Assembly (NCBI RefSeq): GCF_963666525.1 | Contig: NZ_OY762905.1 | Coordinates: 2,831,501 to 2,895,500 of the forward strand | DNA: 64,000 nucleotides | Reading direction: 5' to 3' | Source: an uncultured Cohaesibacter sp. | GTDB lineage: Bacteria; Pseudomonadota; Alphaproteobacteria; Rhizobiales; Cohaesibacteraceae | Shown: piece after piece, positions 1 through 64,000 of the stretch | Layout of the letters: each line of letters starts with the position of its first letter | How positions within the stretch are numbered: position 1 is the stretch's first letter | The notes under the pieces: generated by a model | What the model was told of the DNA's origin: nothing | What the model saw: the letters and a program-made list of their open reading frames with translations, nothing else | The model's database searches: none | Translations under genes and position numbers: made by a program

Positions 1-788
1 CGCGCCTGCGCGAGGGCCAGCCGGACGGTGCGATCAAGGTCTTCGTCGATACCGCGCCGGTGATGGAAAAACCGCTGGCCCAGCTTGCCGGTCTGGGCTG
101 GCAGGGCAAGCACACCAATCTGGTCAGCCGCGAGCTTGGCTCATGGCTGTTTCTGGGCGCGATCTTCACCAATCTGGACCTGGCCCCTGATGGGCCGGAA
201 AGCGATCACTGTGGCTCCTGTGTGGCCTGTCAACAAGCCTGCCCGACGGGGGCCTTCCCTCGGCCCTACCAGATTGATGCCCGGCGCTGCATTTCCTATC
301 TTACCATCGAGAACAAAGGGCCTGTACCCCATGCGCTCCGCCGCGCCATCGGCAATCGCATCTATGGCTGCGACGACTGCCTTGCGGCCTGCCCGTGGAA
401 CAAGTTTGCCGAGGCTGCGAGCGAGGCAAAGCTCAAGGCCCGTGAAGATCTCAAGGCACCCGCCCTTGCCGATTTCCTGGTGCTGGACGATACGGCCTTC
501 CGGCAGCATTTTTCCGGCTCGCCGATCAAGCGCATCGGGCGCAACCGCTTTTTGCGGAACGTGCTGATAGCTGCGGGCAATGCGGGCAGGGGGGCGGATC
601 TGGTCGGCAGGGTCATGCCGCATCTGGGCGATGCCGATCCGGTGGTGCGGGGCGCTGCCGTCTGGGCGCTTGGACAGTTGATGCATCAACAGGACTTTGC
701 CCAACTGGCACAAGACCTGGGTGGTCCGGAACAAGATCCCGATGTAAAGGAAGAATGGCAATTGGCGCTGAAAGGAATGGCACAATGA
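1..788 (+). CDS. queG: Epoxyqueuosine reductase, 3' part (5' end outside window)
   Basis: QueG reduces epoxyqueuosine to queuosine in tRNA, the last step of queuosine synthesis, using cobalamin and two [4Fe-4S] clusters in the cytoplasm. The frame is open to the left edge, reading [20 protein letters not shown] before the first in-window start codons, so only about 260 C-terminal residues are present and the cobalamin-binding half is largely missing. The ferredoxin-like cysteines are visible as [12 protein letters not shown] and later [10 protein letters not shown]. The last 70 residues look like HEAT repeats ([17 protein letters not shown]), usual for the full-length form. The stop overlaps the next start (ATGA), so the two genes are probably translationally coupled. 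Identity is secure from the near-continuous family pattern [19 protein letters not shown]. Confidence 0.95.
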
Positions 789-1663
789 AACTGTTTATCT
801 TCGGATATGGCTATAGCGCACGGGCGATCGCACGGGAGTTGTCTCCCGAATGCGACTGGGTTGCCGCAACGACCCGATCTGAAAGCAAGGCCGAAGCCAT
901 GCGCGCCGACGATGTCGAGGCGATCCTGTTCGATGGGCAGACGCCTTCAGACCAGTTGAAAGCAACATTGGCCGAAGCGACCCATGTTCTGGTGTCCATC
1001 GCGCCGGGGGCGGACGGGGATCCTGTGCTCAACAGCCTGCTCGCCGAGCTCAAGGCCATGCCGTCGCTGCGCTGGATTGGCTATCTGTCAACCGTCGGGG
1101 TTTATGGCGACCACAAGGGGGTATGGGTTGACGAAGAGACGGAATGCCGGCCGGTATCGACGCGTTCGGTCCAGCGGGTTGCAGCCGAAGCCGCTTGGCA
1201 GACGCTGGCCGCCGAAATCGATGTCCCTCTCGGCATCTACCGGTTGGCAGGCATCTATGGTCCGGGGCGGAACCAGATGATCAAGCTCGATGCAGGTACC
1301 TGCCGCGCCATCAACAAACCCGGTCAGATGTTCAACCGCATTCATGTCGATGACATCGCCCTCGCCGTTTCCATCGCCGCCAGACGGCGCCACAAGGGCA
1401 TTCTCAATGTCGTGGATGATGAGCCGGCAGCACCGCAGGAGGTGGTCTATTTCTGTGCCGACCTGATGGGCCTGCCACGCCCGCAGGAGCAGACCTTCGA
1501 GGAAGCGGAGATGACCCCGATGGCCCGCAGCTTCTACGGCGAGAACAAGCGCTGCAGCAACATCCGTCTGCACGAACTGATCGGCGGCGTTCTGCGCTAT
1601 CCGACCTATCGCGAGGCATTTACGCATATGTGGCAAACGGATAGCTGGCAGGCGCAAAGCTGA
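785..1663 (+). CDS. NAD-dependent epimerase/dehydratase (extended SDR, YeeZ-like)
   Basis: This is a 292-residue Rossmann-fold protein of the short-chain dehydrogenase/epimerase superfamily, related to E. coli YeeZ; the substrate is unknown. The dinucleotide-binding motif [11 protein letters not shown] lies at the N-terminus. The segment [16 protein letters not shown] carries the active-site Ser/Tyr region of this subgroup, and [12 protein letters not shown] follows. I chose ATG 785 because it overlaps the queG stop by four bases and puts the glycine motif at residues 6-12; an in-frame ATG further upstream would only add a tail lying inside queG. Co-transcription with queG is likely from the overlap. 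A role in queuosine metabolism is not shown by the sequence. Confidence 0.85.
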
Positions 1664-1865
1664 TCCCGATCTCTTGCAAGGAGCTATTGGCTTTGGAAGC
1701 CCTTTTGCAGCCATGCTCCGGGCAACAAGGCGCATCACTTTTCACAGGCAAAAGCTACGCTGTTAAAAAAGTGAAATAAAAACGCAAACGCCCTTGCCAA
1801 GTCGGTCAATAGGGATTAGACAACAGCCTCACTTGCCGAGCACAAATGAGCCGGCAAAGAGGGAA

Positions 1866-1942
1866 GCGCCCGTAGCTCAGCTGGATAGAGCACCAGACTA
1901 CGAATCTGGGGGTCAGAGGTTCGAATCCTTTCGGGCGCGCCA
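1866..1942 (+). tRNA. tRNA-Arg (anticodon ACG)
   Basis: A complete cloverleaf can be drawn. The acceptor stem pairs GCGCCCG (1866-1872) with CGGGCGC (1932-1938), followed by discriminator G and an encoded CCA. The D-arm is GCTC/GAGC. The anticodon stem CCAGA/TCTGG encloses loop CTACGAA, giving anticodon ACG, which normally becomes ICG and reads CGU, CGC and CGA. The T-loop is TTCGAAT. No integrase or duplicated 3' end follows, so there is no sign of use as an attachment site here. Confidence 0.97.
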
Positions 1943-2076
1943 TCCTTCTTCTTTCTTTCCCCGAAAATTGAATTTTTATCACCTCCCAAAGATGGAACTG
2001 GTCCGTGGTGTTTTGCACGGTGCGTCGTGGGCTTTTTGGATTGGGTGTTGTGTTGTTGCTTCTTGTGGCAGGCAAC

Positions 2077-2096
2077 AAAAAAGGCGCCGGAGCGCC
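2077..2096 (-). terminator. Rho-independent terminator for the YCII-like gene
   Basis: Read on the minus strand, GGCGC-TCCG-GCGCC is followed directly by six T residues. It lies about 55 bases after the minus-strand stop at 2150 and is oriented to end that transcript. Confidence 0.75.
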
Positions 2097-2149
2097 CTTC
2101 TCATTCTCGGTCAAGAAAACCGTCAGACGGACCGCGCATCATGCGCCGA

Positions 2150-2467
2150 TCAGTCCAACTCCATGTCGACCACTTCGGAAATCATCACATAGCCCTTGTC
2201 GAGGATCGGCCAGCTCCTGGCGACCTTCACGGCCTCATCGGGATTCTTGACCTGGATTTCGGCGTAGGCAGAGAGTGTTTCTCCCACCGGCATGAGTTCC
2301 ACATTGTCAAGCGTCACCATCATCGACTGCTTCAGGACGCTGCCCGGATTGACAACAACCTTCTCGAACGACTCGCTCCAGGTCTTCAAGGCGGCCATAT
2401 CCTGTTCACCTTCCTCGAAGGTTTGAGGCAATTCGTTCGAATGGAAAAACAAATTATATCTCGGCAC
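2150..2467 (-). CDS. YCII-like (dimeric alpha/beta-barrel) small protein
   Basis: A protein of about 105 residues beginning VPRYNLFFHSNELPQTF and ending GYVMISEVVDMELD. Its layout, an N-terminal strand, a helix with a W..SF pattern, a middle block ending SAYAEI, a VKNPDEAVKVARSWPIL helix and a final strand with EVVDM, matches YCII/DGPF-domain proteins. These are small ferredoxin-like-fold proteins, often of unknown function, which usually run about 90-120 residues. The frame stays open far upstream, but that part is antisense to the oxidoreductase gene. I chose GTG 2467 because GGAG sits eight bases before it; the adjacent GTG codons at 2470 and 2473 are alternatives. It is transcribed away from the Gfo/Idh/MocA gene across a 150-base shared upstream region. 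Confidence 0.65.
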   Translation of the reverse strand: MPRYNLFFHSNELPQTFEEGEQDMAALKTWSESFEKVVVNPGSVLKQSMMVTLDNVELMPVGETLSAYAEIQVKNPDEAVKVARSWPILDKGYVMISEVVDMELD

Positions 2468-2617
2468 CACCACACTCCATCGTTCAGCCCAATTATCGTA
2501 CCCAAGTGTTCGATTTAGACGGAATTCGAGTTGAAACCGAGCAAAATTGTGGCCTTGAACGTTGTGATCGGGACATATCAACTGGTACAATCCCAATAAG
2601 AAACATGGGAGAAGCAA

Positions 2618-3604
2618 ATGATCCGTTGGGGTATACTTGGAACAGCGAAGATAGCGCGTGAACAATTGGTGCCAGCCATCCATGCATCCAGAAATGGAAT
2701 CCTGCAGGCGGTTGCCAGCAGGAGTGGGGACAGTGCGAAGGCCTTTGCCGAGCGGTTTGGCATGCCGCTGGCGTTTGGCAGTTACGAGGAGCTGCTTGCC
2801 AGCAAGGATGTGGATGCCATCTATATCCCCTTGCCGACATCGCAGCATGTGGAGTGGACCCGGCGCTGTCTTGAAGCTGGCAAACACGTGCTCTGCGAGA
2901 AGCCGATTTCGCTGCATGCAAGAGAAATTGAGGCGCTGATCGAAGCCCGTGACAAGAGCGGCCTTGTGGCGACAGAAGCCTTCATGGTGACCTACCATCC
3001 GCAGTGGCAGCTTGTTCGCTCGCTGCTGGCTGATGGGGCCATCGGCACGCTGAAGCACATTCAGGGCGTCTTCACCTATTACAATGTTGATCCGAACAAC
3101 ATGCGTAACCAGGTGGAACTTGGTGGCGGCGGGTTGCCGGATATAGGCGTCTACCCGACGGTCACCGCCCGGTTCGCAACCGGCAAGGAACCGTTGCGAG
3201 CCAGAGCCTCTATCGAGCGGGATCCGAATTTCGGAACCGACATCTATGCCAACTGCCAGTATGATTTCGGCAGCTTCGACATGACCTTCTATTGTGCAAC
3301 CCAGCTGGCGCTGCGCCAGAGCATGACCTTCCATGGCGACAAGGGCATGATCGAGGTATCCGCACCCTTCAACACGCTCAACTATGATGCGGTCAGCGTC
3401 AGTCTCTACAATGCGTCCCACAGCGAAGTGAAGACATGGAACTTCCAGACGGCCTACCAGTATCAGCTGCAGGTCGAGGCCATTGGCGACAGGATTGCCG
3501 GCGAGGATGTCACCCTGTTCTCGCTTGAAAGCTCGCGCGCCAACCAGGCCGCCATCGACGCGCTTTATGCCGCCGATCTCAGTGATGGCTGGGTAGACGT
3601 CTGA
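2618..3604 (+). CDS. Gfo/Idh/MocA family oxidoreductase
   Basis: A 328-residue NAD(P)-dependent dehydrogenase that probably acts on a sugar, inositol or related polyol in the cytoplasm; the substrate cannot be read from the sequence. The N-terminal Rossmann domain begins WGILGTAKIA, and the family hallmark CEKPISL lies near residue 93. The C-terminal alpha/beta domain contains GGGGLPDIGVYP, where the family carries its active-site Asp and Tyr/His region. The length is normal. ATG 2618 is preceded by GGGAG at suitable spacing. The gene stands alone and ends in a terminator at 3648. No sugar transporter adjoins it. Confidence 0.88.
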   Translation: MIRWGILGTAKIAREQLVPAIHASRNGILQAVASRSGDSAKAFAERFGMPLAFGSYEELLASKDVDAIYIPLPTSQHVEWTRRCLEAGKHVLCEKPISLHAREIEALIEARDKSGLVATEAFMVTYHPQWQLVRSLLADGAIGTLKHIQGVFTYYNVDPNNMRNQVELGGGGLPDIGVYPTVTARFATGKEPLRARASIERDPNFGTDIYANCQYDFGSFDMTFYCATQLALRQSMTFHGDKGMIEVSAPFNTLNYDAVSVSLYNASHSEVKTWNFQTAYQYQLQVEAIGDRIAGEDVTLFSLESSRANQAAIDALYAADLSDGWVDV

Positions 3605-3647
3605 GCCCGGGGACATGGTGTCCCTGAAGGCCGGGTCATGTGTGAAG

Positions 3648-3672
3648 AGGGGCTTTCCGGAGCCCCTTTTTT
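3648..3672 (+). terminator. Rho-independent terminator after the oxidoreductase
   Basis: A seven-base stem, AGGGGCT (3648-3654) with AGCCCCT (3661-3667), has a six-base loop and runs into a T tract ending at 3672. Confidence 0.85.
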
Positions 3673-3853
3673 CGCGCGTTCTTCACCCGCACCTTATCGG
3701 GACACAGGCTTGTTTCGGACCTGTTTCTGGCGAGCTGGCCGTCAGCTGCGGGCTGGCCTATTCAGGGCTGGTCATTTCTGCCAAAGCACGGGTATGATGA
3801 CCCGCACGACACTGCCCTGCCATGACAGGGCATTCCAACCAGCCATCTGACGG

Positions 3854-5560
3854 ATGAAGATGATGATTGCCAAGCTGATGCCCTTCATACGGATCAAATC
3901 GCTCCATCTGCTGATCATCTCCTTTCTCTTCATCATCATCTCTTTCCCCTTCTATGAAGAGATGAAGAACCGCATCAATTCCAGTGCGCTGATCATCAAC
4001 ATGTACAAGTCGAGCCTTGAGTCCTCGATTTATCAGTACAAGTTCCTGCCGTTCATCCTGTCCCAGAACCAGAAGATCGTCGACATCGTCTCCGGCGATC
4101 TGGATGCAACCGAAAGCGGCTTTTTCCTGCAGAGGATCAAATACGCCACCAATGTTGCCACGGTGTTCGTGCAGGACCGGTCCGGCAGGGCCATTGCTTC
4201 GAGCAACTGGGACAGCAAGGACAGCTATATCGGCAAGAATTACGGCTTCAGGCCCTATTTCAAGGAGGCAATGGCTGGCCGGCTGGGGCAGTTCTATGGT
4301 GTCGGCATCACCTCGCTGACGCCCGGATACTTCATTTCCTACGGCCTGCGGTCCGGCGACGCGATCGTTGGTGCCATCACCATCGAGATCAACCTGTCAA
4401 GCCTTGAGGATGTATGGGGGTCCGGACCGGACGAAATCGTCGTCCATGACCGCAATAACATCATCTTTCTGAGCTCGAACAAGGCATGGAAGAACAAGAC
4501 CTTCGGCGACATCAGCCAGATCGCCATCGACAAGGTCGATTCCGAAAAGCAGTTCGTTCGCCATCTGCTGAGCCCGATCGAACTCCAGCCCTGCTATCGG
4601 GTTGGCGACATGACCTTCTACAGCAACTCGATGTTCGGTTGCCTGCTGCCGGGGAAATTCTCCATCGAGGAGAATATCATCACCTATGGCTGGACGATCC
4701 TCTCGCTGCAGAGCACCCATTACTATTATGCCCTGGCGGGGCTCGCGCTGCTTCTGGTGGCGCTGCTTTATGCCATCGTCATTTTCTCCTTCCGCAACTT
4801 CCGCAACAAATACAACCGCAGCATCCTCAAGCTTCGCAACCAGCTCGTGGAGAACAGCAAGCTAGCCTCCATCGGCCAGATGGCGACGGAGCTGGCCCAT
4901 GAATTCAACCAGCCACTTTCGGCCATCTACATGCTGCTTGACACCTCACGGCTGATGTTGGCGCGCAAGCTCTATCCTCAGGTCGATGACAATCTGGCGC
5001 TCGTCGCCAGCCATATCGAGCGGATGACGCAGCAGATCTCGGAATTGAAATCCTTCGCCAGCCGCCATCGCATCGCCAGTGGCAACGCCAATGTGGTGCT
5101 GGTCGCCAATTCGTCAATCCGACTGTTTCAGGCGACGTTGAAAAAGAACAATGTGCTGCTTGATTTCCACGCCAGTCACAATGTCATTCAGGTCCCCTGC
5201 AACGAGATCGGCCTTGGCCAGATCTTCAGCAACCTCATCACCAACGCCCTTGAGGCAATGGCTGCACAGGAGAAGAAGAGGCTGGAGATCCGGATCAGCA
5301 AGGAGAAGAGCCGGACCAACGGACCAGACAAGGTCGTGGTGACGATCCGGGACAATGGTGGCGGCATTTCCGACCCGTCGCAGATCTTCGAATCCTATTT
5401 CTCCACCAAGCAGCAGGGCACCGGTCTGGGGTTGGCCATCGTCAAGGGGATCGTGGAGAATTCGGGTGGCTCGATCATAGCCCGCAACCATCCAGATGGT
5501 GGCGCCGAATTCGTCATCAAATGGCGCGAATGGATCGATGTGGCGACCGCTGCACAGTGA
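3854..5560 (+). CDS. dctB: DctB-like sensor histidine kinase
   Basis: A 568-residue membrane kinase of the DctB type, expected to sense C4-dicarboxylates or a similar organic acid and to phosphorylate the DctD-like regulator encoded opposite. A first membrane helix lies near residues 16-35 and a second near 289-312, with a Cache-like periplasmic sensor between them. The H-box is ELAHEFNQPLSA with His at about residue 349. The N-box is IFSNLITNALEAM, the G1 box is RDNGGGISD and the G2 box is GTGLGLAIVKGI. Length and order agree with the family. The gene is convergent with dctD across a 30-base gap instead of preceding it in one operon, which is unusual for a dctBD pair. The true ligand depends on the TRAP operon at 7.8-10.8 kb. 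Confidence 0.88.
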   Translation: MKMMIAKLMPFIRIKSLHLLIISFLFIIISFPFYEEMKNRINSSALIINMYKSSLESSIYQYKFLPFILSQNQKIVDIVSGDLDATESGFFLQRIKYATNVATVFVQDRSGRAIASSNWDSKDSYIGKNYGFRPYFKEAMAGRLGQFYGVGITSLTPGYFISYGLRSGDAIVGAITIEINLSSLEDVWGSGPDEIVVHDRNNIIFLSSNKAWKNKTFGDISQIAIDKVDSEKQFVRHLLSPIELQPCYRVGDMTFYSNSMFGCLLPGKFSIEENIITYGWTILSLQSTHYYYALAGLALLLVALLYAIVIFSFRNFRNKYNRSILKLRNQLVENSKLASIGQMATELAHEFNQPLSAIYMLLDTSRLMLARKLYPQVDDNLALVASHIERMTQQISELKSFASRHRIASGNANVVLVANSSIRLFQATLKKNNVLLDFHASHNVIQVPCNEIGLGQIFSNLITNALEAMAAQEKKRLEIRISKEKSRTNGPDKVVVTIRDNGGGISDPSQIFESYFSTKQQGTGLGLAIVKGIVENSGGSIIARNHPDGGAEFVIKWREWIDVATAAQ

Positions 5561-5590
5561 CATGCGGTTGGAGGCGGTCGGAGTGGCTGT

Positions 5591-6988
5591 TCAATCGGCC
5601 TGCACACCCGAGCCCGAGCGGAAACTGTCCGGCTTGATGTCGTGCCGGTTGAGCTTGTCATAGAGAGTCTTGCGCGGCAACAGCAGCTGTTTGGCTGCAG
5701 CGCCCACATTCCCGCCGGTCTGGCGCAAGGCATCCTCGATCAACTGTTTCTCGAAGGAATCGAGGCATTCGGTCAGGCTCATCCGGTTTTCATCGGAAAT
5801 GGAAAAGCCGTCGATCTGCGGCGAGACAAAGCCCAGGATGTAGCGATCGGCGAAATGCTTGAGCTCGCGGACATTGCCCGGCCAGGCTTGCGTCTGCAGC
5901 CAGATGATCAGCTCGGGCTTGATGTCGGGCATCGGACGCCGATACTGCCGGGAAGCCAGCGATGCGAAATGATAGAATAGTTCTGGAATGTCCTCGCGCC
6001 GCTCTCGCAAAGGGGGCAGATGGATGGTGACGACATTGAGCCGGTAATAGAGGTCCGAACGGAAGGCCTTCTTCTCGCTCAGCACCTGCAGATCCTCCTT
6101 GGTTGCAGCAACCACGCGGCAGTCGACCGGCACATGCACATTGTTGCCCAGACGCTCGACCGTGCGCTCTTGCAGGACACGCAGGAATTTGGCCTGAATG
6201 TCGAGTGGCATGCTCTCGATCTCGTCGAGGAACAGCGTGCCCTTGTGGGCATATTCGACCTTGCCGATCCGTTTCTTCGTCGCACCGGTGAAGGTGCCAG
6301 CCTCATGGCCGAACATCTCGCTCTCAAACAGGGTGTCGGGAAAGGCGGCGCAGTTGAGGGGCACGAAATTGCCGCTGCGGCGCGAACTCCACATGTGGAT
6401 GGCATTGGCCACCACTTCCTTGCCGGTGCCGGTTTCGCCCTGGACCAGAACGTCGGCATCGGTGTCGGATATGTTGAGGATCATCTCGCGGATGCGCTTC
6501 ATCGCATTGCTGGACCCGATCATCACCGGCCCTTCGGCCGCCTTCTGTTGCAGGCGGGATTCAATGTTTTCCAGAACGAGCCGCCGCTTTTCGATCGCTC
6601 GCTGCAGAATTTCGGTCAGGCGCTGATTGTTGCAGGGCTTCTCGATGAAATCGTGAGCCCCCAGCTTCATGGCATTGACGGCCATTTCCACATCACCATG
6701 ACCGGTGATCAGGACGACGGGAATGGCTTCGTCGACGGCCAGCACCTTTTCCATCAGCTTGATGCCCGACATGCCGGGCAGCCGGATGTCGGTGAGAACC
6801 ACACAGGCGGGATGCTTGCGGACCAGCTTCAACCCGTCTTCGGCATTGTCGGCAACGAGAACGGTAAAGCCGGAAATCTCCATCGACTGCCGATAGGCGA
6901 ACTGCACGCTCTTGTCATCTTCAATATAGACGATTGAAATCTCGATTTGACTCACGATTCGGTCCTCGCTGACAGGGGCATCGTGCAT
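5591..6988 (-). CDS. dctD: DctD-like sigma-54-dependent response regulator
   Basis: A 465-residue NtrC-family activator. The receiver domain (about 17-135) has acidic pair EDD, phospho-acceptor Asp67 in LTDIRLPGMSG and the conserved Lys in EKPC. The AAA+ domain (about 155-390) has Walker A GETGTGKE, Walker B LFLDEIES and the arginine-finger region YRLNVVTIHLPPLRERREDI. The C-terminal Fis-type helix-turn-helix ends in NVGAAAKQLLLPRKTLYDKL. The sigma-54-contacting loop reads GTFTGA (residues 231-236), not the canonical GAFTGA. By context it should activate the sigma-54 promoter at 7629-7644, 640 bases before its own start. The family assignment is firm; the exact target is inferred. Confidence 0.9.
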   Translation of the reverse strand: MHDAPVSEDRIVSQIEISIVYIEDDKSVQFAYRQSMEISGFTVLVADNAEDGLKLVRKHPACVVLTDIRLPGMSGIKLMEKVLAVDEAIPVVLITGHGDVEMAVNAMKLGAHDFIEKPCNNQRLTEILQRAIEKRRLVLENIESRLQQKAAEGPVMIGSSNAMKRIREMILNISDTDADVLVQGETGTGKEVVANAIHMWSSRRSGNFVPLNCAAFPDTLFESEMFGHEAGTFTGATKKRIGKVEYAHKGTLFLDEIESMPLDIQAKFLRVLQERTVERLGNNVHVPVDCRVVAATKEDLQVLSEKKAFRSDLYYRLNVVTIHLPPLRERREDIPELFYHFASLASRQYRRPMPDIKPELIIWLQTQAWPGNVRELKHFADRYILGFVSPQIDGFSISDENRMSLTECLDSFEKQLIEDALRQTGGNVGAAAKQLLLPRKTLYDKLNRHDIKPDSFRSGSGVQAD

Positions 6989-7346
6989 GCTACCGCAGAG
7001 CGGGACGGATGGCGAACAGGACTGTGAGGCCGGACGTGGCCGCCAGATCTCTTGCTTGGTGTCATCGTGTCAAATGTCCTCCCTGCGCCATGGCATGCCG
7101 ACAGCGCCCAAACCATGCCTCCAGCGTTCCGTTTCACCGCTATTCCCGACGGTGATCTGACGCAGGTTGCCTGCACGGCTTCTCCTCTTGTTCGACTTTA
7201 TACACATTGCAGCCTGCGGGTCGAGGCTTGCGCTCAATTACCAACCGTTGCGACCGGAAAAAGCAGAAGAATGCGCGATTTTGCCCGGTTTGGTGACAAT
7301 CTTTCGACCCTTGCAACCGGAAGGGCGGTCTTGCAACGTTGGTCTA

Positions 7347-7397
7347 TGTGCGGATTTTGTGACACCGAGCAATTGCATCCGTCCGGAAATCCGCACA
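7347..7397. promoter_or_regulatory. Inverted-repeat enhancer, probable DctD-type activator sites
   Basis: TGTGCGGATTT (7347-7357) and its exact reverse complement AAATCCGCACA (7387-7397) lie 29 bases apart. The pair sits about 230-280 bases upstream of a consensus sigma-54 promoter, the usual position for an activator enhancer. It lies in the 790-base gap between dctD and the TRAP operon, which holds no convincing gene. The sequence shows the repeat; binding by the DctD-like protein is inferred. Confidence 0.6.
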
Positions 7398-7627
7398 CAT
7401 GGCCGGATTGCTCCTATACCAACGGCTAAGATGATCCTGTCTTTCGTGCCGAAATCAACAGAATCAGCCGCTCTGCCGTTCGGGCCATGCAATTTTCCAT
7501 GGCGGTGATTTGACCTAAAATTTTTATGAAAACACCGTAAAAACAGTGTCTTGTGTGGATTTTTGGGTGAATGGGCCCGAACCGCAAGGAAACAATACGG
7601 ACTATTATATCCCTTGCCGAATGCCGT

Positions 7628-7645
7628 TTGGCACGACCCTTGCTC
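7628..7645 (+). promoter_or_regulatory. Sigma-54 (RpoN) promoter of the dctPQM operon
   Basis: TGGCAC (7629-7634), five bases, then TTGCT (7640-7644) is a full match to the RpoN consensus TGGCAC-N5-TTGCW with correct GG/GC spacing. It reads toward dctP and leaves a leader of roughly 120 bases. With the DctB/DctD-like pair next door it explains the regulation of the operon. Confidence 0.9.
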
Positions 7646-7778
7646 TTGATAGGGGGAATGGTGGACACTGGTCGTCTGAAGAGGGCGTCTGTCCAGCAAA
7701 GTCAGCCCGGTCACTTGGAGGTAATCGGGCACTCAGTGAACCGCAAGGTCAAACGAAGACAGGATAGGGAGGAACCTT

Positions 7779-8756
7779 ATGATCCGTCTCGCTAGTATTC
7801 TCGGTGCCAGCCTCATGGCGCTTTCTCTTGCCGCTCCAAGCTGGGCTGCTGATGTTACCCTCAAGCTCGGCCACATCGCCGTGGCTGATCACCCCTATGG
7901 CAAGGGCGCCGACTATTTTGCAAAACTCGTCAACGAGAAGAGCAACGGCTCCATCGAAGTCAAGGTCTTCCCAAGCTCCCAGCTCGGCGGTCAGAAAGAC
8001 CTGATCGAAGGCATGGTCTTTGGCGCTGTTGACATGGCCCTGGTGGGCACCGCAGTTCTGGGTCAGTTCCAGCCGCAGATTTCCATTTTCGACCTGCCGT
8101 TCCTGTTCAAGGATCGCGAGCATGCCTACAAGTCGCTTGATTCTGTTGGTCTTGAACTCGGCGCGAAGCTTGAAGGTCGCGGCATCAAGCTGCTTGGCTA
8201 CATGGAAAACGGCATCCGCCACATGACCAACAACGTGCGCCCGATCACGGAACCGGCAGACATGAAGGGTCTGAAGATCCGCATCATGACCAACAAGGTG
8301 TTTGTTGAAATGATGAAGTCCCTCGGCGCGTCTCCAACCCCGATGGCCCTCAGCGAGCTCTATTCTGCCATGCAGCAGGGCACGGTTGACGGTCAGGAAA
8401 ACCCGTCAGCCCACATCTACACCAAACGCTTCTATGAAGTTCAGAAATACGCTTCCAAGACCGCTCATGCCTATTCTCCGGAACCGATGATCATCTCCAT
8501 GATCAGCTGGGCCAAACTGAATGACGAACAGAAAGCCATCATTCAGGATGCCGCCAAGGAAGCCATTGCCTGGCAGCGCAAGGTCTCCGAAGATGAAGAC
8601 AACGCCTATTGGGACAAGATCGTGGCAACCGGCAAGATGGAAGTCATCGACGTAGACCGGTCCAAGTTCAAGGAAGCCACCGCCCCAGTGATCGAAATGT
8701 TCGCCGACACCGTCGGTCAGGACAACATTGACAAGATCAACGCTCTGGCGGACTAA
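7779..8756 (+). CDS. dctP: TRAP transporter solute-binding protein, DctP type
   Basis: A 325-residue periplasmic receptor for a carboxylate, probably a C4-dicarboxylate given the adjacent regulators. A Sec signal peptide of about 23 residues ends SWAA. The conserved ligand-arginine region is present in MKGLKIRIMTN, followed by the family pattern ALSELYSAMQQGTVDGQENP. GGGAGG precedes ATG 7779. It is the first gene of dctP-dctQ-dctM and is separated from dctQ by 230 bases containing two hairpins. The exact ligand cannot be read from the sequence. Confidence 0.92.
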   Translation: MIRLASILGASLMALSLAAPSWAADVTLKLGHIAVADHPYGKGADYFAKLVNEKSNGSIEVKVFPSSQLGGQKDLIEGMVFGAVDMALVGTAVLGQFQPQISIFDLPFLFKDREHAYKSLDSVGLELGAKLEGRGIKLLGYMENGIRHMTNNVRPITEPADMKGLKIRIMTNKVFVEMMKSLGASPTPMALSELYSAMQQGTVDGQENPSAHIYTKRFYEVQKYASKTAHAYSPEPMIISMISWAKLNDEQKAIIQDAAKEAIAWQRKVSEDEDNAYWDKIVATGKMEVIDVDRSKFKEATAPVIEMFADTVGQDNIDKINALAD

Positions 8757-8763
8757 CCCCAGC

Positions 8764-8835
8764 CCCAAGTGAGCCCTCGGGCTCATCCCAAACTTGGGTC
8801 ATGGCTGGCCCGGCTCAAGCACTCGCCGGGCCAGC
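8764..8835 (+). promoter_or_regulatory. Two intercistronic hairpins between dctP and dctQ
   Basis: The first is a nested hairpin, CCCAAGT/ACTTGGG (8764-8770/8792-8798) enclosing GAGCCC/GGGCTC. The second is a perfect 11-base stem, GCTGGCCCGGC (8804-8814) with GCCGGGCCAGC (8825-8835). No strong T tract follows, so they more likely stabilise the dctP message or partly attenuate than fully terminate. Confidence 0.7.
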
Positions 8836-8986
8836 CTTTCAACACCAGGCCTAGTCAGGCTGGTGCGCTGGGTCCCCCTTGCCACAACACGCGCCCTATC
8901 AAACCAAGTCCTGATCCAATCAACTCCAAGGCTTGGCCCGGAGATTTGCTGCCCGCATTTCCGGCCCCGATAAAAGGTCCTACCTC

Positions 8987-9505
8987 ATGGAAGCCATTTT
9001 CAAAATCCTGCGCAAGCTGCTGTACGGGGTCTCCGTCATTGCCATGCTTGTCATGTTGACCATCATTTTCATACAGGTGATCACCCGCTATCTGTTCGGC
9101 TTCTCCTTCGAGTGGTCGGAAGAGCTGGCCCGCTTCCTGTTCGTCTGGGTCGTCTTCCTCGGCTCGGCGCTGATCATGGGAGAAGACGGACATCTGGCCG
9201 TTGAACTGCTGCCGCGTCTGCTCAATGGCACCAAGCCGGGATTCCTGCTCAACCTGTTCATCAATGCCTGCGGGTATGTCTTCATCCTGCTGCTGATCAT
9301 TCAGGGTTGGAAAATGGCGCAGACCATGACCTTCCAGACCTCTCCGGGCCTTGGCATCTCGATGAGCTATGTCTATGCCATCATGCCGGTTTCCGGTGTT
9401 CTCATGCTGATGTACCACATCAAGGATACCATCAAGATCTTCCGCTCGCTTTCCAGCAAGGCAGAAGACCAGACCGCCGATGACACATCGGTTGTAACGG
9501 ACTAG
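8987..9505 (+). CDS. dctQ: TRAP transporter small permease, DctQ type
   Basis: A 172-residue, four-helix inner-membrane subunit that pairs with DctM. The family signature is seen in QVITRYLFGFSFEWSEELAR followed by FLFVWVVFLGSA. I chose ATG 8987 (MEAIFKIL) because it is preceded by AAAGG and places the first helix near the N-terminus; an in-frame upstream start would add an unusual charged tail. The gene ends 15 bases before dctM. Confidence 0.88.
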   Translation: MEAIFKILRKLLYGVSVIAMLVMLTIIFIQVITRYLFGFSFEWSEELARFLFVWVVFLGSALIMGEDGHLAVELLPRLLNGTKPGFLLNLFINACGYVFILLLIIQGWKMAQTMTFQTSPGLGISMSYVYAIMPVSGVLMLMYHIKDTIKIFRSLSSKAEDQTADDTSVVTD

Positions 9506-9520
9506 CGGGAGGCAGATATC

Positions 9521-10795
9521 ATGGAAATTGCCCTTATCCTTTCCTTCGTCGTTCTGGCCCTGATCGGGGTTCCGGTGGCTTACGCCCTGGCCCTGTCGGT
9601 GTCCTTCGTGCTGGCGGTCTACATGGACCTGCCTCAGGTTCTTATCACCAACAACCTGTTTTCCGGCATCGACTCCTTCTCCTTCATGGCCGTGCCCTTC
9701 TTCATGCTGGCTGGTGCCTTCATGTCGGCCGGTGGTGTGACCTCGCGTCTGGTCGGTGTGGCTCAAGCCATGGTCGGCTCCTTCACGGGCGGTCTGGCCC
9801 AGGCCGTGGCCGTCGCAGGAATGTTCTTTGCCGCCATTTCCGGCTCGTCGGCAGCCACCACCGCTGCCATCGGCTCCACCATGGTCAACGAGATGGAGCA
9901 GAAGGGCTACAAGCGCGAAATGGCAACCGGCATCGTTGCTGCGGCCGGTACGGTCGGCATCGTCATTCCGCCCTCGATCACCTTCGTGGTCTACGGGGTC
10001 ATCGCCAACGTCTCCATCGGCGATCTGTTCATGGCTGGCGTTCTGCCCGGCCTGCTGATGGGCGGCGTCATGTGCGGCATGGGCTGGTACCTTGCCAAGA
10101 AAGGCCAGATCCCCCCCGACGGGTCTTTCTCCTGCAAGCGTCTGGCTCTTGCCATCAAGGATGCCTTCTGGGCACTGCTGACCCCGGTCATCATCATCGG
10201 CGGCATCTATAGCGGCATCTTCACGCCAACCGAAGCGGCCGCCGTGGCTGCGGTCTACGGTATCGTTGTCGGCCTGTTCATCTACAAGGAACTGACGCTG
10301 AAGGACTTCCCGGAAATCGTCTTCAAGGCAGTGATCGGCACAACGCTCATCATGTTCCTGGTCGGCGCAGCCAAGGTCTTCGGCTGGCTGATGACCAACC
10401 TGCAGATCCCGCACATGATCGGCGAGGCCGTCATCCAGTTCACCAGCTCCGGCATCGTCTTCCTGCTGATCATGAACGTGCTGTTGCTGGTGCTCGGAAC
10501 GCTGGTCAACGCATCGGCCGCCGTCGTCATCCTGACGCCGATCTTCCTGCCGGTCGCGATCAACATGGGCATCGACCCGATCCATTTCGGTGTGATCATG
10601 GTTGTGAACCTTGCCATCGGCTGCATCACTCCGCCAGTTGGCCTTGATCTGTTCGTTGCCAGTGCCATTACCAAGGTGCCGCTCGAAAAGGTCATGAAGG
10701 CAACGGCTCCCTATCTTGGTGCTCTGGTCGTCGCGCTGTTGCTGATCACGTTGATCCCGCCGATTTCGACAGCCTTGCCCTATCTGTTCAAGTAA
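9521..10795 (+). CDS. dctM: TRAP transporter large permease, DctM type
   Basis: A 424-residue membrane subunit with about twelve helices that carries the sodium-coupled substrate path. Typical DctM patterns include AVPFFMLAGAFMSAGG near residue 60, AISGSSAATTAAIGS and IVIPPSITFVVYG. The C-terminal half contains MVVNLAIGCITPPVGLDLFV. Length is standard. GGGAGGC precedes ATG 9521. The operon ends at a strong terminator at 10862. Confidence 0.93.
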   Translation: MEIALILSFVVLALIGVPVAYALALSVSFVLAVYMDLPQVLITNNLFSGIDSFSFMAVPFFMLAGAFMSAGGVTSRLVGVAQAMVGSFTGGLAQAVAVAGMFFAAISGSSAATTAAIGSTMVNEMEQKGYKREMATGIVAAAGTVGIVIPPSITFVVYGVIANVSIGDLFMAGVLPGLLMGGVMCGMGWYLAKKGQIPPDGSFSCKRLALAIKDAFWALLTPVIIIGGIYSGIFTPTEAAAVAAVYGIVVGLFIYKELTLKDFPEIVFKAVIGTTLIMFLVGAAKVFGWLMTNLQIPHMIGEAVIQFTSSGIVFLLIMNVLLLVLGTLVNASAAVVILTPIFLPVAINMGIDPIHFGVIMVVNLAIGCITPPVGLDLFVASAITKVPLEKVMKATAPYLGALVVALLLITLIPPISTALPYLFK

Positions 10796-10861
10796 GGCCC
10801 CTATCACTGCAAATAAAGCCTAAGACACACCACTGCCAGATCCCGTCTGGCAGTGCCCCTC

Positions 10862-10888
10862 AAGACCCCGGAAACGGGGTCTTTTTTT
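10862..10888 (+). terminator. Terminator of the dctPQM operon
   Basis: AAGACCCCG (10862-10870) pairs with CGGGGTCTT (10875-10883) around a GAAA tetraloop and continues into a T tract. A further hairpin, ACTGCCAGA/TCTGGCAGT at 10832-10854, lies just before it. Confidence 0.92.
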
Positions 10889-11027
10889 GTCTCCGCGCCC
10901 CTTCCTGTCGCCGCCGTGCGCGCCGAATGGTTGCAACGATCCGGCTTTGACGGCATGGTAGCCCGAACGCGGCAGCCATTGGCCAGGCCGCAAGCGGTGC
11001 CGGTATCTGGGAGCAACGGGCGAATCT

Positions 11028-11924
11028 ATGGACAAACTATCAGTCATGACGGCCTACTGCCGGATAGTTGAACGCGGCAGCTTTGCCCGGGCGGCCGAGG
11101 ATCTTGGCGTATCCGCTGCCCTGCTGAGCAAAGAGATCAAGCTGCTGGAGGACAGCCTGGGCTGCGTACTGCTCTCCCGCACGACGCGCAGCATGTCGCT
11201 CTCCGAAGCCGGGCAGAAATACTATGACGAGGCACTCGCAATCCTCGATGCGGTAGGACAACTGGATGGCCGCATCCGCGAAGCTGCGGGCACCGTCGGC
11301 GGCACCCTCAAGATCAATGCGCCCAACTCCTTCGGTCAGGAAGTCATCGCGCCAATGCTGCCTGCCTTCCTTGAAAGGCATCCGGATCTGCGGCTGACGC
11401 TGTCGCTTGATGACCATGTGGTCGACATGGTGGAGGGTGGCTTCGATGTTTCGATCCGGGTGAGGGCGAGCCTGCCCGATTCCTCCCTGATCGCGCGACG
11501 CCTTGGCAGGATGCACCAGCGCCTTTATGCCGCTCCGGCCTATCTGGCAACGGCAGGGCGCCTCGACAGCCCCGAAGATGTCAAGGCCCATCGGATCGTC
11601 GGCTTCCTTCTGGCTGATCATCTCAGCGAGTGGCAGCTGCGCGGCCCGGGTGGGCCGATCTCTGTTGCCTTTGAGCCCTCGCTGAAGGTTGGCAACAGCC
11701 TCGTGCTGCGTGATCTTCTGATCGCGGGCTACGGCATCGGCACCTTGCCCGATTTCATTGCCCTGAAGCCGGAACAACGCGGTGATCTGGTGCGCGTCCT
11801 GCCCCAATACGAACTACCCCCGCGGGAAATCTTTGCCGTCACCGCCTCCCGCTTTGGCATGAATGCCAAGGTCTCCGCCTTTCTTGATCATCTGCAAACG
11901 GCGCTGAAGGCGTTCCATCGCTGA
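11028..11924 (+). CDS. LysR-family transcriptional regulator
   Basis: A 298-residue regulator. The N-terminal winged helix-turn-helix reads FARAAEDLGVSAALLSKEIK followed by LLSRTTRSMSLSEAG. The C-terminal periplasmic-binding-like effector domain occupies about 90-295. It belongs to the subgroup that often controls oxidoreductase or efflux genes. It lies 123 bases upstream of wrbA in the same orientation, so wrbA is a candidate target, although LysR proteins more often regulate a divergent gene. The effector is unknown. Confidence 0.88.
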   Translation: MDKLSVMTAYCRIVERGSFARAAEDLGVSAALLSKEIKLLEDSLGCVLLSRTTRSMSLSEAGQKYYDEALAILDAVGQLDGRIREAAGTVGGTLKINAPNSFGQEVIAPMLPAFLERHPDLRLTLSLDDHVVDMVEGGFDVSIRVRASLPDSSLIARRLGRMHQRLYAAPAYLATAGRLDSPEDVKAHRIVGFLLADHLSEWQLRGPGGPISVAFEPSLKVGNSLVLRDLLIAGYGIGTLPDFIALKPEQRGDLVRVLPQYELPPREIFAVTASRFGMNAKVSAFLDHLQTALKAFHR

Positions 11925-12047
11925 CACAGCGGAGCGCCGAGGATTGCTGACGCCTCGTAAAGATTGATGTGAAACCGCGGTGGTTAATCCGCCCATAGGC
12001 CCGCGCTACCTTTCCGGCATAGCAAGCTGACAACTGGAGAGGTTATC

Positions 12048-12671
12048 ATGACACGCATTCTTGTTCTCTATTACTCAAGCTACGGCCACGTTCGCGATCT
12101 GGCTCAGGCCGAAGCCGAAGGGGCGCTCAGTGTTCCGGGGACCCGTGTCGACATTCGACGCATTCCCGAAACGGTGCCCGAAGAGGTTCGCCGCAATGCC
12201 GGCTTTATCGAAGACGAAACCCCGATTGCATCCCCGGCCGATCTGGCTGACTATGATGGCATCATTTTCGGCACCCCGACCCGCTTTGGCATGATGGCCG
12301 GGCAGATGAAGCAGTTTCTCGATCAGGCCGGAGGTCTCTGGGCGCAGAATGCTCTGGTCGGCAAGGTGGCGGCGGTCTTTGCCTCCACCGGCTCCCAGCA
12401 TGGTGGCCATGAGGCAACGCTGCTCTCCACCCAGATCCCGCTCATGCATTTCGGCATGCTGATCGCCGGTCTGCCCTATAGCTTTGCCGGACAGACATCG
12501 CGGGATGGCATCATTGGCGGCTCGCCCTATGGTGCAGGAACCATCGCCGGTGCCGATGGCGGCCTGCAGCCAACCGCGACGGATCTCGATGGGGCACGGT
12601 TTCAGGGTCAGCATGTGGCCCGGATTGCCTCCCGTCTCGCCGCCTCGACCCTTGAGAGGGAGGTTGCCTGA
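12048..12671 (+). CDS. wrbA: NAD(P)H:quinone oxidoreductase, WrbA type
   Basis: A 207-residue flavodoxin-fold enzyme that reduces quinones by two electrons with FMN, protecting against redox cycling in the cytoplasm. The FMN-phosphate loop is [12 protein letters not shown] at the N-terminus. The hallmarks [20 protein letters not shown] and [15 protein letters not shown] follow. GGAGAGG precedes ATG 12048. It is a little longer than the usual 198 residues because of its C-terminal tail. It follows a LysR gene. Confidence 0.93.
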
Positions 12672-12683
12672 GGACCGACGGCC

Positions 12684-12742
12684 GGTACATTGAACCTCTG
12701 GCCACAGGAGCATGTTCCTTGCGGCCCGACGGTCAATGTACC
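12684..12742. repeat. Perfect 10-base inverted repeat after wrbA
   Basis: GGTACATTGA (12684-12693) and TCAATGTACC (12733-12742) are exact reverse complements 39 bases apart. The flanks also share CCGACGG. No T tract follows, so it is either a long-stem RNA hairpin or a split operator for the small gene at 12768. Confidence 0.45.
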
Positions 12743-12767
12743 CTGATCGCGGTCCGGGTTTACGGCC

Positions 12768-12917
12768 ATGCGCTTTATCACCCGCTTCCGACGCAAGGAA
12801 CGGCATGTTCCCTATTATCGCCGCGTGCCTTGCAACCTGCCCCTCTATCTGATGAAAGATATCGGGCTTGAACCACGACCGGTATGGTCCCCCGTTTCCC
12901 TGCATCTTCTGCGCTGA
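12768..12917 (+). CDS. Small DUF1127-like protein (49 residues)
   Basis: A short frame starts at ATG 12768 and stops at TGA 12915-12917. It encodes an Arg-rich N-terminus (MRFITRFRRKERHVPYYRR) and then NLPLYLMKDIGLEPRPV. The LxDIGL element after a basic helix resembles DUF1127/YjiS-like proteins, small basic alphaproteobacterial proteins; some members are linked to RNA turnover and phosphate or carbon metabolism. The match is partial and the LSD(R/H)xLRDIG core is degenerate. No clear Shine-Dalgarno is visible. It ends 19 bases before the EamA gene. Confidence 0.45.
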   Translation: MRFITRFRRKERHVPYYRRVPCNLPLYLMKDIGLEPRPVWSPVSLHLLR

Positions 12918-12936
12918 TCATGAAAAGGAGACCTCC

Positions 12937-13851
12937 ATGACACGGTCCCGCGACATTTTTCTCACGGCTCTTGCCCCGACCATCTGGGGCAGCACCTATC
13001 TGGTGACAACGGAATTCCTGCCCGCAGGGGTTCCGTTGACTCTGGCTGTGCTGCGCGCCCTGCCTGCCGGAGTGCTGCTGCTTGCCGTTACCCGACGTGT
13101 TCCGCGTGGCATCTGGCTGTGGAGGTCCGTGTTGCTCGGCATGCTCAATTTCGCGATTTTCTGGGCATTGCTGTTTGTCTCCGCCTACCGCCTGCCGGGG
13201 GGCGTCGCCGCAACGGTGGGATCCGTTCAGGCGTTGCTGGTCATCCTGCTGGCGCGTGGCCTCTTGGGAACGCCCCTGCGGGCCCGGGCGATCCTTGCCG
13301 CTCTGGCCGGGATATTGGGGGTGGCGCTGCTGCTGCTCGGGCCGGACGCAGCGCTCGACCCGATCGGTATCGCCGCCGGTCTGGGCGGGGCCGCCTCCAT
13401 GGCAGCGGGCACGGTGCTCAGCCGCAAGTGGCACCCGCCTGTGCCCGCCCTGACCTTCACCGCCTGGCAGCTCACGGCTGGTGGCTTGCTGCTGTTGCCG
13501 TTTGCCCTGTTCATCGAACCTGCGCTCCCCTCGCTGACGATGGCCAATGTGGCAGGCCTCGTCTGGCTCGGGCTCATCGGGGCCGCTTTCACCTATTGGC
13601 TTTGGTTCCGTGGGGTGGCCAGACTGGAGCCAAGTGCTCTCTCCATGCTCGGAATGATGAGCCCTGTCACCGCCGTTGTCCTTGGCTGGCTGTGGCTCGG
13701 TCAGACGCTGTCGACGGTCCAGCTCATCGGCGCTGTGGTCGTGTTCGGGTCGGTCTGGGCAGGGCAGAGAGTGGCCACCGGCACGGCCCCCACCAGGCAC
13801 AACGAAACACCCGTGAGTGCAAGATTGATGCAGGAGCAGGCAGACGGATGA
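12937..13851 (+). CDS. EamA/DMT-family transporter (ten-helix)
   Basis: A 304-residue inner-membrane protein made of two EamA repeats of five helices each, as in drug/metabolite exporters. The N-terminus has TIWGSTYLVTTEFLP and the second repeat has WLGLIGAAFTYWLWFRGV. The substrate is unknown; relatives export amino acids, metabolites or toxic amines. I chose ATG 12937 because AAAAGGAGACCTCC precedes it, which is an excellent ribosome site. Its stop overlaps the next start (ATGA), indicating coupling with the DUF4386 gene. Confidence 0.85.
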   Translation: MTRSRDIFLTALAPTIWGSTYLVTTEFLPAGVPLTLAVLRALPAGVLLLAVTRRVPRGIWLWRSVLLGMLNFAIFWALLFVSAYRLPGGVAATVGSVQALLVILLARGLLGTPLRARAILAALAGILGVALLLLGPDAALDPIGIAAGLGGAASMAAGTVLSRKWHPPVPALTFTAWQLTAGGLLLLPFALFIEPALPSLTMANVAGLVWLGLIGAAFTYWLWFRGVARLEPSALSMLGMMSPVTAVVLGWLWLGQTLSTVQLIGAVVVFGSVWAGQRVATGTAPTRHNETPVSARLMQEQADG

Positions 13852-14564
13852 CCGAGCTGACCTTTCCCCCCATTGGAGGCCCTGTGCGGCTGCAGACCCT
13901 GTGCCGTCTGGCTGGGATGCTCTATGTCGCGATCATTGTCACCGGACTCTTGGCCGAACTGGGGATAAGGGCAAGGCTCATCGACTTTGCCAATCCGCAG
14001 GCAACCGCAGAGGCCATCCGATCGGCACCCGGCCTGTTCCGGCTGTCGATGGGAGCAGACCTTGTCATGGCGCTATGCGATGCCGGGCTGGCCATCCTGC
14101 TCTATCTCGTCTTTTCCGAAAGGGCATCAGGTGCCGTCCGGGGGCTTGCTCTGGCAGCGATGGTCTTCCGCCTGATCCAGACGGTGCTCATTGCGGCCAA
14201 CCTCATGACCATGCAGGCAGCCTTTTTGCTGCTCGGCGCCGATCTTTCACAACTGGCGCTGATGTGTCTGAGGCTGCATGCCTATGGCTATGATCTGGGG
14301 CTGGTGTTCTTCGGCGTCAACGGCTGGCTGATGGGGGCTCTCGTTCTTGCCACACCGCTGTTCGGGCGGTTCCTGGGATACGGTCTGATGCTGGCCGGAA
14401 CGGTCTATCTGACAGGTAGTGCGCTCAGCCTCTTCCTGCCAGATCTTTCTCCGGTCTTTGCCCCGGCCTATGGTATCACCATCGTGGTCGAGGTCGCCTT
14501 CGCGCTTTGTCTGCTGCTCAGGCAAGAACCTGCTCTTCGCCATCCAGATCGCGATCTGTCTTGA
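13848..14564 (+). CDS. DUF4386 family membrane protein
   Basis: A 238-residue protein with about six predicted helices. It begins QTLCRLAGMLYVAIIVTGLL and contains LRLHAYGYDLGLVFFGVN, the pattern typical of DUF4386 proteins. No biochemical function is established for this family. It starts inside the EamA stop codon (4-base overlap) and its last 47 bases overlap the convergent methyltransferase gene, so both 3' ends share DNA. The same frame is open far upstream, but that part lies inside EamA and is not used. Confidence 0.75.
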   Translation: MTELTFPPIGGPVRLQTLCRLAGMLYVAIIVTGLLAELGIRARLIDFANPQATAEAIRSAPGLFRLSMGADLVMALCDAGLAILLYLVFSERASGAVRGLALAAMVFRLIQTVLIAANLMTMQAAFLLLGADLSQLALMCLRLHAYGYDLGLVFFGVNGWLMGALVLATPLFGRFLGYGLMLAGTVYLTGSALSLFLPDLSPVFAPAYGITIVVEVAFALCLLLRQEPALRHPDRDLS

Positions 14565-15468
14565 CCGTCTTGAGAGAGGCGACGACGCAGAAGGACTGGA
14601 TGTCCGCGCCGCGATCCTGACGCAGCACACAATCCTGCATCGCGATGTCATGGAACCCCGCATGCTGCAACAGTTCGGTGACATAGGCGGGGGAATGCGC
14701 AAACCGGCGGCTTTCGCGCAGCTCGATCGGTTTGTCGCCACGTTCAAGGGTGAAGGCCAGCCGACCTTCGGGAGCCAGCGCCCCGACGCACCAGCCGACA
14801 ATCTGTTCCAGAGCCCCCAGATAGATGAACACATCGGCGGCGACGATCAGATCATAGGTTTCGGTGCCGGGAGCAAGGTCGCCGAGGTCGTGCTTTTCCA
14901 AAAGATCATAGAGGCCCTTGGACTCGGCCTCGTCCAGCATGCCACGGGAGATATCGTAGCCGCCAAGCCAGTCACAGCAGTCGCGCAGCTGCACGCCCAT
15001 CAGACCGGTACCGCAGCCAAGATCCAGTGCCCGGCAGGCATGGCCAAAGCCACTTTCCCGCAAGGCGCTCAACAGCAGCTCCGGTCCGCGATAGTCGAGC
15101 TTCTCTAGCAGAGATTCCTCAAAGCGCGGCGCATACTGGTCAAACAGCGTTTCAACGAATGCGGCCGGCATTCTCTCGGCAACCGGCACATCCCGCAGCA
15201 GATCCAGCTTGAGCCCCGCCCCGAACGGATCGCTCGGGTCCAGCGCAATCGCGCGCCGCCACGCTTCGGCAGCCTTCGCGGCATCGTGGGCCTGTTCATG
15301 ATACTCGCCCAGCTGAAACCAGCCTGCACCCCAGTCCGGCGCTTCTTCCAGCGCCCCCGTGAGCACTTCGATTGCGGACGCCCAATCGCCCATCTGGGCC
15401 ATCGTCGCAGCAAATTCTGCCCGGCGGTCCGCAAGCAGATTGCCCGAAGGGAATGGCTTTCCAACCAT
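14518..15468 (-). CDS. TPR-containing class I SAM methyltransferase
   Basis: A 316-residue cytoplasmic protein. Residues 10-100 form TPR-like helices (WFQLGEYHEQAHDAAKAAEA, WRRAIALDPSDPF). Residues about 140-260 form a Rossmann methyltransferase with motif I ALDLGCGTGLMGVQL, acidic strand-2 end GGYDISRGML and motif IV LIVAADVFIYLG. The target is unknown; TPR fusions usually mean a protein or peptide partner. The gene overlaps DUF4386 tail to tail. The 360 bases upstream of it hold the phased TGCA array that serves the next gene. Confidence 0.82.
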   Translation of the reverse strand: MVGKPFPSGNLLADRRAEFAATMAQMGDWASAIEVLTGALEEAPDWGAGWFQLGEYHEQAHDAAKAAEAWRRAIALDPSDPFGAGLKLDLLRDVPVAERMPAAFVETLFDQYAPRFEESLLEKLDYRGPELLLSALRESGFGHACRALDLGCGTGLMGVQLRDCCDWLGGYDISRGMLDEAESKGLYDLLEKHDLGDLAPGTETYDLIVAADVFIYLGALEQIVGWCVGALAPEGRLAFTLERGDKPIELRESRRFAHSPAYVTELLQHAGFHDIAMQDCVLRQDRGADIQSFCVVASLKTVKTDRDLDGEEQVLA

Positions 15469-15735
15469 GTTTATTGCTTTCTGGTGAGCCCCGCCTGTTG
15501 CCGCGAAATAGGAGCCATGTCGGGGGAAACGCTGCCTGTCACTGCTGCAGCGAAGAGGCTCTAGTCGCGGCCATGCTGTCTGTCAAGAAGATTCCGCATT
15601 TTGCCTTGCTGCGCGCAGTCTCGACCAGCCTCGTACGAGGGGCCGAGGCATTGGCAGACTAGCCGTCAGCGACGTTGTCAGGTGCGTCGGTGACAATGAC
15701 ATCCGCTGTCGCGACGGGTGTGACAAATGGACTGT

Positions 15736-15789
15736 TGCAACTTGGTGCAAATTGATGCAATATAATGCAGAATATTGCAGAAATGTGCA
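15736..15789. promoter_or_regulatory. Six TGCA tetramers phased at exactly 10 bp, probable operator array
   Basis: TGCA occurs at 15736, 15746, 15756, 15766, 15776 and 15786, each exactly ten bases after the last, mostly as TGCAA or TGCAG in an AT-rich context. The array ends 38 bases before the DeoR start codon. Exact helical phasing puts every copy on one DNA face, which suits cooperative binding by an oligomeric repressor such as the DeoR-type protein encoded next. The ligand and binding protein are inferred. Confidence 0.6.
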
Positions 15790-15826
15790 TTTCCTGAGCA
15801 CCATGTCAGTTGACGTGAGATCCCAT

Positions 15827-16591
15827 ATGACCGACCTTCCTCTCAACAACCCCTCTGTCAGACAACAGCTTCTGCTCCGCCGCCTTGAAAGCGGTGACCA
15901 GTTGGTGGCAACCGCGCTGGCCAGAGAGTTCGAGATTTCGCTCGATACCATCCGCCGAGATCTGCTGGCGCTTGAGGATCGCGGGCTGGCCCATCGGGTG
16001 CGCGGCGGGGCCATTCCGGTCCGCTCGACCTTCACACCGTTTTCCGAGCGGCGACAGACACCAGAGACGGACTGCTCATCGATCGTCGGGGCTTCCCTTC
16101 GGCGCATCGAGAAGGGCATGACCATCATCCTCAGTGGTGGCGCAACCATGACCCATCTGGCCGAACGACTGGAACCGCTCGATAATCTGTTCGTCATCAC
16201 CCCGGCACCGGCGATTGCCTCGATCATGCTTGAAAAGGGCATCGCCACCCACCTGATTGGCGGTCGCCTGAGCCCTTGGGGCGGATGCGCCGTTGGGGGG
16301 GAGGCGGAAGCCGCGCTGGGCAATGTCGCAGCCGACCTGGCTTTTCCCGGCATTTGCGGACTGGATCGGGATTTCGGCCTCAGCATGGATCATGCCGATG
16401 AAGCGAGCATGACACGCGCGCTCATCCGGGCTGCCAATGAAACCATACTGGTGTGCTCCCGAGCCAAGGTTGGCCAACGGGCCCGCCACAGGGTGCTGCC
16501 GGTCGACGCCATTACCACCATCGTCACAGATGCGGACGAAGCAATGATGCTGCCTTTTGCGGCAGCCGGAGCGGAGATCATCCATGCATGA
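15827..16591 (+). CDS. DeoR-family transcriptional regulator
   Basis: A 254-residue repressor. The N-terminal helix-turn-helix reads ALAREFEISLDTIRRDLLAL followed by the wing HRVRGGAIP. The C-terminal sugar-phosphate sensor (DeoRC, ISOCOT-like fold) contains LSGGATMTHLAERL and ends ADEAMMLPFAAAGAEII. The effector is probably a phosphorylated sugar. I chose ATG 15827; ATG 15803 and starts near 15752 are in frame, but the latter fall inside the TGCA array and lack a ribosome site. It overlaps the MFS gene by eight bases, so the two form an operon that is likely autoregulated. Confidence 0.85.
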   Translation: MTDLPLNNPSVRQQLLLRRLESGDQLVATALAREFEISLDTIRRDLLALEDRGLAHRVRGGAIPVRSTFTPFSERRQTPETDCSSIVGASLRRIEKGMTIILSGGATMTHLAERLEPLDNLFVITPAPAIASIMLEKGIATHLIGGRLSPWGGCAVGGEAEAALGNVAADLAFPGICGLDRDFGLSMDHADEASMTRALIRAANETILVCSRAKVGQRARHRVLPVDAITTIVTDADEAMMLPFAAAGAEIIHA

Positions 16592-17777
16592 CCCGAACAC
16601 AATAGTGAGCCCGCCCGCCCTCTGGCAGTGCGTGCGCACGCCACGCCGCGCCGTTTCGGCGATGTTCATGCTCAACGGGTCCTTCTATGGCATGTGGGCC
16701 TCCCGTGTTCCTGCGATCGCGGAAATGCATCAGCTGTCCGAAGCGGTGCTCGGCATTCTGCTGTTGTGCATGTGTGCCGGGGCGATTGCCTCCTTTCCGC
16801 TGGCTGGGCGTCTTGTCGATCGCATGGGCGCTGCGCCGGTGACCAAGGTGCTGGCGGTTGCCTATGGCGCAACCCTTGCCGGTCTCGCCTTTGCTCCTGA
16901 TGCTCTGCTGCTGGGTGCAGCGCTGTTCGCATTCGGCGCAGCCCATGGTGCCATGGACGTCTCGATGAACGCATGGGCAGGCGAAGTGGAGAAGGCGAGG
17001 GGCAAGCCGATCATGTCTTCCTTCCACGCCATGTGGAGCCTTGGCTCCGGGTTAGGGGCCGCGACCGGCTTTCTCGCTGTCCATCTCGGGGCAAGCCCGA
17101 TGGTGCATTTCCTCATCGGCGGCATCATCGTGCTGGCGATCGCCCTGCCGTTCGGTTTCATCCCGTGGCAGTCACCCCGAACCGGCAAACAGCCCGGAGG
17201 CTCTCATGCGATCTTCGTTTTCCCGAAAGGGGCGTTGGCCTTTGTCGGAGTGATGGGATTGTGCGCAGGTCTTGGCGAGGGGGCGATGGGCGACTGGGGA
17301 GCGATCTTCCTCGTGCAGATCGCTTTGACCAACGAAGGTACCGCAGCGCTTGGCTACACCTGCTTTTCCGTGACGATGGTTGTCATGCGTCTGGCAGGAG
17401 ACTTCATCATCGCCCGGCTGGGGGCGATCAGAACGGCTCGCCTCAGTGGTCTGGTTGCGGCCACAGGGTCGTTGCTTGCCGTGACGGTGGCCACGATGCC
17501 AGCCATTCTTGTCGGCTTTGCGATGATGGGCATCGGCTATTCCCTTGTTGTGCCACTGGCCTTCTCGCGCGCCTCAAATGACGACACGATGTCGCCGGGA
17601 CCAGCCATCGCGGCGGTGGCAACCCTTGGCTATGGCGGCGGTCTGTTCGGCCCGGTCGTGATCGGCTTTCTGGCCGATGTCTTTTCCATCCGCTGGGCCT
17701 TTCTGCTACTCTCGGCCTTGTCGCTTCTGATCATCGCCCTTGCACGGAATCTCGCACCCTGTGGCCGGACCGGGTGA
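16584..17777 (+). CDS. MFS transporter (YbjJ-like)
   Basis: A 397-residue, roughly twelve-helix major facilitator. The loop after helix 2 reads GRLVDRMGAAPVTK. The region MDVSMNAWAGEVEKARGKPI followed by SSFHAMWSLGSGLGA is characteristic of the YbjJ-like group, whose substrates are mostly unknown. ATG 16584 overlaps the DeoR stop and is preceded by GGAG; an earlier in-frame ATG at 16557 would lie wholly inside DeoR. Coupling to a sugar-phosphate-sensing regulator suggests a sugar or sugar-derivative substrate, which is inference. Confidence 0.85.
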   Translation: MHDPNTIVSPPALWQCVRTPRRAVSAMFMLNGSFYGMWASRVPAIAEMHQLSEAVLGILLLCMCAGAIASFPLAGRLVDRMGAAPVTKVLAVAYGATLAGLAFAPDALLLGAALFAFGAAHGAMDVSMNAWAGEVEKARGKPIMSSFHAMWSLGSGLGAATGFLAVHLGASPMVHFLIGGIIVLAIALPFGFIPWQSPRTGKQPGGSHAIFVFPKGALAFVGVMGLCAGLGEGAMGDWGAIFLVQIALTNEGTAALGYTCFSVTMVVMRLAGDFIIARLGAIRTARLSGLVAATGSLLAVTVATMPAILVGFAMMGIGYSLVVPLAFSRASNDDTMSPGPAIAAVATLGYGGGLFGPVVIGFLADVFSIRWAFLLLSALSLLIIALARNLAPCGRTG

Positions 17778-18031
17778 GTCTTCCGGCCGCTGGCCGCGAT
17801 CCTTGCTGCGGCTGTCGATTGGGCGCCTCAGAAGGAAGCGTGACGGCTGATTTGACAACTTCTGTTCGCTTTCTTGCGCTTTTGTTAGTGGAAGATTTGA
17901 ATAATTTGCGTCTGATGCCGAAAATTTGTCAAAAATTTCGCTTGCTGTTCTGCTTTTCCTTGCAGCCCTCGCAAATTTGGCTAGTGTGGGGCCAACAAAA
18001 ACGCACTTTTCCAAAAAGCGGAGGAAATACA

Positions 18032-18988
18032 ATGCTCAAATTGGGTGGAACGCTCCTCGCAGCGGCAACCATTGCCATGACTGCAGGGCTGGCACATGCT
18101 GAAACGCGGGTGACTTACAAGTCTGCGAAAACCTCTTCATCCTATTATCAGATGGGTGTGCAGATCGCCGAAGCCATCAAGGCTGGCACGGATGGCAACA
18201 TCATCGTGACGGTCGAGGAAAGCCAGGGCTCGGTGCAGAATGTCATGGAAGTTCGCGGTCGCGGCGCTGACTATGTATTCACCACGCCACCGGCTCTCGT
18301 CGGGCTGGCCCAGGCGGGCAAGGGTGCCTTTGAAGGCAAGACCAGCCCGAAATTTGCCGATATCCGGGCGCTGTTCCCGATTCCGAGCCTGTCGATGCAT
18401 TTCGTCGTATCCAAGGCCAGCGGCATTACGGATTTTGCCGGTATGGAAGGCAAGTCGATCCTGCTGGGCAAGGGCTCCTTCGGTGCCAGCGAAGGCGAGA
18501 AATATCTCAAGCTCTTCGGTCTTGAAGGCAAGATCAATCTGTCTCAGGTTGAACTGTCCAACGCCGTTCCGGCGCTCAAGAACGGTCAGATCGATGGCTT
18601 CGTGACCTCAGGCTCCTATCCGGCTCCGAACGTGGTTGAAGCCGCCGCGTCCACGGATGTCACCATCCTGTCGCTGTCCGATGAGCAGATTGCCGCGACC
18701 AAGCGCGCCAAGCTGGTCATCCCGGCCGGAACCTATGCCGGTCAGGATGCCGATGTAAGCACCACCTCCCTGCCGGTTGTCGCCTATGCCACCGCAGCGA
18801 TGGATGACGAAACCGCTTACGAGCTGACCAAGACCTTCTGGGAACAGAAAGCCAAGATGACCGAAACCGCCCCATGGTGGAAAGGCGTCACCAAGGAGCT
18901 GATGGGCAACATCACCACCAAGTTGCATCCCGGTGCTGTCAAATACTACAAGGAAGCCGGTTTCGAGCTTTCCGAAAGCCAGATGTAA
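18032..18988 (+). CDS. TAXI-family TRAP solute-binding protein
   Basis: A 318-residue periplasmic receptor of the TAXI type. A Sec signal peptide ends GLAHAE at about residue 24. The early YKSAKTSSSYYQMGVQIAEA matches the TAXI pattern of a short strand followed by a glycine- or serine-rich loop, and VRGRGADYVFTTPP follows. The ligand is unknown; TAXI receptors have been linked to glutamate and other carboxylates. GGAGGAAA precedes ATG 18032. Upstream, TTGACA at 17852 could be a -35 element, but no good -10 follows. It is paired with the fused permease downstream. Confidence 0.9.
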   Translation: MLKLGGTLLAAATIAMTAGLAHAETRVTYKSAKTSSSYYQMGVQIAEAIKAGTDGNIIVTVEESQGSVQNVMEVRGRGADYVFTTPPALVGLAQAGKGAFEGKTSPKFADIRALFPIPSLSMHFVVSKASGITDFAGMEGKSILLGKGSFGASEGEKYLKLFGLEGKINLSQVELSNAVPALKNGQIDGFVTSGSYPAPNVVEAAASTDVTILSLSDEQIAATKRAKLVIPAGTYAGQDADVSTTSLPVVAYATAAMDDETAYELTKTFWEQKAKMTETAPWWKGVTKELMGNITTKLHPGAVKYYKEAGFELSESQM

Positions 18989-19012
18989 TTTTCTGAACCA
19001 ACACTGAAATCA

Positions 19013-19034
19013 GCCGTGGCCACCCGGCCACGGC
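19013..19034 (+). promoter_or_regulatory. Hairpin between TAXI receptor and its permease
   Basis: A nine-base perfect stem, GCCGTGGCC (19013-19021) with GGCCACGGC (19026-19034) and an ACCC loop, is followed by CTTGTTAT. It could act as a weak terminator or message stabiliser that keeps the receptor in excess over the permease. Confidence 0.65.
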
Positions 19035-19109
19035 CTTGTTATATCCTGCCTGGCTGATGCCTCTCCCTTTCCAGCCGCCAATCGATCACGATAGAAGTAG
19101 AGCATATCC

Positions 19110-20909
19110 ATGATGCAAGCCCCTGAGTCCAAGAGCATGCCTGTTCGGCTGATTGTTTTCCTGCTGGCCCTTGTGCTTGTGGTCTTTCATCTCGGGTTGA
19201 TCTTCTCCGGCTTGACGCCCAATCTGGTCTCTCGCCCGGTGCATTTGGCCTTGGCTTTGCCGTGGATTCTCGTCATCGGCCCCAGAGCCATGGGGTCTCT
19301 GGCGTTCCGCCTGTCCGGCTGGTTGTTGGCCGTAGCCGGGATACTGTCCTGCCTCTATATTGCCTTCAACCAGTCCGATCTGATTGATCAATATGGCTTT
19401 CTGGAAGGCAACGGGCAGATCGCAATGGCGATTGTGCTCATTGTCGTAGTGATGGAATCTGCCCGCCGCGCCATCGGCTGGCCGTTGCCCATCGTCGCCT
19501 TTCTGGCCCTGATGTATGGTCTGTTCGGACAATATATTCCGGGAGAATTCGGCCATTCACCCATGCCGCTCGGCTCGTTCCTTGGCACCCTGACCATCGC
19601 TGAAGGCGGGCTCTGGGGCAGCCTGACCGGCGTGTCCGTCTCGGTCGTTGCGATTTTTGTCATCTTCGGTGCAGTGCTCAATGCCGGTGAGGCCGGGCAG
19701 GGCTTCATGAATGTTGCCGCCGCTGCTGCGGGCCGCCTGACCGGTGGCGGTGCCAAGGTGTCCGTCGTCTCCTCGGCACTGTTCGGATCGATCTCGGGAT
19801 CGGCCAGTGCCAACGTTGCCTCGACGGGGGCCATCACCCTGCCGGCCATGACCAGTCTTGGCTATCCCCGCCGTCTTGCCGGTGCGGTCGAGGCGGTTGC
19901 CTCTTCCGGTGGTCAGATCATGCCGCCGCTGATGGGGGCGGGCGCCTTTGTCATGGTGGAGCTGACCGGCACGCCCTACACCTCGATCATCATGGCAGCG
20001 CTATTGCCTGCCTTCCTCTATTTCTTTGCCGTATGGATCGGCATCAACGCCTATGCCACCCGCTTCAAGCTCTCCGGCATTGCCGAGGCCGACCGTCCCC
20101 CCTTGCGCGACGTGATCATCACCTCCGCCTTTTTTCTGGTGCCATTCTGCGTTCTGCTGCTGGGCATGTTTGCCGCCGATTACACACCGCAATATGCGGC
20201 GACCCTCTCGATTCTGGCAGCGGCGCTGTTGCTGCTGATCAACCGCAATCTGAAAGCCGTTCCGGGACAGATCATTGCCCGGTTCGAAACGGCCTTCATC
20301 ACCTCTGCCCGGCAGGTGGCGATGATCGCCTCGATCATCCTGTGTGCCTCCATCATCATTGGCGTGTTGTCTGTCACCGGACTGGGGGTCAAGATCACGT
20401 CACTGATCCTGTCCGGCTCTTCGGGCCTGTTGTGGCCATCGCTGTTGCTGACGGCTCTTGCCTGCCTCGTGTTGGGCATGGAAGTGCCGACAACCGCTGC
20501 CTATGTCATCTGCGTATCCGTTGCCGGCCCGGCATTGGTGCAGTCCGGGCTGGAGCCGTTGCAAGCTCATCTCTTCGTCTTCTGGTTTGCCCTGCTGTCG
20601 ACGATCACGCCGCCAGTTTGCGGTGCGGTGTTCATTGCCGCCGGGATGGTCGGAGAGGACTGGCTGAAGGTGGCGCTGACAGCCATGTCCCTTGGCATCG
20701 GGCTCTATATCATTCCGCTTGGCATGATCGCCAATCCGGAGTTGATCGCACTGGCCCAGCAGCCGATCGCAGCGTTGCTGGTGACGGTGCAGATAGGGGT
20801 GGGGCTTGCCGCTTTGTCCTATGGCCTGATCGCCAGATTCAAGCCGCTCACCCGGGCCGGATTGATCCTTCTCGGACTGGTGATCATCTTTGGCAGGGCT
20901 TTCCTGTAG
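19110..20909 (+). CDS. TRAP transporter fused permease (DctQM-type, 4TM/12TM)
   Basis: A 599-residue permease in which the small and large subunits are fused, as is standard in TAXI-TRAP systems. Residues 1-150 hold the four-helix DctQ-like part, and the rest is DctM-like. DctM landmarks include GSISGSASANVASTGAITLP and SSGGQIMPPLMGAGAFVMVE, and STITPPVCGAVFIAAGM lies later. It probably works by sodium symport with the receptor encoded 121 bases upstream. The 449 bases after it contain no gene until the SNF transporter. Confidence 0.92.
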   Translation: MMQAPESKSMPVRLIVFLLALVLVVFHLGLIFSGLTPNLVSRPVHLALALPWILVIGPRAMGSLAFRLSGWLLAVAGILSCLYIAFNQSDLIDQYGFLEGNGQIAMAIVLIVVVMESARRAIGWPLPIVAFLALMYGLFGQYIPGEFGHSPMPLGSFLGTLTIAEGGLWGSLTGVSVSVVAIFVIFGAVLNAGEAGQGFMNVAAAAAGRLTGGGAKVSVVSSALFGSISGSASANVASTGAITLPAMTSLGYPRRLAGAVEAVASSGGQIMPPLMGAGAFVMVELTGTPYTSIIMAALLPAFLYFFAVWIGINAYATRFKLSGIAEADRPPLRDVIITSAFFLVPFCVLLLGMFAADYTPQYAATLSILAAALLLLINRNLKAVPGQIIARFETAFITSARQVAMIASIILCASIIIGVLSVTGLGVKITSLILSGSSGLLWPSLLLTALACLVLGMEVPTTAAYVICVSVAGPALVQSGLEPLQAHLFVFWFALLSTITPPVCGAVFIAAGMVGEDWLKVALTAMSLGIGLYIIPLGMIANPELIALAQQPIAALLVTVQIGVGLAALSYGLIARFKPLTRAGLILLGLVIIFGRAFL

Positions 20910-21140
20910 GCGGACGTCTCCTGTCTCATGATGCCTTTTTGATACTCAGCTGACTAAAAAACAGGACAATTAGCAGCTTTTGTGAATATTTTTGCAGAAG
21001 AATGCGCTGAATAATGAAGAATTTCTTCAATTTTTGACTTTTTATTGAATCTCTGATCGACTTTTAATCAGTCTTTGCGCAAAAAAGCATCGCTGTTAGT
21101 CAGGTTCTGACGATCAGATCCAGCAAGATCGATCGCTGCC

Positions 21141-21206
21141 GAAACCCGGTTCGGGGTCTTGGCCGGAGCGGGTGCAGGCCACCCCTCACGGTAAGACCCG
21201 AAACGG
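21141..21206 (+). promoter_or_regulatory. Foldable leader upstream of the SNF transporter
   Basis: Within the gene-free stretch 20910-21358, TTCGGGGTCTT (21150-21160) can pair with AAGACCCGAA (21193-21202), enclosing GGGTG/CACCC (21170-21174/21180-21184). An alternative hairpin, CCCG-GTT-CGGG at 21145-21155, uses the same bases and is therefore mutually exclusive. Such competition is what an attenuator or riboswitch would show. It matches no known riboswitch consensus that I recognise. The first half of the stretch is AT-rich and shows nothing clear. Confidence 0.35.
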
Positions 21207-21358
21207 TTTGGCGGAGCGGCAGCTGCCGGGGGAGTATTCAAGGGCATAAAACAGTATTTCCTGCGGGCAGACAGAACCTTTCAGTTACAAAAACGGGATG
21301 CGGCCGATCAACGAGGACAGCCGACATCTGATAAATGGTTCTTTGGGAAGAATTCAAC

Positions 21359-22699
21359 ATGAGTGTCAAACGCGAACACTGGGGCTCTCGTCTCGGTTTC
21401 ATCATGGCCACGGCAGGATCGGCTGTTGGTCTGGGAAATATCTGGAAATTCCCCTATATGGCCGGTGACAACGGGGGAGCGGCCTTCATTATCGTCTATC
21501 TGGCTCTGGTCTTTACCATCGGCCTGTCGGTGCTTCTGGCCGAGATCATGATCGGTCGCGCCAGCCAGTCTGATGCGGTCCATGCCTTCAAGAAGCTCGG
21601 ACCGGGCTTCTTTTCCATCGTCGGCTACATGGGCATCGCTGCTGCCTTCATGATCCTGTCCTTCTACTGTGTCGTCGCGGGCTGGACCATCGACTATATC
21701 TTCCGTTTTGCCAGTGGCGGATTTGCCGGTATGGATGGCAATGCGCTGGGCCAGGCATTTGGCGGCTTCATCTCCGACCCTGTCCAGCCGATCATCTATC
21801 AGGCCATCTTTGTCGTGCTGACCGTTGTCGTGGTGCTGGGTGGCGTTGCCAACGGCATCGAGCGGGCCGGCAAGATCCTGATGCCGATTCTGTTCCTCAT
21901 TCTGATTGCTCTCGTGATCCGGGCAGTGACCCTTCCGGGTGCTGAAAAGGGCATTGAATTCTTCCTTGCGCCCGATTTCTCCAAGATCACCGGTGAAACC
22001 ATCATGGCGGCGCTCGGGCAGGCCTTCTTCTCGCTTTCCCTCGGCATGGGCGCGATCCTGACCTATGGGTCCTATCTGGGCAAGGATGCCAAGCTGGGCT
22101 CGTCCGCTTGGCAGGTGGCCTTCCTTGACACGGCCGTTGCCATTCTGGCCGGTCTGGCCATTCTGCCCGCCGTCTTTGCCTTCGGCATGGACCCAGGCGC
22201 AGGGCCCGGGCTGACCTTTGTCACGCTGCCTGCGGTCTTCATGTCGATGCCCGGTGGCCTGTTCTTCGGCACCCTGTTCTTCCTGTTGCTGACTATTGCG
22301 GCGCTGACCAGCTCGATCTCTCTGCTCGAGCCGCTGGTCGCCTTCTTCTCGACCAAGGGCTTCAGCCGCAGCCAGATCACCATTACCTCGGGCTTCCTGT
22401 CGTTCCTGCTGGGCATTCCCTGCTCGCTGGCAATGGGTATCTGGGGTGACTACACCATCTTCGGCAAGAATTTCTTCGACCTCATGGACTTCCTGACGTC
22501 GAACCTCATCCTGCCGATCGGCGGCTTCCTGATCGCCATCTTCGTGGGCTGGGTCATCACGCCCCGCGCCTACAAGGAAGTGTGTGGCGACAACGAGCCG
22601 GGGCTTTTGGCAAGGATCTGGATCTTCATCCTGCGCTTTATCGCGCCGATTGCGATCCTGCTGATCCTGCTTTCGGGGCTCAATCTGATCAGCTTCTGA
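21359..22699 (+). CDS. Sodium-dependent transporter, SNF/NSS family
   Basis: A 446-residue LeuT-fold symporter, probably for an amino acid or amine. The N-terminal signature WGSRLGFIMATAGSAVGLGN followed by WKFPYMAGDNGGAAF contains the sodium- and substrate-binding unwound part of helix 1. There are about eleven to twelve helices. I chose ATG 21359, preceded by GGGAAG, since it places the signature at residues 8-35 as usual. The gene stands alone and ends at a clear terminator. Confidence 0.92.
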   Translation: MSVKREHWGSRLGFIMATAGSAVGLGNIWKFPYMAGDNGGAAFIIVYLALVFTIGLSVLLAEIMIGRASQSDAVHAFKKLGPGFFSIVGYMGIAAAFMILSFYCVVAGWTIDYIFRFASGGFAGMDGNALGQAFGGFISDPVQPIIYQAIFVVLTVVVVLGGVANGIERAGKILMPILFLILIALVIRAVTLPGAEKGIEFFLAPDFSKITGETIMAALGQAFFSLSLGMGAILTYGSYLGKDAKLGSSAWQVAFLDTAVAILAGLAILPAVFAFGMDPGAGPGLTFVTLPAVFMSMPGGLFFGTLFFLLLTIAALTSSISLLEPLVAFFSTKGFSRSQITITSGFLSFLLGIPCSLAMGIWGDYTIFGKNFFDLMDFLTSNLILPIGGFLIAIFVGWVITPRAYKEVCGDNEPGLLARIWIFILRFIAPIAILLILLSGLNLISF

Positions 22700-22728
22700 T
22701 CGAGGGCATTCGAACAAACAAATTGGAG

Positions 22729-22755
22729 AGGCGGGCTTCTAGGCCCGCCTTTTTG
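22729..22755 (+). terminator. Terminator of the SNF transporter gene
   Basis: AGGCGGGC (22729-22736) pairs with GCCCGCCT (22743-22750) and runs into a T tract. Confidence 0.9.
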
Positions 22756-22918
22756 TTGTCGACTTGTCACAACTTACCCGTAGAGGGGTACCAGACCTTC
22801 TGCACAAGGCCAGGATGGCAGAGCGAATTGGCATGGCACTTTCTCGAAACTGTCATGTGGTCGCTATATGGCTTTGATCGCGCCTCAATCGAGAGGTGGC
22901 GTTGACCGGAGGAAATGC

Positions 22919-23803
22919 ATGTCTTCGCGCAGACATGTCGCCAGAGACATAACCTACGCACATTCCGCAGCAACCAGACGAGGTCGTGCTGTCATCAAGC
23001 TGTTGGAAAACACCACCGGTCGGTTGCAGTTGATCCGGCGTGCGGAAGGGTATGAGCGGGATGTTGCCGCCGGGCGAGACTTCTGGTCCGTCATGGTCGA
23101 CCGCTATGGCCTGTCGCTGGATGTCATTGGCGGGCAGCTGGACAACATCCCCCGCACCGGTCCCCTCATTCTCATCGCCAATCATCCCTACGGCATACTG
23201 GATGGTCTGATGATGGGCTATATCCTCTCCGAGTTGCGAGGCGATTTTCGCATCCTGGCCCATCAGGTGTTCCGCAAGGCGGACGACATCAATCGCATCA
23301 TCCTGCCGATTTCCTTCGAGGAAACCAAGGAAGCTGTGCGTCAGAATATCGAAACCCGCAAGACGGCACTGTCCTATCTGGGAGAGGGCGGTGCAATCGG
23401 CATCTTTCCCGGTGGCACAGTCAGCACTGCAGCCCGCCCCTTTTCCCATCCGATGGACCCCAACTGGCGCGGGTTCACCGCCCGCATGATTGGCAAGTCG
23501 GATGCGGTCGTCGTGCCGCTGTTCTTTGACGGCCACACCTCCCGGCTGTTCCAGATAGCCAGCCACATGCACATGACCCTGCGCATGGGACTGTTGATCA
23601 AGGAGTTCGGCAAGCGGGTCGATACGCCGGTTCGGGTGGTCGTGGGCGAACCGATCGGCCGCGACGTGCTCGATCCTCTCTCTGGCGACAGCAGGGCGCT
23701 CATGGCCCATTTGCGTGCAGTGACCTATGCGCTCTCCCCGGTGCCGTTGCATCCGGGGGAAATCGGGTTTGAATTCGAGGAAAAATACAGGGCGCGCATC
23801 TGA
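22919..23803 (+). CDS. Lysophospholipid acyltransferase family protein
   Basis: A 294-residue PlsC-type acyltransferase, probably membrane-associated, that transfers an acyl chain to a lysophospholipid or lyso-ornithine lipid. The catalytic HX4D motif is NHPYGILDG near residue 85 and the acceptor-binding block is GIFPGGTVS. The longer N-terminal basic region (RRHVARDITYAHSAATRRGR) resembles the OlsA/hemolysin-like subgroup. I chose ATG 22919 because GGAGG lies six bases before it. An upstream in-frame ATG at 22868 lacks a ribosome site. Confidence 0.85.
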   Translation: MSSRRHVARDITYAHSAATRRGRAVIKLLENTTGRLQLIRRAEGYERDVAAGRDFWSVMVDRYGLSLDVIGGQLDNIPRTGPLILIANHPYGILDGLMMGYILSELRGDFRILAHQVFRKADDINRIILPISFEETKEAVRQNIETRKTALSYLGEGGAIGIFPGGTVSTAARPFSHPMDPNWRGFTARMIGKSDAVVVPLFFDGHTSRLFQIASHMHMTLRMGLLIKEFGKRVDTPVRVVVGEPIGRDVLDPLSGDSRALMAHLRAVTYALSPVPLHPGEIGFEFEEKYRARI

Positions 23804-23867
23804 CGTCGATCAGTGAAACCGACAAGAGGCTGCGCACCCATTCGTTCAGACTTCAAGGCACCGGGCT

Positions 23868-24974
23868 CTACTGGGCCTTGAAGACCAGCGGGAAGGCGCG
23901 CGCGTCTGCCTGCACGCCATCGCATTCGGGCTTCTCACGATACTCCGTAAGGAAGAACTCCAGCGCTTCTCCCTCGACCGATCGCAGCTGGTAAGCCTCG
24001 AAGCTGCCGCAGGTGCCATCGCCGTCGTAATATTCCGATGTAACCGTGCCGCTCTCTGTGTCCATCTGCGGATTGCGAATCTCGTGATTGGGGTCGGCGT
24101 CTTCAAAGCCGGGCAGTGGCGGCACAGTCAGCAAAGTGGAATAGTCGGTATTCTCGTTCATGCTGACCACATAGACCGAACTGCCTGTGCGAGCGTAGAG
24201 ATTGCAGGGCACCTCCCACAGGGTGACGGCATCGCTGATGGCATAATGGTTGCCTTGTCCTGCTGTCTGGTCCATCGCACATTCCGGGGCTTCGGTGGTG
24301 ACCGCCGACCGCACGCCGGCAGGGATGGCCTCAAGCGTCTCGAACGGGACAGCCGGTCCGAGCGGGATCGGATCGCCATAGGGTTGTTCACCTGAGGTGG
24401 TGGGAGCTGCATTGCTCGACTGGGAAGATGATGTCGTCGCGGGACAAGAGATCCCGCCCTTGACCGAAATGACAAAGGGATAATGCTTGGACTGGGTGAT
24501 TGTCAGTTTGGCCTTGTCGGCAATGACATTGTCGCCATCGGTATGCTGATCGGTGACCTCGAGCAGAGCCGTATAGGTGCTATCGGAGTTGCGATAGAGC
24601 CGCAGGGGTTCAAGCGCCCGGTCATTGACTGAAACCGTGTCTTCCCGCTGCATTTCATAGACGGTCTGACCCACCTTCATCCAGGCAGGCAGCTCCTCGC
24701 CGTCATTGAACGGCGCATAGAGAACATAGGCGTATTTATCGATTTCGGGAGACTTGTTGGCTTGCCAGAAAGCGAGGTGGCATCCCTCATATCCCTCGAT
24801 GACATTCTGCCCGAAAAGGCGCAGATCAATGGAGGGATCTCCATCCTCGGCGAGGGCATGAGACCCGGAAAGGGCAACCGTTACCGCAACAAGAGCCCCA
24901 GCCGCATGGCGCGTTGCCGTTGAGATGCTGCGCAAGGAAGGCAGGTTGGGAAAACGGGGACATTTGATGGTCAT
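23868..24974 (-). CDS. Secreted DUF1176 protein
   Basis: A 368-residue exported protein. A long N-region and hydrophobic stretch (AAGALVAVTVALSGSHALAE) form a signal peptide cut near residue 42. The C-terminal half has the DUF1176 pattern with DGTCGSFEAYQL and FFLTEYREKPECDG. Cysteines recur and may form disulfides. A Ser/Thr-rich low-complexity linker (ATTSSSQSSNAAPTTSG) divides two halves. No function is known for the family. It is convergent with the acyltransferase and has no obvious partner. Confidence 0.75.
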   Translation of the reverse strand: MTIKCPRFPNLPSLRSISTATRHAAGALVAVTVALSGSHALAEDGDPSIDLRLFGQNVIEGYEGCHLAFWQANKSPEIDKYAYVLYAPFNDGEELPAWMKVGQTVYEMQREDTVSVNDRALEPLRLYRNSDSTYTALLEVTDQHTDGDNVIADKAKLTITQSKHYPFVISVKGGISCPATTSSSQSSNAAPTTSGEQPYGDPIPLGPAVPFETLEAIPAGVRSAVTTEAPECAMDQTAGQGNHYAISDAVTLWEVPCNLYARTGSSVYVVSMNENTDYSTLLTVPPLPGFEDADPNHEIRNPQMDTESGTVTSEYYDGDGTCGSFEAYQLRSVEGEALEFFLTEYREKPECDGVQADARAFPLVFKAQ

Positions 24975-25108
24975 TGGAATGGCTCCGGCAATGGAGAAAT
25001 CAAATCAATTTGGCTGTGATGCTAGGGGAAATCGCCGAAACGGTCCAGTTGGGAAATACCGTCAGTCCCTGTCTTGTTTGAAGGAGCATGACGGAGCGGA
25101 CAAGGGAA

Positions 25109-25135
25109 AGGGCCGAAAGAAGGATCTCCGGCCCT
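25109..25135 (-). terminator. Possible terminator of the eda-like gene
   Basis: AGGGCCG (25109-25115) and CGGCCCT (25129-25135) form a seven-base stem 30 bases after the minus-strand stop at 25165. The T tract on the minus strand is short, so this is a weak call. Confidence 0.4.
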
Positions 25136-25164
25136 GCTATCAAAAGCGTGTGTGATGTTTGCCC

Positions 25165-25812
25165 TCAGACAGCGGTCTTCCATTGCATGCCGAAGCCTGC
25201 GGCCTCGCGTGCCCGGCGACCGATTTCGTTCCAGTCTCGGGCATAGACCAGTTCGGGGGGCGCAATCCAGCTGCCGCCAATGGCAAAGACATTGGTTTGT
25301 CGGAGATAGTCACAGGCAGTGGCAGGACTGATGCCACCAGCCGGACAGAAACTGACATCGCTGACAGGCCCGATGATGGACTTCAGCATCGAAACGCCGC
25401 CCGAGACTTCTGCCGGAAACAGCTTCTGTTCGAAGAATCCGGCCTCTCTGAGGGTCATGATTTCCGAAAGCGACCCGGCTCCGGGCAAAAACGGCCAGTC
25501 GCTGAGCTCGAGCGCCCGCATCAGTCTTTCCGACACACCGGGGGAATCGCCGAACCAGCCACCCGCGGATTGGGCGGAGTTCAGCTGCATTTCGGTGAGG
25601 ATCGAGCCGACACCGATAACGGCCCCCTCAACTCTGGTGGCAATGTTTTCTATTGCCTTGAACGCAGCATCGCTGCGCAGGGTGACCTCCAGAACCGGCA
25701 GTCCGTTGTCGACCAGACACTGCGCTAGCGGCTGGGCATCATCGGGGTTCTCGATGACGAGAACCGGTATGACCTTGTTTCCCGACAGCAACGGGGAGAC
25801 TTTAGGATGCAT
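25165..25812 (-). CDS. eda: KDPG aldolase-like protein (Eda family)
   Basis: A 215-residue class I aldolase expected to split 2-keto-3-deoxy-6-phosphogluconate into pyruvate and glyceraldehyde 3-phosphate, completing the glucuronate route encoded next to it. The catalytic Glu is in LEVTLRS and the Schiff-base Lys in EQKLFPAEVSGG, with FCPAGGI after it. Several family positions diverge: IGVGSILT replaces the usual GAGTVLT, GGWFGDSPGV replaces KFxVSPG, and PGAGSLSEIM replaces PGxxTPxEIM. It could be a paralogue with altered substrate use. The 311 bases between it and uxaC contain the uxaC terminator and an AT-rich likely promoter region. Confidence 0.8.
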   Translation of the reverse strand: MHPKVSPLLSGNKVIPVLVIENPDDAQPLAQCLVDNGLPVLEVTLRSDAAFKAIENIATRVEGAVIGVGSILTEMQLNSAQSAGGWFGDSPGVSERLMRALELSDWPFLPGAGSLSEIMTLREAGFFEQKLFPAEVSGGVSMLKSIIGPVSDVSFCPAGGISPATACDYLRQTNVFAIGGSWIAPPELVYARDWNEIGRRAREAAGFGMQWKTAV

Positions 25813-26030
25813 GGTATATCCCTTTTGTTTCTTTGTTGGCAGGATCTACAATCAAAGCACCATGAAAGATGAACTTGATTTTTGGTTGTTTTTGTTCAAG
25901 TGCCCGAAAGCTGGCTATTCTCTCGGGCAGTGTTTCACAATTTGATATATATCATATTTGAAGAAAGCTTGCCAAAAATTTATCCCGCTTCGTTAATGCA
26001 ATTAAAAGATGCCAAAAGAGTTTGATCCAT

Positions 26031-26063
26031 AAAGAAAAACCGGCGGGAGTTACTCCGCCGGTT
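26031..26063 (-). terminator. Terminator after uxaC
   Basis: AACCGGCGG (26038-26046) pairs with CCGCCGGTT (26055-26063). On the minus strand the hairpin runs into TTTCTTT. It separates uxaC from the eda-like gene. Confidence 0.85.
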
Positions 26064-26123
26064 GATCTTGTGTCTTGCCCTCGATTGCCTGAGGCGGGCA
26101 GCATGGCCTCTATACCAAGAGGC

Positions 26124-27536
26124 TTACTTACTGGGCAGGAACCAGTTTGCCGCGTTCTGATAGCAGACATCGCGGACCATCTTGTCCAGCAGCTCCGGAT
26201 CATTGGGCACATAGCCGGTTTCGACCCAGCGGCCGACCATCTGGCAGACCAGACGGCGGAAATACTCATGCCGCGGGAAGGACAGGAAGGAGCGGCTGTC
26301 GGTCAGCATGCCGATGAAGTGCGAGAACAGGCCCATCTGCGAAAGATGGGTCATCTGGCGCTCCATGCCATCGAGCTGGTCGTTGAACCACCAGCCAGAG
26401 CCTGCCTGCACCTTGCCGGCAATTTCGCCATCCTGGAAGTTGCCTGCCGTGGAGACGATCACTTCGTTGAAGGCCGAATTGAGGTGGTAGAGAATGGTCT
26501 TGGGCAGGTGGCCATCCCGATCCATTTCGCCCAGCAGGCCATTGAGTTCGACGGCGATCGGACGATCATTGATGGAATCGCCGCCAACATCGGCTCCGAT
26601 GGACTGGAACAGGCGATGGTTGTTGTTGCGCACGGCACCGATATGCAGCTGCATGACCAGTTTGCGGTCGTAATAGGCCTTGGACAGGTCTACGAACATG
26701 GTGGTCTGGAACTGAGCGATCTCTAGCTCGGAGAGCGTTCCACCGGTCAGGCGCCTGGCGATAATGGCGTCAAGGGTTGCTGCATCGACCGGCTTGGCAT
26801 AGCGCAGGATTTCGATGCCGTGGTCGGTTGCCTTGCAGCCGTGCGCCACAAAATGGTCGAGGCGCTCGATAAGAGCCTTGATCAGCGAGGTATAGCTGTC
26901 GACGGAATAACCGACCACCTTGGCCAGATCATCGAGAAAACCGGCAAAGCCAGGCAGGTCGATCTTGTAGGCGGCATCCGGGCGGAAGCTCGGGGCAACG
27001 ATCATGTCGTCAAGGCTGGCATCTGCTGTCATCTGCTTGTGGAAGGCCAGATCGTCGCATGGCGCGTCGGTGGTGCCTACAAACTCGACCTTGAACTGGC
27101 GCAGCAGGCCCCGGGCGGAGTGGCTGTCTTCAGCCAGCATGCCATTGGCCTTCTCCCAGATCGCATCGGCGGTTTTCGGCGAAAGGCATTCCGTGATGCC
27201 GAACGCCCGCTGCAGTTCCAGATGGGTCCAGTGATAGAGCGGATTGCCGAAGCATTTCGGCATCACCTGGGCAAAGGCATCGAACTTTTCCCTGAAGGAA
27301 GCTGCACCCGAGACCTTTTCTTCCGGAACACCGGCCCAGCGCATGGCGCGCCATTTATAGTGGTCGCCCGCCAGCCAGACTTCGCCGATGGTTTCCCATT
27401 TCCTGTCATTGGCGATCTGTTCGGGAATGAGATGGTTGTGATAGTCGACGATCGGCAGGTGTTCCGCGACGTCATGATAGAGGTGACGGGCGGCTGCGGT
27501 ATCGAGCAGGAAATCTGGACCCAGAAATGGTTGCAT
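26124..27536 (-). CDS. uxaC: Glucuronate (uronate) isomerase
   Basis: A 470-residue enzyme that converts D-glucuronate to D-fructuronate (and galacturonate to tagaturonate) in the cytoplasm, the first intracellular step of this locus. It belongs to the amidohydrolase-fold UxaC family, with the HxH motif in VDYHNHLIPEQIA. The segment KWRAMRWAGVPEEKVSGAAS and the C-terminal SFLSFPRHEYFRRLVC are typical. Length is normal. I chose ATG 27536 because GGAG lies suitably upstream; an in-frame ATG six codons earlier is possible. A terminator-like hairpin separates it from uxuB. Confidence 0.95.
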   Translation of the reverse strand: MQPFLGPDFLLDTAAARHLYHDVAEHLPIVDYHNHLIPEQIANDRKWETIGEVWLAGDHYKWRAMRWAGVPEEKVSGAASFREKFDAFAQVMPKCFGNPLYHWTHLELQRAFGITECLSPKTADAIWEKANGMLAEDSHSARGLLRQFKVEFVGTTDAPCDDLAFHKQMTADASLDDMIVAPSFRPDAAYKIDLPGFAGFLDDLAKVVGYSVDSYTSLIKALIERLDHFVAHGCKATDHGIEILRYAKPVDAATLDAIIARRLTGGTLSELEIAQFQTTMFVDLSKAYYDRKLVMQLHIGAVRNNNHRLFQSIGADVGGDSINDRPIAVELNGLLGEMDRDGHLPKTILYHLNSAFNEVIVSTAGNFQDGEIAGKVQAGSGWWFNDQLDGMERQMTHLSQMGLFSHFIGMLTDSRSFLSFPRHEYFRRLVCQMVGRWVETGYVPNDPELLDKMVRDVCYQNAANWFLPSK

Positions 27537-27569
27537 GGTGTTTTCTCCTGTCATGAGCGGGGCTACATG

Positions 27570-27605
27570 AAAAACAAGCCTTCAGATCATCAGACCTGAA
27601 GGCTT
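27570..27605 (-). terminator. Intra-operon terminator/attenuator between uxuB and uxaC
   Basis: AAGCCTTCAG (27576-27585) and CTGAAGGCTT (27596-27605) form a perfect ten-base stem. On the minus strand it is followed by GTTTTT. The position, 40 bases before uxaC, suggests partial read-through or a separate uxaC promoter. Confidence 0.75.
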
Positions 27606-27633
27606 ACGTGTCGGGGCGAACTGTCTTGAAAGA

Positions 27634-29103
27634 TCAAGCAATCGCAGCGGCAACAGTCGCCTTCGCGCCGGTCTGGGCGAGGGTCGAATAGGTTGCCTTG
27701 ATGCGTGTTACGAAAGCCGGGTTGGAGGCCAGCTTTGCCGGGAAGATGGCATCCATCTGCAGAACACCGTTGATGTAGGCTTCCCAGTTTGGCAACTGCA
27801 GCGCCTTCTGGGCAATCTGGTCGGCCAGCGGGTCGTTGATAGGGGTTGGCTGACCCTTCTCGTCGGTACCGGTCATGAAGCGCAGCCATCCGGCAACGCC
27901 TAGCGCCAGCAGCGACCAGTCGGAGCCGTGATCGATGTGCCAGCTGATGGAGGCCAGCATGCGCTGTGGCAGTTTCTGGCTGCCATCAGAGGCGATCTGC
28001 GCGGTCTTGTGCTTGAGCTGGCTGTTGGAGAAGCGGGCGATCAGGGCGTCGGCATAGGCGTGCAGATCCACATCGCCGGGAACATGAAGCGTCGGCTGCT
28101 GTTCCCTGACCATCAGGGTGTGTGCGGCCTTCCTGTAGCTCTCGTCGCCCATGCAGGCGTCGATGGTTTCATAGCCGCCCAGATAGCCAAGGTAGGCGAG
28201 GAACGAATGGGCGCCGTTGAGGGTACGCAGTTTCATTTCCTCGAAAGGTTCGACGTCAGGTACGAACTGTGCGCCGACTTCTTCCCAAGCCGGACGGCCC
28301 TTGACGAAATTGTCTTCGATCACCCACTGGCGGAATGGTTCGCAGACGATGCCGTTCGGATCTTCCATGCCGCCGAGGGTTTCCTTGATCAGGGCGCGGC
28401 TCTCGTCAGTGAGGGCCGGAACGATCCGGTCGACCATGGAGCAAGGGAAGGTTACGTTCGCCTTGATCCACTTGGCCAGTTCGGCGTCGAGCTTCTCGAC
28501 AAAGCTGGTCACCGCCAACTGGCACAGCTTGCCGTTGGAAGGCAGGTTGTCGAGGCTGAGAATGGTGAACCCGTCAAGACCGGCATCACGACGACGACGC
28601 AGGGCTTCCACCAGAGCGCCAATGGCCGATTTCGGTGCGTGCGGGTGTTCGAGGTCGTGTTTGATCGCCGGGTTGCTTTCGTCCAGCTTGCCACCAGCCA
28701 GGCAGTAGCCCTTTTCCGTGATGGTCATGGAAACAATGGCCACGTCCTTTTCGAGGAACGGTGCAAAGAAGGCGTCCATGCCCCCGCGCTCGGGATGGGC
28801 AGTCTTGACGATGGAGCCGATGATGCGCAGGTTCGAGCCGGCGTCGCCGTGTTCCAGAACGCTGTAAAGATGGTCATTCTCTTCCAGCTGTCCGAAACGG
28901 TCGGCCCCGAACAGGATGTCGCTGACAACGACACCCCAGTCACTGGCCGGATGCTTCAGCAGGAAGTCCTGATGGTAGCTCATCCAGTGGGCGCGGGCGA
29001 AAGCGCCAAAGCCCAGATGGATGAGGCGCGGACGCAGACCCTTGCGGTCATAGTCGGGCAGTTGCGGGTTGCCCGGAGCGTTGAGCAAATCGGAAATGGT
29101 CAT
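27634..29103 (-). CDS. uxuB: Fructuronate reductase, mannitol dehydrogenase family
   Basis: A 489-residue polyol dehydrogenase-family enzyme that, in this setting, reduces D-fructuronate to D-mannonate with NADH. The N-terminal nucleotide-binding motif is HLGFGAFARAHWMSYHQDF. The catalytic region carries the Lys/Asn/His pattern in KLRTLNGAHSFLAYLGYLGG. Length fits the family. Mannitol dehydrogenase is the alternative by homology alone; UxuA, UxaC and the glucuronidase nearby favour UxuB. It follows the GH31 gene by 13 bases and is surely co-transcribed with it. Confidence 0.9.
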   Translation of the reverse strand: MTISDLLNAPGNPQLPDYDRKGLRPRLIHLGFGAFARAHWMSYHQDFLLKHPASDWGVVVSDILFGADRFGQLEENDHLYSVLEHGDAGSNLRIIGSIVKTAHPERGGMDAFFAPFLEKDVAIVSMTITEKGYCLAGGKLDESNPAIKHDLEHPHAPKSAIGALVEALRRRRDAGLDGFTILSLDNLPSNGKLCQLAVTSFVEKLDAELAKWIKANVTFPCSMVDRIVPALTDESRALIKETLGGMEDPNGIVCEPFRQWVIEDNFVKGRPAWEEVGAQFVPDVEPFEEMKLRTLNGAHSFLAYLGYLGGYETIDACMGDESYRKAAHTLMVREQQPTLHVPGDVDLHAYADALIARFSNSQLKHKTAQIASDGSQKLPQRMLASISWHIDHGSDWSLLALGVAGWLRFMTGTDEKGQPTPINDPLADQIAQKALQLPNWEAYINGVLQMDAIFPAKLASNPAFVTRIKATYSTLAQTGAKATVAAAIA

Positions 29104-29116
29104 GAAAATCTCCAGA

Positions 29117-31501
29117 TCAGAATGGCAACAGAGTGCCGGTTTCGTAATGTTGGCCGCAAACGGTCAACAGGCGGGCATCGCGGGTCGCAACACTGACCTT
29201 GCAGCCTTCAAGGGCCGGGTCGAACTGGCCGTCATGGTTCCAGTCGATATCAAGGGTGGTTGCGGTCTGCGTGACCGTGAACTTGGTCAGGCGATGGTTG
29301 CCCGAAAGAGCGTCCACATTGTCGACAGCGTCTTCATACACTTCAGCCTCGAACGAGCAGCTGCCCTGTCCGGGAAGCGGATAGACGACGATCTGGCGAC
29401 GCTGGCCGGCAACGGCACCGGAACGCTTGACACCTGGTGACAGGGTCAGCACCGTGCCTGCCTTGACGAACAGCGGAATGGAGCCCAGCGCCACCGGTAC
29501 GGTGACTTCCTGACCGCCATGGAAATATTCCCCGGACCAGAAGTCATAGTAGCCCACGCCATTGTCCGGCAGATAGATGGTGCGCGTCTTGGCTCCTTCT
29601 TCCACCACGTTGGCCACCAGCAGGTCGCGGCCGAGGAAGAAGTCATCGGTCGGCTCGTAGCAGCGCGCGTCATGTTCATGGTCGAGGAAGGTCGGCCGGA
29701 TCATCGGCTCGTCCTTGACCACGGCATCATGGAGCAGGGTGTAGAGATACGGCAGCAGTGTGTAACGCAGGTTGATGGCGTTGCGGATGTGGGCCGTCAC
29801 TTCCGGATACATCCACGGCTCGTTGACCGTCTGGTCATCGTTCCAGCTGTGAATGGTGAAGCGCGGGTGGAAGATACCGTTCTGGACCCAGCGCACGAAC
29901 AGTTCCGGATCCGGGCGGTCGCCCGAGAAGCCGCCGACGTCGTGGCCGACGTTGTAAAGGCCCGACAGGCTCATGCCGAGACCCATGCGGATGTTGTATT
30001 TGAGGCTGTTCCAGTTGGTGCGGTTGTCACCGGACCAGGTCTGGGCATAGCGCTGGATGCCCGGGCAGCCGGAACGGGAGATCAGATACGGGCGCTTTTC
30101 CGGTGCGAAATCCACCTGTGCGTCGTTGGAGGCGCGGGTCATCAGCAGCGGCTGGACCGGGCGGATGAGGTCGATCTCGATCGGATCGCCGAAACCTTCA
30201 CAGCGAGCCTGGCGGTCCCAGATCTCATATTCGTTGTTGTCGTTCCAGGTGCTGTTGATGCCATATTCCAGAAGGGCGGTCTTGACATTGTCGCGCCACC
30301 ATTTCTGGGTGTCCGGATTGGTGAAGTCCAGATGGCTGCCTTCGTCGTCCCAGAAGACGGAGCGTTCGGCCAGGCCGGTTTCGCTGTCCTTGACGAACAG
30401 GCCGAGATGGTCAACCTCGCCATAACGCGGATGGTCCTGCAAGAGGCAGGGTTTGATGTTGGCAATCAGCTCGAGACCGGCGTCGGCGAACACCTTGGCC
30501 ATGCCCTTTGCATCAGGCACCTTCTTGGTGTTCCAGTTGAACACATAGCGTTTCGGACCAATGGAGGTATAGCCTGAAGAGAGCTGGAAGCTGTCGCACG
30601 GGATGTCATGCTGCTGGATCAGGCGGACGAAGCCGTGCAGCTGCTCCTGCGCATTCGGTGCATCGGTGTAGGACATGGTCGAACCGGAATAGCCCAGCGA
30701 CCAGCGTGGCAGAAAGGCGGTGCCGCCCGTCAGCTGCGTGTGCGCCTTGCTCAGGTCCAGAATGGTCGGGCCGAGCGTGAAGTAGTAATCGAGATCCCCG
30801 TCTTCGGCGCGGTAGGAGCGGAACGGCTGATGATAGTTGTCCAGCTCGTTGCCCAGATCGAACCAGCAGGGGGCGAGGTTGTCATAGAACAGCGAATAGG
30901 ACAGGCCGCTTTCAAGCCGTGTGATGGTGAACGGCACATGCTTGTATAGCGGATCCGTGGAGCTGGCGTTGTAGCCCATGGCATCCAGATTGCGCATTTC
31001 AAAGCGGCGGCCGGAGCGTTCCAGCTCGCCCGACTTCTCGCCAAGGCCGTAGAATTTGTCCGTCTTGGCGCGGCGCAGGAAGTGGCTGTGGGCATGATCC
31101 TTGCGGCCCAGCATGTAGGCGCCGGTCGGGCGGTCTTCGGCTATCTGCTGCCAGTCGTCGCTGGTGCTGGCGCGGCCGAACCAGACAAGGCCAAGCGGCT
31201 TGCGCACGGTGACCTTCAGCAGATCGGTGGCAAGCGTAACGGTCTCATTCGACTGGTCGGTGGTGAAGGAGGGGCAGGAAAAGCCTTCCAGCGAGGCGCG
31301 ATTGCGGCCTTCCAGCGGGGCATTTCCGTTCGGAGCGACCGTCCAGCTGCGATCGAGGCGATAGCTGCCGTCCTTGAGAAGCTGAACGCGCGCCATGCGG
31401 TCTTCCAGAATATCGATCTGGAGACTGTGTCGCCCTTCCACTTCAAGAATGACACCTGTGGCCGTCTGGCTCTTGAGGGTCCATTTTTTCAGCTGATACA
31501 T
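29117..31501 (-). CDS. Glycoside hydrolase family 31 enzyme, cytoplasmic
   Basis: A 794-residue GH31 alpha-glycosidase. An N-terminal beta-sandwich (to about 240) is followed by a (beta/alpha)8 barrel and C-terminal beta domains. The catalytic nucleophile is the Asp of STWNDNNEYEIW (about residue 419) and the acid/base is the Asp of TWSGDNRTNW (about 494). The early barrel has WSLGYSGSTMSYTD and the motif GHDVGGFSG follows the acid/base. No signal peptide is present. The nucleophile motif differs from the common WxDMNEP of alpha-glucosidases, so specificity is open: alpha-glucoside, alpha-xyloside or an alpha-linked uronide are possible. Placement between TRAP genes and uxuB implies that it trims an imported uronate-containing glycoside. 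Confidence 0.88.
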   Translation of the reverse strand: MYQLKKWTLKSQTATGVILEVEGRHSLQIDILEDRMARVQLLKDGSYRLDRSWTVAPNGNAPLEGRNRASLEGFSCPSFTTDQSNETVTLATDLLKVTVRKPLGLVWFGRASTSDDWQQIAEDRPTGAYMLGRKDHAHSHFLRRAKTDKFYGLGEKSGELERSGRRFEMRNLDAMGYNASSTDPLYKHVPFTITRLESGLSYSLFYDNLAPCWFDLGNELDNYHQPFRSYRAEDGDLDYYFTLGPTILDLSKAHTQLTGGTAFLPRWSLGYSGSTMSYTDAPNAQEQLHGFVRLIQQHDIPCDSFQLSSGYTSIGPKRYVFNWNTKKVPDAKGMAKVFADAGLELIANIKPCLLQDHPRYGEVDHLGLFVKDSETGLAERSVFWDDEGSHLDFTNPDTQKWWRDNVKTALLEYGINSTWNDNNEYEIWDRQARCEGFGDPIEIDLIRPVQPLLMTRASNDAQVDFAPEKRPYLISRSGCPGIQRYAQTWSGDNRTNWNSLKYNIRMGLGMSLSGLYNVGHDVGGFSGDRPDPELFVRWVQNGIFHPRFTIHSWNDDQTVNEPWMYPEVTAHIRNAINLRYTLLPYLYTLLHDAVVKDEPMIRPTFLDHEHDARCYEPTDDFFLGRDLLVANVVEEGAKTRTIYLPDNGVGYYDFWSGEYFHGGQEVTVPVALGSIPLFVKAGTVLTLSPGVKRSGAVAGQRRQIVVYPLPGQGSCSFEAEVYEDAVDNVDALSGNHRLTKFTVTQTATTLDIDWNHDGQFDPALEGCKVSVATRDARLLTVCGQHYETGTLLPF

Positions 31502-31595
31502 AAGGGTCTCCCAAGCTTGAGCTATATCCTGCCGGTCCGGCTGGCAAGCTCATATGGTTGAATTGGTTTTTGGCTCTTGTCTCTCGGCATTCGGA

Positions 31596-31625
31596 GGGGT
31601 GGCGAGGGAAACCCTTCGCCACCCC
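31596..31625 (-). promoter_or_regulatory. Strong hairpin between dctM and the GH31 gene
   Basis: GGGGTGGCGA (31596-31605) pairs perfectly with TCGCCACCCC (31616-31625), with inner GGG-AAA-CCC. There is no T tract, so an RNA stability or processing element is more likely than a terminator. Confidence 0.6.
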
Positions 31626-31640
31626 GGATCGTCGGAGGTC

Positions 31641-32951
31641 TTAGCCGCCGTAGCCCAGGAAGAAGCGGGGCAGAACCAGAGAGATCTCTGGAATGTAGGT
31701 GACGGCGAGCAGCAGCACGACCAGTACGCCATAGAATGGCAGCATCGGCTTGAGCACCTTGGAGATGGCCACCTTGCCGACGGAGCAGCCGATGAACAGG
31801 GCTGAACCAACCGGTGGCGTGCAGATGCCGATGCAGAGGTTGAAGGTCATCATAACACCGAAATGCACCGGATCCATGCCCAGATCCTCAACCACTGGCA
31901 GGAAGATCGGGGTGAAGATGAGGAGCGCCGGGGTCATGTCCATGAAGGTGCCGATGATCAGCAGGGCAATGTTCATGACCAGAAGGATGACATACGGGTT
32001 ATCGGAGATCGAAAGCAGGGCATCGGAGATGTAGAAAGGAATGTCCGAGAAGGCCATGGCCTTGGACATGCCGATCGAACAGCCGATCATCAGCAGCACG
32101 ATGGAGGTGGTAACCGCAGATTCCAGAATGATCTTTGGCAGGTCGCGAACCGTGATTTCACGATACCAGACGAGTGCCAGGAACAGGGTGTAGACAACCG
32201 CCACGGCAGAGGCTTCTGTCGCGGTGAAAATGCCGCCGATGATGCCGCCCATGATGATGATGATAAGGCCCAGCGGCAGGATGGCTGCCTTGGTCTTCTG
32301 GCACATTTCCGAGCGGGTCGGCCGTTCGGCAACGCCATAGCCGCGCCTCTTGGCGATGATGCCGGCAACGACCATCAGACCCAGGCCCATCAGGATGCCC
32401 GGCAGGTAACCGGCCACGAACAGCGCTGCAATCGAGGTGCCGCCGGTGATGAGCGAGTAGACGATGAAGGTGGTCGACGGCGGGATCAGAAGGCCGGTCG
32501 GGCAGGAGGCGATGTTGACGGCTGCGGAGTAGGCCGGATCATAGCCCTCTTTCTTCTGCAGCGGCGACATCACGCCACCAACTGCAGCGGCGGAGGCCAC
32601 GGCAGAGCCGGAAATGGCGCCGAACATCATGTTGGCCAGCACGTTGCAGTGGGCCAGCGAGCCCGGCAGACGGCCGCCGAGGATCTTGGCAAACTCGATG
32701 AGGCGCATGGCGATACCGCCACGGTTCATGATGTTGCCTGCCAGAATGAAGAAGGGGATCGCCAGCAGCGTGAAGCTGTCGAGACCGGATGCCATCTGCT
32801 GGGCGACGATGAAGATCGCCTGATCGAACGACATGTTGATCACCATGAAGGTGAACATGGTCGCGATGCCGATTGCGAAGGAAATTGGAACGCTGAATGC
32901 CATCAGGACGATGAAGATCGAAAACAGCGTGATAGTTGCTTGCCATTCCAT
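31641..32951 (-). CDS. TRAP large permease, DctM type, of the glucuronide locus
   Basis: A 436-residue large permease of about twelve helices. DctM landmarks are LLAIPFFILAGNIMNRGG, MFGAISGSAVASAAAVGG and LLIPPSTTFIVYSLI. Near the C-terminus it has FNLCIGICTPPVGSALFIG. It works with the DctQ subunit 27 bases upstream in the same operon and with the receptor encoded divergently at 34070. Splitting the receptor onto the other strand, with operators between, is a notable arrangement for one transporter. Confidence 0.92.
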   Translation of the reverse strand: MEWQATITLFSIFIVLMAFSVPISFAIGIATMFTFMVINMSFDQAIFIVAQQMASGLDSFTLLAIPFFILAGNIMNRGGIAMRLIEFAKILGGRLPGSLAHCNVLANMMFGAISGSAVASAAAVGGVMSPLQKKEGYDPAYSAAVNIASCPTGLLIPPSTTFIVYSLITGGTSIAALFVAGYLPGILMGLGLMVVAGIIAKRRGYGVAERPTRSEMCQKTKAAILPLGLIIIIMGGIIGGIFTATEASAVAVVYTLFLALVWYREITVRDLPKIILESAVTTSIVLLMIGCSIGMSKAMAFSDIPFYISDALLSISDNPYVILLVMNIALLIIGTFMDMTPALLIFTPIFLPVVEDLGMDPVHFGVMMTFNLCIGICTPPVGSALFIGCSVGKVAISKVLKPMLPFYGVLVVLLLAVTYIPEISLVLPRFFLGYGG

Positions 32952-32978
32952 GGTTTGAATACTCTCTCTTCGGTCCTG

Positions 32979-33506
32979 TTAGTCTTGTTCCGCCGGAGCT
33001 GTCGGGGTGGAAGCCTCTTCATTTTCGGCTTCGCTTTCCGGATCGAACAGTTCAACGATCAGTGCCGCACAATAGAAAAGCATCATGGCTCCCGAGAAGG
33101 GGATGGCACCATAGACATATCCCATTGGCAGGCGAAGGGCCGGGGTCATCTGGCCGGATTCGAGCGTCTTGAACATCAGCTCGAGACCGCCGTACAGCAT
33201 GACCACACCGGCAAAGGCGGCAACGATCAGGAGGACGAGGACGCGAATGTAGCGGACCGCCGGTCCGTCGATGATCAGCGTGACGATGTCGATTGCCAGA
33301 TGGCGCTTGAGACCCAATGTGTAAGCGGCCCCCACAAAGGCGACCCACATGAACAGGAAGCGGGCGATCTCGTCGGTGGTGGTGCTCGGTGTTCCAAGAA
33401 TGAAACGTGAGACCACCTGCCAGACAACGCAGACGACAAGGATGGTAAAGACCAGGACGGTCAGGGTTCCCAGAACCGCGTTTACCAGGCGAACAGCTTG
33501 TTTCAT
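32979..33506 (-). CDS. TRAP small permease, DctQ type, of the glucuronide locus
   Basis: A 175-residue, four-helix subunit. The DctQ pattern is visible as QVVSRFILGTPSTTTDEIAR and then FLFMWVAFVGAAY. The C-terminus is acidic and Pro/Ala-rich (EAENEEASTPTAPAEQD). It is the first gene of the minus-strand operon dctQ-dctM-GH31-uxuB, whose promoter must lie in 33507-33620 close to the palindrome at 33581. Confidence 0.9.
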   Translation of the reverse strand: MKQAVRLVNAVLGTLTVLVFTILVVCVVWQVVSRFILGTPSTTTDEIARFLFMWVAFVGAAYTLGLKRHLAIDIVTLIIDGPAVRYIRVLVLLIVAAFAGVVMLYGGLELMFKTLESGQMTPALRLPMGYVYGAIPFSGAMMLFYCAALIVELFDPESEAENEEASTPTAPAEQD

Positions 33507-33580
33507 GGCTGCACTCCAATAGCTGTTTATTCTAAACCCGAATAGGATCCGGGTGCGAAAGGACTGTCCGGCGGGAAGAA

Positions 33581-33592
33581 TTGGTTGGCCAA
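33581..33592. promoter_or_regulatory. Probable UxuR-type operator, site 1
   Basis: TTGGTTGGCCAA sits inside the 16-base palindrome AATTGGTTGGCCAATT (33579-33594), 75 bases before the minus-strand dctQ start. It fits TTGGNNNNCCAA, the shape of E. coli UxuR/ExuR half-sites (consensus core TTGGTATACCAA), and is placed to control the minus-strand operon. Binding is inferred. Confidence 0.6.
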
Positions 33593-33854
33593 TTTATCAA
33601 CAGCCTTATCCCGGCATGACAGCAAGTGGTCCAGCAACAAATTGGATAACAACTTTCCTCCAGTCGTTGTCGCCACTCGAAATCGAGGGATGCAGATCAG
33701 CGGCAAATCGGCCTGTCTTTGCTGCGGTTGCCGAAATAGTGCTTTATTTTCATGTTCTTAGCACTGCTCTTGGCTTGCGGGTAGCAAATTCGAAACAGAC
33801 TTGGTGTGCCATTCGGCATCTCTGTTGGCTATACACATCGCTCAAAAAACAAAA

Positions 33855-33866
33855 TTGGTCAACCAA
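33855..33866. promoter_or_regulatory. Probable UxuR-type operator, site 2
   Basis: TTGGTCAACCAA, a palindrome except for its central CA step, lies in an AT-rich tract 204 bases before dctP. It is identical to site 3, 53 bases downstream. It resembles the UxuR/ExuR core TTGGTNNACCAA. Confidence 0.7.
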
Positions 33867-33907
33867 AATAAAAATTGATTGACAAAAATTTCAAAATGGA
33901 GAATTGT

Positions 33908-33919
33908 TTGGTCAACCAA
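33908..33919. promoter_or_regulatory. Probable UxuR-type operator, site 3
   Basis: This is a second copy of TTGGTCAACCAA. A degenerate half-copy (TTGGTTAGACCAG, 33928-33940) follows nine bases later. The copies at 33855 and 33908 are about five helical turns apart, which would allow looping or cooperative binding. The rest of 33507-34069 shows no gene. Confidence 0.7.
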
Positions 33920-34069
33920 AAAGATGATTGGTTAGACCAGTCGTGGTGATTGTGGTCTGGGTACATTCCAGGTTGCGAAGATCCTGCGGTTGGGAAATCG
34001 GTGTCTCGCTCCTGCGTGGGGAGGCGCCAAGGCAAACAATCCGACTGAGACATCAATCGGGAGGGAAAA

Positions 34070-35050
34070 ATGACTCGTAAGCTTTCCATTATCAGTGCTG
34101 TTGTCGGCGCGGCTTTCGCACTGTCTGCAACTGCAGCAAGTGCTCTGACTTTGAAAATCAGCCACAACAACCCGGAAGATCATCCTGTTCACAAATCCAT
34201 GGAGTTCTTCGCGGATCGCGTTAAGGAACTGACCAATGGCGATGTGAAGATTCGTGTTTACGCCAACGCCCAGCTTGGCACCCAGCGCGAGTCCATGGAG
34301 CTGGTTCAGAATGGCACCCTTGCCATGGCAAAATCCAACGCTTCCGAGCTTGAAGCGTTCGAGGAATCCTACAGCGCGCTGAACCTGCCTTATCTGTTCA
34401 CCTCCGAAGATCACTTCTTCAAATCCCTCGGTGGCGAAATCGGCGATGACATCCTGATGTCTTCCAAGGACAAAGGCTTCATCGGTCTGACCTACTATTA
34501 TGAAGGCGCTCGCTCCTTCTATGCCAACAAGCCGATCAATACACCGGCTGACCTGAAAGGCATGAAGATCCGCGTGCAGCCGTCTCCTTCGGCCATCCGC
34601 ATGGTTGAGCTGCTTGGCGGCAACCCGACCCCGATCACCTGGGGTGAGCTCTACAGCGCTCTCAAACAGGGTGTTGTCGATGGCGCAGAAAACAACCCGA
34701 CTGCCATGACCACGGCTCGTCACGGTGAAGTGTCCAAGTTCTTCTCTTTGGATGAACACACCATGATCCCGTCCGTTCTGGTGATGTCGACCAAGAAATG
34801 GGATGCCCTGTCCGAAGATCAGCAGAAAGCCATCAAGCAGGCTGCCCATGAATCCATGGACTACCATCGTCAGCTGTGGAACGAAATCGTGACCACGGAA
34901 ATCGAAAAAGCCAAGTCTGAACTGGGCGTTGAATTTGTTCAGGTCGACAAGGCTCCGTTCATCGAGGCTGTCATGCCGATGCATGAAGAGCTGGCTGCCA
35001 AGTCTGCTCGTCTGGCTGACCTGATCGAACGCATCAAGGCTGTCAAATAA
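34070..35050 (+). CDS. TRAP solute-binding protein, DctP type, of the glucuronide locus
   Basis: A 326-residue periplasmic receptor. The signal peptide ends SATAASAL near residue 25. The ligand-Arg region is LKGMKIRVQPSPSA and the family pattern TWGELYSALKQGVVDGAENN follows. GGGAGGGAAAA precedes ATG 34070. Context points to glucuronate or a glucuronide as ligand. Membrane partners are encoded on the opposite strand behind the shared regulatory region. A terminator-like hairpin follows at 35120, so the receptor is probably made in excess. Confidence 0.93.
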   Translation: MTRKLSIISAVVGAAFALSATAASALTLKISHNNPEDHPVHKSMEFFADRVKELTNGDVKIRVYANAQLGTQRESMELVQNGTLAMAKSNASELEAFEESYSALNLPYLFTSEDHFFKSLGGEIGDDILMSSKDKGFIGLTYYYEGARSFYANKPINTPADLKGMKIRVQPSPSAIRMVELLGGNPTPITWGELYSALKQGVVDGAENNPTAMTTARHGEVSKFFSLDEHTMIPSVLVMSTKKWDALSEDQQKAIKQAAHESMDYHRQLWNEIVTTEIEKAKSELGVEFVQVDKAPFIEAVMPMHEELAAKSARLADLIERIKAVK

Positions 35051-35119
35051 CAACTGGCTGAAGACCAGTAGCATGGTCCCGGGGCGGGCTCTGGTCCGCC
35101 AAGGGAACACGACTTGAGG

Positions 35120-35146
35120 CATGGCGGGCCAAATCCGCCATGTTTT
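35120..35146 (+). terminator. Terminator/attenuator after the receptor gene
   Basis: CATGGCGG (35120-35127) pairs with CCGCCATG (35135-35142), followed by TTTT. It lies 70 bases after the receptor stop and before the real glucuronidase start, and would reduce transcription into the enzyme genes. Confidence 0.65.
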
Positions 35147-35204
35147 CCCGCCCTGCCCGGGCATGTCAGAAATAGGCAGGATCCAAAATCGACAGGATAT
35201 CCCG

Positions 35205-37019
35205 ATGGTTCTCGAGCGCTCTGAATTGGCGGAAAACGCCCTGCAGTGTCTTCATGACGAAGCTTATGATGCCCCTTACAATCTGCAGAATCTCAATCAT
35301 GAAACGCTGCTGTTTGTTGGCGGTCGCACGGCAGAAAATCTTGATGGTGCCTGGAATTTCTGTGTTGATCTGCTCGATACCGGCCTCAGACAGAAATGGT
35401 TCGAGATGACACCGGCCGATCCGGAAGAGCGCATCGAACCTTATGATTATGACCCCTATATGGGCGAACAGGTCGTTATTCCGTCCAACTGGCAGATGCT
35501 CAAGGAAAAATGGTATTTCTTTGAAGGCAGCGCCTGGTACACCCGTCCTCTCGATGTGGAGGCCCTCAAGGCTGACGAACGCAAGTTCCTGCGGATCGGC
35601 GCTGCGCAGTATGACTGCAAGGTCTTCCTCAACGGCGAATTTCTTGGCAACCATTATGGCGGCTCCACGCCCTTCTGCGTCGAGCTGACTGGCAAGCTCC
35701 GTGAAGGCCGGAACTGGCTGATGTTCTGCGTCAACAACACCCGCACGACCGATCGGGTGCCGATGCGCAACACCGACTGGTTCAATTATGGCGGCGTCTA
35801 CCGCGAGGTCGAGCTTTACACGACCCCCAAAACAGTCATTCGTGATCTCTTTGTGAGACTGGTGCCGGATGGGACCTATAGCGCCATCGCTATTGATGCG
35901 ACGCTGGACGGTCCTGACGCACTGGGTGCTCAGATCGAAATCCAGATCCCGGATCTCGGCATCAATACAGTCATCGCGTCCTCCCAAGATGGCCTGGCGT
36001 CAGCCGAGATCAAAGTCAGCCCGGAACTGTGGTCCCCCTCCAATCCGCGCCTTTATGATGTTATTGCTCGCCTCGGCGACGATGAAGTGCGCGACCGGGT
36101 TGGCTTTCGCCAGATTGAACAGATCGGAGCCGGTCTGTTCCTCAACGGAAAGCCTCTGTTTCTCAGAGGGATTTCCGTCCATGAAGACGACATGGAAAAG
36201 GGCAAGGTGACGAGCGAGGAAGACCTGCGCCGCCGCTTTGGCCATGCCCGTGATCTCAACTGCAACTTCCTGCGCCTGGCCCACTATCCGCATCATGAAA
36301 AAGCTGCGCGGATGGCCGACGAACTGGGCTTCCTGCTTTGGGAAGAAATTCCGGTCTACTGGGCGATCGATTTTGAAAATCCGGCAACCTTCCGCGACGC
36401 GCAAAACCAGCTGATCGAGCTGATCAAGCGTGACCGCAACCGCGCCAGTGTCATCATCTGGTCAGTCGGCAACGAGAATCCGGATACCGACGCCCGGCTC
36501 GACTTCATGCGCCGACTGGCAGAGACGGCCAAGCAGTATGATCCTACACGTTTGACGTCTGCGGCCTGTCTTATCAACCACGCCAAGAAAAAGATCGAAG
36601 ATCGTCTGTCGAATTTCATCGACGTGATCGGAATCAATGAATATTACGGTTGGTACGAAGAAAATTTCGAGGATCTCGTTGAAATCGGGGTGAATTCCTC
36701 GCCGGACAAGCCGGTTGTCATTTCCGAAACGGGAGCCGACGCCGACATCAGTGCCACGGGTCCGGCCAGAGGCCTTTTCAGTGAGGCCTATCAGACCGAG
36801 GTCTATGAGAAGCAGATCGCGACCTTGCGTGCGCTGGACTATGTAAAGGGCATCTCTCCCTGGATTCTTTATGATTTCCGGGTGGAGCGACGCCAGAACA
36901 TCTTCCAACAGGGGCGCAACAAGAAGGGCCTTATCGCCGGCGACAAGGCAACGAAAAAGGAAGCCTTTCACAAGCTTTCGGCATTCTATGCAGAGAAACG
37001 CGAGGAAGGCGAGCAATAG
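35205..37019 (+). CDS. GH2 beta-glucuronidase-like glycosidase, cytoplasmic
   Basis: A 604-residue glycoside hydrolase family 2 enzyme, probably hydrolysing beta-D-glucuronides. It has a sugar-binding jelly-roll domain, an Ig-like domain and a TIM barrel. The acid/base Glu lies in WSVGNENPD (about residue 424) and the nucleophile Glu in VISETGAD (about 508). The barrel entry NFLRLAHYPHHE and the segment GINEYYGWYEE are typical of the glucuronidase branch. No signal peptide is seen. I chose ATG 35205 because AGGATAT precedes it and the terminator at 35120-35146 would lie inside a longer version. A beta-galactosidase is the main alternative; UxaC, UxuA and UxuB nearby favour glucuronidase. Confidence 0.85.
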   Translation: MVLERSELAENALQCLHDEAYDAPYNLQNLNHETLLFVGGRTAENLDGAWNFCVDLLDTGLRQKWFEMTPADPEERIEPYDYDPYMGEQVVIPSNWQMLKEKWYFFEGSAWYTRPLDVEALKADERKFLRIGAAQYDCKVFLNGEFLGNHYGGSTPFCVELTGKLREGRNWLMFCVNNTRTTDRVPMRNTDWFNYGGVYREVELYTTPKTVIRDLFVRLVPDGTYSAIAIDATLDGPDALGAQIEIQIPDLGINTVIASSQDGLASAEIKVSPELWSPSNPRLYDVIARLGDDEVRDRVGFRQIEQIGAGLFLNGKPLFLRGISVHEDDMEKGKVTSEEDLRRRFGHARDLNCNFLRLAHYPHHEKAARMADELGFLLWEEIPVYWAIDFENPATFRDAQNQLIELIKRDRNRASVIIWSVGNENPDTDARLDFMRRLAETAKQYDPTRLTSAACLINHAKKKIEDRLSNFIDVIGINEYYGWYEENFEDLVEIGVNSSPDKPVVISETGADADISATGPARGLFSEAYQTEVYEKQIATLRALDYVKGISPWILYDFRVERRQNIFQQGRNKKGLIAGDKATKKEAFHKLSAFYAEKREEGEQ

Positions 37020-37154
37020 GACAAGGATCGGATCGGGACAGGCGGCCACTGGTGGTTGGTGAGCCTCCTGCCGGAGACGACAAGCAGCAAGAAACAGGGA
37101 TCGCTTGGATGCATCGCACATCATCCCTGATTTGGCTTTGAGCGAGGGCCAGTT

Positions 37155-37910
37155 ATGATCACGGAAACAGGAAAAAGACGCTATCAGGAAGTCGCCGAAG
37201 CGTTGAAAAAGGAAATGATCGACCAGCGCCTTCCGATAGGAACGCGACTGCGGACCGAACGGCAAATTGCCGAGGATTTTGATGTGTCACGCTCAGTTGT
37301 GCGCGAAGCCATCATCATGCTCGAAATCGAAGGCCTCGTCTCCGTTCGCAAGGGCTCTGGTACCTATATCGAGCGGTTGCCGAACCAGTCCGAGAAGAGC
37401 GCCATTGCGCGCTCCGACATCGGCCCCTTCGAATTGCTGCAGGCCCGGCAGCTGCTGGAGAGCAACATCGCAGCCTTTGCTGCAACCATGGTGACCAAGA
37501 ACGATATCCAGCGCATGCAGGAAGCCCTGGACATGGAAATTCAGGCCATCGAGACCGGCAAGGCCGATTACGACGGCGACGAATGGTTCCACCGTCTGAT
37601 CGCAGAGGCGACCCAGAATGGTGTGCTGATCGACATGGTCAACGACATGTGGCGCCTGAGAAAAGGCAACCAGATCTGGGACGGCCTGCATGCCCGGATT
37701 TTCGATGAGAGCTATCGTAGACAGTGGCTGGATGACCACCAGCAGATCATGACGGCGCTCAACCGCAAGGATCCCGGCAAGGCTCGGGATGCGATGTGGA
37801 ACCATCTGGAGAATGTACGCAATACCCTGCTCGTGCTTTCGGACGTGGAAGATCCCAAGTTCGATGGTGATCTTTTCAAGACTCCCAAGGTCGTCAAGCT
37901 GAGCAAGTGA
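37155..37910 (+). CDS. uxuR: GntR/FadR-family regulator, UxuR/ExuR-like
   Basis: A 251-residue repressor. The N-terminal winged helix reads RLRTERQIAEDFDVSRSVVR and then EGLVSVRKGSGTYI. The C-terminal all-helical FCD effector domain has the metal-ligand pattern with DEWFHRLIAEATQN and later DDHQQIMTALNRKD. In the family it releases DNA when it binds a hexuronate such as fructuronate or glucuronate. It probably binds the TTGGNNNNCCAA palindromes at 33.58-33.92 kb. It lies between the glucuronidase and uxuA on the same strand. Confidence 0.85.
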   Translation: MITETGKRRYQEVAEALKKEMIDQRLPIGTRLRTERQIAEDFDVSRSVVREAIIMLEIEGLVSVRKGSGTYIERLPNQSEKSAIARSDIGPFELLQARQLLESNIAAFAATMVTKNDIQRMQEALDMEIQAIETGKADYDGDEWFHRLIAEATQNGVLIDMVNDMWRLRKGNQIWDGLHARIFDESYRRQWLDDHQQIMTALNRKDPGKARDAMWNHLENVRNTLLVLSDVEDPKFDGDLFKTPKVVKLSK

Positions 37911-38027
37911 CCGCCTGGTCCCGCCATCTCGCAAGCGGCGGAGCCGGGGAATAACGATAACCATGCTCTCGGTGGGACATGACCCCCGCCCGGAGAGTGA
38001 AGACAAACTGGAAATAAGAGGCAAAAA

Positions 38028-39185
38028 ATGAAACAGACCTGGCGCTGGTTCGGACCCAATGATCCGGTATCCCTTGACGACATCCGTCAGGCTGGGGCCA
38101 CCGGGATCGTCACTGCCCTGCATGACATTCCAAACGGCACCGTATGGAGCCGCGAAGCGATTGCCGAGCGCAAGAAAATGATCGAAGACAAGGGACTTGT
38201 CTGGTCTGTTGTCGAATCGATTCCGCTGCACGAAGACATCAAGCTGCAGCGTGGTGACTACAAGAAGCTGATTGCCAACTGGGGTGAATCCCTGCGCAAC
38301 CTGGCCCTCGAAGGCGTAAACAACGTCTGCTACAACTTCATGCCGGTTCTTGACTGGACCCGTACCGATCTGGCATGGGAACTGCCGAGTGGCGCTCGCT
38401 GCCTGCGCTTCGATGCCGACCGCTTTGCCGCTTTCGATCTCTATATTCTGGAGCGCCCTGCTGCTCAGGACGAATATACCGATGAGGAAAAAGCATCGGC
38501 CAAGGCCTGCTTCGACGCCATGAGCGAAGACGACAAGACCCTGCTCGTCCGCAACATGATTGCTGGTCTGCCCGGCTCGGAAGAAAGCTACACCATCGAG
38601 CAGTTCCGCGCCCAGCTCAACCTCTACAAGGACATCAGCGCCGAACAGCTGCGTGAACATCTGGCTGAGTTCCTCAACACCGTTCTGCCAATTGCCGACG
38701 AAGTCGGCGCGGTCATGGCCATCCATCCGGATGATCCTCCCCGTCCACTCTTCGGTCTGCCGCGCATCGTCTCCACCATCGAGGACATGCGCGCCCTCCG
38801 GGCCATCAACCGGAGCCCGGCCAACGGCTTCACCCTGTGCACCGGCTCCTACGGCGTGCGCGGCGACAACGATCTGGCTGCGATGATCGACGAATTCGCC
38901 GATTTCATCCACTTCTTCCACCTGCGTTCGACCAAGCGCGATGGCAAGAGCTTCTACGAAGCCGACCATCTGGCCGGTGACGTCGACATGGTTGAAGTGA
39001 TCCGCCACTTCAAGGGTGTGGAAGACAAGGTTGGCAAGTCCATTCCGTTCCGTCCCGACCATGGTCACCAGATCCTTGATGACCTGACCCGCCGGTCCAA
39101 CCCCGGCTATCCGGCCATTGGCCGCCTGAGAGGCCTTGCAGAACTGCGCGGCGTCATGGTCGCCATCGGCGGCAAGATCGACTGA
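38028..39185 (+). CDS. uxuA: Mannonate dehydratase
   Basis: A 385-residue Fe(II)/Mn(II) enzyme that dehydrates D-mannonate to 2-keto-3-deoxygluconate. It begins [20 protein letters not shown] as the family does. Metal-binding and catalytic segments include [20 protein letters not shown] and [12 protein letters not shown] near the C-terminus. Length is typical. A ribosome site AAATAAGAGGC precedes ATG 38028. It is the last gene of the plus-strand arm; the KDG kinase needed next is absent from this window. Confidence 0.97.
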
Positions 39186-39195
39186 TCATCTGCAG

Positions 39196-39246
39196 CGCGC
39201 ATCCTCTGGAAAGCAAACCAGCCCGGGGGATGCGCGTTCGCATTTT
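39196..39246 (+). terminator. Terminator after uxuA
   Basis: CGCGCATCC (39196-39204) pairs with GGATGCGCG (39228-39236), with an inner CTGG/CCAG, followed by TTCGCATTTT. The remaining stretch to 39632 holds no gene. It contains a weak promoter-like pair (TTGTCA 39299, TAGGGT 39323) and a small palindrome, CTAATTGAATTAG at 39564-39576. Confidence 0.65.
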
Positions 39247-39632
39247 GAGGACACCTGCAGCTGCCTTGAGCCTGCGCCATTGTGTTCCGAATATCCTTTT
39301 GTCAAACAGTTCATGAATGCTGTAGGGTAGACCGAGGTGCTGTCGTCACCGACGAACCTGCATGGCCGCTTGTCCGTGCGGGTACATCTTTGCGTGAGCC
39401 CATCCGATGACTGGGGAGGAAAGAGGGGAGGTCTGTACGAGGAAGGCAGCCCCCATCGGGAGCAGGAATCCGCCTGCCCGACAGTTAGATACAAATGACA
39501 ATAAATTGTTCGCTTTTTGAACAGAAATAGAAAGTCTGCTTCATTTCGCTTGCGATTGTGGGACTAATTGAATTAGCTACAGCCGATAAACGGAATAAGC
39601 CTTTTGGGAACAACAGGGAGATATTTTCGCAC

Positions 39633-41216
39633 ATGAAAAATTCTATTGCAGCCCTTCTGCTGGCTGGGGTCTGCGCGCTTCCGCTCGTAGCCACCTCCGC
39701 GACAGCTGAAGTCGTCTATAACCGCGGCAACTCTGCCGATCCGGAAACCCTCGATCAGCACAAGACGCAAACCGTTTACGAAGGCCATATCCTGCGCGAC
39801 CTGTATGAAGGCCTGATGGCCTACAGCGCTGATGGCAAATGCGTTGCCGGTGTTGCAAAATCCTGGGACATTTCCCCGGATGGTCTGGTTTACACCTTCA
39901 CTCTGCGCGACGATGCCAAATGGTCCAACGGCGACCCTGTGGTTGCTGGCGACTTCGTCTTCTCGCTGCGCCGCATCGAGGATCCGGCAACCGCAGCCGT
40001 CTATTCCAACATCATGTATCCGATCATGAATGCCGAGAAGGTCAACAAGGGCGAACTGCCCAAGGAAGAGCTCGGCGTCAAGGCGATCGATGACAAGACA
40101 CTGGAAATCACCCTCAATTCTCCGACACCGTATTTCCTTGGTCAGCTGTGCCATCAGTCCGGTCTTCCGGTGCATCCGGCCAGCGTGGAAAAATTCGGCG
40201 ACGATTTCTCCAAGCCCGGCAACATGGTTTCCAACGGTGCCTTCACGCTGGCTGAGTTCGTTCCGAACAGCCACATCAAGCTCGTCAAGAACCCGATGTT
40301 CCACGATGCAGCAGATGTGAAGATCGACACGGTCATGTATTATCCGACCGAAGACCGTGGCGCAGCCCTGCGTCGCTTCCAGGCTGGTGAGCTCGATTCC
40401 AACAACGATGCTCCGGTTGAACAGGTCGACTTCATGCGCGAAAATCTGGGCGACCAGTTCCGCGTAGCCCCTTATCTGGGCACCTACTACTACACCGTGA
40501 AGACCGACAAGAAAAAGATGTCCGATCCGAAGGTACGCCGCGCGCTGTCCATGGCAATCGACCGTGACTTCCTGGCCGACGACATTTGGGGCGGCACCAT
40601 GCTGACGGCTTATTCCTTCGTGCCTCCGGGCATCGGCAACTATGGCGAACCTGCCTATGCCGACTACAAGGACATGGATCAGCTTGACCGCGAAGACGCC
40701 GCCAAGAAACTGCTTGAAGAAGCCGGTTACAGCGAAGCCAATCCGCTCGAAGTGGAAATCCGCTACAACACTTCGGAAAACCACAAGAACACCGCTGTCG
40801 CCATCGCCGACATGTGGAAGCCTCTTGGCGTGAAGACCACCCTGTTGAACACCGACACCAAGACCCACTACGCGATGTTGCGTGAAAAGGGTGACTATGA
40901 TGTTGCCCGTGCTGGCTGGATCGGGGACTATTCGGATCCGCAGAACTTCCTGATGCTTGTTGAGTCCGATTCCGGCTTCAACTATGCCAACTGGAAGAAC
41001 GAAGAATATGACGCCCTGATGGACAAGGCTGCCGCTACGGTCGACCTTGACGAACGCGCCAAATATCTCTTCGACGCGGAAAAGATCTTCATGGATAACC
41101 TGCCTTACCTGCCGCTGCTGTACTACAGCTCCCTCAGCCTTGTCTCCGACAAGCTGCATGGCTGGGAAGACAACCTGTTGAACGTTCATCCGTCTCGCTG
41201 GATGTCCAAGGACTAA
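39633..41216 (+). CDS. oppA: Oligopeptide-type ABC transporter substrate-binding protein
   Basis: A 527-residue periplasmic receptor of the SBP family 5 (OppA type). The signal peptide MKNSIAALLLAGVCALPLVA ends near residue 26. Early family pattern RGNSADPETLDQHKTQTVYE and YEGLMAYSADGKCVAGVAKS are followed by GVKAIDDKTLEITL. It binds oligopeptides or related solutes and delivers them to OppBC. I chose ATG 39633 because it gives a proper signal peptide; GGGAG lies 13 bases upstream, somewhat far. It is separated from oppB by 308 bases with a strong hairpin. Confidence 0.93.
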   Translation: MKNSIAALLLAGVCALPLVATSATAEVVYNRGNSADPETLDQHKTQTVYEGHILRDLYEGLMAYSADGKCVAGVAKSWDISPDGLVYTFTLRDDAKWSNGDPVVAGDFVFSLRRIEDPATAAVYSNIMYPIMNAEKVNKGELPKEELGVKAIDDKTLEITLNSPTPYFLGQLCHQSGLPVHPASVEKFGDDFSKPGNMVSNGAFTLAEFVPNSHIKLVKNPMFHDAADVKIDTVMYYPTEDRGAALRRFQAGELDSNNDAPVEQVDFMRENLGDQFRVAPYLGTYYYTVKTDKKKMSDPKVRRALSMAIDRDFLADDIWGGTMLTAYSFVPPGIGNYGEPAYADYKDMDQLDREDAAKKLLEEAGYSEANPLEVEIRYNTSENHKNTAVAIADMWKPLGVKTTLLNTDTKTHYAMLREKGDYDVARAGWIGDYSDPQNFLMLVESDSGFNYANWKNEEYDALMDKAAATVDLDERAKYLFDAEKIFMDNLPYLPLLYYSSLSLVSDKLHGWEDNLLNVHPSRWMSKD

Positions 41217-41232
41217 TCCGCTCACGAAACGC

Positions 41233-41259
41233 AAAAGGGCTGCGCATTGCAGCCCTTTT
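41233..41259 (+). terminator. Hairpin/terminator between oppA and oppB
   Basis: AAAAGGGCTGC (41233-41243) and GCAGCCCTTTT (41249-41259) form a perfect 11-base stem ending in T residues. Partial termination here would leave OppA in excess over the membrane subunits, or oppB may have its own promoter in 41260-41524. Confidence 0.8.
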
Positions 41260-41524
41260 GTGTACGTTCGCCGTGCAAAGGGTCTCTTTTTGCGGCCAGG
41301 TTGCTGGAATTGCCAATAAAGAAGCGTTAAAGCTTCATTAAGAAAAATCACGATGTGAACCTGATAGGGGCTTTTGCAATTCGAGCCGCCTTCTGTGCTT
41401 CTTCGGTCGGCACCACCGTGCCGCTTCCGATAGGGAAGCTTGGCCAGGTTTCAGATAAACTGCGTGTTTGCCTAGCCTTTATCGGGCGAACGAGCGCGGA
41501 AAACTTCACTCAGAAGGACGCATT

Positions 41525-42448
41525 ATGCTGCGATATGTGTTCAAGCGTTTGCTAACCGCTATCCCGACATTGTTCATCATTGTCACGCTTTCCTTTTTCC
41601 TCATCCGTGTAGCGCCCGGCGGGCCCTTCGATCTTGAGCGTCCGCTCGATCCCAAGGTGATGGAAAACCTCAACAAGATCTACAATCTCAATGAGCCGCT
41701 CTGGCACCAGTATCTCATCTACATGAACAACGTGCTGCACGGCAATCTCGGCCCCAGTTTCTTCTTCCGCGATTTCACGGTGGCCGAAATGTTCGGCAAC
41801 GGCTTGCCGATTTCCATCGAGATTGGTGGCTACGCGCTGTTGATGGCCATTCTTGTCGGCGGCATGCTCGGCGTCTGGGCCGCTCTCAAGCAAAATGAAG
41901 TGCCTGACTATGCTGTCATGACGGTCGCGACGATGGGTATTACCATCCCGAATTTCGTGGTGGCCCCCATTCTGACCCTGCTGTTCGGGGTTATGTTGGG
42001 CTGGCTGCCGGTTGGCGGCTGGAACAATGGTGCATGGGCCAACAAGATCCTGCCGATCATCACGCTCGGGCTGCCGCAGGTGGCCGTTGTTGCGCGCCTT
42101 ACCCGTGGCGCCATGATCGAGGCCCTGCGCTCTCACCATATCCGGACGGCTCGCGCCAATGGTTTGCCCGGCTGGATGATTGTTGTGGTGCATGCCCTGC
42201 GTGGCGCGCTGTTGCCGGTGGTTTCCTACGCCGGCCCCGCTGCCGCGGCCCTGCTGACAGGCTCGGTCGTCATCGAGACCGTCTTTGGTATTCCCGGCAT
42301 CGGCCGCTACTTCGTGCAAGGTGCGCTCAACCGCGACTATCCGTTGGTGATGGGAACGGTGATTGTCATCGCGGTGTTCATCATGGTCTTCAACCTGATC
42401 GTCGACCTGCTTTATGCCCTGCTTGATCCACGCGTGCGGTACGATTGA
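41525..42448 (+). CDS. oppB: Oligopeptide-type ABC permease, OppB
   Basis: A 307-residue, six-helix permease. The N-terminus MLRYVFKRLLTAIPTLFIIV is typical of OppB/DppB. The ATPase-contacting EAA loop is RTARANGLPGWMIVVVHALR. The C-terminus has VIETVFGIPGIGRYFVQGAL. I chose ATG 41525, preceded by GAAGGA; longer in-frame starts have no support. It is followed eight bases later by oppC. Confidence 0.93.
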   Translation: MLRYVFKRLLTAIPTLFIIVTLSFFLIRVAPGGPFDLERPLDPKVMENLNKIYNLNEPLWHQYLIYMNNVLHGNLGPSFFFRDFTVAEMFGNGLPISIEIGGYALLMAILVGGMLGVWAALKQNEVPDYAVMTVATMGITIPNFVVAPILTLLFGVMLGWLPVGGWNNGAWANKILPIITLGLPQVAVVARLTRGAMIEALRSHHIRTARANGLPGWMIVVVHALRGALLPVVSYAGPAAAALLTGSVVIETVFGIPGIGRYFVQGALNRDYPLVMGTVIVIAVFIMVFNLIVDLLYALLDPRVRYD

Positions 42449-42455
42449 GGAAACA

Positions 42456-43607
42456 ATGAATAACAAAACTATGAAAACGCAAGCCGGACAGGCCGCCGAG
42501 AAGATCGTTCAGGCGCAAATTGGCCGGTCGCTTTGGGATGACGCATGGGCACGCCTCAAGGCAAACCGCGCGGCAATGGCTTCTTTTGTCGTGCTTTTCC
42601 TCATCGCACTGGCCTGTTTCATCGGGCCGATGCTGACCGGTCACCAGTATGACACCGTCTATCGAAACTATGTGAAGGTGCCCAGCTCCCTTTCAGCCTA
42701 CCCGCGCGATGACGAAATTGCCCCCGCACTGGACAAGGTAATGAAACAGGCGCGCTTCACGGCCGACTCGGTCGAGATTGCCGAAAAGCAGGTGATCGTC
42801 AAGGTCAGTTCCAAGCGGGAAATCAATGAAAAGGCCGTGCGCTATTTCGATCGCTCCGACCTGTTCAAGGATGCGGCCTTCTCGGACTTTTCTGAAGACC
42901 ACAAAAGCGCCACCGTTACCGCCAAGATCGATCGAATGCATTTCTATTTCGGCACTGACGCCAATGGCCGCGACCTCCTGACCCGCACCCTGATTGCCGG
43001 GCGTATCTCGCTGATCATCGGGCTTCTGGCTTCCGGAGTGGCTCTGCTCATCGGCGTTACCTACGGCTCGTTGTCGGGCTATTTCGGCGGTCGGGTCGAC
43101 CTCATCATGATGCGCGTTGTCGACGTGCTCTATTCGCTGCCCTTCATCTTCTTCGTCATTCTTCTGGTGGTGTTCTTCGGGCGAAACTTCATCCTGATGT
43201 TCATCGCCGTCGGTGCCGTCGAGTGGCTCGACATGGCCCGTATCGTGCGTGGCCAGACCCTGTCGATCAAGCGGCAGGAATATGTGCTGGCCGCCGAGGC
43301 CATGGGGGTCGGGGCCGGGGGCATCCTCAAGCGACACATCATTCCCAATACGCTGGGGCCGGTGGTGATTTTCGTCACCCTGCTGGTGCCAAAGGTCATT
43401 CTGCTTGAAAGCTTCCTGTCCTTCCTCGGGCTGGGTGTGCAGGAACCGATGACCTCATGGGGCGTGCTGATTTCGGAAGGCGCGCGCAACCTGCAAGGGG
43501 CGAGCTGGATGTTGATCTTTCCGTCCATCTTCCTTACGGCCACCCTTTTTGCTCTGAACTTCATTGGTGACGGCCTGCGCGATGCGCTGGACCCGAAAGA
43601 TCGATAG
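42456..43607 (+). CDS. oppC: Oligopeptide-type ABC permease, OppC, with long periplasmic insert
   Basis: A 383-residue permease. Helix 1 is near residues 40-60 (AMASFVVLFLIALACFIGPM). The EAA loop is VLAAEAMGVGAGGILKRHII and the C-terminal region FLSFLGLGVQEPMTSWG is typical. Between helix 1 and FYFGTDANGRDLLTRTLIAG lies a long segment, about residues 65-165, that is rich in charged residues. Typical OppC proteins are nearer 300 residues, so this segment is about 80 residues longer than usual. GAGGAAACA precedes ATG 42456. Confidence 0.92.
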   Translation: MNNKTMKTQAGQAAEKIVQAQIGRSLWDDAWARLKANRAAMASFVVLFLIALACFIGPMLTGHQYDTVYRNYVKVPSSLSAYPRDDEIAPALDKVMKQARFTADSVEIAEKQVIVKVSSKREINEKAVRYFDRSDLFKDAAFSDFSEDHKSATVTAKIDRMHFYFGTDANGRDLLTRTLIAGRISLIIGLLASGVALLIGVTYGSLSGYFGGRVDLIMMRVVDVLYSLPFIFFVILLVVFFGRNFILMFIAVGAVEWLDMARIVRGQTLSIKRQEYVLAAEAMGVGAGGILKRHIIPNTLGPVVIFVTLLVPKVILLESFLSFLGLGVQEPMTSWGVLISEGARNLQGASWMLIFPSIFLTATLFALNFIGDGLRDALDPKDR

Positions 43608-43620
43608 GAGGATGGGAACG

Positions 43621-45240
43621 ATGACAGATACCAGAACACCTCTGCTCGATATCAATGATCTAAACGTGCATTTCAGCACCAACTCCGACAAGGATATTCA
43701 TGCGGTGCGCGGCATCCACATGCATATCGACAAGGGCGAAACTGTTGCCGTGGTGGGCGAATCCGGTTCTGGCAAGAGCCAGGTGATGATGTCCGCAATG
43801 GGCCTTCTGGCCGACAATGGCTGGGCGACGGGTTCGGTCCGATATGAAGGCCAGGAGATCCTGGGTCTCTCCCGGCGCAAGCTCAACAGCTACCGCGGTT
43901 CAAAGATGACGATGATCTTCCAGGAGCCGATGACCTCGCTCGACCCGCTCTACACGATCGGCCGCCAGATCTGCGAACCGTTGCAGGTGCACCAGAAAAT
44001 GGATCGCAAGCGCGCAATGGCGCGGGCACTGGAACTCCTGGAACTGGTTGGCATTCCGGATCCGAAGAACCGGCTCAAGTCCTATCCGCATGAAATGTCC
44101 GGCGGCCAGCGCCAGCGCGTCATGATCGCCATGGCTTTGGCCAACAACCCGGACCTGCTGATCGCCGATGAGCCGACAACGGCCCTTGATGTGACCATTC
44201 AGGCCCAGATTCTGCAGTTGCTCGCCGAACTGCAAAAGAAACTGGGTATGGCCATTCTCTTCATCACCCACGATCTCAACATCGTGCGGCGCTTTGCCGA
44301 CCGCGTCTATGTCATGAAGACCGGTGAAGTGGTCGAGGAAGGCAATACCAAGACCATCTTCGACAACCCGCAGCATGAATACACGCAAATGCTGCTGTCG
44401 GCCGAGCCGGAAGGCCGGAAGCCGGCCCCCGCTGCCGACGCTCCCATCCTGCTTGAGGGCAAGGGTGTCAACGTGACCTTCAACATCACCTCAGGCGCCT
44501 TTGGTACCCAGAAGCACGAGTTGCGAGCCGTCAACAATGTAGATCTACGTCTGCATCAGGGTCAGACCATTGGCATTGTTGGGGAATCCGGATCTGGCAA
44601 GTCCACTCTCGGCCGTGCCCTGTTGCGGCTGACCAATGTCAGCGGCGAAGTGATGCTTGATGGCGAGGATATGAGCCATATCTCCAAGGAAGCCATGCGC
44701 GAGCATAGAAAGCGCCTTCAGCTGGTGTTTCAGGATCCGTTTGGCTCGCTTTCCCCGCGCATGATGGTTGGCCAGATCATCACCGAGGGGTTGCTGGTCC
44801 ATCATCCGGAGCTATCGGCAAGGGAACGCGATCAGCGGGCGATCGAGGCCCTGGAGGAAGTGCAACTCGACCCGGCCATGCGCAACCGCTATCCGCATGA
44901 ATTTTCGGGCGGCCAGCGCCAGCGTATCGCGATTGCCCGTGCCATGGTGCTCAAGCCGCGCATTGTGGTGCTGGACGAGCCGACTTCGGCTCTTGACCGG
45001 TCTGTTCAGAAGCAGATCGTCGAGCTGTTGCGTGATTTGCAGGAGAAGAACAATCTGTCCTATCTCTTCATCTCGCACGACCTCTCTGTAGTCCGAGCCA
45101 TGTCGGATTACGTCATGGTGATGAAGCAGGGGGTGATTGTCGAGGAAGGGCTGACGGAACAGATTTTCGATGCGCCACGAGAGCTGTATACCAAGCAGCT
45201 GATGGCCGCAGCGTTCGATCTGGAACCGATCTCTGCCTGA
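43621..45240 (+). CDS. Fused double ATPase of the oligopeptide ABC transporter (OppD-OppF)
   Basis: A 539-residue cytoplasmic protein with two complete nucleotide-binding domains. The first has Walker [10 protein letters not shown], signature MSGGQRQRV and Walker B LLIADEP. The second has Walker [10 protein letters not shown], signature FSGGQRQRI and Walker B IVVLDEP. Each domain is followed by an OppD/F-type C-terminal tail. A single fused polypeptide replaces separate OppD and OppF, as in several proteobacterial systems of the YejF kind. ATG 43621 follows oppC by 13 bases, so it closes the operon, which ends at a terminator at 45271. Confidence 0.93.
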
Positions 45241-45270
45241 TCGGCTTTCCATTCCAATCAAGAATCAGGA

Positions 45271-45299
45271 AAAGGGTGTCAAATGAGGCACCCTTTTTT
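45271..45299 (+). terminator. Terminator of the opp operon
   Basis: AAAGGGTG (45271-45278) and CACCCTTT (45289-45296) form the stem and a T tract ends at 45299. Confidence 0.85.
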
Positions 45300-45593
45300 G
45301 TTCTGTTCTCCGGGGAGGGGGGAGGCGGTCTCTTTGCTCATGGACAGATGTGTTGGTGGTGCGCCGAGCGGTTCGCAGCAGCGGGAAGGGATGCGCAAAA
45401 TGGCTGTGACGCGCTGGCGAACAGGAAACGTGCAGGTGACGAATCGACCTTGATGGCTTGATTCAAGGTCTCCCTCTGTGGAAAACCCGGATATAAGCAA
45501 CAGAATTGGAGTGGATAAGACTAATTTACACAGTTACATCGATTGAAAGACTGTCATGCCTCTTTTCAACCGGAAAAACCAATGATATAAATT

Positions 45594-45708
45594 CCGTCAC
45601 GGAGCAAGCACTACCCGTCAGGTGTCGCAAGCAGTAAAGCTTAGACAGGTAACCCAACTCGCCCCGTGACGGCAGCGTCCATCATGTGTCGCAAGCAGTT
45701 CGATGGAC
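45594..45708 (+). ncRNA. Candidate structured small RNA with repeated TGTCGCAAGCAGT
   Basis: CCGTCACGG (45594-45602) and CCGTGACGG (45664-45672) are a perfect nine-base inverted repeat. Inside it, ACCCGTC/GACAGGT (one mismatch) encloses the 13-mer TGTCGCAAGCAGT (45623-45635). Next, GTCCATC (45677-45683) and GATGGAC (45702-45708) enclose a second exact copy (45687-45699). A -10-like TATAAA (45586-45591) lies eight bases before the first arm. No reading frame of note is present. The strand is not certain: on the minus strand the loops would read ACTGCTTGCGACA. The rest of 45300-46181 has no gene that I can support. Confidence 0.4.
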
Positions 45709-45762
45709 AGACTGTAACCGATCCAATCCGTTGACGCGGTATTAGAGCGGTATCTCTTTGAT

Positions 45763-45798
45763 GTGATGTGCCTGAAATTCGCAGTTTCAGCACATCAC
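45763..45798. repeat. Imperfect inverted repeat (14-base stem) after the candidate RNA
   Basis: GTGATGTGCCTGAAA (45763-45777) pairs with TTTCAGCACATCAC (45785-45798) with one bulged C and a seven-base loop. No T tract follows. It may be the 3' end of the candidate RNA or a split operator for the TetR gene downstream. Confidence 0.5.
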
Positions 45799-46181
45799 AC
45801 ATAGAATTCCTTTTCCACACAATTTCAAATACTTAACGTCTGCATCATCAGAGGCAGCGTATATTTTCATTTGTGCCTTCTGGTGAGCATCGGGTCTTTT
45901 TTGATCCGGTGCGAAACACCGAACGTGGCCCTATTCAACCTCGATTGATTTGACCAAAAAGACTTTACCAACTCACCGTCTTTGTAAGATCAAAATAGAC
46001 AAAATTACATCAACTGTCAATCTTTCAGGTGAAAGAAATTTACAGAAAACTGCTTTTCGTTTAGTCTTATTCAAGAAAAAAATTCGTCACCACGTTCCAG
46101 TGAAATTGGGCGAAGAGTGATAGCACCTTTTTATTGCAAACAGAGGAAGCACATTCCCGTCGCAGGATGTGTCGCAAGCGA

Positions 46182-46757
46182 ATGGTAGATACAAAAGAGA
46201 AAGTTATACGGGCTGCTGAAGAACTGATTTCTCGCTACGGATATAGCCGTACCTCCATGACAGACGTTGCAAGGCAGGCTGGTTTGTCCAGGCAGACTGT
46301 CTATGCCGTGTTTGCCAACAAGGAGGATCTTTATGCGGAAACGGCCTACTATGTTTTCAAGCAGCATCTGGCGAAAGTTCGTGAGGGCATCACTCATTGT
46401 TCGTCCTTGCGGGATCAGTTGCAGATCTACTTCGAGCATATGGTCATTGGCCCGTTTCTGTTCCTGCAGAAGCATCCGGAGGCGAAAACCCTCTGGGCTG
46501 ATGAGTCGATGAACAATCATCCAGCCATCACCAAGCTCAAGCAGGAGCATCGCCAGTTTCTGGCCGAGCTGCTCGTGCCCTACACGAAATATATCGGTAC
46601 ATCCGGTCAATGCCCGGCGCACATGGCGGATTTCATCATTATGACCTGCCGGGAACTGAAATGTGGCAAGGCGTCCTCGATTGAGGAATTGCAGAAGCTT
46701 CTGGATACGCTGACCGCGTCTGTTCTGGCATTGGCTTCGCCAAGCGAAGCCGCCTGA
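46182..46757 (+). CDS. TetR-family transcriptional regulator
   Basis: A 191-residue regulator. The N-terminal helix-turn-helix is MTDVARQAGLSRQTVYAVFA followed by NKEDLYAE. The ligand domain is not recognisable by motif. I chose ATG 46182 (MVDTKEKV); ATG 46167 in frame is possible, though AGG directly abuts it. No good Shine-Dalgarno is present at either start; instead TGTCGCAAGC (46170-46179) lies immediately before ATG 46182, the same motif as in the candidate RNA and the porin leader. The gene is convergent with the porin gene. The target is unknown. Confidence 0.85.
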   Translation: MVDTKEKVIRAAEELISRYGYSRTSMTDVARQAGLSRQTVYAVFANKEDLYAETAYYVFKQHLAKVREGITHCSSLRDQLQIYFEHMVIGPFLFLQKHPEAKTLWADESMNNHPAITKLKQEHRQFLAELLVPYTKYIGTSGQCPAHMADFIIMTCRELKCGKASSIEELQKLLDTLTASVLALASPSEAA

Positions 46758-46834
46758 GAGATGACGGACTTCGCCGGGCCAGCTGTATCCGGCAAAGTTG
46801 CGTTCTGAAGCAGTTACACGATTGACGAGATTTG

Positions 46835-46865
46835 AGGGCTGGACTGAAAGGTTCAGCCCTTTCTA
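46835..46865 (+). terminator. Possible terminator after tetR
   Basis: AGGGCTG (46835-46841) pairs with CAGCCCT (46854-46860), with an alternative inner CTGAA/TTCAG, followed by TTCTAT. The T tract is weak. Confidence 0.5.
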
Positions 46866-46901
46866 TATGGACGTCCGACGATGACGCCCGTTGCGGAAAG
46901 C

Positions 46902-46932
46902 AAAAAAATCCCGGAAGCGAGCGCTCCCGGGA
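46902..46932 (-). terminator. Terminator of the porin gene
   Basis: On the minus strand TCCCGG...CCGGGA with an inner GAGCGCTC is followed by seven T residues. It lies just after the porin stop at 46961. Confidence 0.85.
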
Positions 46933-46960
46933 CCTGTATGTCAAACAGTCGGAACTGTTC

Positions 46961-48064
46961 TTAGAAGTCGCGCTGCAGGCGCAGTTTGCCTTCCCATACT
47001 TCGGTGTCTGCCGTGGTGACATAGTCGAAGTCGCGGTCGGTGTACTGGATACCAGCGATGATCTTCAGGTTTTTAACCGGCTTGTAGCCAACTTCACCAG
47101 ATACGGTGTAGAAGTCATAGTCAAGGTTGGTTGCGCCCTTGTCGTTGTAGTCGCCATAACCACCGGAAATGACGGTCCACAGGTTGTCAGCAAAAGCATA
47201 TTTCAAGCTTGCGGACACACCATACAGTTCGTTCAACTGGTCGCCAGTTGCATCAGACATGTAGGTGCTGGATGCAATGCCGTTCCAAGCCATTGCACCT
47301 TCGGTGTAGAAGCCGTTCAGAGCGATGTTGGAGCCTTCAGACAGCATGTCGAGGTTGAAGATACCGCCAGCAGCTACGGAATATGCAATGTCGTTGTCAT
47401 ATGCAGCGTTCAGGTAACGAGCCTGGGAAACAACACCACCTACAGAGACAGAACCCCAAGCCTGGTCAACTTTCAAACGAGCAACCAGGGTAGGCAGGGT
47501 CTGGCCGGCCCAAGAGCCGTTCAGGTGTTTGTTGTTTGCGATGCCGAGGGTAGCGGTAACGCCATTGCCCAGAGCCATGTTGTAGCCGATCTGGCCAGCT
47601 TCGGTATCGCCGAGGTCATAGTCGCCGCCGTACATGTCGCCAACGTAGTCAACAATGCCTGCAGTGGTCAGGTAACCAGCATAGAAACCGCCGAGGGTCA
47701 TGTATGCGCGCTTCAGGTCGATGTTGCCATCTTCGCCCTTGCCTACGTCGCCTTCAAAGCGAACATGGGAAGACAGGGTTCCGAATTCGGTTTCTTCTTT
47801 GGCTTCGAAGTTAACCTGGCCACGAGCCCAGAGGTCGAATTTCTGGGTAGCGCGGTCGCCTTCGTTGAAGGTTGCTTCAGTACGAGCATAACCGCTGATC
47901 TTCAGGCAGGTGTCGGTACCTGGGATGAAGAAATAGCCAGCGCCGTATGCGTCGCAAACTTTTACGTAATCTACAGGTTCTGCTACCGGCAGATCTGCTG
48001 CCTGAGCGGCACCGCCAGCTACGAGAGCAGCTGCAGAACCGAGGATGAGGCTCTTGATGTTCAT
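46961..48064 (-). CDS. Outer-membrane porin, Porin_2 family
   Basis: A 367-residue trimeric beta-barrel porin of the alphaproteobacterial Porin_2 type for diffusion of small hydrophilic solutes. The signal peptide MNIKSLILGSAAALVAGGAA ends QAAD. The hallmark DYVKVCDAYGAGYFFIPGTD then TCLKISGYART follows, with the conserved Cys pair. The C-terminus ends in Phe (KLRLQRDF), as outer-membrane proteins do. I chose ATG 48064 because AGGGTCAG precedes it; an upstream in-frame start would add a non-secretory tail. The leader carries TGTCGCAAGC about 26 bases before the start. Confidence 0.95.
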   Translation of the reverse strand: MNIKSLILGSAAALVAGGAAQAADLPVAEPVDYVKVCDAYGAGYFFIPGTDTCLKISGYARTEATFNEGDRATQKFDLWARGQVNFEAKEETEFGTLSSHVRFEGDVGKGEDGNIDLKRAYMTLGGFYAGYLTTAGIVDYVGDMYGGDYDLGDTEAGQIGYNMALGNGVTATLGIANNKHLNGSWAGQTLPTLVARLKVDQAWGSVSVGGVVSQARYLNAAYDNDIAYSVAAGGIFNLDMLSEGSNIALNGFYTEGAMAWNGIASSTYMSDATGDQLNELYGVSASLKYAFADNLWTVISGGYGDYNDKGATNLDYDFYTVSGEVGYKPVKNLKIIAGIQYTDRDFDYVTTADTEVWEGKLRLQRDF

Positions 48065-48090
48065 AATTCTGACCCTAGTATTTGTATAAG

Positions 48091-48100
48091 CTTGCGACAA
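48091..48100 (-). promoter_or_regulatory. TGTCGCAAGC motif in the porin leader
   Basis: Read in the sense of the porin message, TGTCGCAAGC lies 26-36 bases before the start codon. The same ten bases occur twice in the candidate RNA at 45.6 kb and once immediately before the TetR start, always in the sense of the downstream message for the two mRNAs. A shared regulatory contact is inferred. Confidence 0.4.
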
Positions 48101-48382
48101 AGAGACAATACTCGTTAAATTGTAAATCGCAAACATACTTTCAGAGTCTAATTGTCAATTCAAATTCCTTGTTGCAAAAAAAACACAAAGGGTCTTTCAA
48201 GCCCCGCATTTCTGCCATTTTTCGTGTGATGAGAAAGCGTTGAATGAGGCGGGGCGCGTGTGGGCATCTTTGGATGCCGCCAAAAAGCAGCCCGGACGTG
48301 GTCATTGTGGGGAAGAAAAGCAGGCTTTGAAGAGAGTCGCCAAGCTCCAGTTACCTGGGGCGCCAGTTGCCTGGCTTAAGCG

Positions 48383-48422
48383 AAAAAACAAACACCAGAG
48401 ACCTGCTCGAGCCCTCTGGTGT
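48383..48422 (-). terminator. Terminator of the NifX-like gene
   Basis: ACACCAGAG (48392-48400) pairs with CTCTGGTGT (48414-48422). On the minus strand the stem runs into TTTGTTTTTT. The wider gap 48065-48491 otherwise holds two near-identical 12-mers, CCAGTTACCTGG and CCAGTTGCCTGG (48347 and 48363), and no gene. Confidence 0.75.
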
Positions 48423-48491
48423 ATTTGCTCTCTATAAGTTTACGATCCCTGCGCACTATTCAGGCCAGGACGTTCGAGGTGGTCCCGGCAA

Positions 48492-48914
48492 TCAATGGCC
48501 GCAACCGCACCCGCCACCATGGGCATGATCATGGTCGTGGCTATGCCCATGATCATGCCCATGATCATGATTGCACTCGCAAAGCTGGGGTAGCGTCTGG
48601 CCGTTCATCATGAACTCCCTGACAGCGTCCAGAGGTTCGGTCTTGTCGGTGATGCTGGCAATTACGCCGCGCGCCTGCATGCGGCGGGCAAACCCAGCGC
48701 CGAAAGAGGCAGACAGCACGACGTCTACTGCGTCAAGTGGATGGACTCCGCTGCTGTTGCCAAACTCATGCATGCTCATTTCCTTGGGCATGTCGATTCG
48801 ATCGGTTTCCACCGGCTGGAGGTCTTCGCCCACCGTATAGACGAGAAAGCGTCGGGCTTTGCCAGCATGGTTGGTTACCGTGCGGAAATTCTGGGAGGAT
48901 ACAGCAATTTTCAT
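48492..48914 (-). CDS. NifX/NafY-type (FeMo-cofactor-binding fold) protein with His-rich tail
   Basis: A 140-residue protein of the dinitrogenase iron-molybdenum cofactor family. The start MKIAVSSQNFRTVTNHAGKA and the segment VDVVLSASFGAGFARRMQAR fit the RNase H-like fold of NifX/NifB-C/MTH1175 proteins. The last 27 residues are almost all His, Asp, Gly and Cys (HDHGHDHGHSHDHDHAHGGG then CGCGH), a strong metal-binding tail. I chose ATG 48914 because GGAG precedes it at good spacing. No nif genes are nearby, so a metal-cluster or metal-storage role outside nitrogen fixation is more likely. It reads in the same direction as the DUF2161 gene 240 bases upstream. Confidence 0.82.
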   Translation of the reverse strand: MKIAVSSQNFRTVTNHAGKARRFLVYTVGEDLQPVETDRIDMPKEMSMHEFGNSSGVHPLDAVDVVLSASFGAGFARRMQARGVIASITDKTEPLDAVREFMMNGQTLPQLCECNHDHGHDHGHSHDHDHAHGGGCGCGH

Positions 48915-49152
48915 GTCACGCTCCAAATCTCGTGATGATGGTCTTCTGGCCATTGGGCTCCCGCCCGGCCAGACTGGAAAATGAATGAAGCCATTGCCGC
49001 AAGGCCTTGTCGTGGGCCCTGTTGCAACCGCTACCGCTGCTCTTGATCCCCGGTCCGGATGAAGACGCACCCATCGGGTGCTGTACAACAATAGCTCAAG
49101 CAATAAGCAAGCTCGCCCCAACTATCAAGGCTGTCATTGCCTGAGGGTGTTG

Positions 49153-49923
49153 TTATGCGCTGCCCGTTTGGCGAGGCACCGAGGTGCCATCCTCCTCTGT
49201 GGTGGTGTCCTGAGCCTCGGCAACAGCGACCCCAGCCAGTCGCGACAGATCGTCGGCATAGTCGTCAAGGGCCGCCGTGCCTTTCGGGGTAATCTGATAG
49301 ATGCCGGTGGTGACCCGCTCGAACCAGCCATAATGATCATCGGACATGATGCGTCTGGCGTTCTCGACGCCCGTGGCGCGAGCGATCAGCGCCGCCTTGG
49401 TCGGACCTGATGTGGCCAGATGTTGAAGACACCTGAGGGCATCCTGACGATAGGCGGTCACCAGCCCCTTGTGTCGGGAAGAGCCGCCGGCATTCGGGTC
49501 GCCCACGCGGCGGGCAAACTCCCGCAGCAGCCTGGTCTTGCGGGGCTTCATCTTGCGGGCAACATAGGGGGCAGGGTCAAGATGGGGCGTGACGAAGCCA
49601 TCCTTGAGGCGGACGGTAATCAATCCGAGTCCGAGCCGTCGACACAGGGCGATATTGTTCTTGAGGGATTTCTGGAACGGGCGGCTGGAGCTGTGGGGGA
49701 CGGCGATATAGACCGCGTCTGTCACGCTCTGTCGCGTGATGGCCTGATGGAACAGGGTCAGCGAGAAGCCGACTTTCAGCTCGACGATCAGCGGATCGTC
49801 ATTCTCACGCGCGGCCATGATATCGACCGCACCCACCTCGCCCTTGACGTCATATCCCTGCTCTTCCAGATAGCGCTTGATCGGCAGGTACAGATCGGTT
49901 TCGCGAATGGCGGCGGTGGCCAT
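49153..49923 (-). CDS. DUF2161 protein, putative PD-(D/E)XK phosphodiesterase
   Basis: A 256-residue protein. The N-terminal part carries an intact PD-(D/E)XK-like core: Glu in KGEVGAVDIMAAREN, Asp in the same strand and the ELK triad member in PLIVELKVGFS, followed by ITRQSVTDAVYIAVP. The C-terminal half looks like a winged-helix domain (TKAALIARATGVENARRIMS, then GWFERVTTGIYQITPKGTAA). DUF2161 proteins have been assigned to this nuclease-like superfamily by fold, but no substrate is known. It stands alone, without restriction or toxin partners. Confidence 0.75.
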   Translation of the reverse strand: MATAAIRETDLYLPIKRYLEEQGYDVKGEVGAVDIMAARENDDPLIVELKVGFSLTLFHQAITRQSVTDAVYIAVPHSSSRPFQKSLKNNIALCRRLGLGLITVRLKDGFVTPHLDPAPYVARKMKPRKTRLLREFARRVGDPNAGGSSRHKGLVTAYRQDALRCLQHLATSGPTKAALIARATGVENARRIMSDDHYGWFERVTTGIYQITPKGTAALDDYADDLSRLAGVAVAEAQDTTTEEDGTSVPRQTGSA

Positions 49924-50075
49924 GCTGATGTCCTTCCTTGAGAATTCGACTCAGGCAAACACGCGTTGCGGCCTGTCGCCGAATCATCGCGTCCTGACTG
50001 GAGTGAGGCTAGCGGATTTGCCTTGAGGAAGGATAAAAGAGGAAGGACAAACAGAGAGGGACAAGAATGGGAAGA

Positions 50076-50117
50076 GGTCCGCTCTTCAGACATTGGGGGG
50101 ACTGAAAAGAGCGGACC
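50076..50117. terminator. Long inverted repeat downstream of acdS
   Basis: GGTCCGCTCTT (50076-50086) and AAGAGCGGACC (50107-50117) are exact reverse complements with CAG/CTG continuing the stem. It lies 24 bases after the acdS stop on the minus strand. It lacks a T tract on that strand, so termination would be weak or Rho-assisted. Confidence 0.5.
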
Positions 50118-50140
50118 CCGGACGGGTTGGCACCAGAACC

Positions 50141-51154
50141 TTAGCCGTCCTTGTAATAGTAGCTGTAACCGTTGAGCGCCGGAGCGCCGCCCAGATGAGC
50201 ATAGAGCACCTTGGAGCCTTCGGGGAAGAAGCCCTTCTTGGTCAGGTCGATCAGACCCTGCATGCTTTTGCCTTCATACACCGGATCGGTCATCATCGCC
50301 TCGGTGCGGGCAGCAAGGCGGATGGCGTCGTTGGTTTCTTCAGACGGTACGCCATAGGCCGGATAGGCATAGTCTTCCAGAATGACGATCTCGTCTTCGC
50401 GCACCTTGCGGCCAAGCTCGACAAGTTCGGCAGTGTTGTCGACGATGGAGCGCACCTGAGCGCGGGTCTGTTCAGGGGTTGCCGAAGCGTCGATGCCGAT
50501 AACCCGGTCGGCGCGATCTTGAGCTGCAAAGCCGACAATCATGCCGCCCTGGGTAGAACCGGTCACGACACAAACGACGATATAGTCGAATTTGAAGCCC
50601 AGCTCTTCTTCCTGCTGTGCCACTTCCTCGGCGAAGCCGATGTAGCCCAGAGCACCATATTTATGCACCGATGCGCCAGCCGGAATGGCATAGGGCACGC
50701 CGCCTGAATCCTTGACCGACTGAATGGCATTTTCCCAGCTCTGGCGAATGCCGATGTCGAAGCCATCGTCAACCAGCCGGCTGTCGGCACCCATCAGGCG
50801 GGTCATGAGAATGTTGCCGACACGATCATAGACCGCATCGTAATGGGGCACCCACTTCTCCTGCACCACAACACATTTCATGCCGATCTTGGCGGCCGCT
50901 GCTGCAACCATGCGGGTATGGTTGGACTGGACGCCGCCGATGGAGACCAGAGTGTCAGCGCCGGACGCAATGGCGTCGGGAATGATATATTCGAGCTTGC
51001 GCAGTTTGTTGCCGCCCATCGCGAGGCCGGAGTTGCAGTCTTCGCGCTTGGCATAGATCTCGACCTTGCCGCCGAGTGCCTCGGACAGGCGAGGGAGCTT
51101 TTCGATCGGCGTCGGGCCGAAGGTGAGGGGATATCGTTCAAATTTCTCGAGCAC
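50141..51154 (-). CDS. acdS: 1-Aminocyclopropane-1-carboxylate (ACC) deaminase
   Basis: A 337-residue PLP enzyme that cleaves the ethylene precursor ACC to 2-oxobutyrate and ammonia in the cytoplasm. It closely follows the known AcdS pattern: [40 protein letters not shown] (PLP Lys about residue 50), [11 protein letters not shown] and [20 protein letters not shown]. The residues used to tell AcdS from D-cysteine desulfhydrase are of the deaminase kind: Glu in [10 protein letters not shown] and Leu in [16 protein letters not shown] replaces the SNQT of some characterised enzymes. It is divergent from an Lrp-type regulator, the usual acdR-acdS arrangement. Confidence 0.93.
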
Positions 51155-51225
51155 TGGAAGGCCTCGCTTGATCTGGTGATTGTTTTTAGGAATTCCAAGA
51201 CTAGCAAAACTCTCACGAAAGGTGC

Positions 51226-51283
51226 TTCGAAAGATTGTCGAAAAAATTTGTAATTTATATTTGATATGGATATCCTTCGAAAG
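51226..51283. promoter_or_regulatory. Repeated TTCGAAAG boxes between acdS and acdR
   Basis: TTCGAAAG occurs at 51226-51233 and again at 51276-51283, 50 bases apart (close to five helical turns). CGAAAGG and TGTCGAAAA flank the first copy and TTCGGAAGATTC lies just before the regulator. Lrp-family proteins bind several phased sites, so these are probable AcdR sites controlling both genes. Confidence 0.55.
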
Positions 51284-51324
51284 GAATGATTAGGTAATAA
51301 TTGATTTTCGGAAGATTCTTTCAT

Positions 51325-51792
51325 ATGAGCGAAGCCGGTCTTGATCGCATCGACAGGAACATATTGCGCCACTTGCAAAAAGACGGGCGGCTCAGCAATG
51401 CCGACCTCGCCCAGAAGGTCAATGTCAGCGCCGCGACATGCCATCGCCGGACGCAGCGACTGTTCGAGGAAGGCTATATTCTGGGGGTGCATGCCGACAT
51501 CAACCCCAAGCCGGTTGGTCTCGGGGCGCTGGTCATGGTCGGTGTGGTGCTTGATCATTCGACGCCGGAGAGCTTCCGCGCCTTCGAGGAGGCCATTCTC
51601 TCGATGCCCGTTGTCCTCAACTGCAATCTGGTGGCAGGAGACTATGACTATCTGCTGACCATACGGGTGAAGGACATGAGTGACTTCAACACCCTGCATG
51701 GTGAGCAGCTTATCGCGTTGCCCGGAGTTCGGCAGACGCGGACCTTCTTTGTCATGAAGGAGGTAAAAAACAACGAGCCGCTGCCTTTCTAG
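51325..51792 (+). CDS. acdR: Lrp/AsnC-family regulator, AcdR-like
   Basis: A 155-residue Lrp-type regulator. The N-terminal helix-turn-helix is RLSNADLAQKVNVSAATCHR, followed by RTQRLFEEGYILGVHADINP. The C-terminal RAM effector domain contains VAGDYDYLLTIRVKDMSDFN. It is placed head to head with acdS, 170 bases apart, as AcdR is in known ACC deaminase loci. I chose ATG 51325; a TTG at 51301 would add eight residues without a ribosome site. Confidence 0.88.
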   Translation: MSEAGLDRIDRNILRHLQKDGRLSNADLAQKVNVSAATCHRRTQRLFEEGYILGVHADINPKPVGLGALVMVGVVLDHSTPESFRAFEEAILSMPVVLNCNLVAGDYDYLLTIRVKDMSDFNTLHGEQLIALPGVRQTRTFFVMKEVKNNEPLPF

Positions 51793-51873
51793 ACAGCGGC
51801 CCGGTTGGAGAGCATCCGATCCTTCTCAAGAGCCACAAAAGGAGAGCCGGACGCTTTCTGGAATTGGAGCGGT

Positions 51874-53160
51874 TCAGCTTGCCAGAAACGGAACCGGAAT
51901 GCCGAAGGTGTCAGCCAGCAACACGAAGTTCAGAACCAGTACCACCGTGGCGCCAATCGCTGCGAGGGTCCGAATGATCTTGCCCGAGGCATAGGGCCCC
52001 ATGATGTCCTTGCGCGAGGTGAAAATGATCAAGGCGATCATCGGAACTGGCAGCGAGATGCTGAGGATGACCTGACTGACGACCAGCGCCTGCGTCGCGT
52101 TGACCCCCATCGCAACGACTGCAAAGGCAGGCACCATGGTGACCAGACGGCGCAGCCAGACCGGGATCCGGAAGTGCAGGAAACCCTGCATGATCATCTG
52201 ACCAGCCATCGTACCGACGACAGAGCTTGAAATGCCCGATGCAATCAGCGAGACCAGAAAGGCCCCAGCGGCAAACACGCCCAGCAACGGGGTCAGCGTA
52301 TGATAGGCCGTCTCGATTTCGGCCACTTCACTATGGCCATTGTGGAAGGCACTGGCGGCCATCATCACCATGGCCATGTTGACCATGCCAGCAACGGCCA
52401 GCGCAATGACAACTTCCCAGTTGGAATATTTCAGTACCCGCTTGCGTTCGCATTCCGTGCGGATCACGGCGCGGGACTGCGTCAATCCAGAGTGCAGATA
52501 GATGGCGTGTGGCATGACCGTCGCTCCGATGATGCCAACTGCGATCGTCAGAGCGGCAGCATCTGCCAGCTCAGGAGTAACCAGGCCCGTAGCGGCCTCG
52601 CCCCAGGCAATCGGTGCGATGAAGATTTCCGCCAGATAGCACAGACCAATCACGCTGACCATCGCCCCGATGATCAGCTCCATCGGACGGAAGCCCTTGT
52701 TTTCAAAAAGCAGAATGCCATAGGTCACGATGGCTGTTACGCCCATGCCGGCAAGGAGCGGCATGTTGAACAACAGCGCCAGACCAATCGCACCACCCAG
52801 AAACTCGGCAAGGTCGGTTGCCATAGCAGCGATCTCGCTGACCGCCCACATGACCCAGACAACCGGCGCGGAGAAATTGTCGCGGCACAGCTCGGCGAGA
52901 TTTTTGCCCGTCACGATACCGAGCCGGGCCGAGAGCGCCTGAAACAGCATGGCAATCAGATTGGCCATCAGCACAATCCAGAGCAGACCATAGCCATACC
53001 CGGCGCCCGCCTGAATGTTGGTCGCATAATTGCCCGGATCCATGTAGGCGACGGACGCAATGATGGCGGGACCGGCAAACAGCAGCTTGCTGCGCCATCC
53101 GCGCCGTTCGCCCGACAGGACGGCGCTCATTTTCAATTGCGTTTGTTCAGTTGCAAACAT
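51874..53160 (-). CDS. mntH: Mn2+/H+ symporter, NRAMP family
   Basis: A 428-residue, roughly eleven-helix NRAMP transporter that imports manganese driven by protons. The metal-binding helix 1 motif is YMDPGNYATNI and the helix 6 motif MPHAIYLHSGL. Both key positions (Asp/Asn and Met/His) are intact. ATG 53160 is my choice; ATG 53199 and 53130 are in frame and none has a strong ribosome site. It is divergent from mntR, with two palindromes between them. Confidence 0.95.
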   Translation of the reverse strand: MFATEQTQLKMSAVLSGERRGWRSKLLFAGPAIIASVAYMDPGNYATNIQAGAGYGYGLLWIVLMANLIAMLFQALSARLGIVTGKNLAELCRDNFSAPVVWVMWAVSEIAAMATDLAEFLGGAIGLALLFNMPLLAGMGVTAIVTYGILLFENKGFRPMELIIGAMVSVIGLCYLAEIFIAPIAWGEAATGLVTPELADAAALTIAVGIIGATVMPHAIYLHSGLTQSRAVIRTECERKRVLKYSNWEVVIALAVAGMVNMAMVMMAASAFHNGHSEVAEIETAYHTLTPLLGVFAAGAFLVSLIASGISSSVVGTMAGQMIMQGFLHFRIPVWLRRLVTMVPAFAVVAMGVNATQALVVSQVILSISLPVPMIALIIFTSRKDIMGPYASGKIIRTLAAIGATVVLVLNFVLLADTFGIPVPFLAS

Positions 53161-53213
53161 GGACTGTCTCGATAAGGTATGGGTGTATATTTTCTTCATC
53201 AATGACTGAAGTG

Positions 53214-53253
53214 TAGCCTAGGCTAAAAAAAATGCAAGATTTAGCCTTGGCTA
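53214..53253. promoter_or_regulatory. Two MntR-type operators between mntH and mntR
   Basis: TAGCCTAGGCTA (53214-53225) is a perfect palindrome. TAGCCTTGGCTA (53242-53253) is a near-perfect second copy 28 bases on. Their flanks mirror each other: TG before the first box and CA after the second. The position directly upstream of mntH, in the mntH-mntR gap, points to manganese-dependent repression by MntR. Confidence 0.75.
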
Positions 53254-53418
53254 CACATTAAATAATGAACAAGATATCCATGTTCAAGGCAAGGGAAGGG
53301 TTGCGGCCAATTTGCCAATTGCAAAAAGAAGGTTCATTCTATACCCAAGGCTTTAAAGAATCACGCCCCGTATGAAGGGCTGTCTGCCAATCGAATAAAA
53401 CCGAAAAAGAAGAAGAAA

Positions 53419-53862
53419 ATGCCGGAAACATCCAGTCGACCATCCAAGCAAAGCGTTCGTTTCATCCGGGCGCGAGAAGCGCAGGCCTGTGCGGTGATGG
53501 AAGACTATGTTGAAATGATCGGGGATCTCATCAGGGATCTTGGGGAAGCGCGCACCGCAGACATCGCCGAGCGCATGGGCGTCGCTCATCCGACGGCAAC
53601 CAAAGCCATCACACGTCTCAAACGCGAAGGTCTTGCGGTGTCTCGTCCCTATCGTGGCGTGTTCCTGACGGACGAAGGTGAGGCGCTCGCCAACCGGGTC
53701 CGGGCACGCCATCGCTCGGTGGTCGAACTGCTGGTGGCGGTTGGTGTGCCGAGGGAAACGGCCGAGCTTGATGCCGAAGGGATCGAGCATCACGTCTCTG
53801 ACCGGTCGCTCGAAGCCTTCAACAAGTTTCTGGCCAATGAGGCAAAGGAACACAAGGGCTGA
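53419..53862 (+). CDS. mntR: Manganese-responsive regulator, DtxR/MntR family
   Basis: A 147-residue metalloregulator. The N-terminal winged helix is RTADIAERMGVAHPTATKAI with TRLKREGLAVSRPYRGVFLT. The dimerisation domain carries His and Glu metal ligands in RARHRSVVELLVAVG and AEGIEHHVS. It ends without an SH3-like domain, as MntR does. It should repress mntH when manganese is plentiful through the palindromes at 53214 and 53242. It is convergent with the HAD gene; a GGGGTG/CACCCC hairpin (53908-53929) lies between. Confidence 0.92.
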   Translation: MPETSSRPSKQSVRFIRAREAQACAVMEDYVEMIGDLIRDLGEARTADIAERMGVAHPTATKAITRLKREGLAVSRPYRGVFLTDEGEALANRVRARHRSVVELLVAVGVPRETAELDAEGIEHHVSDRSLEAFNKFLANEAKEHKG

Positions 53863-53946
53863 AGCGGTGTTCCTGCCGCTGCCAGTCGTCCCCAGCCAAC
53901 GCCGTCCGGGGTGCTGAGCCGCTCACCCCGACCATACGCTCAGGCT

Positions 53947-54660
53947 CTAGCCTATCAGCTCTCTCAGCGTTTCGACGATCAGGCTTGATCCCGCCTCGGT
54001 CAGTGCCTTGCGGTGCAGCGCCTTGAGTTCGGGGTCGCGCAGATGGCTGCCCCCTACCAGACCGACGATACTGCCAACGCCAGCTGCCTTGGCACCAACC
54101 GTTCCGGCAATGCCGTCCTCGACGACCATGCAGTCCTTGGGATCGACATTCAGTGCTTCTGCGGCATAGAGGAAGATATCCGGTGCCGGTTTGCCATTTG
54201 GCACCATGTCGGTGCTGAAGGAGCGACCTTCGAAGCGGTGGTCTTCGCCAATCTTGGTTAGCGACAGGTGCAGCCTGTCGGGCGTGCTGCCGGATGCCAG
54301 ACAATAGGAGATGCCGTTCGCGTCGAGCACGTCCAGCAATTCGCTGGCACCATCGATGGTTGTCAGGCCCTGTTCGATGCGTTCAAGAACGCGCGCATGC
54401 CATTCCTCAGGAAAAATGCCAGTAAGGTCCTCACCGGTCTGTTCATGCATGAAGCGGCTGATGTCTCTGGGAGCTGAACCCAGAAAGCCCTTGACCAGAG
54501 TGCTCCAGTCCATGGGAATGCCGTGTTTGTGGAAGGTGTTCTGAAGCTCCCCGAGAGAAATGGGTTCACTGTCGACAATGACGCCGTCGAAATCGAAAAT
54601 GACGGCCTTGATGCCGGAAAGAGGGCCAGAGAGCAGGCCGGATGCGGGGGTAGAAACCAA
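53947..54660 (-). CDS. HAD-superfamily phosphatase (beta-phosphoglucomutase/CbbY-like)
   Basis: A 237-residue subfamily IA hydrolase. Motif I is AVIFDFDGVIVDSEPISL with the nucleophile Asp near residue 22. Motif II is CLASGSTPDRL, motif III includes NGKPAPDIFLYAAEAL, and motif IV is CMVVEDGIAGTVGAKAAG. A helical cap lies between motifs I and II. The substrate is unknown, probably a phosphorylated sugar, since a LacI-type sugar regulator lies just upstream on the same strand. Confidence 0.85.
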   Translation of the reverse strand: MVSTPASGLLSGPLSGIKAVIFDFDGVIVDSEPISLGELQNTFHKHGIPMDWSTLVKGFLGSAPRDISRFMHEQTGEDLTGIFPEEWHARVLERIEQGLTTIDGASELLDVLDANGISYCLASGSTPDRLHLSLTKIGEDHRFEGRSFSTDMVPNGKPAPDIFLYAAEALNVDPKDCMVVEDGIAGTVGAKAAGVGSIVGLVGGSHLRDPELKALHRKALTEAGSSLIVETLRELIG

Positions 54661-54745
54661 GATGATGTCCTGTTTGGTCTGGAAGCCGGGGAAGGGGAAT
54701 GGCTCCCTCTGAAAAGTTGGGTTGGTGGCGCGGCAAGGATGGCGC

Positions 54746-55753
54746 CTAGTGGCTCTTGTAGTCTTCTGTTGTTGGCTCCAGTCTCTGCATCAGGGGGCTT
54801 TCCGGATGTTCAATCGCCTGAACGGCGGCCTTGGCCAGAAAATCACCAGCCTCGGTTAGGTCCTGATAGACGGAGAGAATTTCGCTGCGGATGAATTTCA
54901 GATAGGGGCTTGCCTCTTTGGCAAACACATCGATGTCGGTGCCGAGCCGCTTGCCGCTCTGTTCGATGGCGGCAAGGGACAACACGGCGGTCGCCGTCGA
55001 CGGTGCAATGATCGCATCGACCGGTTCAGGGCTTTGAAGCCGGTCAAGCAGGGTGCGCAGCAACACTTCACCGGTATCATGGCTGGTGGCGCCTTCAAGC
55101 ACCTCAAGGGTGTAGTCATGCTCCTTGTGAACCCGCTCCAGACCGGCAATCAGATGCTGGCTGTAGCTGAGATCGGCTGGCGGCGAGACGACCAGAAAAT
55201 GGCGGCGGCCCTTCTCATAGAGGCGCCGAACGGCCATTTCGCCGAAGGCCTCGGTATCGAAATCGAAATAACGGTGCTGCGCCTGCCAATTGGTGCGGCC
55301 ATAGGCGGCAAAGGGGAAACCTCGCTCCATCATATAGGCGATACGCTCATCTTCCGGCTTTGTCTGATTGAGGATGATGGCGTCGGCGGCCCGGGTTTCT
55401 ACCACATGCCGGACGACTGCCAGTCGGTCGGCATCGGACGAAAATGTCACGATATTCATGTGGTAGATGGTGCCCGAAAGGCTGTGTGCGATTGCTGATA
55501 TGAGACGACCGGTGTGGTCATCGATCACGTCATGATCTGCCGAAAGGACCAGGGAAATGACGTTGGTTCGCCCGGTTACCAGCCCCAGCCCGGACCGATT
55601 GCGGACATAGCCGATTTCCTCGGCAATCTTCTTGACCTTCTCCTTGGTGTCGGCGCCAATCTCGGGCCCGTCATTGAGGGCGCGGGAAACGGTCGTAACG
55701 GCAAAGCCGCTCAATTCGGAAATGGTCTTCAGGGTCGGTCTTTTAAAGGGCAT
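54746..55753 (-). CDS. LacI-family transcriptional regulator (AglR-like)
   Basis: A 335-residue regulator. The N-terminal helix-turn-helix and hinge read RPTLKTISELSGFAVTTVSR then ALNDGPEIGADTKEKVKKIA. The sugar-binding core follows, with ISLVLSADHDVIDDHTGRLI. The N-terminal pattern resembles AglR, the repressor of rhizobial alpha-glucoside transport, but no such transporter is in this window. ATG 55753 or 55756 may be used (AAGG lies just before them). It reads toward the HAD gene 86 bases downstream. Confidence 0.87.
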   Translation of the reverse strand: MPFKRPTLKTISELSGFAVTTVSRALNDGPEIGADTKEKVKKIAEEIGYVRNRSGLGLVTGRTNVISLVLSADHDVIDDHTGRLISAIAHSLSGTIYHMNIVTFSSDADRLAVVRHVVETRAADAIILNQTKPEDERIAYMMERGFPFAAYGRTNWQAQHRYFDFDTEAFGEMAVRRLYEKGRRHFLVVSPPADLSYSQHLIAGLERVHKEHDYTLEVLEGATSHDTGEVLLRTLLDRLQSPEPVDAIIAPSTATAVLSLAAIEQSGKRLGTDIDVFAKEASPYLKFIRSEILSVYQDLTEAGDFLAKAAVQAIEHPESPLMQRLEPTTEDYKSH

Positions 55754-56055
55754 CATCAACACCTTGGGCTTGGTGAGGTTATATTGCCAACTTTTGTCTA
55801 TCCGCAACAGGGACCAAGCTGATGTTTCCCAAGAAAAAGCATGCGCTTGTCAAGATGACATCCTGAGGGGCGCGAGGATCGGGAAAAGGGATGGCGTGAT
55901 CGGGGTTTTTACTTCAGGTAACGTTTCCCCTGTCTGTCCCTCGACTGGCAAATGGCTGGATAGAACGATTGTAGTCTGGTTCCTCGCGGCACTAATACTT
56001 AGTGGCGGTATAGCCCGAAACGGTCTTGAGGTTGATGGCCCTTGCAATCAACGCT

Positions 56056-56085
56056 AAATCCCACGGACAGGTGCCTGGCCGTGGG
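56056..56085 (-). terminator. Possible terminator after the threonine dehydratase gene
   Basis: CCCACGG (56060-56066) and CCGTGGG (56079-56085) pair, with inner CAGG/CCTG across one mismatch. On the minus strand ATTTAG follows. The rest of 55754-56135 shows nothing I can call. Confidence 0.45.
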
Positions 56086-56135
56086 GATGGTCTTGTCGGG
56101 CCGATTTGGACGGCATGATTTGGGCTGCGCCGGGC

Positions 56136-57119
56136 TCAGTTGGACAGGATGTCGCAATAGAGGTCCGGGTCGACGTTGGCACCGGAGATCACGATTGCCA
56201 GAGCGCCATCATGGGCGGGGATCTTGCCTGCAAGGGCGGCCGCCAATCCGGCAGACCCGCCTGGCTCGGCCACCAGCTTGAGCTTCTCGAAGGCAAACCG
56301 CACCGCCGCGCGGACTTCCTCGTCGCTCACGGCCAGGCCCCCTGCCAGCAGGCGCTTGTTGATCGGCAGGGTCATCGATCCCGGATATGGTGACTGCAGG
56401 GCGTCGCAGATCGAACGGGCGTCCGGGTCATTCTTGGCCACGGTCTCGCTGGCAAGCGAGCGTCCGGTGGTGTCGAAGCCGACCGGTTCAGCCGCATAGA
56501 CAAGAGCATCCGGCTTTTGTGTCTTGATCGCAGTTGCAATGCCGGAAATGAGGCCACCTCCACCGCAAGGGGCAATGGCTGCCCCGACCTCGGCACCGAT
56601 CTCTTCGGCCTGCTGCAGAATTTCCAGCCCCACGGTGCCTTGTCCGGCGATGATATAGGGATCGTCGTAGGACGGCACCAGAATGGCGCCCCGTTCATTG
56701 ACGAGCGCCATGGCAATCTCTTCGCGGGATTCGGTGTAGCGATCATAGAAAATGATGTCGGCACCAAGGGCACGCGTGTTGTTGACCTTGATCTTGGGGG
56801 CGTCGCTTGGCATCACGATGGTTGCCGGAATGCCATTCATGCTGGCGGCTGCCGCGATGCCCTGAGCGTGGTTGCCGGAAGACCAGGCCACCACACCGGC
56901 TGCGCGGGCGGATGGTTCGATCATGGAAATGCGGTTGAACGCACCGCGAAACTTGAAAGACCCGGTATGCTGGGCACCTTCAAATTTGATCAGAACCCGT
57001 CTGCCAAGCCTGTCACTAAGGGTGCTGTTTTCCAGCAGTGGGGTCCGGACCGCATGGCCGGCAAGGCGCTGGGCTGCGTTGAGAATATCATCAAATGAAA
57101 TGGCTGGATCTGTCGTCAT
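56136..57119 (-). CDS. Threonine/serine dehydratase (PLP fold type II)
   Basis: A 327-residue PLP enzyme that deaminates threonine to 2-oxobutyrate or serine to pyruvate. The PLP Lys is in HTGSFKFRGAFNRIS (about residue 53), the substrate loop is WSSGNHAQGIAAAAS and the phosphate loop is APCGGGGLISG. There is no C-terminal ACT domain, so it is the short catabolic form (TdcB-like or serine racemase-like). It stands alone; the small membrane gene upstream is on the same strand. Confidence 0.88.
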   Translation of the reverse strand: MTTDPAISFDDILNAAQRLAGHAVRTPLLENSTLSDRLGRRVLIKFEGAQHTGSFKFRGAFNRISMIEPSARAAGVVAWSSGNHAQGIAAAASMNGIPATIVMPSDAPKIKVNNTRALGADIIFYDRYTESREEIAMALVNERGAILVPSYDDPYIIAGQGTVGLEILQQAEEIGAEVGAAIAPCGGGGLISGIATAIKTQKPDALVYAAEPVGFDTTGRSLASETVAKNDPDARSICDALQSPYPGSMTLPINKRLLAGGLAVSDEEVRAAVRFAFEKLKLVAEPGGSAGLAAALAGKIPAHDGALAIVISGANVDPDLYCDILSN

Positions 57120-57293
57120 TGGTCACTCTTGCGTGGTGCAGTCTTGGAATATGGGCCATCAGCGATCACAGGAGGAACGCATGTGTCCATTGGCGGGAAA
57201 TGCCATCACTATAGACTGCCGGGCGCAATTTGCCAGATCGGAAATGACAGGGATCACAGCTCAGCGATCCGCTCCAGAGAGCGCCTCTGGCTT

Positions 57294-57503
57294 TCAGGAC
57301 GGGCGCTTGTCGTCGGGGCGTTCTTCTGGCGGAATATACTCGATCAGCAGGTGGTAGACGCAAATCAGCCCGACCACGCCAAAGATGACCGCCCAGGTGA
57401 CGCTGCCCATGAACAATTCGAAGCATCCCCAAAGCAGGGTGACGCCGCAGATAAGCAGGCGGACCCACAGGGGTCTGAGCATGGGGTGTGATGTGTCGAA
57501 CAA
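57294..57503 (-). CDS. Small two-helix membrane protein of unknown function
   Basis: A 69-residue protein beginning FDTSHPMLRPLWVRLLICGV and ending EYIPPEERPDDKRPS. Two hydrophobic helices (WVRLLICGVTLLWGCFEL and WAVIFGVVGLICVYHLL) are joined by a short loop. The SHPMLRPLWVRLL start is a pattern I associate with small proteins of Rhizobiales that have no known role. I chose TTG 57503 because GGGAGG lies six bases before it; ATG 57527 in frame would give 77 residues without a ribosome site. It sits between threonine dehydratase and the VIT1/CCC1 gene, all on the minus strand. Confidence 0.6.
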   Translation of the reverse strand: MFDTSHPMLRPLWVRLLICGVTLLWGCFELFMGSVTWAVIFGVVGLICVYHLLIEYIPPEERPDDKRPS

Positions 57504-57610
57504 ATTGGCCTCCCTCGCAATGCGCATTTCTTGCGCGCGGACACTTCTGTCTATCGCTTTTTGCCAGCAAAGGCCAGAAGTCAGTCAGCTCCCATCCCCA
57601 TTCCCGGCCG

Positions 57611-58339
57611 TCAGCCGACAATGGCACCGACAGCGAAGGCGACCAGTGCACAGGCTCCGCCGACGAGGAGTGTCTCACCTACGCAGCGGGACATTTTTTC
57701 CCGTGTTGACCACCAGCGCAGAAGCCCCAGTCCGACGAGCGCCAGAAAGGTGGACAGAACGGACAGCAGGAAGGTGGCTTCTGTCGGGGGAAGCATCAGA
57801 TAGGGCACCAGCGGGATGATCCCGAAGGAGACGAAGGACAGGAAGGTCACCAGCCCGTCAAGCGCTGGCGATACCTGCCGCATGTCATGCATTTCCAGCT
57901 CGTAGCTCATCATCAGGTCGGCGACCAGCTCCGGGCTCTTCATGACCTCGTCGGCGATCTTGCGGGCCGAGGACAGGGGCAGGCCACGCTCGGTCATCAT
58001 CTGGATCAGTTCGGCATATTCCTGCCTGGGGTGATTGACAAATTCCTCGAAAACGAACTGACGTTGCTTGAAATAGAGGTCTTTCTTGGAGCGGGTGGAG
58101 AGAAATTCCCCAAGCCCCATGGACACGGCGTCGGCAAACAGATTGGCCAGTCCGAACACCAGAACTGCAATGGCGCCGACATGGGTGACGCCTTCGGCCT
58201 GTGCACCGGCAAACCCGGCGACGATGGCGAATGTCGTGACGATGCCGTCATTGCCGCCAAACACCAGCTGTTTGAGAAAATCCTGCACCTGCCCGAGGTT
58301 GTGGACCTCCTTGCGATGATGCGCCCAGTCAATTGTCAT
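57611..58339 (-). CDS. VIT1/CCC1-family iron/manganese transporter
   Basis: A 242-residue membrane protein of the vacuolar iron transporter family, which exports or sequesters Fe2+/Mn2+. The first helix region KQLVFGGNDGIVTTFAIVAG is the family signature, followed by LFADAVSMGLGEFLSTRSKK. A soluble metal-binding helical segment rich in Glu (FEEFVNHPRQEYAELIQMMT, ELEMHDM) lies between helices 2 and 3. I chose ATG 58339 because GGGGGAAG precedes it. It is divergent from the iron-type cluster at 58.7 kb. Confidence 0.9.
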   Translation of the reverse strand: MTIDWAHHRKEVHNLGQVQDFLKQLVFGGNDGIVTTFAIVAGFAGAQAEGVTHVGAIAVLVFGLANLFADAVSMGLGEFLSTRSKKDLYFKQRQFVFEEFVNHPRQEYAELIQMMTERGLPLSSARKIADEVMKSPELVADLMMSYELEMHDMRQVSPALDGLVTFLSFVSFGIIPLVPYLMLPPTEATFLLSVLSTFLALVGLGLLRWWSTREKMSRCVGETLLVGGACALVAFAVGAIVG

Positions 58340-58487
58340 GGCGTCTTCCCCCAGCTTACGCCTGAAATCAGGCATTCCTGTCTCATAGCACGGTTGGGCC
58401 ATTCTCGGGAATTCGACTTTCCCCGGTCAGAAAGGGCAAATAGTTCAAGCGAGACAGGGCTTTACGATGTCCTCTCAACAGGTTTTT

Positions 58488-58504
58488 ATTATGAATATCA
58501 TAAT
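58488..58504. promoter_or_regulatory. Palindromic iron-box-like operator
   Basis: ATTATGA-ATA-TCATAAT is a perfect seven-base palindrome around a three-base centre, in an AT-rich stretch between the VIT-type gene and the imelysin gene. It resembles Fur-type sites in arm composition. The two flanking genes concern iron, so iron-dependent control of one or both is the natural reading; which regulator (Fur, Irr or RirA) binds cannot be told. Confidence 0.5.
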
Positions 58505-58686
58505 CAACTTTACAAAGATGAATTTTTAATTCAAGTTTCGAATCCTGCGAAGGAGAGAGGCGCACGTTGAAAAGTCGGGGTAACACCGGCTCGCGGCGTC
58601 CATTTGCATGGTCGATGGGATGGTGGCCTGACGCCAGCCAATCCGGGCCTCGTTGGGATACAAATGGAATTGGGGAAGACAATTCG

Positions 58687-59964
58687 ATGAAAAAACATCA
58701 CTTGATTGGATATTCTGTCGTCTGTTTGCTTGGTGCCAGCGCAGAGGTTGCTGCTGCAGAGCCGGTGAGCAAGAAGGCTGTTCTTGAAACCTACGCCAAC
58801 ATTGCTCAGGCAAAATATGAAGACAGCCTCGCCGCAGCTCAAACCCTGCAGCAGGCGGTCGCCGCACTGATCGCAACGCCTTCGGCGGATGCTCTGACGG
58901 CGGCACGTGCGGCCTGGCTCGCAGCCCGTGTGCCTTACCAGCAGACCGAGGTCTATCGCTTCGGCAATGCTATCGTTGATGACTGGGAAGGCAAGGTCAA
59001 CGCCTGGCCGCTTGATGAGGGGCTGATCGACTATGTCGACGCCTCCTATGGTGGTCCGAGCGACGAAAACGAGTATGCGGCCCTGAATGTGATTGCCAAC
59101 CCGACCTTCGCCCTGTCGGGCAAGGAGATCGACGCCACCACCATTACGCCCGAATTGCTGTCGGAAACCCTGCATGAGGCAGACGGGATAGACGCCAATG
59201 TTGCCACCGGCTATCACGCCATCGAGTTCCTGCTGTGGGGGCAGGATCTGAATGGCACGGATCATGGCGCCGGAGAGCGCGCATGGACCGACTATGCCAA
59301 GGGCGAGGTCTGTACCAATGGCAATTGTGATCGTCGCGGCGCCTATCTGACAGCGGCAACCGATCTTCTGGTGTCCGATCTCGGCTGGATGGCCAAGCAA
59401 TGGCAGCCGGGAGGCGATGCCCGCGCGGCCGTGCTGGCTGACGAGAATGCCGGCATTGTCACCATTGTCACCGGCATGGGCTCCCTGTCCTATGGCGAAC
59501 AGGCCGGCGAACGCATGCGTCTTGGGCTGATGCTCAATGATCCGGAAGAAGAGCATGATTGCTTCTCTGACAACACTCACAACAGCCATTATTATGACGG
59601 TCTTGGCATTCGCAATGCCTATGTCGGCGAGTATGTGCGCATTGATGGCACCCGTGTTTCCGGCCCGTCCCTGTCCGATCTGGTCGCAGCAGCCGACAAG
59701 GATCTTGATGCCGAACTGACCGGCAAGCTCAACACCACCATGCTGAAGCTTGGTGCCATCAAGTCGGCCGCCGAATCCGGCTTCTCCTATGATCAGATGC
59801 TGGCCCGCGGCAACAAGGGTGGCGAAGCGCTGATCATGGGCGGTGTCAATGCGCTGGTCGACCAGACCAAGTCCATCGAACGCGTCGTCTCGGCCCTGAA
59901 CCTGCATGACATCGAGTTTGAAGGCTCCGATAGTCTCGACAATCCGACGGCCGTTTTCGAATAG
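58687..59964 (+). CDS. Imelysin-family periplasmic protein (IrpA/M75-like)
   Basis: A 425-residue exported protein. The signal peptide MKKHHLIGYSVVCLLGASAE ends VAAAE. The family HxxE motif is GYHAIEFLLWGQD (His about 177, Glu about 180). Imelysin-like proteins such as IrpA take part in iron uptake, and the old peptidase label is doubtful. I chose ATG 58687 because GGGGAAG precedes it and the signal peptide follows at once. It is first in an operon-like run with the di-heme protein, a second imelysin and DUF1513. Confidence 0.9.
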   Translation: MKKHHLIGYSVVCLLGASAEVAAAEPVSKKAVLETYANIAQAKYEDSLAAAQTLQQAVAALIATPSADALTAARAAWLAARVPYQQTEVYRFGNAIVDDWEGKVNAWPLDEGLIDYVDASYGGPSDENEYAALNVIANPTFALSGKEIDATTITPELLSETLHEADGIDANVATGYHAIEFLLWGQDLNGTDHGAGERAWTDYAKGEVCTNGNCDRRGAYLTAATDLLVSDLGWMAKQWQPGGDARAAVLADENAGIVTIVTGMGSLSYGEQAGERMRLGLMLNDPEEEHDCFSDNTHNSHYYDGLGIRNAYVGEYVRIDGTRVSGPSLSDLVAAADKDLDAELTGKLNTTMLKLGAIKSAAESGFSYDQMLARGNKGGEALIMGGVNALVDQTKSIERVVSALNLHDIEFEGSDSLDNPTAVFE

Positions 59965-60044
59965 GCCGCTTTCATTGAAGACAGGAAGCGCGGCTTGATG
60001 AGCTGCGCTTTTTGCGTTTTGCCAAAATGCCGGAATCCTCCCTC

Positions 60045-61559
60045 ATGATTCGTCCCGTCTTGCCCCTTCTGCCTCTCATTGCAGTCCTGCCAGCCATGGC
60101 CGGGCCGCTTGATGAGCCGCATCTGCGCATAGTGCCGCGCACGGCAGCAGAGGCAAACCGGATCGCGATTGTCACGGCCCCACCCAGAGATTTCACCGCC
60201 CCGCAACAGTTTGAAGCCCTGTCGGCTGGTGCGGCGACGGTCCAGGTTCGCAAGGGCGCGGATGCCTTCTCGAAACCCACGGCCAACCTGGGCTTTGAAA
60301 GCAAGCTGGACTTCGAACTCGGCAAGGCGATGTTCGAAAAGCTCTGGGTGTCGTCTCCCTCCTCGACAAAGGCATCCGACGGATTGGGTCCGCTCTACAA
60401 TGCCCGCTCCTGCATGCGCTGTCATGTCAATGACGGGCGTGGCCACCCGCCAGAGGAGCATGCAGACAGCGCGGTTTCGCTTTTCCTGCGCGTTGCCGTA
60501 CCTGATGCTGCCGACCCGTTGGCCAAGCGGATCGAGGGCTATCATGGCTCCATGCCCGATCCCGCCTATGGTGGCCAGTTGCAGGATTTTGCGCTTGCTG
60601 GACTTCCTGCCGAATACCGCCTGCAAATCGATTATGAGGAGATCCAGGTGGCGCTTGCCGGGGGTGAGGTTGCTTCTTTGCGGAAGCCGACCTACCGGAC
60701 GACTGACCTTGCCTATGGTCCTCTGCATCCCGATGCTATGCTGAGCCCGCGCATCGCGCCGCAGATGATAGGGCTTGGCTTGCTGGAAGCCATTCCGGCG
60801 CAGGATATCCTTGCCGGAGCTGACCCGTATGATGCCGATGGCAATGGCATCTCGGGCCGTCCCAACGTCGTCTGGTCCGAGCGTTATCTGATGCCGATGC
60901 TTGGTCGCTTTGGCCTCAAGGCGGGGCGTCCCACTGTCGAAGAACAGTCTGCCGCGGCCTTCCTGCGCGATATTGGCCTCTCCAACCCACTGTTCCCGGA
61001 GGCGTGGGGTGACTGCACGGCAAGCCAGAGCGACTGCCGCGCCGCGCCACATGGCGATGGCGATGTGCGCGGCAACGAGGTCGACCAGACCGGACTTGAC
61101 CTTGTCACTTTCTATAGCCGCCATCTGGGCGTACCGGCTCGCCGCACCATTGACGACAAGACCGTGCTGCGCGGCAAAGAGCTGTTTCACACAGTCGGCT
61201 GTGCTGGCTGCCACCGGCCCGCCTATGTCACCCACCGCCTTGAGGACGAACCGGAACTGGGTTTCCAGCTCATATGGCCTTATACTGATCTTCTGTTGCA
61301 TGATATGGGAGACGGGCTTGCCGATGGTCAGCCGGAAGCCCGCGCCACCGGGCGGGAATGGCGCACGCCGCCGCTCTGGGGCATCGGGCTGACGGAGCAG
61401 GTATCCGGCCATAGCTTCTTTCTTCACGATGGCCGGGCGCGGTCCCTGCTCGAAGCGGTGCTTTGGCACGGAGGTGAAGCCGAAGCGCAGCGGGATGCTG
61501 TTGTCACCATGCCGCCTGATGACCGCGCCGCATTGATTTCATTTCTGGAAAGCTTGTAA
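60045..61559 (+). CDS. Di-heme oxidoreductase (thiol oxidoreductase-like, COG3488)
   Basis: A 504-residue periplasmic c-type cytochrome. The signal peptide MIRPVLPLLPLIAVLPAMAG is followed by two heme-binding sites, CMRCH (Cys about 123) and CAGCH (about 386). The order and the segment DGLGPLYNARSCMRCHVNDG match the di-heme peroxidase-related family that accompanies imelysin proteins. I chose ATG 60045 (GGAA upstream, direct signal peptide); ATG 60027 is possible. The gene ends two bases before the next start. A redox step in iron handling is inferred from the cluster. Confidence 0.9.
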   Translation: MIRPVLPLLPLIAVLPAMAGPLDEPHLRIVPRTAAEANRIAIVTAPPRDFTAPQQFEALSAGAATVQVRKGADAFSKPTANLGFESKLDFELGKAMFEKLWVSSPSSTKASDGLGPLYNARSCMRCHVNDGRGHPPEEHADSAVSLFLRVAVPDAADPLAKRIEGYHGSMPDPAYGGQLQDFALAGLPAEYRLQIDYEEIQVALAGGEVASLRKPTYRTTDLAYGPLHPDAMLSPRIAPQMIGLGLLEAIPAQDILAGADPYDADGNGISGRPNVVWSERYLMPMLGRFGLKAGRPTVEEQSAAAFLRDIGLSNPLFPEAWGDCTASQSDCRAAPHGDGDVRGNEVDQTGLDLVTFYSRHLGVPARRTIDDKTVLRGKELFHTVGCAGCHRPAYVTHRLEDEPELGFQLIWPYTDLLLHDMGDGLADGQPEARATGREWRTPPLWGIGLTEQVSGHSFFLHDGRARSLLEAVLWHGGEAEAQRDAVVTMPPDDRAALISFLESL

Positions 61560-61561
61560 CC

Positions 61562-62563
61562 ATGTGGAAATATTGCCTTGTTCTTTTCAGCCTTCTGTCA
61601 TCCCCGGTTCTGGCCGACGAGGCCGATATTGCCGCGGTCATCCCGAAGGTCGTTCATCAGCATATCCTGCCGGGCTATGAGCGCCTGGCGGCCACAACGG
61701 CGACCCTCGCCGATGTCGTTCCGGCAAGCTGTGGCCGTGACCCGGAAGCCGTGAAAGAGGCCTACAACAAGGCCTTTGACGCATGGATGATGGTCAGTCA
61801 TCTGCGCTTTGGCCCGTCCGAGGAGAAGGACCGAGCCTTTGCCCTGGCCTTCTGGCCGGACACCCGCGGCTTTACTCCCAAGACATTGGCCAGTCTTTTG
61901 CGGGACGATGATCCGGTCATTCATGACGCGGAGAAGTTCAGGACGGTGTCGATTGCGGCGCGTGGCTTCTATCCCATGGAATTCCTGCTCTATGACGATG
62001 CATTCACCGGCAATTCGGCAGCCAACCGCTGTGCCCTGCTGACTGTCATGGCCAAGGACATGGCCGAGAACGCAGCCGCCATTCTCAAGGATTGGCAGGG
62101 CGGCTATGCCGAGCTGATGATCAAGGCGGATAACGATACCTATCGTGAACCGGAGGAGGCCGTGCGCCAGCTCTATACAGCCCTCACAACCGGGCTGCAG
62201 TTCACAGCCCAGACCCGCCTTGGCCGTCCGATGGGCAGCTTCTCCAAACCGCGCCCGAGCCGGGCTGAAGCCTGGCGCTCAGGTCGGTCCCAGCGCCATG
62301 TGTTGCTGTCGCTTGAAGCCAACAGGCAACTGGCATCCCTGCTGTCGAGCGAGGACGCCGATGTGGATCAGGGCTTTGACCGTGCCATCCGGATCGTCGA
62401 GGGGATCGACGACCCGTCCTTTGCGGGCGTTGCAACCGCTCAGGGGCGCATCCGTCTGGAGGCGCTGCAGGGCGCCATCACTTTTACCAACGATCTTCTG
62501 GCGGAATATCTGGCCCCGAGGCTGGGCATCACTGCCGGGTTCAACGCACTGGATGGAGACTGA
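61562..62563 (+). CDS. Second imelysin-family protein
   Basis: A 333-residue exported protein with signal peptide MWKYCLVLFSLLSSPVLADE. The imelysin core is recognised by AYNKAFDAWMMVSHLRFGP and GFYPMEFLLYDD, where the HxxE motif of the first copy appears as YPMEF; the His is missing here. It starts two bases after the di-heme gene and ends one base before the DUF1513 start codon, so the cluster is one transcript. Confidence 0.88.
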   Translation: MWKYCLVLFSLLSSPVLADEADIAAVIPKVVHQHILPGYERLAATTATLADVVPASCGRDPEAVKEAYNKAFDAWMMVSHLRFGPSEEKDRAFALAFWPDTRGFTPKTLASLLRDDDPVIHDAEKFRTVSIAARGFYPMEFLLYDDAFTGNSAANRCALLTVMAKDMAENAAAILKDWQGGYAELMIKADNDTYREPEEAVRQLYTALTTGLQFTAQTRLGRPMGSFSKPRPSRAEAWRSGRSQRHVLLSLEANRQLASLLSSEDADVDQGFDRAIRIVEGIDDPSFAGVATAQGRIRLEALQGAITFTNDLLAEYLAPRLGITAGFNALDGD

Positions 62564-62564
62564 C

Positions 62565-63656
62565 ATGCCTGATCGCCGTTCCTTTCTCACCGGCCTGTTC
62601 GCCCTTGGCCTCTGCCCATCGGTCACATGGGCCGATGCGGGCAGCCCCGCCTTCCTGTCCGCCGCCCGCAAACCTGATGGCACCTACGCCCTGTTCGGCA
62701 TTTCGGAGCAGGGCCGCACCATCTTCGAGATCGCGCTGCCGGGGCGCGGCCACGCTGCTGCCGCCCATCCACACCGCCCCGAGGCGGTGGCCTTTGCGCG
62801 TCGTCCGGGCAACTTCGCTCTGGCGCTCGACTGCCGCACCGGCGAGACGATAGGCGAGCTGCATTCGCCAAAGGGCCATCACTTTCAGGGCCATGGTGCT
62901 TTCTCCGAGGATGGTAGCCTGCTCTACACCGCCGAGAATGACTATGATCATGCCAGAGGGGTCATCGGCATCTGGGATGCGGCCCATGGCTACAAGCGCA
63001 TCGGCGAGTTCGCCTCCCACGGCGTCGGCCCCCATGATGTGAAACTGATGCCCGACAAGCAGCATCTGGTGATCGCCAATGGCGGTATCGAAACCCACCC
63101 CGACAGTGGCCGCGAAAAGCTCAATATCCCGACCATGAAGCCAAACCTTGCCTATGTCACGCTGGAGGGTGCGCTTCTGGAAATGGTGGAATTGCCCCAT
63201 TCCATGCACAAGAACTCCATCCGCCATCTGAGTGTTGGCGAGGATGGAATGGTGGCCTTTGCCATGCAGTGGGAGGGTGACATCTCTGACAGCCCGGCGA
63301 TGCTGGGGCTGCACCGAAGGGGGGAAGAACCCCGCCTCCTGCTTGCGCCCGAGGACGAGCAGCGCGAGCTGAAGGGCTATGTTGGCAGTGTTGCGCTGGA
63401 TAGCGAACAGAAGTTGCTGGCAGCCTCTTCTCCAAGGGGTGGGGTGGTGCATCAGTTTGACAGCGACACCGGCGAGTTTCTCGGTGCGATCCATGAGGAG
63501 GATGTCTGCGGTCTCGCGGTGCGTGACCACAAGCTGGCGCGTACCAGCGGCATGGGCATAGTCTGCCTCTCCGAGGAAATGGCAGGCACCCAGAAGGACA
63601 AGACGCGGGTGACCCATCGCTATCAGTGGGACAATCATCTCGTCCCCATTGGCTGA
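62565..63656 (+). CDS. DUF1513 protein, Tat-type export signal
   Basis: A 363-residue beta-propeller-like protein. The N-terminus MPDRRSFLTGLFALGLCPSV carries an RRxFL twin-arginine motif and a hydrophobic stretch ending TWADA. Repeated blade-like segments include FQGHGAFSEDGSLLYTAEND and HGVGPHDVKLMPDKQHLVIA. DUF1513 proteins regularly follow imelysin and di-heme genes; no activity is established. I chose ATG 62565, adjacent to the previous stop. Tat export suggests that a folded, perhaps metal-loaded, protein is moved. Confidence 0.88.
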   Translation: MPDRRSFLTGLFALGLCPSVTWADAGSPAFLSAARKPDGTYALFGISEQGRTIFEIALPGRGHAAAAHPHRPEAVAFARRPGNFALALDCRTGETIGELHSPKGHHFQGHGAFSEDGSLLYTAENDYDHARGVIGIWDAAHGYKRIGEFASHGVGPHDVKLMPDKQHLVIANGGIETHPDSGREKLNIPTMKPNLAYVTLEGALLEMVELPHSMHKNSIRHLSVGEDGMVAFAMQWEGDISDSPAMLGLHRRGEEPRLLLAPEDEQRELKGYVGSVALDSEQKLLAASSPRGGVVHQFDSDTGEFLGAIHEEDVCGLAVRDHKLARTSGMGIVCLSEEMAGTQKDKTRVTHRYQWDNHLVPIG

Positions 63657-63684
63657 GTCCGGCGGTCTTTAAGCTTGCAAAACA

Positions 63685-63713
63685 AAAGGCGGCCGATGCG
63701 GGCCGCCTTTCTT
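63685..63713 (+). terminator. Terminator of the imelysin cluster
   Basis: AAAGGCGGCC (63685-63694) and GGCCGCCTTT (63701-63710) form a ten-base stem with a GATGCG loop, ending in TTTCTT. Confidence 0.85.
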
Positions 63714-63747
63714 GTATGGGGCATTTGGGCCGCTACGAAGGCTCGGC

Positions 63748-64000
63748 TCAGTGGCTTTCCGAAAGTACGAGTTGCTTGTCCATGCGTTCAAGGGCGGCGT
63801 CATTGTGCGTGATCAGCAGGATCGAACGCCCGGTTTCGTCATCAAGGATCCGGTTGAGAATCTCCCTCTCCATCTGGGGGTCAAGCCCTTCGCCCGGCTC
63901 GTCCAGCACCAGAATGGGGGCCGGGCTGAGAAGGGCGCGGGCAATTGACAACCGCCGGATCTGGCCGCCGGACAGGGTGCCGCCCGCCTCGCCAACGAAG
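63748..64000 (-). CDS. CydC-like ABC exporter ATPase, C-terminal part (5' end outside window)
   Basis: About 83 C-terminal residues of an ABC ATPase enter from the right edge. They include the signature GGTLSGGQIRRLSIARALL, Walker B and D-loop ILVLDEPGEGLDP, and the H-loop LLITHNDAALERMD. The EGLD variant and the short tail after the H-loop match CydC, which with CydD exports glutathione/cysteine for cytochrome bd assembly. Another fused exporter of the MsbA kind cannot be excluded from this fragment. It is convergent with the imelysin cluster. Confidence 0.65.
   Translation of the reverse strand, partial: FVGEAGGTLSGGQIRRLSIARALLSPAPILVLDEPGEGLDPQMEREILNRILDDETGRSILLITHNDAALERMDKQLVLSESH

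Follow-up and report, generated by a model that had tools for sequence, protein, structure and literature searches.

Genomic context of the element

The window analysed in this study is a stretch of 64,000 nucleotides from an uncultured Cohaesibacter sp. (contig NZ_OY762905.1, positions 2,831,501 to 2,895,500 of the forward strand). The element of interest lies in a non-coding region between a transporter gene and a gene for a TetR-family regulator (tetR), followed on the opposite strand by a gene for a Porin_2 outer-membrane porin (porin 2). A first-pass annotation had described this region as a candidate structured RNA, and its TATAAA box, perfect closing stem, 13-mer repeats and second and third hairpins were all recovered by direct reading at the coordinates where it had placed them (Table 1).

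Table 1. Features of the element and of the neighbouring genes, in window coordinates.
Feature	Position	Strand	Basis or remark
TATAAA	45586-45591	plus	direct reading
Closing stem, perfect, 9 bp	45594-45602/45664-45672		direct reading
Repeated 13-mer TGTCGCAAGCAGT (plus reading)	45623-45635 and 45687-45699		direct reading
Second hairpin as first noted	45677-45708		direct reading
Conserved block with extended -10 TGATATAAAT (45583-45592), directed into the element	45519..45593	plus	
Proposed sRNA, ~403 nt	45583..45985	minus	both ends inferred
Hairpin 1, 26 stem pairs on minus, carries loop 1	45594..45672	minus	final structure of the proposed RNA
Loop 1 seed ACUGCUUGCGACA	45623..45635	minus	invariant in 9/9 aligned, present in G015 too
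Hairpin 2, 11 pairs, carries loop 2	45673..45714	minus	100% of cells paired, 9 sequences
Loop 2 seed ACUGCUUGCGACA	45687..45699	minus	invariant in 9/9 aligned, present in G015 too
Hairpin 3	45763..45798	minus	closer to the 5' end of the proposed sRNA
-10 TATTTT of sRNA promoter, spacer 17	45992..45997	minus	TATTTT or TATCTT in 9/9
Inverted repeat GACA-N13-TGTC over the promoter spacer	45998..46018	minus	in 10/12 promoters compared
-35 TTGACA of sRNA promoter	46015..46020	minus	kept in 9/9
Predicted target just 5' of the tetR start codon, -15 to -2	46167..46180	plus	14 bp with loop 2
Gene of the TetR-family regulator (tetR), divergent from the sRNA	46182..46757	plus	Pfam TetR_N
Porin_2 outer-membrane porin (porin 2)	46961..48064	minus	Pfam PF02530, E 1.1e-45
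Predicted target UGUCGCAAGC, porin 2 leader, -35 to -26 from AUG	48090..48099	minus	10 bp with both loops

A repeat search also recovered the 13-mer and the closing stem, extending the latter to 15 nt at 87% complementarity. The 10-mer TGTCGCAAGC occurs four times in the window (0.25 expected) and at 18 places in the whole genome (six for the reversed control), while the exact 13-mer is confined in this genome to three places, namely the two loops and, complemented, the leader of a second porin gene (porin 1). The folding energy of the element was matched by none of 200 dinucleotide shuffles on either strand, with z scores of -5.3 for the plus strand and -7.1 for the minus strand.

The region had been described as non-coding and as matching no riboswitch, 6S, SRP or RNase P pattern, and both descriptions hold. 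ATG-started frames vary among the genomes, with none of at least 25 aa in one of them (G011), and no reading frame is common to all aligned genomes; a protein-coding reading was therefore ruled out. No family of Rfam 15 reached its gathering score at the element, and nothing credible appeared there at E values of up to 10, the best matches having E values of 2.4 or worse. Elsewhere in the window just one Rfam match reached its gathering score, a tRNA gene at 1866-1939 on the plus strand.

Distribution and covariation

BLAST located the element in eight of 17 congeners and in none of 43 genomes beyond the genus. A covariance model added a divergent copy in C. celericrescens (G015; E 1.9e-11), which brings the carriers to ten of the 18 genus genomes, including that of the window. 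When covariance model R1 was run under the stricter filters of Infernal against 83 genomes outside the genus, a single match was returned, in the same order, and its E value of 0.075 was taken as chance. A search of genome contigs with the loop-1 pattern gave five records, three from Cohaesibacter and two from unrelated MAGs; the latter fold without the two-hairpin plan, and about two chance matches are expected by our own estimate.

Both 13-mers are invariant in the nine aligned sequences. In the minus-strand consensus, 16 of the 64 pairs change on both sides, twice the shuffled mean of 8.0, and most of this two-sided covariation falls in hairpin 3 (nine of its 19 pairs) and the middle hairpins, with three such changes in hairpins 1 and 2. 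Further pair types number 32, below the shuffled value of 40.5. Paired cells account for 96.7% of the total, a share that drops to 34-46% when the partners are slid. In addition, the stem sequence of hairpin 1 has been replaced in C. celericrescens with the plan unchanged and the loops kept. The conservation of the element and its covarying stems in relatives thus support the suggestion of a structured RNA, with the covariation-supported secondary structure to be expected of a small RNA.

Strand assignment

The first-pass annotation had read the element on the plus strand, and its observations by themselves hold no strand test. Judged from the pattern of base pairs, the functional strand appears to be the minus strand. 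Hairpins 1 and 2 together have 37 stem pairs. In nine sequences these pairs, with stems taken from the minus-strand alifold (a choice that leans towards minus), every opposed position inside them counted and five further apical pairs drawn by alifold in loop 1 omitted, comprise 276 Watson-Crick cells, 55 cells that are G.U on the minus strand (at 12 positions) and two other cells. None is A.C on the minus strand, the form that a G.U pair of the plus strand would take there, and the internal A.C mismatches of the plus-strand stems become G.U pairs on the minus strand. Hairpin 3, with 12 G.U and two A.C cells on the minus strand, does not decide between the strands. The alifold consensus energy is -85.5 for the minus strand versus -67.7 for the plus strand, and the plus-strand alifold also has its own G.U pairs, four in number, invariant and confined to the loops. 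Furthermore, the TetR-divergent copies in C. celericrescens have the same orientation to tetR as the minus reading. The plus strand as the functional one is thus not borne out, since both the stem wobbles and the conserved promoter described below favour the minus strand.

Promoter and ends of the proposed RNA

On the minus strand, TTGACA-N17-TAT(T/C)TT is present in all nine close genomes, ending 273-292 bases before loop 2, and the C7 copy of C. celericrescens has a variant, TTGACC...TATATA, that ends 136 bases before loop 2. A promoter scan called the site as one of two promoter-like sites; because shuffles yield 1.2 such sites, the weight of the promoter rests on its conservation. Both the promoter and the last hairpin of the proposed RNA are kept in the nine aligned genomes and, on the evidence of sequence, the RNA has a promoter of its own and no conserved reading frame. 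The GACA-N13-TGTC repeat over the promoter spacer, half of which is supplied by TTGACA itself, is a possible TetR operator.

A scan of the proposed sRNA found no canonical terminator. The bases that follow hairpin 1 are AAUUUAUAU in the window and CUCCCUUUU in C. celericrescens.

Predicted pairing with porin and tetR mRNAs

The genome of the window has two Porin_2 genes above the family cut-off and a third match below it, and both genes carry GTCGCAAGC in their leaders. Within the genus, GTCGCAAGC is found in the porin 1 leader of all 18 genomes and in ten of ten porin 2 leaders; two of the 30 full porins lack the site, one in C. celericrescens, beside an sRNA copy (L037, beside L116), and one in G017 (L060).

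With G.U pairs allowed, the longest predicted contiguous pairing is that of porin 1 with loop 1, at 16 bp in nine of nine close genomes and 18 bp in C. celericrescens. The porin 2 leader pairs over 10 bp with both loops in all ten sRNA-bearing genomes. Pairing of tetR with loop 2 extends over 14-15 bp in eight of the nine close genomes. In the ninth, G011, it covers 11 bp and spans -5 to +5; outside these nine, the one tetR gene of C. celericrescens that was tried (L195) pairs over 8 bp. Among 2000 control chunks per loop, from which motif-holding chunks were left out, 10 bp was reached by 93 for loop 2 and 101 for loop 1 (about 5%), at least 12 bp by 12 and 10, and at least 14 bp by two and two, respectively. 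Matches of 10 bp are thus not rare by chance, and the weight of the one with porin 2 comes from the conservation of the site.

Duplex energies were compared with those of 100 shuffles. For porin 1, no shuffle was as good in any of 20 comparisons, and for porin 2 the energy was matched by 0-4 shuffles. For tetR it was matched by 0-7 in the eight genomes with the site, by 25 and 55 in G011, and by 8-87 for the two tetR genes of C. celericrescens. Complementarity to outer-membrane protein leaders, as looked for in a small RNA of this kind, was thus found, being strong for porin 1 and modest for porin 2. The porin sites, at -81 (porin 1) and -35 (porin 2), lie off the ribosome-binding site, and the tetR site overlaps the initiation region. 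In the predicted folds part of loop 1 (GCUUG) pairs with UAAGC, and most of loop 2 is paired in G014 and C. celericrescens.

The tetR leader (46131-46181, plus strand) was also seen by eye to contain, in several genomes, another partial motif copy, placed within a small hairpin of the CACATTC/GAATGTG type.

The tetR module

A search for homologues of the TetR protein gave 15 matches in 13 of the 18 genomes. Each of the 11 strong homologues (E 5e-37 or better, in ten genomes) has a divergent, loop-bearing locus beside it; the other four matches (E 3e-15 to 2.4e-9, 26-35% identity) have no loop within a flank of 1500 bases. C. celericrescens has three sRNA loci, two of which are near a porin. 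The first has two loops and adjoins a porin, without a tetR match; the second and third have a single loop and each adjoin tetR, and one of them is also near a porin. In this species L118 and L116, two extra relatives with a single hairpin, each diverge from a TetR gene.

The porin leader element in genomes without the RNA

The extended pattern TTGTC-N3-6-TGTCGCAAG has 30 matches across the 18 genus genomes, 26 of which are porin leaders by position. The other four lie in open frames of at least 100 codons, in one genome each, and the reversed control gives five matches. In the genome of the window, the matches are the two porin leaders (G000:C1:3877784-3877802 and window 48091-48108, minus strand). 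The pattern also occurs in the eight congeners in which no sRNA was detected, and the porin 1 leader motif is equally conserved there, so that it needs a further role or another partner. By eye, a short inverted repeat (for example GCAGTGA/TCACTGC) stands directly 3' of the element in porin 1 leaders.

Outside the genus, 14 porin leaders were examined out of 41 matches. One leader from the same family (G019, L182) has TGTCGCAAG within 120 bases of the porin start, another from that genome (L174) has it at about -277, and the other 12 have none.

Among all 36 places of TGCTTGCGACA in the eight genomes without the sRNA, none is a convincing partner RNA. These places comprise eight porin 1 leaders, one piece resembling a porin leader (G017, L136), one site near leuA (G017, L129) and otherwise open frames of at least 100 codons, measured between stop codons and taken from both strands. 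The L136 piece (G017:C23:2649) resembles a porin 1 leader with TGTCGCAAGCAGATGGCCCCA and stands upstream of a different open frame of 334 residues. At L129:650-710 (G017:C22), GCTTGCGACA is found downstream of the apparent end of leuA (named from sequence) and just 5' of a terminator hairpin that is GC-rich and has a T-run; this layout, seen in that one genome, is like that of a 3'UTR-derived sRNA. As a general partner this site was rejected: 11 of the 18 genomes match the stretch, and outside G017 and G010 the match covers no more than query bases 1-56 and does not extend to the site. G010 matches the stretch, yet the site is not among its 11-mer places.

Proposed mechanism

The sequences show a strand bias, stems that covary, a conserved promoter, complementarity to the predicted targets and linkage of the module. 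The best explanation, which we think likely, is an antisense RNA of about 400 nt from the minus strand that pairs with porin and tetR mRNAs and represses the porins. Such an RNA would act in trans and be transcribed divergently from tetR, with its hairpins presenting ACUGCUUGCGACA in two loops. The loops would pair with UGUCGCAAGC(AGU) in both Porin_2 mRNA leaders and with the tetR mRNA around its start, the flanks of loop 1 fitting porin 1 and those of loop 2 fitting tetR. As a result the porin mRNAs, and perhaps that of tetR, would be translated less or be less stable. At the positions of the porin sites the effect would need to be indirect, via leader structure, decay or ribosome standby. 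The functions first suggested for the tandem loops, titration or a duplicated aptamer, are not supported as leading ones: because the minus-strand loops are antisense to the porin leaders and the tetR start, direct base pairing with mRNA is the simpler account.

Repression of the sRNA probably comes from the TetR protein, acting at the promoter spacer. An inducer would then shut down the porins, and silencing of tetR would make the response self-reinforcing; here we infer the transcription, the direction of the effect, the binding of TetR and the inducer alike. A more elaborate version, which we regard as doubtful, is a porin-shutdown cassette in which a TetR sensor is joined to a divergent sRNA with flank-specialised twin seeds, the first serving a distant porin and the second TetR's own start region, made bistable by mutual repression and with a convergent plus-strand RNA as antagonist. 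On this reading the cassette would occupy three loci in one species.

Alternative readings

The alternative that survives best, possible though we incline against it, is that both strands are transcribed, the minus RNA being the porin regulator and a plus RNA from TGATATAAAT its cis-encoded antagonist, which would sponge or destroy the sRNA because its loops copy the target sequence. The conserved plus-strand block has the layout AATTTACAC..ATTACA...TGAAA...CTTTTC...TGATATAAAT, and its extended -10, TGATATAA, is found together with the upstream part in all nine close genomes, a few bases 5' of the closing stem. Excerpts of a report on CJnc180/CJnc190 in Campylobacter (PMC8687705) provide a precedent. 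However, the extended -10 is absent from the C. celericrescens copy and is not called by a consensus promoter scan, and the block may serve otherwise, for example at the 3' end of the minus RNA. The TATAAA that had been described as -10-like is conserved in nine of nine close genomes, but it is missing from the C. celericrescens copy and may start an antisense transcript instead of the functional RNA. The block is a possible promoter, perhaps regulated, of such an antisense RNA, and both promoters, minus and plus, may be in use.

It is improbable, in our judgement, that the plus RNA alone is functional, mimicking the porin leader element UGUCGCAAGC and thereby titrating a leader-binding protein or another sRNA. 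In favour of this reading, the loops and the porin leaders agree in sense; the leader element is kept even without the sRNA, so that another factor may bind there; and the plus strand has its -10 and the four invariant G.U pairs inside loops. However, all of the stem wobbles of hairpins 1 and 2 favour the minus strand, the minus promoter is conserved, the C. celericrescens copies keep their orientation to tetR, and the 36 places of TGCTTGCGACA offered no convincing partner RNA. That the repeats are DNA sites for a regulator, with no RNA involved, would suit their density in the gap that separates a transporter gene from the gene of a regulator, but is very improbable given the strand-asymmetric G.U pattern, the covarying stems around invariant loops and the replacement of stem sequence in C. 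celericrescens while the loops were kept.

If the proposed antisense RNA is real, it would add a family of small RNAs with named targets in a marine alphaproteobacterial genus, beyond the usual enteric models. A TetR-type sensor coupled to a porin-silencing RNA would link a small molecule directly to the permeability of the outer membrane, and mutual repression would form a simple switch. With its predicted pairing to porin leaders and the tetR start, the RNA looks like a control over cell entry.

Comparison with known systems

Searches of open-licence papers found no literature on small RNAs or porins in Cohaesibacter, and none on this RNA among the matches listed. Antisense control of porins is of a known kind: MicF, MicC and RybB of enterobacteria are Omp-repressing sRNAs, and the pairing with porin leaders proposed here is similar to theirs. 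In contrast to these, the present RNA is longer, carries identical seeds in two loops, has no evident U-rich tail and matches no Rfam family. In Alphaproteobacteria, NfeR1, CcsR or cuckoo RNAs present one motif in several loops as an anti-Shine-Dalgarno sequence; the multi-loop motif is alike, but here it is gene-specific and, in the porins, directed away from the ribosome-binding site. Protein titrators of the CsrB/RsmZ type have GGA motifs in many loops, and an assignment to this type was rejected as GGA is absent from both strands of the repeated 13-mer.

According to excerpts of the report on Campylobacter jejuni, CJnc190 is a trans-acting sRNA antagonized by an overlapping convergent RNA, CJnc180 (PMC8687705). 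A plus transcript in the present element is suggested by the conserved -10 only, and the targets and sequence differ. A close likeness by description is with ChvR of Caulobacter crescentus, an alphaproteobacterial sRNA whose loops are directed to an outer-membrane protein mRNA. Excerpts of its report describe stem-loops that pair with chvT mRNA at -70 to -59 and -20 to -10, the first of these sites lying at a distance similar to that of the porin sites here, with two different loops, a single TonB-dependent receptor as target and control by ChvI-ChvG (PMC6237742); the ChvI motif is given in part of another paper as TTGC-N3-GCAA (PMC9731502). In contrast to ChvR, the element described here has an identical 13-mer in its two loops, and its predicted targets are two porins and the divergent tetR. 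What would be new, as far as the sequences indicate, is the pair of identical seeds with target-fitted flanks, and the link to a divergent TetR gene that is itself a predicted target.
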